This document shows positions 1-30,047 of a stretch of DNA of 30,047 nucleotides, one piece after another (positions within the stretch are counted from its first letter, which is position 1; every line of letters starts with the position of its first letter). Source of the stretch: a virus; the IMG/VR virus record IMGVR_UViG_3300025806_000133, positions 1-30,047 of that record. One strand, written 5' to 3'. The notes under the pieces were generated by a model. The model worked only from the letters and a program-made list of their open reading frames with translations. It did no database searches and was not told where the DNA came from. The translations under genes and the position numbers were made by a program.

Positions 1-28
1 TATCTCCTATGTATATTGTTTCACTCAT
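1..28 (-). CDS. Start of an unidentified gene running off the left edge
   Basis: An ATG at 28 opens a frame reading MSETIYIGD before the window ends. It sits 13 bases downstream of a promoter-like element at 42-73 that matches the elements before two other left-edge genes, and it has the same AAAAGTTATG start context. Only nine residues are visible, so no function can be proposed. Confidence 0.35.
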
Positions 29-41
29 AACTTTTATTTTG

Positions 42-73
42 TAAATATACGAAATTATTTTGACAATTCCAAA
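42..73 (-). promoter_or_regulatory. Host-like promoter 1 (TTTG-N20-TATATTTA)
   Basis: On the minus strand TTTG (70-73) is followed after exactly 20 bases by TATATTTA (42-49). The same two boxes with the same 20-base gap occur at 837-868 and 1270-1301. This resembles the Bacteroidota promoter pattern (TTTG near -33, TAnnTTTG near -7). The first ATG lies only 13 bases beyond the -7 box, so the leader would be very short. Confidence 0.45.
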
Positions 74-132
74 AGTAATTCCTGCAATTCTTCGTACTTA
101 TCTGCTTCTACTTCTAATTGATACCAACTCAT
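55..132 (-). CDS. Possible 25-residue coupled microprotein
   Basis: This small frame starts at ATG 132 and encodes about 25 residues, with an acidic, leucine-rich helical end (EELQELLLELSK). Its ATG overlaps the stop of the SWIM gene as ATGA, the usual layout for translational coupling. It has no ribosome site of its own, and it overlaps the promoter serving the next gene. The overlap and the amphipathic composition are the only support, so it could be chance. Confidence 0.3.
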   Translation of the reverse strand: MSWYQLEVEADKYEELQELLLELSK

Positions 133-317
133 ATAGCTAAATGTGTTAATTTTTCGTTTAATCGTTTCATATGTTTACAAGGAGTGTAACTACGGAACTC
201 CCTAGCAGGACACTCACAATCGGTTATTTTAAAATCTGTAACTGTTACAGTATAATAGGATAACTTTCCAGTCTTTTTATTCCTACTACCCATTTCCCTA
301 TACTTCCACTTTTGCAT
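129..317 (-). CDS. Small SWIM-type zinc-finger protein
   Basis: This 62-residue protein carries C34-x-C36-x10-C47-x-H49, which fits the SWIM zinc-finger pattern CxCx(n)CxH. SWIM fingers bind zinc and usually mediate DNA or protein contacts inside larger proteins such as transposases, SWI/SNF-type ATPases and MEKK1-like proteins. Here the finger is nearly the whole protein, after a basic N-terminal stretch. It overlaps the preceding gene by 20 bases and is the third gene of a run likely transcribed from the promoter at 837-868. Its role could be a small DNA-binding or host-takeover factor, but that is inference. Confidence 0.6.
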   Translation of the reverse strand: MQKWKYREMGSRNKKTGKLSYYTVTVTDFKITDCECPAREFRSYTPCKHMKRLNEKLTHLAI

Positions 318-492
318 CCTTAGTTTTATTTAAACGTTCAACTGCTTTAATTATCTTATCACAATTTTCAATAGAGGCCTCAATTTCAGAATCGTCTGAG
401 TAATTTAGATTCCATCTACCATCTTGTAACATCTCAAAATCTTCCTTTAGGAATTTGATTCTGTTTAGTATTTCTTTTAAATCTATATCCAT
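298..492 (-). CDS. Hypothetical acidic helical protein (64 aa)
   Basis: I do not recognise this protein. It is short, charged and mostly predicted helical, with no cysteine pairs beyond a single Cys and no membrane segment. Its ATG shares one base with the stop of the upstream 98-residue gene (TAATG), so translation is probably coupled. It overlaps the SWIM gene downstream by 20 bases. The tight packing of these three small frames supports real expression as one operon. Its position outside the virion module suggests a non-structural role. Confidence 0.55.
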   Translation of the reverse strand: MDIDLKEILNRIKFLKEDFEMLQDGRWNLNYSDDSEIEASIENCDKIIKAVERLNKTKDAKVEV

Positions 493-788
493 TACTCTGT
501 TCTTAATAGTGAATAAAGTAATTCCGAATCCAATACGGATGGTTGAACTATTTCCAACTCATGTTCCATATACTCAAACTTTTCGTAATCGTTTGATTGA
601 GATGCTACAATCTCTGTAAGATGAGATTCTAACTTTGTTGAATACATTACCACATCCGAATCTACTTCGATTTCGAAGGTATGACCCCCCTTTGGCTTCC
701 AACTCTGTGGACAATCACCATTACCATCCCAATCATGCGCTCCGTAATTCTCATAGAACTGAGAATGAATTTTTAATTTACTTTTCAT
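492..788 (-). CDS. Conserved-type phage hypothetical protein (98 aa)
   Basis: The N-terminal third has a distinctive aromatic, glycine-rich segment (YENYGAHDWDGNGDCPQSWK, then KGGHTFEIEV). From memory, similar openings occur in uncharacterised small proteins of other large phages. No catalytic motif is obvious. It is the first gene after promoter 837-868 and is preceded by a leader with a short hairpin (809-825). No AGGAG-type site precedes the ATG. The upstream bases are A/T-rich, unlike most virion genes in this window. Confidence 0.6.
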   Translation of the reverse strand: MKSKLKIHSQFYENYGAHDWDGNGDCPQSWKPKGGHTFEIEVDSDVVMYSTKLESHLTEIVASQSNDYEKFEYMEHELEIVQPSVLDSELLYSLLRTE

Positions 789-808
789 AACTTATTTATT
801 TTTTAATT

Positions 809-825
809 GGGTTAATACCTAACCC
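809..825 (-). promoter_or_regulatory. Leader hairpin before the 98-aa gene
   Basis: The leader can fold as GGGTTA, a five-base loop, then TAACCC. It lacks a following T run, so it is not an obvious terminator. A hairpin with a different stem sequence occupies the same place in the second leader (1243-1258). Confidence 0.4.
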
Positions 826-836
826 TTATTACCCTA

Positions 837-868
837 CTAATGTACGACTATTTATTGGATTTACCAAA
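837..868 (-). promoter_or_regulatory. Host-like promoter 2 (TTTG-N20-TACATTAG)
   Basis: On the minus strand TTTG (865-868) and TACATTAG (837-844) are separated by 20 bases. The element lies about 50 bases before the 98-residue gene and is embedded in a roughly 100-base region closely similar to 1224-1328. Confidence 0.5.
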
Positions 869-893
869 TTTTAAATGTTAAAAAATGTTAAAT

Positions 894-1223
894 TTAATAT
901 CCAACAAAATCAATCTTAACACAGTCTGAAACGATACCCTGCTTAACTCCGTATGGGAACTCTTCATTCAACCAATAGTTTTGAACCATCTCTAGTTCTC
1001 TAAGGGTTTCATTGTATATATCTTCAAATGTGTATCCAGTACCATACCCAGTTGGACATACTACTGATGATACTTTCCTTAACTTATCAATATCATCAGT
1101 ATCGTAAGCTGATTGTAATTGAATTTTGATTTCTGCTTTCATTAAGTCCGCCACCTTATCATTCCAATCGTACATTTCATTACTCCAAGGTTTAGTGATT
1201 TTAGGTTTTTGTGTGTTATTCAT
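894..1223 (-). CDS. Hypothetical protein (109 aa)
   Basis: I do not recognise this protein. It is acidic, starts with a polar stretch and contains a YGTGYTFEDIYNETL segment around residues 60-75. No signal peptide or membrane span is visible. It is preceded by its own promoter-leader cassette (1224-1328), duplicated before the next gene, and it ends in the second cassette. This separates it from the virion operon to the right. The start context AAAAAGTTATG lacks a Shine-Dalgarno sequence. Confidence 0.55.
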   Translation of the reverse strand: MNNTQKPKITKPWSNEMYDWNDKVADLMKAEIKIQLQSAYDTDDIDKLRKVSSVVCPTGYGTGYTFEDIYNETLRELEMVQNYWLNEEFPYGVKQGIVSDCVKIDFVGY

Positions 1224-1242
1224 AACTTTTTAATTTTTAGTT

Positions 1243-1258
1243 GGGGTAGATTAACCCC
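1243..1258 (-). promoter_or_regulatory. Leader hairpin before the 109-aa gene
   Basis: The minus strand reads GGGGT, six bases, ACCCC. Compared with 809-825 the stem bases differ on both sides but pairing is kept, which hints at a selected structure. Confidence 0.4.
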
Positions 1259-1269
1259 TTATTACCCTA

Positions 1270-1301
1270 CTAATATACGATGATTAGTTGGATTTACCAA
1301 A
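1270..1301 (-). promoter_or_regulatory. Host-like promoter 3 (TTTG-N20-TATATTAG)
   Basis: TTTG (1298-1301) and TATATTAG (1270-1277) are 20 bases apart on the minus strand. Box sequence, spacing and leader layout match 837-868. Confidence 0.5.
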
Positions 1302-1328
1302 TTTTTAATGTTAAGAAATTGTTAAGTT

Positions 1329-1919
1329 TTATGAAAATTCTCTGAAATCGGTTATGTAGTCATTCAATGATGGGTAATCTTCCGATTTTAGCAAGGTGGT
1401 TTGTCGGTTTGTATTTATGATATCATCCATATTACCTATAAGTCTCCATCTTATTTTGAATTTCTCCCAAAGAATCTTATCTAACCCATCGTCTGTTCCA
1501 ACATTACCAAAATCATCTTTTGTTAATTCTAATATACTATTATCATTTACTTTTTGAGCAAAGTATCGTTCCATCCAACCTCGTTTTCTATCTTTATCAG
1601 TTGGATTAATTTGACTTGGGTTTGGGGTAATTGATTTTTTAATGTCTATCTTTTTAATAGCATCATACTCAAAGTTTTTAGTAAAATCAATACCAATCTC
1701 ATTTTGTTGGTTTATGGTATTAACATCTACATATGGTATTAAGATTTTTGATTTACCATCTACATACGATGGTTCTGAAAATACCTCATCGGTACTATAT
1801 CTATGGTATTGTCCAATATACTCAGTAGTATCTTTAAACATCCACTCTTTACCCTTAGTTATTAAACCATTGGTTATCTGTGCTTTAGTGTAGTATATTC
1901 GTCTTCGTTTATCAGCCAT
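1329..1919 (-). CDS. Putative virion structural protein (196 aa)
   Basis: The opening YYTKAQITNGLITKGKEWMF and a later YIGQYHRYSTDEVF segment resemble, from memory, a small domain found in structural proteins of marine T4-like phages. The rest is polar, with no membrane or catalytic signature. It follows the hub-like gene by only two bases and ends the long tail/baseplate operon. That position suggests a baseplate or fibre-attachment component. The exact T4 counterpart cannot be named. Confidence 0.55.
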   Translation of the reverse strand: MADKRRRIYYTKAQITNGLITKGKEWMFKDTTEYIGQYHRYSTDEVFSEPSYVDGKSKILIPYVDVNTINQQNEIGIDFTKNFEYDAIKKIDIKKSITPNPSQINPTDKDRKRGWMERYFAQKVNDNSILELTKDDFGNVGTDDGLDKILWEKFKIRWRLIGNMDDIINTNRQTTLLKSEDYPSLNDYITDFREFS

Positions 1920-1921
1920 CT

Positions 1922-3805
1922 TTACAACCTTACTTGCATTACACCTGTTATGTCAGTTTGCCATCCACCTCGCCCATCGAATTTGTGACCGAGTGCGGTA
2001 GTTTTAAAGAATAAATTATCTCCGTATGATTGTGGTAATCTATCTACTGTGAATCTACTATAAAATGGAATCCCCCATATACCATCTAATGTTATTGATA
2101 ATTCAAATTGAGTTGGTGCTGACCTAAATTCTTCACCAATCGATGTTTGATTTTGAACAATATATCGTTTTAATATTTCTTCGGATGCCTCTACAATTGA
2201 TGCATCATACCCCTCCCCATATGATTTTTTTTGTGCAGCTAATTGGTCGTCAGTAACTTTTGTTTTTTCTACTGGGTTAGGAGATTTATCGCAGTCAGAA
2301 TATAAACTACTCCACATACTTTCTGGAATATCAACAGTTCCACCTGACCTAGCGGATGAATTTGCAGCCATTGCAATTTCAGCGTCCATAACGGAGTTTA
2401 ATGACATACCTCTAATTATACTAGTTTCACCCAATACTTTGAATGGGAACGTGCCATCAATATTTCCACCCCCATATCCAGGTCTCTTATTTACAATATA
2501 TGCAATATCCCCACCTGCTTCTACATCTTGATACCATACCAATTGATATAACCCACCCGTTAATTTTTCAATTTTTTCAAAAACTTTTCTAAAATAGTTT
2601 TTTGTATTAGGGGCAGTTGAGGTACTTCCTTTTTTATTTTCAGTTTTAGCTTCATTAAATAAACGAGTTAAAAGTGGTATTGCTAGATATATTTTTGATA
2701 AATCTGCATTGTCACCTTGAAACTCAGTTAATGTGTCTCCAAATTTCATTTCATTTCCGGGATTTATGCCAACCCCGTAGTTAGCCATATCACCACCTAA
2801 TAAAATTTCAACTGGGTCTGCAGAAAATAAATTTGCTGCATAATGTCCTATTGTAGTTGTGGAGTCACATTTAATTGTATATGCAGATTCACCAGCCTCA
2901 TCCTTCATTAACTCATTTGTTTGTCTAACCAATTCACCCAACGTAACATATGGAACAAATAAATCTTCTGTATCACCACTTAGGAATGATAGTATACCAG
3001 GTGTTGCGGCTGCAGGAATATTTGCTAAAGCGTAGTTGGAATCACTTGGTGCTAATGTTATAGTTCCAGCTTTGGCATTTTCCGCGGTGAACTCCTCTCC
3101 AGATGCTATAGCAAAGTTCTTTTTATGTCTTTTATTAATCGAGTCTATTAGACCAGGTAGTGCTACTTGCTCACCTGTGTCATTTGCGACATCTTCGTTA
3201 GTTACATCTGGAACACCCTCTAAAGATTCACCTGCAAATAATTTGTTTTCACCGACCATATCAAAATTACAAGAAAAAGAACCATCTTGATTTGCTGAAA
3301 ACCCAAAATTAAAAACGGTGCCTGTAAGAGTCCCACTATTTGCTGAAGATGATTCACCCCTCCAACCAAAATCTATCTTAACCTCATTTTGGATTCTCAT
3401 AAAGGCGGCTTCTGCTCTATTTAACTGGTCTATTGTGAATACATCAAAATTAACTTTGGCCTCCCACAATGTTGCCTCTTCAATATTTTGACCACCATCT
3501 GATTGAATATCTACTGATTTAAGAATTGGTAAATTTCTTCTTATACCACCCTCATCTTCATATAAATCTAAACCAGCAAGTTCATTTATAGAACCATCTC
3601 CAATGGTCATTGTTCCTGCACAGATAGTTTTTGATTTGTTTACTCCAGTACCCGTTGCAGATACATAACAATATTTTTTGTAATTCCATTTTTTAAAATC
3701 TTCATCTCTGGTTATTCCAGCTACCAATCGTTCGCGGCGTTGGAGTTCTGCTAGAACATCACCTTCTATTTTTTTATTAAATATGTTAGTTGGGTCAAAC
3801 GCCAT
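1922..3805 (-). CDS. Putative baseplate hub-like protein (627 aa)
   Basis: This large protein sits three bases after the LysM baseplate gene. The C-terminal part (about residues 560-627) reads as a strand-rich domain with LDGIWGIPFYSRF, RLPQSYGD and GGWQTDI. This is like the end of gp27/gpD-type hub proteins, where a 'DGI.GI' strand is followed by 'W.T' and a final strand. The middle has a FRKVFEKIEKLTGGLYQLVW helix. The order (tape measure, large baseplate protein, LysM protein, this gene) fits a central hub or spike-bearing component in contractile tails. It could instead be another inner baseplate protein. Its start has no clear ribosome site, consistent with coupling to the gene before. 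Confidence 0.55.
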   Translation of the reverse strand: MAFDPTNIFNKKIEGDVLAELQRRERLVAGITRDEDFKKWNYKKYCYVSATGTGVNKSKTICAGTMTIGDGSINELAGLDLYEDEGGIRRNLPILKSVDIQSDGGQNIEEATLWEAKVNFDVFTIDQLNRAEAAFMRIQNEVKIDFGWRGESSSANSGTLTGTVFNFGFSANQDGSFSCNFDMVGENKLFAGESLEGVPDVTNEDVANDTGEQVALPGLIDSINKRHKKNFAIASGEEFTAENAKAGTITLAPSDSNYALANIPAAATPGILSFLSGDTEDLFVPYVTLGELVRQTNELMKDEAGESAYTIKCDSTTTIGHYAANLFSADPVEILLGGDMANYGVGINPGNEMKFGDTLTEFQGDNADLSKIYLAIPLLTRLFNEAKTENKKGSTSTAPNTKNYFRKVFEKIEKLTGGLYQLVWYQDVEAGGDIAYIVNKRPGYGGGNIDGTFPFKVLGETSIIRGMSLNSVMDAEIAMAANSSARSGGTVDIPESMWSSLYSDCDKSPNPVEKTKVTDDQLAAQKKSYGEGYDASIVEASEEILKRYIVQNQTSIGEEFRSAPTQFELSITLDGIWGIPFYSRFTVDRLPQSYGDNLFFKTTALGHKFDGRGGWQTDITGVMQVRL

Positions 3806-3808
3806 AAC

Positions 3809-4105
3809 TTATGAATTTAGATTATTATATTCTTTTACTATTGCAATAGGGTCTTTTGGGATTCTTATTTGAGCTCCTATTGGTACTGATAAATCACCTT
3901 TACCTATACCATTCGCTCTTGCAATAATCCACCACAATCTACTATTATCATAATATTTGTATGCAAGTGAATCTAATCTATCACCTTGCCTGCCTATTAT
4001 ATAAATATCATTTGATTTTTTATCAATCATAGGATATTTAACGGTTGAACGATATCGTTTACCATTCTCATTTTTTAAAATGTCTATATCTTTATATCTG
4101 TTCAT
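3809..4105 (-). CDS. LysM-type baseplate protein (gp53-like)
   Basis: About residues 32-83 form a LysM-like domain: YIIGRQGDRLDSLAYKYY, then WWIIARANGI, then IPIGAQIRIP-like strands. Small LysM proteins of this kind act as inner baseplate parts in contractile tails (T4 gp53 and the P2 gpX type), where the domain helps staple wedges to the hub rather than binding cell wall freely. An AAGGAT site precedes the ATG. It lies between the 979-residue baseplate gene and the hub-like gene, as expected for this module. Confidence 0.75.
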   Translation of the reverse strand: MNRYKDIDILKNENGKRYRSTVKYPMIDKKSNDIYIIGRQGDRLDSLAYKYYDNSRLWWIIARANGIGKGDLSVPIGAQIRIPKDPIAIVKEYNNLNS

Positions 4106-4117
4106 ATTATATCCTTA

Positions 4118-7057
4118 TTATGCAAAGCTCCAATCGTAAATACCAGTTACACCTTCTGCCGGTCTAACTTCACCTAATATTTTTAATCCAATTGAAATAT
4201 CAACACCCATTGGTAATTCACCTAATGGGTTCTCAGATGCTAACATTGAAATTTCCCAAGGAGTTTCATCTGACATTGAGTATGATAATGACTCTATAAA
4301 TGCTAATTTACCATTATATAAACTACCCAAACGGAAGGTTACTAATGTTCCTTGATACCCTGCATCACCACCATATTGAGGCATTGTCATTGTTGATAAA
4401 TATTGTAGTTTTTTCCACATTGGTTTCATTTCAATACGAGATGTTGCATATGCTTGAAAGTTAAACGATAAACTTCGTTCAAATGTTGTGTATTTGTATG
4501 CTTGGTCTGCTCTACCATTGTATTTTATTGGTTCCCATGATGGTGAGAATGTTTCTGTGATACCTTTTGCAGTTCCTCTGAATTGAACTTTACTACCAGA
4601 ACCTTCTGCTTGAAACCAAAGATGAACTAAATCCCCACCAGTAGATGTATCTGGAGATTCGTCAATATCAAGTGCATTTATTTTATCATATCGGTCATTT
4701 TTACCACCAGTACCACCTTGGGTTTTATCTGTGTTCCACCACTCATATCTATTTTCAGATTCACCTAATTTACCAGGATTACCAAAATTAACTCTTGTGT
4801 TTATGTTTTTTGTGTTGTAGTCTTCTTTTGTTGCTCTTTCTAATTCTTGACCACTCAGCTTACTTCTGAAATCATTGAATGTTGTATCACCTGCAACTCT
4901 ATCTGGCATATCACCATATGCAATTGTTTGGTAATCTTTTATTACTTCAGAACCAGGAACTTTGCCTTCAGAATCTCCGTTTGCATCTAATTTATGACTA
5001 CCAGGATTATCATTACCACTTCCCAAACCACCGTTAAATCTACTATTTTGTGATTTTGATTTTAAAGAACCATCTGATTCATCAACCTTATTAATATCAC
5101 GTGTAGTTAACTCTAAATCAGGTTGGTAATATGCATTACTAACACCACTTGCATATTTAATTGCATCGAGTGGTTTTAGAGGGTTTGCAGTACCAGTAAA
5201 TTTTGGTTCTGTGTAGTTTGCGTAATCATTTTGGATGAAGTCGCCAATGAATGTATTTTCAAATCTAGTTGTAAAAGTTGTACCAATACCATATACCGAA
5301 TCAAATCCACCCAATACGTCTGTTTGCATTGGGAATGGTAATCCAACTGTAACCAAAGCTTTGTTCAATAATGGTAAATCGAACTTATACATACTCTCTA
5401 ATTTATCTTTATAACCACTAAGGATTGCCTTTTTGTACTTACCAGTTACATCCAATCCAATTAAACCACTTCTATCTGGTTTTAATCCAATGTGTTGTGA
5501 ACCAACTGCAGTTAACATATTAGCAGGTGTCCATACCTTACCAAACTTATTAGTTCGTTGTAAACCTACCTGTTTTGCTCCCCATAATATACCAGGAACA
5601 GATGCAAACCAACTTCCAATTCTAGCTACATCTATAAGTGCTCTAACAGTTGATGTAACGATACCACCTCTGATAGCACCCTCATCGTAGTTAAATCCAC
5701 CCACTCCCCAAACTTGTGGTTCTCCTTTAGATATTTTTTTTCTCTGAATACCTCTTAATATAAATGGTTGTCTAAATAAACCCAATCCTCTATTAAATGA
5801 ATCTTCTTTTAAATTAAACTTACTATACATCTCATCTAAGAAAGATGGTGATTGTCTTTGTGCTTGTCCTTTACCAATACCAAATCCAGTTTCACCTGAA
5901 TTTAATCTACCTGCTGAATTAAACGATTGTTCGTATGTTTTACCTAAAGTAAATTTACCATCATCAATGTTTGAATATAATGAATTTGTATTATCGAATA
6001 CAGTATTATTAGGATTTACACCAATAAATTTAGTTGCATCTACTCCACCAAATTTTGAATTAAATCCAGTTGCATGAATATCTTGTATATAGTTTATATC
6101 TGTTGGAGTTACCCCTCTATCAGAGTGATTTGGATTAAAGGTAAAATCATTTGGTGTTGTTTCCCCTTTATCTTTATCACCTTGAGTAATATTAGCTTTT
6201 GTCGTTTCACCTAAAAACTTAGAACTTCTATCAGATGGGTTTGGAGTTGTTTCACCTAAGAACTTAGAACTTCTATCAGATTCATTGGGTGTCGTTTCAC
6301 CTAAAAACTTAGAACTTCTATCAGATGGGTTTGGAGTTGTTTCACCTAAGAATCTACTTTCATTATTAGCAGGAGTAGGAGTTGTTTCTCCTAAGAACTT
6401 AGAACTTCTATCGGATTCATTGGGTGTCGTTTCACCTAAGAATTGTTCAGAGTTATTCATTTTAGATGGAGTAGTCTCCCCTAAAAACCTTTCCTCTAAA
6501 CTCATTGGTTTAGCATCCGTTTCTCCTAAAAATTGTTCGGAGTTGTTTGCCGGTTTTGGAGTAGTTTCTCCTAAGAACTTTTCTGAGTTATCAAATTTAT
6601 TAGGGTCTGTTTCTCCTAAGAACTTTTCTTGTAAGTTAGATTTAGTGGGAGTCGTTTCACCTAAGAATTGTTCAGAGTTATTTGCTGGTTTTGGGCTAGT
6701 CTCTCCTAAAAAGTTTTCTGAGTTATCCATTTTAGATGGATTGGTCTCTCCTAAGAACTTACTTTCTTTATTTGATGGAGTTGGTGTTGTTTCTCCTAAA
6801 AACTGTTCAGAGTTATTCATTTTAGATGGAGTGGTCTCTCCTTTAAACTTTTCAGTCTGATTTACCTTTTGTGGACTTACACCCTCTTTATTTGTAGTAG
6901 TTTGAGAACGAGGAATCTTTGGAGCAGATTCTACCATAGAACTTAAAGGTGTTTTATTTAAGTTTTTGTTAACATTTACTCTTTCTTTAGATTCCAATGG
7001 GTCTTTCTTTGGCATCCTAAACTTTGAAAGGTCTGATTTTAAGTCTTTTAGTGCCAT
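4118..7057 (-). CDS. Large baseplate/tail protein with 15-residue repeats (979 aa)
   Basis: Residues 71-295 are fifteen back-to-back copies of a 15-residue unit built on FLGETTP followed by polar residues, with a degenerate sixteenth (DKGETTPND). The C-terminal 170 residues form a recognisable phage domain: FRGTAKGITETFSPSWEPI, a Y-GRADQAY segment, an FERSLSFNFQAYA strand, MWKKLQYLS, and LPMGVDISIGLKILG. From memory this domain occurs in baseplate or tube-cap proteins of diverse tailed phages, so a gp48/gp54-like tube-initiator role is possible. The gene lies between the tape measure and the LysM protein, with an AGGAAA ribosome site. The repeats look disordered and are unusual for this position. 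Confidence 0.6.
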   Translation of the reverse strand: MALKDLKSDLSKFRMPKKDPLESKERVNVNKNLNKTPLSSMVESAPKIPRSQTTTNKEGVSPQKVNQTEKFKGETTPSKMNNSEQFLGETTPTPSNKESKFLGETNPSKMDNSENFLGETSPKPANNSEQFLGETTPTKSNLQEKFLGETDPNKFDNSEKFLGETTPKPANNSEQFLGETDAKPMSLEERFLGETTPSKMNNSEQFLGETTPNESDRSSKFLGETTPTPANNESRFLGETTPNPSDRSSKFLGETTPNESDRSSKFLGETTPNPSDRSSKFLGETTKANITQGDKDKGETTPNDFTFNPNHSDRGVTPTDINYIQDIHATGFNSKFGGVDATKFIGVNPNNTVFDNTNSLYSNIDDGKFTLGKTYEQSFNSAGRLNSGETGFGIGKGQAQRQSPSFLDEMYSKFNLKEDSFNRGLGLFRQPFILRGIQRKKISKGEPQVWGVGGFNYDEGAIRGGIVTSTVRALIDVARIGSWFASVPGILWGAKQVGLQRTNKFGKVWTPANMLTAVGSQHIGLKPDRSGLIGLDVTGKYKKAILSGYKDKLESMYKFDLPLLNKALVTVGLPFPMQTDVLGGFDSVYGIGTTFTTRFENTFIGDFIQNDYANYTEPKFTGTANPLKPLDAIKYASGVSNAYYQPDLELTTRDINKVDESDGSLKSKSQNSRFNGGLGSGNDNPGSHKLDANGDSEGKVPGSEVIKDYQTIAYGDMPDRVAGDTTFNDFRSKLSGQELERATKEDYNTKNINTRVNFGNPGKLGESENRYEWWNTDKTQGGTGGKNDRYDKINALDIDESPDTSTGGDLVHLWFQAEGSGSKVQFRGTAKGITETFSPSWEPIKYNGRADQAYKYTTFERSLSFNFQAYATSRIEMKPMWKKLQYLSTMTMPQYGGDAGYQGTLVTFRLGSLYNGKLAFIESLSYSMSDETPWEISMLASENPLGELPMGVDISIGLKILGEVRPAEGVTGIYDWSFA
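6173..6847 (-). repeat. Fifteen 45-bp in-frame repeats (FLGETTP units)
   Basis: The period is 45 bases, 15 codons. The FLGET core is nearly invariant while the eight following positions vary among a few types (SKMNNSEQ, PKPANNSEQ, NPSDRSSK, NESDRSSK). The last units are closest to each other, which points to recent tandem duplication at the C-terminal side of the array. Confidence 0.9.
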
Positions 7058-7059
7058 AG

Positions 7060-9435
7060 TTATTTCCTAAATGATGATTGTTTATTTTGAACTCTTGTGA
7101 TTTCTGAAACTACCTTACCATCTACTGTAATCATAATTGGTTGTGCTGATATTGCAGCTGCTAACTTATCATAGTCGATTCCGGTCGAAGAGGATTCCCC
7201 TCCAAATAAATTACCAATACCATCTAATGCGCCACCAACGACATCCAATGGATTTGGTATATTTGACATAAAATCAGAGGGATTCATCATAGCCATAATA
7301 TAATCTGCTGGATTTGTTTTAACAACATCACCCTCTGGTGTTATAACACCATCGTTTATACTATCAACCACTTTTGATTTCTCTGCCTCCGCTGGTGATT
7401 TTGGGCCTTCAGCAGCTCTTTGGGCTACGGATTTACCATCCACCTCAGGTAACTTGGCAGCTCGGTCAGTTGCACCCACTTGTAGCATTTCTTGTTCGTC
7501 CTTGAATGCGTCACCGAAAAAGGAGAAGCTGTCGAGACCAAACAAGCCCCCAATGCCTGCGACTATGGCATCAACCATATCTGCTATCGCTACGAATGGT
7601 GTATATAGTGCATCGATGAGCGATTGTTCTATTAGTAAAATTCCTGCATCAAAATCAGTAAATAACATAATAACACCCTTTACAAGTCCTATTATAGCTT
7701 CTATCATATCGAATGCAAATACTAATGGGGCGAATGCGAATTTTATTGAGGCTGATAATAATGGCATTATGACATCAATAAAATTTAAAAATGGGTCTAT
7801 CATATCCATTATCGGGCCCAGCATTGCAGCTGCCTGGTCACTTAGTTTTTCCATTGCAGCTGCAGATTTTTCTTTTGCTGATTTAAGTTCTGCTTCTTTT
7901 AGTAGTTGGTCTGCCTTTTCATCGCTAAGTCCTGCTTGAATTAATTGTTCTTTGGTGGCTTGGTCTAATGATTTAATATTTAATTTCTCCAACAACATCA
8001 TATTCTCACGTTGTTTTAATATTTCTTCCGTACTCTTACCCATTGCAGCTGCTATAGAGTTTTGTTGGATTTGTGACATATTTTCAAAATCACCAATGTC
8101 CATGAGTTGTTTCTTTTGAAGTTCCAACACCTTTGAAGTATCACCCTTTAACTGTGCTAATCTAATCTCATTATTATTTATAGAGACACCAGTCAGCATT
8201 CGTGCTTTTGCTTCTGCTTTCAATGATGATTCTATAGATAATGTTGAATTAGCTGCAGAATTTATATCTTCTATTGTAGTCCCTAAAGCCTTGGCTTCAA
8301 TTACGGTTGCAATCATTTCTTTATGATTACCTTTAAATTGAGACCTCTGCTGACGAGTTAAGTTTATTATTTCTTTGTTAACCTCTTTAAAATTTATTGA
8401 ATCACCTGTTAAATCATTATATGATTTTGTCATCCCAATAATTTCTTTTTGTAATTCACGAGTTTCCATACCAGACGCAGCCGATACTTTTGCAAACTTA
8501 GCTGCTTCATCAGCACTTAAACCACCATACTTAGTTAATTTTATTTGGTCGGTTAGCATTTGTTCTGAGAATTTGGCACTTCTACCGAATTCTTTAGTTA
8601 ATTCCTTTTGTGCCCCAAGTAAAGCGGCTGATGTTATTGATAAATCTTTTGAAGATGCTGCAATTTTATCAAAACTCTGAGACAACTCCCTAGCTTCAGT
8701 ATTAGATATACCCAAATCTCGTGCTAAATCAAATGCTTTTTGATTAAAGTCAAATGCCTTTTTTATTAGATACAATGCAGCAATAATTGGTAGGATAATC
8801 GGTAATAATGGAGAGATTGCTGCCCATAAAGTAGCTCCGAATGCTGCAACTTGGGGTATTGCTTTCATAAATGACTTACCAATTGCTTTACCAGTGCCCA
8901 CAGAACGCGCTTTTAATAACGTAAAGTTTTTAGCAACGCCACCAAGAATACCACCCATTTCTTTCTTTAATCCACCGAAATCTAATGTAGATGCCAGCAT
9001 ATCTCCAACTAATGGTATTTTTTTAATCTGAGATTCTAACCCATCTAACATACTATCTGATTTAGCTTTAAGTTCCTCTCTTAATTTTAATTGTTGGACT
9101 TCTACTTTATATTCGTTTTCTTTCTTTTTAAGTATTGCGACTGCTTTGGTCTTATCTTCTTCATTCAATTTACTTTTAACGGCAAACTGTTTTATTAATG
9201 CTTGAGTATCTTTTAATTGCTCTTTAGCCAAATCTACCTGGTCTTCATAAATTAATTTATTGGACTCAAGTTTCTTACCATAACCATCTACCAATTTAGA
9301 TGTTTTATCCCAAGCCAAATTAAATTCAGCCATAGCCGCATCATTCAATTCCTGATTCTTAAGTATATTGGCTTTAAATTTATCTTGAAAAGATAGTTGC
9401 TTTTCGAGGTTTTCAGTATTTTCGTTTTCGGCCAT
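7060..9435 (-). CDS. Tail tape-measure protein
   Basis: This 791-residue protein has the expected tape-measure build. It opens with charged coiled-coil (about 1-135), then a hydrophobic block at about 193-224 with proline-rich membrane-like helices, then long helical stretches. A second large hydrophobic region follows at about 545-650. Such proteins line the tail tube, set its length and help DNA enter the host membrane. The gene follows tube and chaperone-type genes and precedes the baseplate genes, the standard order. It is much the same kind of protein as T4 gp29 in role, though similarity to gp29 cannot be judged by eye. The ATG lacks a clear ribosome site. Confidence 0.8.
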   Translation of the reverse strand: MAENENTENLEKQLSFQDKFKANILKNQELNDAAMAEFNLAWDKTSKLVDGYGKKLESNKLIYEDQVDLAKEQLKDTQALIKQFAVKSKLNEEDKTKAVAILKKKENEYKVEVQQLKLREELKAKSDSMLDGLESQIKKIPLVGDMLASTLDFGGLKKEMGGILGGVAKNFTLLKARSVGTGKAIGKSFMKAIPQVAAFGATLWAAISPLLPIILPIIAALYLIKKAFDFNQKAFDLARDLGISNTEARELSQSFDKIAASSKDLSITSAALLGAQKELTKEFGRSAKFSEQMLTDQIKLTKYGGLSADEAAKFAKVSAASGMETRELQKEIIGMTKSYNDLTGDSINFKEVNKEIINLTRQQRSQFKGNHKEMIATVIEAKALGTTIEDINSAANSTLSIESSLKAEAKARMLTGVSINNNEIRLAQLKGDTSKVLELQKKQLMDIGDFENMSQIQQNSIAAAMGKSTEEILKQRENMMLLEKLNIKSLDQATKEQLIQAGLSDEKADQLLKEAELKSAKEKSAAAMEKLSDQAAAMLGPIMDMIDPFLNFIDVIMPLLSASIKFAFAPLVFAFDMIEAIIGLVKGVIMLFTDFDAGILLIEQSLIDALYTPFVAIADMVDAIVAGIGGLFGLDSFSFFGDAFKDEQEMLQVGATDRAAKLPEVDGKSVAQRAAEGPKSPAEAEKSKVVDSINDGVITPEGDVVKTNPADYIMAMMNPSDFMSNIPNPLDVVGGALDGIGNLFGGESSSTGIDYDKLAAAISAQPIMITVDGKVVSEITRVQNKQSSFRK

Positions 9436-9468
9436 TTTTATTTCTTTTTATACAAATTAATTATCTAT

Positions 9469-9639
9469 TTAAAGAGGTTTATGACCGTATTTTTTTTCAA
9501 AATCACTAATACTTTTAGCTAATTCTTGTGATGCTTTACCCAATTCTTCCCATTGAGAACGAATTTTAGGGTCTTTTTGTGATAGTTTTTCTAAAGATTT
9601 TAAAATACTTCTTGATATAATTTTTTGTAAAAAGTTCAT
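9469..9639 (-). CDS. Small helical protein before the tape measure (56 aa)
   Basis: A 56-residue frame starts at ATG 9639, eight bases after a good AGGAGA site, and is itself preceded by a TATTTAT motif (9661-9670) and the terminator of the upstream gene. The protein is charged and helical (SLEKLSQKDPKIRSQWEELGKA...DFEKKYGHK). The ribosome site, the isolated transcription start signal and its position between chaperone-type genes and tape measure argue that it is a real gene. The function is unknown; an assembly partner of the tape measure is a guess. Confidence 0.65.
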   Translation of the reverse strand: MNFLQKIISRSILKSLEKLSQKDPKIRSQWEELGKASQELAKSISDFEKKYGHKPL

Positions 9640-9660
9640 GTGTTCTCCTATTTGTTCTTA

Positions 9661-9670
9661 TATAAATATA
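9661..9670 (-). promoter_or_regulatory. Late-promoter-like motif (TATATTTATA)
   Basis: The minus strand has TATATTTATA directly after the terminator 9672-9697 and about 20 bases before the 56-residue gene. Confidence 0.45.
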
Positions 9671-9671
9671 G

Positions 9672-9697
9672 AAAAACCCAACAATTACGTTGGGTTT
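9672..9697 (-). terminator. Hairpin terminator after the gp51-like frame
   Basis: The minus strand folds as AAACCCAAC, six-base loop, GTTGGGTTT followed by TTC. The hairpin overlaps the last codons and stop of the 86-residue frame. Confidence 0.7.
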
Positions 9698-9698
9698 C

Positions 9699-9959
9699 TT
9701 ATTTTCTTAATGACTTTGCTTTTTTATTTTGTTTATCATATGCTTTTTTCTCTTCCGTTTTAAATTCTACAATTTTATTTGTATAAAATTTTCGAGCCCA
9801 AATTGGCATATTGTAAACATCATTCCAATTAAATCCACCATTTCCATGAAAGATTAAATCGAATATCTGTGAATGTACTAATTGGCGATGGTTAGGACTC
9901 AGGCCAAAAAAAGTTAGTGCCCATTGGCATGGACATCTCCTTTCTTTCCCCAGTTTCAT
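9699..9959 (-). CDS. Downstream frame of a probable tail-assembly chaperone pair
   Basis: This frame overlaps the gp26-like gene by 68 bases, in the +1 frame. Its first conserved-looking residues come after the overlap: FFGLSPNHR, then GGFNWNDVYNMPIWARKFY and a lysine-rich end. From memory the 'DVYNMP..LR.FY' pattern recurs in small proteins next to gp26-type genes in T4-like phages (gp51-type position). The nominal ATG at 9959 has no ribosome site and its first 16 residues are just the other frame of the gp26-like gene. Translation by ribosomal frameshifting at 9906-9912 is therefore more likely than independent initiation. Confidence 0.6.
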   Translation of the reverse strand: MKLGKERRCPCQWALTFFGLSPNHRQLVHSQIFDLIFHGNGGFNWNDVYNMPIWARKFYTNKIVEFKTEEKKAYDKQNKKAKSLRK

Positions 9960-10770
9960 CTGATATAAATTCCCAGGTTAAATCTATATCCGGCCCAATT
10001 TCTTTTATATAACTTCTCAATGCTTTTGAATCTATTGCAAAGAGTTCATTATCTACAAACCTATTAATTACATTTTTATCTGAATCACCATCTACTGATA
10101 CAATCATATTCTTTAATCTAGTTGTTAATTCTTTAGATGTTACATCTCCCATTTTTTTAGATTGCTTCTTTACTGCTTCTAATTCATGTTTTACTTTTCT
10201 TTCTTTAGACTCTGTAAGTAACTGAAATGTAATTAGTCGTTTTGATTGTGGTAATTCAAATTCAAATTCGTTTTTATGTAGTTCAATTTGGTTAGAACCA
10301 TCATATTCTTTGTTTTCAAATTGAGTTAAGTCAATTGTTTCTTTTTGTTTCTCTCCACCGAATGGGTCTGTAACTTCAACATTGTATTCTTTACCATATC
10401 CCAAAATTCTACTTGCTACCATAATGGCATTCTTGTCACCAACCACCAAATCAACATATTTGATTGGTAACCCATCACCATTACTCACAATAAGTGATTG
10501 AAACAATCTATCTAATACACTACCATCTTTAATATAAGATTGTGTAGTTAGTATATCTTCCTCTTTAGCGGTCATATACTTTAATTCGATTTTACCAGAT
10601 GATAGCGGGTTATCTTTTGGATAAACCAATCCATTTGAAGGTAATTCAATTATTTCTGTTGGAAATTTGTAATCGGATACTTGCTTTTGCTCGTATTGTT
10701 GTTTTGCAAGTTCAACCATCTCTTTATTTGAGGCAGTTGAGTTGTAGTCGTCTTGTAGTTCTTTACTCAT
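9892..10770 (-). CDS. gp26-like baseplate hub/tail-assembly protein
   Basis: This 292-residue protein has the typical opening of the T4 gp26-type baseplate family (PF12322 as I recall it): FPTEIIELPSNGLVYPKDNP, LSSGKIELKYMTAKEEDIL, a KDGSVLDRLFQSLIV helix, and DKNAIMVASRILGYGKEY. It ends with FFWPES. In T4 gp26 is a hub-assembly protein. In this gene order (tube, this gene, overlapping small frame, tape measure) it sits exactly where tail-assembly chaperones of lambda G/GT type lie. The start at 10770 lacks a Shine-Dalgarno sequence and follows a TATTTAT motif. Confidence 0.8.
   Translation of the reverse strand: MSKELQDDYNSTASNKEMVELAKQQYEQKQVSDYKFPTEIIELPSNGLVYPKDNPLSSGKIELKYMTAKEEDILTTQSYIKDGSVLDRLFQSLIVSNGDGLPIKYVDLVVGDKNAIMVASRILGYGKEYNVEVTDPFGGEKQKETIDLTQFENKEYDGSNQIELHKNEFEFELPQSKRLITFQLLTESKERKVKHELEAVKKQSKKMGDVTSKELTTRLKNMIVSVDGDSDKNVINRFVDNELFAIDSKALRSYIKEIGPDIDLTWEFISDETGERKEMSMPMGTNFFWPES
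9906..9912 (-). promoter_or_regulatory. Candidate +1 frameshift site (T7 run)
   Basis: In the gp26-like frame the minus strand reads AAC TTT TTT TGG. A Phe tRNA on the second TTT could slip one base forward onto another TTT and continue at GGC in the 86-residue frame, giving a product of about 356 residues. A weak TTGGC...GCCAA pairing lies just downstream. Confidence 0.5.
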
Positions 10771-10814
10771 AACGTTTTTCTTTTTAAAACTTTATTTATG
10801 TTCTTTAATATACT

Positions 10815-10823
10815 AATAAATAT
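10815..10823 (-). promoter_or_regulatory. Late-promoter-like motif (ATATTTATT)
   Basis: It lies between the tube-gene terminator and the gp26-like gene. The extended form, ATATTTATTAGTATA, is shared with 21945-21953 and partly with 13931-13941. Confidence 0.45.
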
Positions 10824-10844
10824 TAAAATAAATTAAATTAAACG

Positions 10845-10870
10845 AAAAAACCCCAACATTTCTGTTGAGG
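10845..10870 (-). terminator. Hairpin terminator after the tail tube gene
   Basis: The minus strand reads CCTCAACA, GAAA loop, TGTTGGGG, then TTTTTT. The stem is eight pairs with one G-T wobble. The ACAGAAATGT core is identical to the terminator after the capsid gene. Confidence 0.8.
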
Positions 10871-10904
10871 TTTCTAAATATTCAATTTTTATTACAATCC
10901 GTAT

Positions 10905-11393
10905 TTAGTATTGTAGTATTGCGTAGTCGTATGAAAGTGTTAAATCTACAGTTGCTAAATCTTCACCAGTATAGTCCATATCTGAGAACTTTGCTGTTTG
11001 AATAAATGCTCCTTTAAGTGTCCACTCTTCTACTTTATCACCAACAGGACCCAAACTGTTAAATGTGATATCTTTTTTGTAGAAATCAGAGTATCCATCT
11101 CTTCCTGTTACAGATTCGTGGTGTAATCTTACCCATTCCATTGCTGCTTGTGCTGCTGATGGAACTACTGCATCATAAAGAGATACAGTTATATCACTCC
11201 ACTCACTTCTACCTTTTACATATCGTCTAACATTAATATGGTCGATGGTAACTTTACCATTTGTTATTTCTGGTCTTGAAGTTGCTTTCACTAAGTATGC
11301 AGGGATTCCCTCTATATACATAATGAACCTGTTTGACATCTTCGGTTCGAATGATGTAAACATTACTTCTGTTGGGTCTAATAGTTGTGCCAT
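10905..11393 (-). CDS. gp19: Tail tube protein (gp19-like)
   Basis: At 162 residues this is the usual length for T4 gp19 (163). The sequence has the family's layout: a FEPKMSNRFIMYIEGIPAYLVKATSRP opening strand pair, a KGRSEWSDITVSLYDAV strand and a W-LKGAFIQTAKFSDMDYTGEDLATVDLTLSYDYA end. The protein stacks as hexameric rings to form the tube inside the sheath. It follows the sheath gene, has an AGGAAA ribosome site and a TATTTAT motif upstream, and ends with its own terminator. It can therefore be expressed as a single-gene unit, as suits an abundant component. Confidence 0.92.
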   Translation of the reverse strand: MAQLLDPTEVMFTSFEPKMSNRFIMYIEGIPAYLVKATSRPEITNGKVTIDHINVRRYVKGRSEWSDITVSLYDAVVPSAAQAAMEWVRLHHESVTGRDGYSDFYKKDITFNSLGPVGDKVEEWTLKGAFIQTAKFSDMDYTGEDLATVDLTLSYDYAILQY

Positions 11394-11423
11394 TTTTGTT
11401 TTCCTATGTTTCTAATTCTTTTA

Positions 11424-11433
11424 TATAAATATA
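11424..11433 (-). promoter_or_regulatory. Late-promoter-like motif (TATATTTATA)
   Basis: It lies between the sheath terminator and the tube gene, about 30 bases before the ATG. Confidence 0.45.
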
Positions 11434-11442
11434 GTTTATTCT

Positions 11443-11488
11443 AAAAAATAGTTAGTTCCCCCAAAAATATTAGGGGAACGTAACTATT
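11443..11488 (-). terminator. Long hairpin terminator after the sheath gene
   Basis: The stem is ATAGTTA plus GTTCCCC pairing with GGGGAAC plus TAACTAT, with one bulged base, followed by a T run. It is the longest hairpin seen in the window. Confidence 0.8.
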
Positions 11489-11497
11489 GTCTATATA

Positions 11498-13897
11498 CTA
11501 TTCTGGAAATGCTGCTCCAGTTGGTAGTACGTTAAAGTCAAGAACTATAAATTCTGCTGTTTTAGCAGGTTGTAAGAATATCTCTCCTACCATTATATTT
11601 CTATCAATTACATCTGGAGTATTATTGGTTTCATCCATAATAACTCTAAATGCATATAAACCTTGTCTTTGTTGAATTGATTCTAAGTAAGGATTAACGA
11701 TTGATAAGAATCTATTTCTAGTAGCTGCAGTATTGTTTTCGAATACTAAGTACCTTGTAGATGATGCGATGAATTTCTTCACTGCAATTAACAATCTTCT
11801 TACATTGATTCTATCCAATGCCGATGGTTTAGCTTGTAAGGTTTTCTGTCCAAATACAGTTACACCTTGACCAGGGAACGTTGCAATAGGATTCAATCTA
11901 CCTTCGTAAAGTGCATCTCTCTCTGCTCTAGTCAAACGAGTCTTAGCTTCAATTGCTGAAGTTAATCCACCTCTATTTAATCCGGCAGGTGCAAACCATT
12001 CAGCGGCCACTTGGTCGTTAAATGCGATAACACCAGGAAGTACTGCCGATGGCGGCACCCATACTGGTTTGTTTTTATCTGTATTAAGTATCTTAACCCA
12101 AGGATAGTAAGATGCTACATAATTTGAATCAAATGCTTGAACTGCGTTAGTTGCAGTTGAGATTGAATCAGCCCATGCAGATGCATCCATAATAAAGAAT
12201 GTATCTTGTCTATCTTCACACATATCTTTAGCAAACGTAGTTACTGCAGAATGTAATCTGTGGATAAGACCAGGAATTACTAACATATTAATATCAAATT
12301 CATCAGGATTAGATACTGAGTTAATTGCTTTTCTAAATGCAATTGTTCCAGTCGCTGTATTTGATGAACAATCATACCCTTGTGTGTTTCCGGCAGTAAT
12401 ATCACCAGCAGTACTTACAATTCTATTTGGTTTGAATCCATCAAAACCACCTTGAAATGGTACTATAAACTTACGAGAGTTAATTGATGTAGTTGCATCT
12501 GATAATGAAATAGAACCTGAATTAGGTGATGTAGATGATGGGAAATTAGCTCCGGCATCTTGGTTATTATCTCCTAAGTAAAATGCAGTTCCTACAGTTG
12601 CAGTTCCTGTATCAGGTGTTGGTGCTAAAAACGCTAAGTTATCAGTTGTAGTTAAATCAAAATCAAATCCATAAAATTTCTTAGGATTGTATGAGTTATT
12701 GATTTGTTGTGCTGATACATATGCTGGATTCGGTACAGTAAATGCAGTTCCGAATGGATTTTGCAGTGCAGCGAAACCAAATGGTACTAAAGATGCGTCT
12801 ATTGCTTCTTCTTTAACTGCATTAGTTACTTCTACTCTAATATTTTCCGAGTTATTAGGATAATCACCATTTGTTGATAATTTTCCATTAGCATCAACTG
12901 TAATATACTTATCACCAATCACTCTAACGATAAAGTTTGGAGAATTAGGGTCTAAGTTAACACCTTGAAATGATTCTACTAAGTTAGGTCTGATATCGCT
13001 ATCAACTATACCTACAAATGGTGAACCAATAACTTTGTCTTGGTCTACTCTTCGTACAACTACAGTAAATGAACCATATTCAGAACCAGGTACTGAACCT
13101 GCGGGTTTAATATCCTGAATACCAATTTTAAATTCGTAGTTAGTGTTATTACCATGTGATAGAGTATGGAACTTAATTAAGTTAGTAGTATTACCACCAA
13201 CTTTCTGTGATGTAATCCAAGGTGTTGATGCCTCAGTATATGCTTTAGAGTAATCAATATCTTTAGCAACATCTAATGTTACAACTGGAATCTCACCTGT
13301 TGCAAATGATTCTGATTGGAATGTTTTAAAATTTGCGAAGACATATGCGTCTTGTGCTCCTCTTGGTGAAAATCCAAATGATTTTGTAAAGTAATTACTA
13401 TTTGTTGGATTTAAAGATGCTGAAAATACTGCTGCAGTAGCCTCAGAACCACTTGTTGTTAGTGTAAACAATGATGCTGACACATCAGTTGACCCAAATT
13501 GGTCTGATACCGAACTACTTTTAAATACGTCAGTATCGGATGTTACACCTGTAGTTGGGTGTAGTACACCTGCTAATTTAGTACCTGCTGATGAGGATAT
13601 AATTAATCCGATTGGGTTTTCTAAGGTATACCCATCTTGTCCTAATACCCTAACGATTGTTGCTGTTCCTGCATCCTCTAAATAAGCCTGTGCAGTATAT
13701 GGTAGATATGAATCTTCTGTCAATCCACCAAATACTTGTTGAAACTTTTGAAATGAGTCTACTGGGTACGGAACGAATGCAGGGCCCTTAACTGTAGACC
13801 CTATTAGTGCTGCTCCGATTTCACCAATTCCTTGGGGTAGAAACGACAAGTCCTTTTCTCTGGTAAATACACCAGGACTTACTATTCTTTCTGCCAT
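11498..13897 (-). CDS. gp18: Tail sheath protein (gp18-like)
   Basis: This 799-residue protein starts with the standard sheath opening (SPGVFTREKD, later IGAALIGSTVKGPAF). It ends with the conserved C-terminal sheath domain: FGQKTLQAKPSALDRINVRR, a helix, FENNTAATRNRFLSIVNPYL, GLYAFRVIMDETNN, IDRNIMVGEIFLQPAKTAEF. The sheath wraps the tube and contracts to drive it into the host. It is longer than T4 gp18 (659), the extra sequence lying in middle domains. AATAGGAGAATAAAATG is a strong start, and a TATTTAT motif lies upstream. Confidence 0.95.
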   Translation of the reverse strand: MAERIVSPGVFTREKDLSFLPQGIGEIGAALIGSTVKGPAFVPYPVDSFQKFQQVFGGLTEDSYLPYTAQAYLEDAGTATIVRVLGQDGYTLENPIGLIISSSAGTKLAGVLHPTTGVTSDTDVFKSSSVSDQFGSTDVSASLFTLTTSGSEATAAVFSASLNPTNSNYFTKSFGFSPRGAQDAYVFANFKTFQSESFATGEIPVVTLDVAKDIDYSKAYTEASTPWITSQKVGGNTTNLIKFHTLSHGNNTNYEFKIGIQDIKPAGSVPGSEYGSFTVVVRRVDQDKVIGSPFVGIVDSDIRPNLVESFQGVNLDPNSPNFIVRVIGDKYITVDANGKLSTNGDYPNNSENIRVEVTNAVKEEAIDASLVPFGFAALQNPFGTAFTVPNPAYVSAQQINNSYNPKKFYGFDFDLTTTDNLAFLAPTPDTGTATVGTAFYLGDNNQDAGANFPSSTSPNSGSISLSDATTSINSRKFIVPFQGGFDGFKPNRIVSTAGDITAGNTQGYDCSSNTATGTIAFRKAINSVSNPDEFDINMLVIPGLIHRLHSAVTTFAKDMCEDRQDTFFIMDASAWADSISTATNAVQAFDSNYVASYYPWVKILNTDKNKPVWVPPSAVLPGVIAFNDQVAAEWFAPAGLNRGGLTSAIEAKTRLTRAERDALYEGRLNPIATFPGQGVTVFGQKTLQAKPSALDRINVRRLLIAVKKFIASSTRYLVFENNTAATRNRFLSIVNPYLESIQQRQGLYAFRVIMDETNNTPDVIDRNIMVGEIFLQPAKTAEFIVLDFNVLPTGAAFPE

Positions 13898-13930
13898 TTT
13901 ATTCTCCTATTATAATTTTTGGTTTATATA

Positions 13931-13941
13931 CTAATAAATAC
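13931..13941 (-). promoter_or_regulatory. Late-promoter-like motif (GTATTTATTAG)
   Basis: It lies about 35 bases before the sheath ATG, in the 70-base gap after the coiled-coil gene. Confidence 0.45.
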
Positions 13942-13967
13942 TTCTAAAAATTGGAAACGATGTATAT

Positions 13968-14267
13968 TTATGTCGATGGTGTAAACATACCTGTGTTTAT
14001 ATCAAATTCACCATCACCATACTTCTCTTTAAGTTCCCCTGCTAACTTAATTTCAGATTCTCTTAGCTTTAAGTATTGGTCTTTTAATTGATTTTTGAAT
14101 TTTACAACATTATCTTTCTGAGCTTCGATTAAGGTTAATTCAATCTCAACTTCTCCTAACTTTGCGGTAACTTCTGAAAAATCGTTTCTAAACTTTTCTA
14201 TTTTTTTAATTTCGTCTTCTTCAAACTTAATATTTTGTTTTTCAGTAACGTTTTTTACTTCTGCCAT
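13968..14267 (-). CDS. Coiled-coil hypothetical protein (99 aa)
   Basis: Nearly the whole protein from residue 15 to 85 is charged and heptad-like, so a long coiled coil is likely. A short tail (GDGEFDINTGMFTPS) follows. No enzyme motif is seen. It lies between the gp15-like and sheath genes, the place where T4 has genes 16 and 17 (terminase), which are absent here. A virion or assembly role is inferred from position only. It has its own TATTTAT motif upstream (14299-14307). Confidence 0.6.
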   Translation of the reverse strand: MAEVKNVTEKQNIKFEEDEIKKIEKFRNDFSEVTAKLGEVEIELTLIEAQKDNVVKFKNQLKDQYLKLRESEIKLAGELKEKYGDGEFDINTGMFTPST

Positions 14268-14298
14268 AACATTTATTTTTATTATACTAACTTATAGG

Positions 14299-14307
14299 TA
14301 TAAATAT
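14299..14307 (-). promoter_or_regulatory. Late-promoter-like motif (ATATTTATA)
   Basis: It lies about 35 bases before the coiled-coil gene and just after the gp15-like gene. Confidence 0.45.
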
Positions 14308-14326
14308 TAAAATTATAATGTAAACA

Positions 14327-15133
14327 CTAAGTGTCTAGTCTAGTATTCCACACAATCTTAGATGTGCCAAACGCCTTTTGAGAGTTCATTACTCGTTTAC
14401 CCCTATCTTCAGGTATAATATATGCTTTTGATGTAAGAGTTACGTTACTTTTAACAATTCGCTCTTCACCTACCCCATTTGTTGTTTCGAACGAGTAAGA
14501 TTCACCTTTGATTTGGAATTTATATCTTTCACCAAAGACCCCACCTTGAAAGTAAATGATTTGTTCAACCACTTTGTTTAAATCTTCCATATAATCACAC
14601 CACACTATAACATCATAACTAATGTTAACATAATCTGGATTATCTACAATATGATACTCATCAATAGGTTTTGAATCTATTAGTTGCGAGAATGCATCGT
14701 ATCTATTCTTAGGTGTATATTTTTTTACAAAGGTTCGTGATGTATCATCATCAGTCATTACCTTTAATTTTGAATATTCGGTGTTTACATCCAATGAGTT
14801 TCGTTTGAATGAGATTAATGGAGTCTGTGCTTTACCATTAGCATCTCTTATAAACCCATCTCTTTGTGCAGATACCCAATTTTCAGGTGATGCATATAAT
14901 ACAGGTACAGGAATAAAGTTCCCACCTTCTTCGATAGTAGGTCTGACATCTTTCTCTAAAAAATCTTTAAATGCTAAGTCAATATCGTATATACCAACTG
15001 ATATATTTTTTACATCATCGTTTTTACGAGATATTTGTTTAGCTTTATTCAATATAGGGTCATCTGAAGTAGAACTTTGTGTTCTTTTCAAATCTACCTT
15101 CTCATCTCTATTTTGTCTATACTTTATTGCCAT
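14327..15133 (-). CDS. gp15: Tail completion/sheath stabiliser (gp15-like)
   Basis: The 268-residue length matches T4 gp15 (272). Features that recall gp15 are GNFIPVPVLYASPENW (compare FIRVPITYAS in T4), the strand-helix ISYDVIVWCDYMEDLNKVVEQIIYF (compare the T4 YELSIFTRYEDD..QIVEQI), and a late VTLTSKAYIIPE strand. gp15 caps the tail after sheath polymerisation and joins it to the neck. The gene follows the gp14-like gene with a 1-base overlap. Confidence 0.8.
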   Translation of the reverse strand: MAIKYRQNRDEKVDLKRTQSSTSDDPILNKAKQISRKNDDVKNISVGIYDIDLAFKDFLEKDVRPTIEEGGNFIPVPVLYASPENWVSAQRDGFIRDANGKAQTPLISFKRNSLDVNTEYSKLKVMTDDDTSRTFVKKYTPKNRYDAFSQLIDSKPIDEYHIVDNPDYVNISYDVIVWCDYMEDLNKVVEQIIYFQGGVFGERYKFQIKGESYSFETTNGVGEERIVKSNVTLTSKAYIIPEDRGKRVMNSQKAFGTSKIVWNTRLDT

Positions 15134-15660
15134 TATATACCTATTGGTAAGTCATTGTTATTATTATTAACACCCACTCTAACATCATCTTTTAAATTAA
15201 GTTGTGTTTTTCTTGCTACATGAGTTTCACATAGAATAGATAGATTATATCCTTGTGAATCACCACCATCCCAAGTTTCTGGATTCTTACCTGCGAAGAA
15301 TTGATTTTGAAATATTACATCTACAATATGCTGCTCATCATTCCACTCAATTACATCACCAATCTCAGGAAACACATTTTTATCTTTTAATATGTCTCTT
15401 AAAAAATAAAAGTTTACATTTCTAGTATAAGATGAACCAAAATCATCAAATACCTGCTCAGCATTTGTTCTATCAACCAATGTGGGTATTTTTATAGGAT
15501 TGTGGTATATTTTACTTTTACCCTCACCATATAAGTTAGATTTAGTATCTTCTATAATTAATTTATAGTAATACACTTCAGTATCTATGATATCCGTTAT
15601 TAATTCTTTGTTTATTTTTCTAAACAAAGATGCATCTCGTTCTCCACCAAATAACGCCAT
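15133..15660 (-). CDS. gp14: Neck protein (gp14-like)
   Basis: This 175-residue protein starts with FRKINKELITDIIDTEVYYY and NLYGEGKSKIYHNP. It has a middle WNDEQHIVDVIFQNQFFAGKNP segment that resembles the gp14-type head-closure proteins of marine T4-like phages. It is shorter than T4 gp14 (256). gp14 works with gp13 to close the filled head before the tail joins. The order gp13, gp14, gp15 is that of T4 and supports the call more than the sequence alone. AAAGGAT precedes the ATG. Confidence 0.65.
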   Translation of the reverse strand: MALFGGERDASLFRKINKELITDIIDTEVYYYKLIIEDTKSNLYGEGKSKIYHNPIKIPTLVDRTNAEQVFDDFGSSYTRNVNFYFLRDILKDKNVFPEIGDVIEWNDEQHIVDVIFQNQFFAGKNPETWDGGDSQGYNLSILCETHVARKTQLNLKDDVRVGVNNNNNDLPIGI

Positions 15661-15684
15661 TATATCAATCCTTTATTCATAATA

Positions 15685-16839
15685 TTAGCCAATATAAATT
15701 GCTTTTGGAACTCTATTAAGAGTTAATTCCATAGCTTCTGATTCTTCTTGTTGTGCTTGTAACAATGCTTTTCTAGAAGTTGCTTCTAAGTTTTCTCTTA
15801 ATTCTGAAATTAAGATTTCTTTTTCTGTAGATGCCTCACTTCTTAAATCTGCACCATCTAATGTTATTTCTGAGTTAGGAATTGGTACTGAACTAAACTT
15901 AGCTCTTACTGCACCTAACATTTCTTTAGCTAATGCCAATGCGTATTTGTGAATCCAACGTTTTCCTACATGATTTATTCTAGTGTATTTAATTCTATCA
16001 AATGGTGCGTTTGAATAATCAGATACTACTGAATTGTCTATGATTGGGTTTCTTCTTTCCAAATCTAATATATAATGGAAGTGTACTCTATAACTACTCT
16101 CAGGTATTGGGAATAATCTTACTCTGTTGTTTTGAATATCAAATCCATATTGAGATTTACGAACCATATCGTTAAATTCAATTGCTTGTAATCTTAAAAG
16201 GTCATCATACAAAGGTGACATCATAAATGAAACACCTGGTGAGTAGTTACCCCATCCAAATGTATCCATCATTTGTTGTGAACCTAATCCAGTTCCTACA
16301 AATGGGTCAAAGTATCTTACCATTGCAGGTGGTGCGTTGTGTAACATCTTCTTAATTTCAATAGTATCCACACCAGGAGTCCCACTTTCCAATGAAACTA
16401 ACGTAGGGTCGGTTAAATCATAAACTTGTTGGTCTGCATTTGCAATAAATGAACCTGTATAGTATGTTACTCTACCACCACTTCCTGCTTCTGTACCATA
16501 ATCTTTTGCTAAAGATATCAATCCACCTAAGTTTGCATTTAATTCTGTTTGTGATAAATTTGAAGAGGTTGAACTACCCTTTATATTTAAAAGGTTTTCT
16601 CTAATATTAAATTGGTTTACTTGAGTTGAATATTCGGTAACTGCTTCCTCAATACACGCATAAAAGTTAATGTCTTGTAATTCAATATCAACAATTGGAT
16701 AACCTAATCGTTTGGCGCACCAAGATGACACCTTATCAACATCTTGTTGAAACTCATAATCATTATCATAATAACCAAACGGTGTCATATCTGGAAAGAA
16801 TGATGATGAACCTGGCCATATTGGAATTTGTACTGCCAT
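15685..16839 (-). CDS. gp13: Neck protein (gp13-like)
   Basis: This 384-residue protein begins with IPIWPGSSSF and has a helix-rich start (YEFQQDVDKVSSWCAKRLGYPIVDIELQ), the segment FYACIEEAVTEYSTQVNQF, and an ALALAKEMLGAVRAKFSSV helix. These are familiar from gp13-type neck/adaptor proteins of marine T4-like phages. It is longer than T4 gp13 (309). The protein would sit under the portal as part of the head-tail connector. It has a strong AATAGGAG site and a TATTTAT motif upstream. Confidence 0.75.
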   Translation of the reverse strand: MAVQIPIWPGSSSFFPDMTPFGYYDNDYEFQQDVDKVSSWCAKRLGYPIVDIELQDINFYACIEEAVTEYSTQVNQFNIRENLLNIKGSSTSSNLSQTELNANLGGLISLAKDYGTEAGSGGRVTYYTGSFIANADQQVYDLTDPTLVSLESGTPGVDTIEIKKMLHNAPPAMVRYFDPFVGTGLGSQQMMDTFGWGNYSPGVSFMMSPLYDDLLRLQAIEFNDMVRKSQYGFDIQNNRVRLFPIPESSYRVHFHYILDLERRNPIIDNSVVSDYSNAPFDRIKYTRINHVGKRWIHKYALALAKEMLGAVRAKFSSVPIPNSEITLDGADLRSEASTEKEILISELRENLEATSRKALLQAQQEESEAMELTLNRVPKAIYIG

Positions 16840-16859
16840 TAATATCTCCTATTGTTTAT

Positions 16860-16868
16860 TATAAATAT
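16860..16868 (-). promoter_or_regulatory. Late-promoter-like motif (ATATTTATA)
   Basis: It lies about 20 bases before the gp13-like gene, right after the LamG remnant. Confidence 0.45.
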
Positions 16869-16877
16869 GGTAGATTG

Positions 16878-17120
16878 TTATAATCCGAACCTATTTTTTA
16901 ATGCGTTGTAATTTTGAAGAACTTCTTGTGATGATAAGGCACTGTTATATAATAATACTGAAGATGATTTACCTGTAAATGTTTGAGTACCATAATCAGC
17001 TTTACCTATTTTAAAGTTAACTGCGGGGTTATTTATAGGGGATGTATAACTAACAGTTTGATATTCTGTATCATTTATGTACCTGCTATATCTTCTTGCG
17101 GTGTATTTTCTTTCAACCAA
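16878..17120 (-). pseudogene. Stranded C-terminal end of a LamG-type tail fibre
   Basis: The last 60 or so residues, ending VLLYNSALSSQEVLQNYNALKNRFGL in two adjacent pieces, match the usual end of LamG/concanavalin-like domains in phage fibres. Nothing upstream continues the domain. An in-frame TAA sits just before a TTG, there is no ribosome site, and the preceding bases belong to another frame. The simplest reading is the 3' remnant of a fibre gene whose front was replaced by the cassette to the right. Confidence 0.65.
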
Positions 17121-17302
17121 TTAGTAAACGTTTTAGAATCCCCTATTATTTCAACGTGAGCATCTGATGCTGATTGTTCTCCCTCATAGCCTACAACAAT
17201 AGACTCATCGTTTAAGGTTATTTCTCGTCCAGAAGTCCACCTATTATCTATAGGTGTAATTCCGTTTTCCTTTATGTATCCGTAGTTATTTATAGTCTTG
17301 AT
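17075..17302 (-). pseudogene. Open frame without a start codon (75 codons)
   Basis: An open frame runs between TAA codons with protein-like composition (NYGYIKENGITPIDNRW, later VGYEGEQSASDAHVEII and FTNWLKEN). It contains no ATG, GTG or TTG near its start and no ribosome site. It overlaps the LamG remnant's opening. It could be a decayed gene brought with the fibre cassette, or a frameshifted continuation of the 63-residue gene before it. I cannot tell which. Confidence 0.35.
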
Positions 17303-17307
17303 TTATT

Positions 17308-17499
17308 TTAAATATCCGTTGTTGTTTCTGTTTGAGTTATTGAATCGGATTCTACACCACTTACCCATCCAACTGATTTAGCATCAGCCTCTTGTGATTT
17401 CATTATAAAAAAACCTTCAACACAAGGTAATGCACTTAATATACTTCCATCCCTCAATCTAAAGTCATTTGGCTTTTCTTTATAAATTAAATACTTCAT
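17308..17499 (-). CDS. Small protein following the jelly-roll fibre (63 aa)
   Basis: The protein reads MKYLIYKEKPNDFRLRDGSI and then LPCVEGFFIMKSQEAD. It has no known motif. The AGGAGG ribosome site lies in the last codons of the fibre gene, and TAAAATG couples the two genes. It was probably acquired together with the fibre gene, perhaps as its chaperone or accessory, which is inference from coupling. Confidence 0.55.
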   Translation of the reverse strand: MKYLIYKEKPNDFRLRDGSILSALPCVEGFFIMKSQEADAKSVGWVSGVESDSITQTETTTDI

Positions 17500-17500
17500 T

Positions 17501-18325
17501 TTATCTTCCTCCTGAAATTACATTTGCGTTATAAGTAGTAATTGCGTCATTAAAATCTTCAGCCTCATTTGATGTTAAACCTTCATGAATTGCACAAAAC
17601 CTATACCTTCTATTTGAAAAGAAAGCCGGGTTTGTACCGTTGTTTCTGCAAAAAATATACAGCGCATCCGAATTAAAAGACCATGCCCCTAAATTAGTGT
17701 CACTGCCTTCTGTTGACCCGTTTAAATAAGCCTCCATGTCATTTGCTGAACGCCTTACCATCGTTCGTACACCCAAATCCAAAGTCGTTCCGCTAACAGA
17801 ATCGCCTAAGGAACCTAATATATAGGTATAAGTAGCATTTACCATCGCTAAATGGATGTAGGAATTTGAACCGAAATCAACCCCGCCGCCCGAATTTGTG
17901 GCAATATCTAAAGTTATTCCAAAATTATTTTCGCTCGCTCCAGATGCATCTGGAATAAAATTAGTGCTTCCATACATATTAGTACCATTACCCGTTACTC
18001 CATTATCTGCGTGAGTAGGTGAATTAAACCAAGTAATATCAAACGTACTAGGATTAACAGCGTTAACGGCTGCTGCGTCTAAATCTGTTGGGCTAATTGG
18101 ATAAAGCGCATAAAACTTAGAGTAGATATTAGAGTTATTAGTAGTGCTTCCCGTTCCTTTTAAGTCGGAGAATAATTGATTGACCGCTGCTATCTCCGTA
18201 GCGTCAACAATACTTGCTGCTGCTATGTATGCTTGAGCGTCTTGGTCAGGCGTAGGTGGTGGAACAGGAGTTGACCATCTAAATGGGCCAACTGAACCGT
18301 CTGAATTTCTAAATTTTATTCCCAT
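17501..18325 (-). CDS. Receptor-binding fibre protein with jelly-roll-like domain (274 aa)
   Basis: After a short N-terminal anchor and a proline-rich linker (PVPPPTPDQD), the protein has AYIAAASIVDATEIAAVNQL, YSKFYALYPI, DLDAAAVNAV, HADNGVTGNGTNMYG and a final EGLTSNEAEDFNDAITTYN. From memory this is a widespread fibre/adhesin domain of phages and prophages, with lectin-like fold expected. Codon use here is richer in CCG/GCG than in the neighbours, a sign of recent transfer. It is likely a tail fibre tip contacting the host surface. Confidence 0.65.
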   Translation of the reverse strand: MGIKFRNSDGSVGPFRWSTPVPPPTPDQDAQAYIAAASIVDATEIAAVNQLFSDLKGTGSTTNNSNIYSKFYALYPISPTDLDAAAVNAVNPSTFDITWFNSPTHADNGVTGNGTNMYGSTNFIPDASGASENNFGITLDIATNSGGGVDFGSNSYIHLAMVNATYTYILGSLGDSVSGTTLDLGVRTMVRRSANDMEAYLNGSTEGSDTNLGAWSFNSDALYIFCRNNGTNPAFFSNRRYRFCAIHEGLTSNEAEDFNDAITTYNANVISGGR

Positions 18326-18369
18326 TTTCTTAATGTATTAAATATTATAAAATCTCTTGTGCTACTCAT
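18316..18369 (-). CDS. Possible 17-residue leader peptide
   Basis: A frame starts at ATG 18369 after an AGGAA site and ends inside the first codons of the 274-residue fibre gene. The two ATG/stop signals overlap, which could couple translation of the fibre to the leader. Length and lack of comparison make this tentative. Confidence 0.3.
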   Translation of the reverse strand: MSSTRDFIIFNTLRKWE

Positions 18370-18386
18370 AATTTATTCCTGTTTTA

Positions 18387-18812
18387 TTAACACGGTGTTA
18401 CATCACCTACTCCACCACCACTTACATTAAATGATGCGGGTTCACCCATCCAATAAAATCCATCTTCTGGAATGGTTTCTCCACCTGAATCGGTATATAC
18501 ATTATCTCCATCTGTGGGATATGTACCTCCCCCATCATGATACCATTCTGCAGTTTCTCTACCAGATTCACACGCAACTTCTGGAAAGTCATATGGAGTC
18601 TCATCTACAGCAAATGCCGTAAGTGATGATGCTGAATGGTCATATGAATAAAATTCTGAAATTGCGTGTGGTGTTGAACCATCTGGTTTTGATGTTGAGT
18701 TTGTATTAATACCCGTAGTCGATTGAGTTGTAAGAGATACATTGCTCAAACTTACACCCATTTCGGTTGCAATATCACCTAAACTTAATTGTCCTGATGC
18801 TGTTAGTGCCAT
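18387..18812 (-). CDS. Fibre accessory protein (141 aa)
   Basis: The opening MALTASGQLSLGDIATEMG and AISEFYSYD matches a common phage fibre-module theme (SGQISxxDI...ISxSxF). The C-terminal half is rich in Gly, Asp and Tyr and contains two cysteines. It shares a base with the stop of the S74 fibre and lies inside the fibre cluster, so a virion fibre or fibre-tip protein is likely. The C-terminal part is not recognised. Confidence 0.6.
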   Translation of the reverse strand: MALTASGQLSLGDIATEMGVSLSNVSLTTQSTTGINTNSTSKPDGSTPHAISEFYSYDHSASSLTAFAVDETPYDFPEVACESGRETAEWYHDGGGTYPTDGDNVYTDSGGETIPEDGFYWMGEPASFNVSGGGVGDVTPC

Positions 18813-20206
18813 TACCCAATCTTATTTTTAAGTTCATCAATTTGTTTTTGTTGTTCTTTGACAGTTTCAATAAGAAGTGGTATCAATTTTTCATATCTAA
18901 CCGCTTTCATCCCACTATCTCTTGTTTGAACTGCTTGTGGTAGAACTAATTCTACTTCTTGTGCAATAACCCCAACATCATTTCCACTATTACCATGTAG
19001 TTCTGTATCTTCAATCCAATCAAATTCTACACCACTTAATTTTTGTAGTTTTTCTAATGGCGATTCAATTTGTTTTATATTCTTCTTCCATCTTTTATCT
19101 GATGATGAATATGCTACAATATCATTTGATGCATCAATTCTACCATCTGTTGCGTTTGCAGGTACACCCACACCTAATGAACCTCCTGCAACATTAAGGT
19201 CGCCTGTCAATCCTAACTCTGAGCCATCAAATGTTAGATTTGAAGATGCTACTAATGTATCAGCATCATTAAATATAGCTACTTGATATTGAACGGGTGT
19301 TCCTTGTTTATCAACTAAATTTCCGTCCCAAACTTTAGAATCAATTTCATCTGTTACTAATTGATTAGAAGAATTTTTTACTACTACAGAATTATCAGTA
19401 CCTGTTCCAATTGTAGCTGTTATTCCTCCTGTTATACCCATTGAGCCAGTAATCAATGCGCTTCCAGATACAATAAAATTACCATCTACTTCCAAAGTGT
19501 CAAAGTCAATTTCTAACAATGAACTCGAAACAATCATACTTCCAGAACCTTCGGCTAAGCTCATATTAAAATCAGTTGCATCAATTGAACCACTAAAGTT
19601 TCCTACAAATGAACCTGAATAATTACCTTCTCCACCTAGAGCATAACTGGCAGTAGTAGCATATGAACTACTTATCACGCCTGTGATTCCAGAACCATCG
19701 CCTGAAAATGTATTAGCGGTTAATGAGCCTGATACATCCAAGCTTCCACTTAAATATGTTAGTGGTGTATCTAATTCTATATTTCCACTAGTAGATGATA
19801 ATATCAACGATGCAGCGGAAGAGTTATATGGTGTATATATTCTATGTTCCGTACGGCCGTTAAAACGAATAGTGGGGATTGCTGCGGTGCCTGCACCTAC
19901 ATACAAATCTCCAGTCAATAATCTTGTTGATGCATTAATTGATAATGTACCGCTTAAGCCGTTATATGATAAGATATCTCCTGTGAAACGGTTTGCAAAA
20001 ATAAATGTACCGTTATTAACATTACCAACCTGAAACTTGGTTGCTCCTAATCCTGTATAGTCTATAAAATAATCGCTAACATCTTGAGTATTTCCTGATA
20101 TACTACCTGTAACATTCAATGAACCAGTAACTCCTAAATCCCCTACACTTAGCGAATTTAAAATTGCATCACTACCAGATGTGATGACTTTTTTCCAATT
20201 TGGCAT
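18812..20206 (-). CDS. Tail fibre with C-terminal S74 chaperone domain
   Basis: This 464-residue protein has an N-terminal MPNWKKVITSGSDA anchor shared with the 451-residue fibre, a long repetitive beta-rich shaft of 'SGS' and 'TGS' strands, and an intramolecular chaperone at about 368-464. The chaperone has the S74 signature SSDKRWKKNI, then a VGVIAQEV segment and a coiled-coil tail. In this family the domain trimerises the fibre and then cuts itself off before the serine of the SD motif, here near S369, with a downstream lysine. A strong AATAGGAG site precedes it. Confidence 0.85.
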   Translation of the reverse strand: MPNWKKVITSGSDAILNSLSVGDLGVTGSLNVTGSISGNTQDVSDYFIDYTGLGATKFQVGNVNNGTFIFANRFTGDILSYNGLSGTLSINASTRLLTGDLYVGAGTAAIPTIRFNGRTEHRIYTPYNSSAASLILSSTSGNIELDTPLTYLSGSLDVSGSLTANTFSGDGSGITGVISSSYATTASYALGGEGNYSGSFVGNFSGSIDATDFNMSLAEGSGSMIVSSSLLEIDFDTLEVDGNFIVSGSALITGSMGITGGITATIGTGTDNSVVVKNSSNQLVTDEIDSKVWDGNLVDKQGTPVQYQVAIFNDADTLVASSNLTFDGSELGLTGDLNVAGGSLGVGVPANATDGRIDASNDIVAYSSSDKRWKKNIKQIESPLEKLQKLSGVEFDWIEDTELHGNSGNDVGVIAQEVELVLPQAVQTRDSGMKAVRYEKLIPLLIETVKEQQKQIDELKNKIG

Positions 20207-20280
20207 ATATCTCTCCTATTATGGTTGGTAATGACACATCGTCACCCACTTCCGTTTGTTGGCCTATAATAGCTATTTAA

Positions 20281-20290
20281 TATAAATATA
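20281..20290 (-). promoter_or_regulatory. Late-promoter-like motif (TATATTTATA)
   Basis: It lies about 75 bases before the S74 fibre and right after the terminator 20310-20329. Confidence 0.45.
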
Positions 20291-20309
20291 AGAATTTTAT
20301 TATTAAAGT

Positions 20310-20329
20310 AAAAAATCCCCATAAGAGGA
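20310..20329 (-). terminator. Short hairpin terminator
   Basis: TCCTC, TTAT loop, GGGGA, followed by TTTTTT on the minus strand. The stem is five pairs with one wobble, so it is weaker than the others. Confidence 0.5.
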
Positions 20330-20346
20330 CTTTTAATTATAACACA

Positions 20347-20544
20347 CTATGCGTTAGTTATATTTTTTTGAATTTTAACTGCAGTTTCAAATACTAATTG
20401 AACATCATTGCCTTTAAAAGTTGATTCTGATATTAACTGTAATAAGAACTCTAGTTCTTCTTTTGAAAATACCTCATTGTCACTTTTTTTATTTTCTTTA
20501 AGTTGTTGTAATGATGCCATAACGGTTTTTAATTTTTTTAACAT
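20347..20544 (-). CDS. Small helical protein in the fibre cluster (65 aa)
   Basis: The FSKEELEFLLQLISESTFKGNDVQLVFETAVKIQ part resembles, from memory, small conserved proteins that sit beside phage fibre genes. It is amphipathic and likely helical. It follows the 451-residue fibre by five bases and is followed by a terminator, so it is cotranscribed with that fibre. A fibre-assembly helper is possible but unproven. Confidence 0.6.
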   Translation of the reverse strand: MLKKLKTVMASLQQLKENKKSDNEVFSKEELEFLLQLISESTFKGNDVQLVFETAVKIQKNITNA

Positions 20545-20549
20545 TTTGA

Positions 20550-21905
20550 TTATGCATAGATGTAAATTTCTTCAGAATCTGTTTTAATATGAATAGTACC
20601 CACACCTTGAAATGTTGGTGCAGTCGATGGTGCAGATGTGGATGATTCAATATTACCTAATTTAGAAGTTGGTGTACCACCTGTAGTTACATTATGTGCT
20701 AATTGTGATTTATATCCAAATGTTGCACCATTACCATCAGAATCATCACAGAAAATAGAGTGACCTGCTTGAGCAGTTCCGTTTCCAGTACCACCGAATA
20801 TAATTCCGCTATCACCAGAGGTTGAACCTGAGTTTAATAGAATAAATTGGTCTTCTACATTTAAGTTAGTTACTTGTAATTCAGTTGTTGTGCCTGTAAT
20901 TGTTAAGTTACCTGGTATAGTAATCGTATCACTAGCATCACCGATAGTTGCTGCTCCTCCTAATGAAGCGTTTAATGCTGTTTTAACATTTGCAGTATCT
21001 GTTACATCAGCAGATGCTTCAATTGCATCTAATTTATCAAACATTGCTTTTGTCATTACACCTGCAACAGATGTTGATGCTGCTCCTATTGCAACATTAT
21101 CACCATCAGATGAGTTTATCGTAACATCTGTTTCTGATGTGGTTTTGGTTAAGTTTGTAGAAACATTTGTTACCTTTGCCGTATTGGTTGCAACATCGGA
21201 TGCTATAGATGAACTTAATGCAGTTGATGAGCCTGATATCATTGTTGGGGTTAATGCCTTTACCAGCGCAATTGTGGCTAATTCAGTATCCATTAGTGCT
21301 CCAGCAGAAGTTACATTTGCGGTATTTGTTACATCTGCGGATGCCTCAATTCCATCTAATTTATCATGATGAGTAGTACTCATTAAACCGGCGATTGTAT
21401 CGGTTGCTTCTCCAATAATTACATTATCACCATCAGATGAATTAATTGTTATTTGAGCTGCAGCTGTTGTTTTGGATAGGTTAGTACTTACGTTTGTTAC
21501 TTTTGCTGTATTGGCGTCTATTTCAGCCAACAAAGTATTTGATAGTTTGTCTTCGGTTACTGCATCATCTGCTAGTTGGGTTGTACCAACACCACCATCA
21601 GTAATCTGAATGTCGTTAGCGTTGGCAGTTATACCAGTACCACCAACAACATTTAGAGTTGCATCGCCAGTAGTTGCACCACCAGTTAAACCATCACCAG
21701 CAACAACACTTGAAATATCACCAGAACCTGCTCCGGCACCGATATCGGAAAGAACTTCTGCACCGGTTCTAAAATCTACGTTTCCACTAGTATCTAATAC
21801 CAAAAACTTATCTGTATCTGTACCTGCGTTAGAAACACTACTTAGTGCTAACGCAGATAACTCTGCTGATGAGCCTGATACTATTACTTTTTTCCATCCT
21901 GCCAT
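20550..21905 (-). CDS. Repetitive tail fibre (451 aa)
   Basis: The protein begins with MAGWKKVIVSGSSAELSAL, the same anchor type as the S74 fibre. Residues 45-105 contain the LSDIGA...GLTGG..GDATLNV..GTGI motif frequent in phage fibres. Residues 132-198 and 241-307 are a clear internal repeat. The C-terminus has a DQFILLNSGS strand region and an 'FQGVGTIHIKTDSEEIYIY' end. It would form an elongated trimeric shaft; the tip is not a known lectin. AGAGG precedes the ATG and a TATTTAT motif lies upstream. Confidence 0.75.
   Translation of the reverse strand: MAGWKKVIVSGSSAELSALALSSVSNAGTDTDKFLVLDTSGNVDFRTGAEVLSDIGAGAGSGDISSVVAGDGLTGGATTGDATLNVVGGTGITANANDIQITDGGVGTTQLADDAVTEDKLSNTLLAEIDANTAKVTNVSTNLSKTTAAAQITINSSDGDNVIIGEATDTIAGLMSTTHHDKLDGIEASADVTNTANVTSAGALMDTELATIALVKALTPTMISGSSTALSSSIASDVATNTAKVTNVSTNLTKTTSETDVTINSSDGDNVAIGAASTSVAGVMTKAMFDKLDAIEASADVTDTANVKTALNASLGGAATIGDASDTITIPGNLTITGTTTELQVTNLNVEDQFILLNSGSTSGDSGIIFGGTGNGTAQAGHSIFCDDSDGNGATFGYKSQLAHNVTTGGTPTSKLGNIESSTSAPSTAPTFQGVGTIHIKTDSEEIYIYA
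20985..21185 (-). repeat. Fibre internal repeat, copy B
   Basis: It encodes residues 241-307 of the 451-residue fibre and shares NTAKVTNVSTNL-KTT, TINSSDGDNV and KLD-IEASADVT with copy A. Confidence 0.85.
21312..21512 (-). repeat. Fibre internal repeat, copy A
   Basis: It encodes residues 132-198 of the 451-residue fibre and repeats 109 residues later as copy B. Confidence 0.85.
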
Positions 21906-21944
21906 TTTTTTACCTCTTTAAATTCTTTTGTTCTATATTATACT

Positions 21945-21953
21945 AATAAATAT
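21945..21953 (-). promoter_or_regulatory. Late-promoter-like motif (ATATTTATT)
   Basis: It lies about 40 bases before the 451-residue fibre. The extended form, ATATTTATTAGTATA, is identical to that at 10815. Confidence 0.45.
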
Positions 21954-21959
21954 TAACTT

Positions 21960-22352
21960 TTATAAATAAACGAAAAAATTACTTCCACTTATTGATATTG
22001 CACCATCTTCTCCAGTTGGTAGTGTAGTAGATTCTTTTATTATGAACGTTCCCTCTGAATTTACCTTTACCTTATCACTTCCATTAATTTTTACCAAAAA
22101 CATATCGGTTGATGGTGTATCGTTTTCAATTAATGAAAGAGATGATGTTAATGCGCCAGTTAATTCAACCGAACCTGTGATTTGTGCGTTGGTAGTTACA
22201 ATTGATTCAATAGAATCAGAACCATTATTTTTTTTAAAAAACAACTTACCATCAAATGTGTTTACAGACAATTCACCCAATGTTAAGTCACTAATACTTG
22301 GTACTTTAGATTGAACACTACTTCTTTTTAATTTTATTTCATTAGATGCCAC
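21960..22352 (-). CDS. Fibre-type structural protein (130 aa)
   Basis: The opening SNEIKLKRSSVQSKVPSISD then LTLGELSVNTFDGKLFFKKNN is a familiar phage pattern of 'IKLRRS..G..P....L..GELA.NT.DG.LF', seen at the start of fibre and appendage proteins. The remainder is beta-rich. The start is GTG at 22352, with GAGGGA before it. It lies among fibre genes and is probably a short appendage or fibre connector. Confidence 0.65.
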   Translation of the reverse strand: MASNEIKLKRSSVQSKVPSISDLTLGELSVNTFDGKLFFKKNNGSDSIESIVTTNAQITGSVELTGALTSSLSLIENDTPSTDMFLVKINGSDKVKVNSEGTFIIKESTTLPTGEDGAISISGSNFFVYL

Positions 22353-22372
22353 TATTATCCCTCAATTATTAA

Positions 22373-23215
22373 TTAAAAACTACCACCATCTAGTGAATCA
22401 AATGAATCAAATGATATAGAACCACTTACATTTAGTGAGCCTGATATTTGTACCGAACTACTAATTTCGACTTTTGGTGTATCTAAAACAATTACACCAC
22501 CAGAACCACTATAAGTTGATAAATGAAGTTTTGGTGGAAATAAAGAATTTTCTGTACCGAATTGGTCATCTGCTTTTATGTAAAATGTACCAAAATCTGA
22601 ATATATAAAATTATTCCGAGTTACAGTTGAATTTAAATATATACCACCTGCTGTGTTTGAACCACCACCAATCAGCAAATAATCATTAGCATCGGCCTGG
22701 AGTGTGATTGGATTATACCCACGATAATAATATGAAAGTGGAGATGCTGAAGATTTTAATTGATAATTACCATCACCCGCTCCACCAAACATTGGAATAC
22801 TTAATAAACTATTAGATGCGTCCCAATCAATATAAACATTAGTTGCATTTGTAGCGGAATCTGCTGCTAAATTTGTTAAACCACCACCATTTCCAGTTAT
22901 TGAACCACTAATGTTTAATGAACCTGATAGTTGTAGGGATGATGTAGTTGCATATATTACCCCACCTTCAATTAGTGTAAATACCCCACCACCATCAGCA
23001 CCTGCTGGCCCTTGTATTCCTTGAGCACCAGTTTCACCTTGAACTCCTCTGTCACCCTTTGGGCCCAGAGTTTTTACTTCAACTATAGATGTTACTGGTT
23101 GAGTAACTTCAACATTAGATGCTACATTAGTATCTATAACCTCAATTTTATTATTGGAGTTGGTTACAGTTACTTTATTATCGGCATTTGTTATATTTAC
23201 TTTCTTAGATGCCAT
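22373..23215 (-). CDS. Collagen-like tail fibre (280 aa)
   Basis: Residues 1-45 carry strand repeats (KVNITNADNKVTVTN...). Residues 51-77 are nine collagen-type Gly-X-Y triplets starting GPKGDRGVQGETG. The rest is a beta-rich shaft with LSGSLNISGSITGN and a matching SSVQISGSLNVSGSI near the end. Collagen-like stretches form trimeric stalks in phage fibres. The gene follows the BppU-like gene by one base on one side and is 20 bases before the 130-residue fibre gene on the other, so the three are one unit. Confidence 0.75.
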   Translation of the reverse strand: MASKKVNITNADNKVTVTNSNNKIEVIDTNVASNVEVTQPVTSIVEVKTLGPKGDRGVQGETGAQGIQGPAGADGGGVFTLIEGGVIYATTSSLQLSGSLNISGSITGNGGGLTNLAADSATNATNVYIDWDASNSLLSIPMFGGAGDGNYQLKSSASPLSYYYRGYNPITLQADANDYLLIGGGSNTAGGIYLNSTVTRNNFIYSDFGTFYIKADDQFGTENSLFPPKLHLSTYSGSGGVIVLDTPKVEISSSVQISGSLNVSGSISFDSFDSLDGGSF

Positions 23216-23216
23216 T

Positions 23217-23609
23217 TTATCGTGTTACCTCTTTAGATAAGTTTACCTTACCTTCTAGCAATCTAACCACATATTCAGAATTACCACTACCAGAGTAGAT
23301 TTCCAAATCATAATGAGCAGTTGTAAAATCTAATGCGGATGAAGTTACTGCTGAAACATATATTCCGATTGAACCAGATGATAGCGGTGTACTTCCGTTT
23401 GAACCACTAAAGTTTAAGCCTGTATTATCTGATTGTAAGGTACTTGATAACGTTAAATACACATCAGATGACTCAATCGTTGGTCTTACTTGCATTCTTC
23501 CATTATATGACGTTAAATCAATAGGAGTGTCATTAGAATCTTTGTATTGTATTTCAAATTCTAATGTTGACCCTTGTTCTATTGTAAATGAATATTTTCC
23601 TGCTGACAT
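23217..23609 (-). CDS. BppU-N-like baseplate/fibre connector (130 aa)
   Basis: The pattern FTIEQGSTLEFEIQYKDSNDTPIDLTSYNGRMQVRP, then a YDLEIYSGSG strand and RLLEGKVNLSKEVTR at the end, is typical of a small beta-sandwich protein seen in many phages. It resembles the N-terminal domain of receptor-binding baseplate proteins of the BppU type. It probably anchors fibres. It has an AAAGG site and a TATTTAT motif upstream, heading a fibre operon. Confidence 0.65.
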   Translation of the reverse strand: MSAGKYSFTIEQGSTLEFEIQYKDSNDTPIDLTSYNGRMQVRPTIESSDVYLTLSSTLQSDNTGLNFSGSNGSTPLSSGSIGIYVSAVTSSALDFTTAHYDLEIYSGSGNSEYVVRLLEGKVNLSKEVTR

Positions 23610-23632
23610 AGTTACCTTTGATTAGTGTTTAT

Positions 23633-23641
23633 AATAAATAT
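23633..23641 (-). promoter_or_regulatory. Late-promoter-like motif (ATATTTATT)
   Basis: It lies about 25 bases before the BppU-like gene and overlaps nothing upstream except the last bases near the PhoH stop. Confidence 0.4.
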
Positions 23642-23648
23642 ATACAAT

Positions 23649-24308
23649 TTAATATTCTGTTAATAATCTTAAAATATCATTTAAAGATTCATGTCTATGA
23701 TTATCTTTTAATACAACATCGTAAACCCATTTTGAACCTTTTAATTTAGGAACTTCATGTATTGCTGAATCATTCCTAAATTTTAAATCAATTTGTTGTG
23801 GGTCACCACATAATATCATAGTAGAGCCTTTACCGACACGACCCAACACCATAAGAAGTTGTTGTTTAGTTAGATTTTGAAACTCATCTACTATAACTAT
23901 GGAGTTATCAAATGTTCTTCCTCTAAAGTGTGTTAATGATACTAATTCTATTTGCTCATCTACCATCATTTTATCTAAAATAGCTGGTTTGTTATAAACT
24001 TTTCTCATATTAGATTTGATTGGTACTAACCAAGGCTCCATCTTTTCATCTAATGAGCCAGGTAGAAACCCATTGTCCTCATTTGATACAGTTGGTCTTG
24101 TTATAACTATTTTATTAACTTGTCTTTTAAAAAACATATCCAATCCAACTTGACATGCTAATAAAGTTTTACCACTACCCGCCTGGCCTATGATAAAATT
24201 AAACGGATGATTGAGTATTTCTCCTTTTGATGTTTTTTGTTCATCTGATAGTGAAATTGTAAATTTAATGTTTCCTTTAGGTGGTTTTCTTTCTACGTTC
24301 TCTGGCAT
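23649..24308 (-). CDS. phoH: PhoH-like ATPase
   Basis: The 219-residue protein has Walker A GQAGSGKT (41-48), ITRPTV and a LPG loop after it, Walker B IVIVDEFQN (137-145) and a GDPQQID sensor-like motif (168-174). These are the standard PhoH features. PhoH proteins are ATPases of uncertain role, linked with phosphate starvation or RNA metabolism in bacteria, and are frequent in marine T4-like phages. Its placement between capsid and fibre genes, with its own TATTTAT motif and AGGA site, suggests late expression. It lacks the extra N-terminal domains of longer PhoH2 proteins. Confidence 0.92.
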   Translation of the reverse strand: MPENVERKPPKGNIKFTISLSDEQKTSKGEILNHPFNFIIGQAGSGKTLLACQVGLDMFFKRQVNKIVITRPTVSNEDNGFLPGSLDEKMEPWLVPIKSNMRKVYNKPAILDKMMVDEQIELVSLTHFRGRTFDNSIVIVDEFQNLTKQQLLMVLGRVGKGSTMILCGDPQQIDLKFRNDSAIHEVPKLKGSKWVYDVVLKDNHRHESLNDILRLLTEY

Positions 24309-24336
24309 ATGTAATCCTATATTAAATAACCTTTAG

Positions 24337-24345
24337 TATAAATAT
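24337..24345 (-). promoter_or_regulatory. Late-promoter-like motif (ATATTTATA)
   Basis: It lies about 30 bases before the PhoH gene and after the capsid terminator. Confidence 0.45.
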
Positions 24346-24377
24346 CAAGTCATTTTTTATTACAACATTTAAGGCAT

Positions 24378-24404
24378 AAAAAAAGGGGAACATTTCTGTT
24401 CCCC
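24378..24404 (-). terminator. Strong terminator after the capsid gene
   Basis: GGGGAACA, GAAA loop, TGTTCCCC, then TTTTTTT on the minus strand. The eight-pair stem is perfect. The hairpin loop and first pairs equal those of the tube-gene terminator at 10845-10870. Confidence 0.9.
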
Positions 24405-24439
24405 TCTTTAAATTAAGTATAAATTCTATAATCTAATGA

Positions 24440-26074
24440 TTACTGAATTTTGTGTAATCCATCTACATAAACCTTACCGTAGAATTCCCCTCTCAACATT
24501 TTCTTCGCGTAACGTGTCATAACGCCCTTACGAGGAGTGAAGTTTTTAGGGTCATATACCAATGGAGTCATAATCAATGGAATGTATGGACTGTAAACAG
24601 CACCAGTTTCAAGGAATTGTGTTCCTCTATATCCCATTAGGATTACGTTCTCTTTCATATAAGGATTCTTATATACTTGGAATCTACTGTTCAATGAACC
24701 AATTTTAGTTACACCGAATGCAAATTGAGCATCACCGTTATCTGCTGTTGAAGCATATCCTGGGATAGATTCAATAATTGTTGCAACATCAGGAGATACT
24801 ACCATAAAGTTAGCTCCACCTCTTAATGTTTTTTGGTGAATCTTGTTAGATACACCAGCAACTACAGTACCAAGTGTTTGAAACCATGCACCTTGTGTAA
24901 ATGCAGAAGCAGCTGCTCCAGTTGTAGAATAGTCAGCAAATGCGTTTCCATTCCATTCTCTACCTACTTGTGTAGACCAGTAACCAGTACTCTTAGCATC
25001 TTGAATCAACATATCTAAGATTTCAAAATCAATCTCTTGTGAGATATATTCTGACAACATAGAAGTTAATTCAGCTTCAGCATCGATTGAATGATAAGCG
25101 TTCAAATCTTGTGCGAATTCCGGAGTCCATTGTGCTTTCAACTTACGTGTCTTAGCAACAATTGGTAAACTCTTCATTTCAACATTCAATTCTGGAATAT
25201 CGATATCAACTTCAGGATTAGCAGTTAATGAAGTTCCAGTTGCTTCGAAATCACCTCTTGATGTATCAGTTGGTTGTTTGTGATACTTAACTACAAGTGT
25301 ACTAGCATCTAAAGCACCTTTTGCAACAAATACGATATCTCCGCCATTTGCTACAGTAAACTGTGGATATTGGTCTGTAATTTCAGCACCTTCTACTCTA
25401 AATCCTCTGATTCCTTTATCATCATATCCAGAGATAGATGCTGTTGGTACAGCGATTTTGTAAATAAGTCCACTAACGATATCAGCACCATTAGATGAAG
25501 TAAACTGAGTATCATAATTTACGTCTGCAAGTGATACAGATGAAGTTACGAATTTGTTTGCTCCAGCAGTACCCAATGTTTGAGTTGCAGATGTTGCATC
25601 GTTGATTGAGTATCCAAATCTACCTGCACCGTACAAACCACCTGATGGGTCTGAAGTAGTATCAGTTACACCGAATACAGAATCAGTTTGTGAATCTTTA
25701 CCACTACCTGTTGCAAATCCAGTTTGACCTGTTCCATATTTGAAATCTAGATAAAATACTAGACCCGATGGTAAGTTCATTGGTTGTACAGATACGAAAT
25801 CTTTTGCTACGATTTCAGAAAAGATACGTCTTACTAATGGTAGAGCTACACCAGCCCACTCTTCTGAATTTGCAGAAGTACCAGTAGCAGAAGCTTCTTT
25901 TACTAATTGTCGTGCTTGGTTTTCTAAAAGTGTTGCAACACCAGCTTTTTCAACTTCGTTGTCAATTCCTTCTAAAAGACCAGTTTTTTCCCATTTCCCT
26001 GCCAAAGCTCTTGTAGCTTCAGACAATCTAGCGGTATGAGAAGAACCTTCATTAAGGATGTTTTTTAAATCCAT
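24440..26074 (-). CDS. gp23: Major capsid protein (gp23-like)
   Basis: This 544-residue protein is close in length to T4 gp23 (521). It opens MDLKNILNEGSS, followed by a helical region with TLLENQARQLVKEAS. It has the hallmark EEWAGVALPLVRRIFSEIVAKDFVSVQPM and later LPIVAKTRKLKAQWTPEFAQDLNAYHSIDAEAELTSML and GYRGTQFLETGAVYSPYIPL, all typical of gp23. In T4 the N-terminal 65 residues are removed by the prohead protease. The start AATAGGAGAAAAAAAATG is strong. No TATTTAT motif precedes it, so it is probably read from the promoter before the scaffold gene. Confidence 0.95.
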   Translation of the reverse strand: MDLKNILNEGSSHTARLSEATRALAGKWEKTGLLEGIDNEVEKAGVATLLENQARQLVKEASATGTSANSEEWAGVALPLVRRIFSEIVAKDFVSVQPMNLPSGLVFYLDFKYGTGQTGFATGSGKDSQTDSVFGVTDTTSDPSGGLYGAGRFGYSINDATSATQTLGTAGANKFVTSSVSLADVNYDTQFTSSNGADIVSGLIYKIAVPTASISGYDDKGIRGFRVEGAEITDQYPQFTVANGGDIVFVAKGALDASTLVVKYHKQPTDTSRGDFEATGTSLTANPEVDIDIPELNVEMKSLPIVAKTRKLKAQWTPEFAQDLNAYHSIDAEAELTSMLSEYISQEIDFEILDMLIQDAKSTGYWSTQVGREWNGNAFADYSTTGAAASAFTQGAWFQTLGTVVAGVSNKIHQKTLRGGANFMVVSPDVATIIESIPGYASTADNGDAQFAFGVTKIGSLNSRFQVYKNPYMKENVILMGYRGTQFLETGAVYSPYIPLIMTPLVYDPKNFTPRKGVMTRYAKKMLRGEFYGKVYVDGLHKIQ

Positions 26075-26101
26075 TTTTTTTCTCCTATTAAGTTTATTAA
26101 T

Positions 26102-27052
26102 TTATTTTAAACCAGCAAGTTTTTTCCATCTTGCTGCCATTTCGTTACCTTCAGAAATTATTTTCTTTGGTGCAGAACTTTTTGTTGCTTTAGAAGCATA
26201 ACCTTCTTTAACAACAACTTTTGTTTTCTTAGCTACGTTAAGATTTTCAGCTAATGTTGAAAATACTAACTTAACTTCACGTACTGAAGATGTTCTATCA
26301 AAGTTTTCAAGAACTTTTACTTTTTGTCCTTCATTAAGGTCAAATGTTCTGAATAATTTGTTAGTGTAAAGTAACTTAGCGTTTAAAAGATTTACTTCAT
26401 TAATTGTACCTCTTAGAGATTCAATTGTTCTGTAAGCTTCTTCTAATTCTTCAGTTGAATCTTCTTCTTCGTCCATGTCTTCTTCAGCTTCAGTCATCGC
26501 TTCTTCTTCGTCATGTTCCATTTCTTTCAATGTTCTGATAACTTCATCCAAATCGATTTCTTCTTCTTCTTCAGATACTTCCATATCTTCTTCTTCAGAT
26601 ACTTCCATATCTTCTTCTTCAGAATCCATATCTTCTTCTTCGTCCATTTCAGCTTCCAATTCAGCGATTATAGATTCTAAATCTAAATCATCCTCATCCG
26701 CGTCCATGTCTTCTTCTTCAGATACTTCCATATCTTCTTCTTCAGAATCATCAGAATCTAAGTCCATTTCCATTTCTTCTTCTTCAGAATCCATTTCCAT
26801 TTCGTCTTCTTCGTCCATGTCTTCTTCTTCAGATACTTCTTCTTCTTCGTGATAGCTTTCTTCAGTCTCTTCACCTTCGTAAGTTTCGTCTACCTCTTCA
26901 TCATCAGCTTCTTCAGCTAACTTTGCAGAAATCATAGATTGCAACTTTGGAGTGAATGCCTCTTCTAAAGCCAATTTAGCGTTTGCCATTGCAGTTTCTT
27001 TAACGGCTTTAGCATCAGCAATTGCTTCTGATAACAAGTCTTTTCTTGCCAT
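26102..27052 (-). CDS. gp22: Prohead scaffold protein (gp22-like), very acidic
   Basis: The 316-residue protein lies directly before gp23, as gene 22 does in T4. It has a helical start (residues 1-46, DAKAVKETAMANAKLALEEAF) and an acidic block at about 46-207 made of SEEEDME- and EEDMD-type repeats. A helical C-terminal part follows, with NLLNAKLLYTNKLFR, QKVKVLENFDRTSSVREVKLVFSTLAENL and a final AARWKKLAGLK. The C-terminal part is like other marine T4-type gp22 proteins. It would form the internal core on which the capsid assembles and then be degraded by the prohead protease. AAGGAGA precedes the ATG. Confidence 0.8.
   Translation of the reverse strand: MARKDLLSEAIADAKAVKETAMANAKLALEEAFTPKLQSMISAKLAEEADDEEVDETYEGEETEESYHEEEEVSEEEDMDEEDEMEMDSEEEEMEMDLDSDDSEEEDMEVSEEEDMDADEDDLDLESIIAELEAEMDEEEDMDSEEEDMEVSEEEDMEVSEEEEEIDLDEVIRTLKEMEHDEEEAMTEAEEDMDEEEDSTEELEEAYRTIESLRGTINEVNLLNAKLLYTNKLFRTFDLNEGQKVKVLENFDRTSSVREVKLVFSTLAENLNVAKKTKVVVKEGYASKATKSSAPKKIISEGNEMAARWKKLAGLK
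26432..26917 (-). repeat. Acidic low-complexity repeats in the scaffold gene
   Basis: Imperfect repeats encode blocks such as DMEVSEEEDME and DSEEEEMEMD. At the DNA level the GATATGGAAGTATCTGAAGA type unit recurs several times, including two direct neighbours near 26570-26620. Confidence 0.8.
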
Positions 27053-27157
27053 AATTTTTCTCCTTAAATTTGTTTTGGAAATAAGATTATTAAAATCTTA
27101 ATAGAATTTTATAAAAATAATCGTGACTACCTATTGGAAAGATAGTATTTTGATTTC

Positions 27158-27167
27158 TAATAAATAG
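27158..27167 (-). promoter_or_regulatory. Late-promoter-like motif (CTATTTATTA)
   Basis: It lies about 105 bases before the scaffold ATG. The long leader between them contains a small AAGATT...AATCTT hairpin near 27090-27106. It is the only such motif before the scaffold-capsid pair. Confidence 0.4.
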
Positions 27168-27201
27168 TATACTAAAATTGAAAACGATATAATAGTGTTT
27201 A

Positions 27202-27459
27202 CTAAATTTCAGTCTGTCTACGCATCCATTCAGAGTATTTAGCGTTTTTCATTTTCTCTCTGTTAATCACAGATGGTTTGCGGAATTCTTTTCGGTCTCT
27301 GACTTCTTCCATCTTACCACTATCTTTGATTTTTCTTTTGAAAGCTTTGAGTGCTAACTCTATGTTACCATTCACAACTTTTACTGCTAATGGATTACCA
27401 GGTATTTCCATATCGTCTCTATTTATTCGTTTGTAAGGTTTTTTGTTTTGCTCTTGCAT
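27202..27459 (-). CDS. rpsU: Phage-encoded bS21-like ribosomal protein
   Basis: Residues 22-75 fit bacterial ribosomal protein bS21: NPLAVKVVNGNIELALKAFKR, then KIKDSGKMEEVRDRKEFRKPS and a basic helix with INREKMKNAKYSEWMRR. Key shared points are the V.V....E.AL..FKR start, E.R.R..F.KPS, and the basic tail. At 85 residues it is a little longer than E. coli bS21 (71), with an N-terminal extension. bS21 sits beside the anti-Shine-Dalgarno end of 16S rRNA and affects initiation. Phage copies are known from marine phages. It lies between head genes and has no Shine-Dalgarno sequence of its own. Host or phage origin cannot be judged by eye. Confidence 0.8.
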   Translation of the reverse strand: MQEQNKKPYKRINRDDMEIPGNPLAVKVVNGNIELALKAFKRKIKDSGKMEEVRDRKEFRKPSVINREKMKNAKYSEWMRRQTEI

Positions 27460-27473
27460 ATAATTGTTTTATT

Positions 27474-27509
27474 AAAAAAAATACACCTACCAAACTAATG
27501 ATAGGTGTA
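27474..27509 (-). terminator. Hairpin terminator before the bS21-like gene
   Basis: TACACCTA pairs with TAGGTGTA across a twelve-base interior, followed by eight Ts on the minus strand. It ends the transcript of the 65-residue gene, unless read through. Confidence 0.75.
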
Positions 27510-27518
27510 TATAAATAT
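27510..27518 (-). promoter_or_regulatory. Late-promoter-like motif directly upstream of a terminator
   Basis: ATATTTATA abuts the left arm of the terminator stem (27482-27509). Any transcript started here would meet the terminator at once. Confidence 0.35.
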
Positions 27519-27546
27519 TAAAATAAATTTGATAGATAAGACTTTA

Positions 27547-27744
27547 TTAAAGTTTCTTTTTTAATTCGTTAATGAATGGTATATAGTTGTGCTTACCATA
27601 CTCATCTTTTAAAACTTTAGCTACTGCGTGAGCAAAATCAACATAGGACATACTATCATCAATCTTTAAAATTGATTTATTAATATCCTTCGATAATTTA
27701 TCTGACTCTACAGATTCGTTAAGTATATCTTTAAGTTTTATCAT
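27547..27744 (-). CDS. Small head-module protein with a capsid-targeting-like start (65 aa)
   Basis: It begins MIKLKDILNESVESD, almost the same as an internal segment of the large modular protein (MIKLKDLMNES) and like the start of gp23 (MDLKNILNEGS). In T4, internal head proteins carry a short targeting sequence, cut by the prohead protease after Glu in an (L/I)-x-E motif. The remaining 50 residues are polar and helical. An internal head protein is proposed. It begins two bases after the 167-residue gene, with no ribosome site. Confidence 0.55.
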   Translation of the reverse strand: MIKLKDILNESVESDKLSKDINKSILKIDDSMSYVDFAHAVAKVLKDEYGKHNYIPFINELKKKL

Positions 27745-27745
27745 T

Positions 27746-28249
27746 TTATTTAACAGTTAATGAACTGTATTTTTTATAAAGTTTTACTAATGTATCTCTT
27801 AACTCTCTTGTAAATTTCACTTTGTTAGGATTTAAAGATACGTTGTTATCACCTAATAGTGGTAAGAGTCCTGATTTTTGGATTCTATCACCTACTAACT
27901 TATCATTCACAAATGCAATCTTTGCTTCGTTTACTGATTCATTTAAGTTTTTCTTTAAGAATGCTGTTAAGTCTTTATGAATTTTTTGTGAATCTGATGC
28001 CTTTATTACACCACGTTCTTCTAAAAAATTTAATATCCTATTACTAATAACTACCTCTTTAACAGCTTCAGTAACTACTGATTCGTATGTTCCTTCTGAT
28101 AAATCATCTATGCCTTGCTTCATATCTCCAAATAGGTTTCCAAATTGTTTTTGTTGTTTGGAATCTAATTTTTTAATATTCTTTAGATGTTTCTTTACCA
28201 TAGAAGATAAGTCAACTGAAATGTCTTGTAATATATCTGAGTAATCCAT
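27746..28249 (-). CDS. Head-module protein with NE-type sites (167 aa)
   Basis: The protein is mostly helical and basic toward the end. A central segment at about 99-110 reads KKNLNESVNEAK, giving two candidate Glu cleavage sites (LNE-S and VNE-A) that match those in the neighbouring modular protein. AAAGGAT, lying in the stop region of the upstream gene, precedes the ATG. I do not recognise the two halves. Being between the modular protein and the capsid genes, it may be an internal or scaffold protein processed in the prohead. Confidence 0.5.
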   Translation of the reverse strand: MDYSDILQDISVDLSSMVKKHLKNIKKLDSKQQKQFGNLFGDMKQGIDDLSEGTYESVVTEAVKEVVISNRILNFLEERGVIKASDSQKIHKDLTAFLKKNLNESVNEAKIAFVNDKLVGDRIQKSGLLPLLGDNNVSLNPNKVKFTRELRDTLVKLYKKYSSLTVK

Positions 28250-28254
28250 TGTGG

Positions 28255-30047
28255 TTATCCTTTTATAATATTAGCCAATTTCTTAAATCTTTTTTTAGTT
28301 TCATTAACTGATTCTAAAGTCATTCTATCATCAAATAATTTGGACAGTTTCTTTTTCAAAGGTGTTATTTCCTCAATGTCGCGAATATGGTGCAACTTTG
28401 CTATATCTGAAACTAAAGTCTCTGCTGTCTTTAAATCCTTTCCTTTTAAATAAGGGAATATATCAGATTCTGCATAGTCTGATACGTCTTTTGGGTTCAT
28501 TCGTTTGAGTTCATCTTTCATGTCTGCAATCTGCATATCTGTATTGTCATCTCTCACAGGCTCATCTTCTGCATCTGATGTTCCTCTCTCTGCGTTATCT
28601 CTCGCTTTTGTTGTCTGACCAGAATAGGTTGGGTCGCCATCATCAAATGATTTTGGTTTCGATACCGAACCCCGTTGTGGTTCGTCTTTTGCATCTGCTT
28701 TTGCTTTTGATATCTCTTTTTCAGATGGTGGTTCATGCTTAGATGGGTCAGCGTTTTTTACTGCGTAAGTATTTCCGGTCTTTTTATTTTTAACATAAAC
28801 ATCTTCGTTTGCAGATTCATCTTCTTCAGATTCATTTATATTATTACTACCAACTGATGCTAACATATCTTTAGCTGATACTTTCATCTTCATTAACTTT
28901 GATGATGGTAGTTCACCAAATCCAAATGATTCGTTCATTAAGTCTTTTAATTTTATCATTGTGTTTCCTTCGTTTGTGATTTCTATCATTTTCTTAGCTT
29001 CGGCTTCGATTTCTTTTTTGATGTTGGATGGTACTTTTTTATCTAAGTATTTTACTTTACCTTTGTTATCAATGTGGGCTACGTTTTTGTAATCACCATT
29101 TTCTTCTTCGGCTTTGTTATAAATAGTTAATCCGTTTCCTTTACGAGCCATTCCGATATCGTACTTTGCTTCGTTAACTACTGATTCATCAACTGCTGGT
29201 TTGATTGCCAACATACCAACTTTTGATTTAGGTACTTTTAGTTTTTTGATTGCTAATAGTTTTGCGTTGTAAAGGTCTTTAGCTTCAGATTTTTTGATTT
29301 CTAATTTATTACCTTTATGGTCAATTGCAATCCATCCAGCCATACCTTCGTTTACTGTTGATTCACTCATGCTTATTATTGCTTTTTTCTTTTTAAGCAT
29401 TAATTTAAGAAATAAGTCTACCAATTTACCATTCTTATCATCAGTCATACGATGTGGTCTACCAACAAAATCTTGTCCGATACCATCCATCTTACCTGAA
29501 CGTTGAAATTTAATAGTTCCTGATTTTGATTTAATTGCAAAGTCACCCATACCTAAATGTACGAGTTCTGAATTTGGTAATACACCTTTACTATAGTTTA
29601 CAAAGTTACTATCTACGATTGTTTGGTTTCCAACTCTTTCGTAGTGTCCAACATCCTTACCTTCTTTTAACATATCAGTAAGTTTCATTGATTCTTTAAT
29701 ACCAAGTTTCTTTTTAACTTTTGCTACAGCTGATTTAACTGAATCCATACCAGTCAACGAAACGATTTTCTTATCATTGTGATACACATCCCTACCAACA
29801 ATATAAAACATACCAGGAAGTTTGTCAGTCAATTGAGCAAAGTGAAGATTGAACACATTACTCATCTTTGATTGTGGATAGTTAAATTCTTTTAATGATT
29901 CACTTGCGAACTTTTCAGCATTCTCTTTATCTTCTTTATCAACATTAGTAACTTTGTAAGTTTTCCCATCCACTTCAAATTCGCTATCACCATTTGCGAT
30001 TGCTTTTGCTCTTGCTGCACCAAATTCGTTACCTTCTTCAATTTCAC
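28255..30047 (-). CDS. Modular head-associated polyprotein, 5' end beyond the window
   Basis: The frame stays open to the window edge: 25 further codons precede the GTG at 29973, so the true start lies outside. Numbering from that GTG, short domains are separated by Glu sites: LKE104-G, VNE209-G, VNE268-A, TNE335-G, MNE348-S, INE381-S, VNE558-T. The modules include a GKTYKV domain at the start, a GWIAIDHKGNKLEI domain (211-262), a YDIGMARKGNGLTIY domain (271-330) and a disordered acidic/basic linker (382-480). Each resembles, from memory, modules found in various orders in marine phages. The protein lies just upstream of the scaffold and capsid genes, so internal head proteins cut by a gp21-type protease are the likeliest identity. 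gp21 itself is not in view. Confidence 0.5.
   Translation of the reverse strand, partial: EIEEGNEFGAARAKAIANGDSEFEVDGKTYKVTNVDKEDKENAEKFASESLKEFNYPQSKMSNVFNLHFAQLTDKLPGMFYIVGRDVYHNDKKIVSLTGMDSVKSAVAKVKKKLGIKESMKLTDMLKEGKDVGHYERVGNQTIVDSNFVNYSKGVLPNSELVHLGMGDFAIKSKSGTIKFQRSGKMDGIGQDFVGRPHRMTDDKNGKLVDLFLKLMLKKKKAIISMSESTVNEGMAGWIAIDHKGNKLEIKKSEAKDLYNAKLLAIKKLKVPKSKVGMLAIKPAVDESVVNEAKYDIGMARKGNGLTIYNKAEEENGDYKNVAHIDNKGKVKYLDKKVPSNIKKEIEAEAKKMIEITNEGNTMIKLKDLMNESFGFGELPSSKLMKMKVSAKDMLASVGSNNINESEEDESANEDVYVKNKKTGNTYAVKNADPSKHEPPSEKEISKAKADAKDEPQRGSVSKPKSFDDGDPTYSGQTTKARDNAERGTSDAEDEPVRDDNTDMQIADMKDELKRMNPKDVSDYAESDIFPYLKGKDLKTAETLVSDIAKLHHIRDIEEITPLKKKLSKLFDDRMTLESVNETKKRFKKLANIIKG

Follow-up and report, generated by a model that had tools for sequence, protein, structure and literature searches.

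In T4, the internal proteins are basic, are injected and block restriction enzymes (PMC12373910). The first ten residues of the T4 capsid-targeting sequence are enough for packaging, and cleavage by the prohead protease gp21 follows the rule L/I-x-E (PMC9026906); gp21 is thought to cut itself as well (PMC5694885). In the giant phages phiKZ and SPN3US, the prohead protease cuts the propeptides of head and ejection proteins after Glu within a short motif, sometimes at several sites, and the cargo is ejected (PMC5694885, PMC7411985).

The window analyzed here, a stretch of 30,047 bases that makes up an entire IMG/VR record, comes from a phage classed as far-T4-type, whose gp23 shares 61% identity with the gp23 of Microcystis phage Mel-JY01 and 55% with the gp23 of Flavobacterium phage immuto. 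The gene of interest, referred to as the array gene, is cut by the right end of the window; contig L002, identical to the window except for one mismatch over an overlap of 9,790 bases, extends past this point and carries the complete gene. It encodes 746 amino acids, begins with MKKLKDLLNE/T (a slash follows the Glu of each motif) and follows a gp21-type prohead protease gene at a distance of 9 bases. A preliminary description of the window had numbered the protein from GTG 29973; this is not the start, since on L002 the gene begins beyond the window end. The order of genes on L002 is terminase, gp20 portal, a 282-aa gene, a 162-aa gene, a 44-codon frame, the gp21-type protease, the 746-aa array gene, a 167-aa gene, a 65-aa gene, a bS21-like gene, an acidic scaffold-like gene and gp23. 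This is the gp20-gp21-gp22-gp23 order of a T4-type head module (Pfam Portal_T4, 7e-72; S77, 1.7e-34; Gp23, 2e-77), in which the scaffold-like gene would be gp22, to judge from its position and composition. The array gene thus lies within the head module, as the preliminary description had supposed, and the gp21 homologue it had proposed to look for to the right of the window is the gene directly upstream. This Peptidase_S77 protein also matches a solved T4-type prohead protease (PDB 5jbl, 2e-20), and near its own ends it has INE/S and PxNE/SV (NESVINEG in some relatives), of the same type as the joints of the array described below. In gp23, a [VIL]xE/A site (VKE60) is kept in 71 of 72 relatives, near the T4 gp23 cut position in an N-terminal alignment.

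Other genes were noted in and around this region. A ribosomal protein S21 homologue (27202-27459, minus strand; Pfam Ribosomal_S21, 3.8e-10) separates the array genes from the scaffold gene, and most relatives have a similar gene at this place. A PhoH-like gene (23649-24308, minus strand; Pfam, 2.6e-49) adjoins the capsid gene on the side opposite the array. One relative has a 452-aa DNA methyltransferase-like frame with a TCPPYHDLE-type motif between the array genes and the S21 gene (L020, 9638-10996, plus strand), and another has about ten additional frames between gp21 and gp23 (L098, 3035-7738), where the gap is 6.9 kb. Frames with core or module sequences also occur at L031 6675-8513 and L030 7722-9092, with no gp21 or gp23 of this clade detected on the available stretch. 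A search for the host gave a single 8.6-kb contig in a Pelagibacter MAG, which is too weak for a host assignment.

Table 1. Features of the array gene and adjoining head genes in the window
Feature	Positions	Strand	Basis or remarks
Cassette-array gene, 3' part (residues 151-746 of 746)	28255-30047	-	Open frame; full gene at L002 7479-9719
End of conserved core module EEGNEFGAARAKAIANGDSEFEVDGK..., residues 151-203	29887-30045	-	Alignment A3, near-invariant EGNEFG; pLDDT about 70
Module, residues 204-269	29689-29886	-	Net charge about +6 counting following CTS; pLDDT 52-65
Internal targeting-like MKLTDMLKE/, residues 270-278	29662-29688	-	CTS pattern scan
Module M9, residues 279-383, ends in linker ESTVNE/ (29347-29364)	29347-29661	-	10 loci, varied contexts; folded in model, linker disordered
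Module M12, residues 384-442, ends in linker ESVVNE/ (29170-29187)	29170-29346	-	Segment comparison and model
Module M3, residues 443-509, ends EITNE/	28969-29169	-	19 loci; folded in model
Possible internal start: SD-like AAGGA (28966-28970), 6 nt, in-frame ATG (28957-28959)	28957-28970	-	
Internal targeting-like MIKLKDLMNE/, residues 513-522	28930-28959	-	Direct repeat with start of gene 27547-27744
Short module M10, residues 523-555, ends INE/	28831-28929	-	10 loci
Acidic C-terminal region DVYVKNKKTG..., residues 565-732, ends ESVNE/	28300-28803	-	Relatives' arrays and charge
167-aa gene MDYSDILQD..., small array with LNE104/S and VNE108/A	27746-28249	-	C-terminal modules differ among relatives
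65-aa gene, N-terminal targeting-like MIKLKDILNE/S and module M17	27547-27744	-	M17 belongs to another protein in L003
gp22-like scaffold candidate	26102-27052	-	Very acidic, net charge -85; start MARKDLLSE/A; precedes gp23; family search without match
Major capsid protein gp23	24440-26074	-	Pfam Gp23, 2.3e-77; start MDLKNILNE/G

The preliminary description had listed six xNE sites followed by Gly, Ala, Ser or Thr at residues 209, 268, 335, 348, 381 and 558, counted from GTG 29973. These are exact, the next residues being G, A, G, S, S and T; its LKE104/G is the end of MKLTDMLKE/G, and the paired LNE-S and VNE-A sites of the next gene were also found. Within the window part of the array, [LIVMT]NE[GAST] occurs 6 times against 0.18 expected from shuffling (p 0.0005), and in the full 746 residues 9 times against 0.3. 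The head genes of the window (1,773 aa) together have 11 such sites where shuffling gives 0.5; the 27 non-head genes (7,506 aa) have none, with 2.4 expected.

Searches of family libraries placed the window array in no known family, and no Pfam domain scored above the cutoff in it or in the arrays of L010, L026 and L055. For the modules, neither sequence nor fold searches of the PDB yielded a usable match, and tblastn of the window array against cultured phages gave none. The sole BFVD match at E < 0.001 was to a free-standing, uncharacterised phage protein of Tenacibaculum phage pT24. The arrays of L012, L020 and L026 match the core of Microcystis phage Mel-JY01, together with scattered small modules in cyanophages and others.

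Loci were collected with the array, gp23 and the core as queries. The carriers of the array are a group of uncultured marine T4-like phages. Judged by sequence comparison, the gene is a cassette array consisting of a conserved acidic core and interchangeable modules, which are about 40-110 aa long and mostly basic. The arrays of relatives differ in module order and number and range from 190 to 1001 aa; among the 89 distinct core-bearing frames, the shortest, of 121 aa, consist of the core alone and are found in outgroup phages, and the longest has 1,001 aa. What separates the modules is either an ES(V)VNE/[GAS] linker or an internal MKLxDLLNE/ sequence similar to the T4 capsid-targeting sequences. 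Ten arrays have module M4 at the N-terminus and four have it at the C-terminus, M9 is preceded by eight different segments, and M17 forms a targeted gene of its own in L002 and a portion of a different protein in L003. M9 shares 89% identity between L002 and L017, against 58% for their gp21 proteins, which suggests exchange. As the preliminary description had anticipated, module boundaries coincide with NE sites across relatives: 262 homology ends fall within 2 residues of an NE, against 129 +/- 11 by rotation. Among 42 common dipeptides compared, those most enriched at homology ends were VN, NE, ES, SV, MK and SF, which belong to the linker and the targeting motif. Such breakpoint statistics may be inflated, since conserved linkers attract and draw out the ends of local alignments.

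In all, 193 segment families were recognized in 140 arrays, and 140 of these families are singletons, so that module diversity looks open-ended. Most cargo families have a net charge of +2 to +7.5, while the core is acidic; the acidic C-terminal region of the window array is an exception among the otherwise small, basic cargo, which varies from relative to relative. Some modules are related to the free-standing small phage families PHROG 1987, 7595 and 27331, which fits the capture of whole small proteins. A second cassette array with the same linkers and shared modules was found upstream of terminase in L277 (105-2696, 864 aa) and L200 (361-1986, 542 aa). In a cultured Flavobacterium phage, immuto26A_194 (L118, 2736-3737), also upstream of terminase, starts with MADNFNLRSFLTEN and has two [LIVMT]NE[GAST] sites; it is annotated as a cobalamin adenosyltransferase, yet has no Pfam match, and offers a culturable test case.

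The linker is conserved at the DNA level as the 16-mer GAATCAGTAAACGAAG, which was found in at least 119 viral stretches, against 24 in all for the reversed 16-mer control. Among the matches listed (80 loci), 115 of 119 copies lie in an open frame reading ESVNE. All 34 spacings between neighboring copies among these matches are multiples of three, which follows from the shared reading frame and is therefore no independent evidence. Codon use in the linker differs from that in the rest of the arrays for Ser TCA (0.79 vs 0.47, p 6e-5), Val GTA (0.79 vs 0.48) and Asn AAC (0.79 vs 0.43, p 3e-5). In eleven larger phage records, the linker pattern was confined to one strand per record, with no match to the control pattern, and the matches that could be placed lay in the head array or in the second, module-sharing array upstream of terminase. 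This conservation of the linker DNA may well be due to recombination.

An AlphaFold model of residues 279-509 (window 28969-29661), based on a 20-row alignment, has three folded domains for the three modules (mean pLDDT 78.9); pLDDT falls below 50 only in the two NE linkers, at model positions 97-105 and 159-164. In this model, then, the modules are folded and the linkers disordered. The full-length model is weak (mean pLDDT 50.5), and alignments A1, A4 and A5 were left out of folding because MAFFT had misplaced the short module rows. The view that NE sites fall between compact modules is upheld for the well-modelled sites, but MNE108 (746-aa numbering, outside the window) is placed by the weak full-length model inside a long helix of the core, so that a motif match by itself does not define a cut site. 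That every xNE is a cut site is ruled out by MNE108 and by an NE inside a phrog_1987-like module.

Besides the targeting-like sequence at its start, the array has two internal copies, MKLTDMLKE/G and MIKLKDLMNE/S. Starts of this type are also seen in other head genes (the 65-aa gene, gp23 and the scaffold-like gene; Table 1). Eight phage records (1.17 Mb) were scanned for a degenerate targeting DNA pattern, allowing no more than 2 mismatches; matches were almost exclusively in head regions, and the reversed control gave none in the same records. The likeness to the T4 sequences, which also end in (L/I)xE, concerns the type of motif and need not mean homology.

From these results, the array is probably a polyprotein of head-internal proteins that is cut by the prohead protease and whose modules are exchanged in frame at the linkers. 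The polyprotein would be drawn into the prohead core by the T4-like targeting sequences, both N-terminal and internal, and the gp21-type protease encoded next door would then cut after Glu at the ES(V)VNE/ and LLNE/ linkers, as their motif and context suggest. After cutting, the head would contain fragments of the core together with several small folded proteins, most of them basic. Some of these proteins would probably be injected with the DNA, like T4 internal proteins; injection and a counter-defense role are speculative. New modules would enter through in-frame recombination at linkers with conserved DNA. Of the polyprotein put forward in the preliminary description, the module array stands, but the gene is longer, has N-terminal and internal targeting sequences, and is a recombining cassette array instead of a fixed polyprotein.

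One alternative is that the array is a consumable scaffold, all of whose fragments leave the head after cutting, so that it would act on head assembly as a core or spacer protein and bring nothing into the host. In outgroup phages the core, which is acidic and helical, stands alone at the same place, and in T4, cutting of gp22, gp67 and gp68 gives many pieces, most of which do not stay in the head (PMC9026906). A spacer, however, has no need of folded, shuffled, mostly basic modules with free-standing homologues in small phage families, and we regard this explanation as unlikely. The array could also be one long, uncut head or core protein in which the NE linkers are merely flexible, recombination-prone joints. 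Recombination alone could account for the conservation of the linker DNA, and domain mosaicism is common among phage proteins (PMC10684548). Yet the joint fits the x-x-Glu rule of gp21 and agrees with the sites near both ends of the protease and with the ends of the targeting sequences, and it is nearly restricted to head genes of the module in which the protease gene lies, adjacent to the array; an uncut protein seems quite improbable.

Alternatively, internal Shine-Dalgarno sequences and ATGs may yield targeted sub-proteins from fused genes with several starts, proteolysis merely trimming the targeting sequences. Many internal targeting sequences retain a Shine-Dalgarno sequence and an ATG, as in the window (Table 1), and ribosome-site pairing is stronger at 39 internal targeting ATGs (-3.85) than at 674 other internal ATGs (-1.96; p 3e-4). 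In L061 and L067 the corresponding junction is a real stop/start overlap of two genes. From these internal starts and the L061 overlap, the arrays look like fused internal-protein genes. Most module joints (ESVNE), however, lack an ATG, and there is no ribosome site at internal targeting sequences of a second class, MKLTSMLNE. We regard nested translation as unlikely; it can coexist with the polyprotein model.

If cut as proposed, the array would be a phage polyprotein supplying a variable set of head-internal proteins, a natural design by which one gene packs several proteins into a T4-type head. The ESVNE linkers and LLNE targeting sequences would provide a rule by which many phage proteins that are uncharacterised and probably packaged in the head could be found in marine metagenomes, and would make the acquisition and swapping of internal proteins by phages directly testable. 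We suggest more tentatively that the conserved 16-base linker may be both recombination homology and prohead-protease site, and that phages may trade injected head proteins as polyprotein modules at two loci flanking the packaging genes. In the open-access papers searched, no description of an arrangement of this kind was found.

The array is best read as a T4 internal-protein system in polyprotein form, with unusual cassette exchange. It shares with T4 IPI-III and Alt (PMC9026906, PMC12373910) a short N-terminal targeting-like sequence ending in (L/I)xE, a gp21-type protease, small basic cargo, great diversity among relatives and a location in the head module. Those proteins are encoded by separate genes, each with one cargo, whereas the array has many modules in one frame, cleavage-site-like linkers and some internal targeting sequences; with several modules per reading frame, it works like a variant of T4-type internal proteins and not a plain member. 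The T4 head-core proteins gp22, gp67 and gp68 are also encoded beside gp21 and gp23, and gp21 cuts them into several peptides, as proposed for the array, but their pieces are mostly discarded, while those of the array are predicted to be folded and are exchangeable modules. The phiKZ and SPN3US propeptides are similar in their cleavage motif, but usually give one mature protein per precursor, where the array holds interchangeable candidate cargo. Polyvalent proteins such as P1 DdrB (PMC5512222) are also multi-domain and can be processed before packaging, and were compared by their authors to RNA-virus polyproteins; they have enzymatic domains and an embedded metallopeptidase domain to which the processing is ascribed, neither of which was found in the Pfam searches of the arrays, and the prohead protease is a separate gene. 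As in phage domain mosaicism generally (PMC10684548), protein fragments are shuffled among phages, but in the array a single conserved in-frame linker, which fits the head protease motif, marks the joints between the shuffled pieces.
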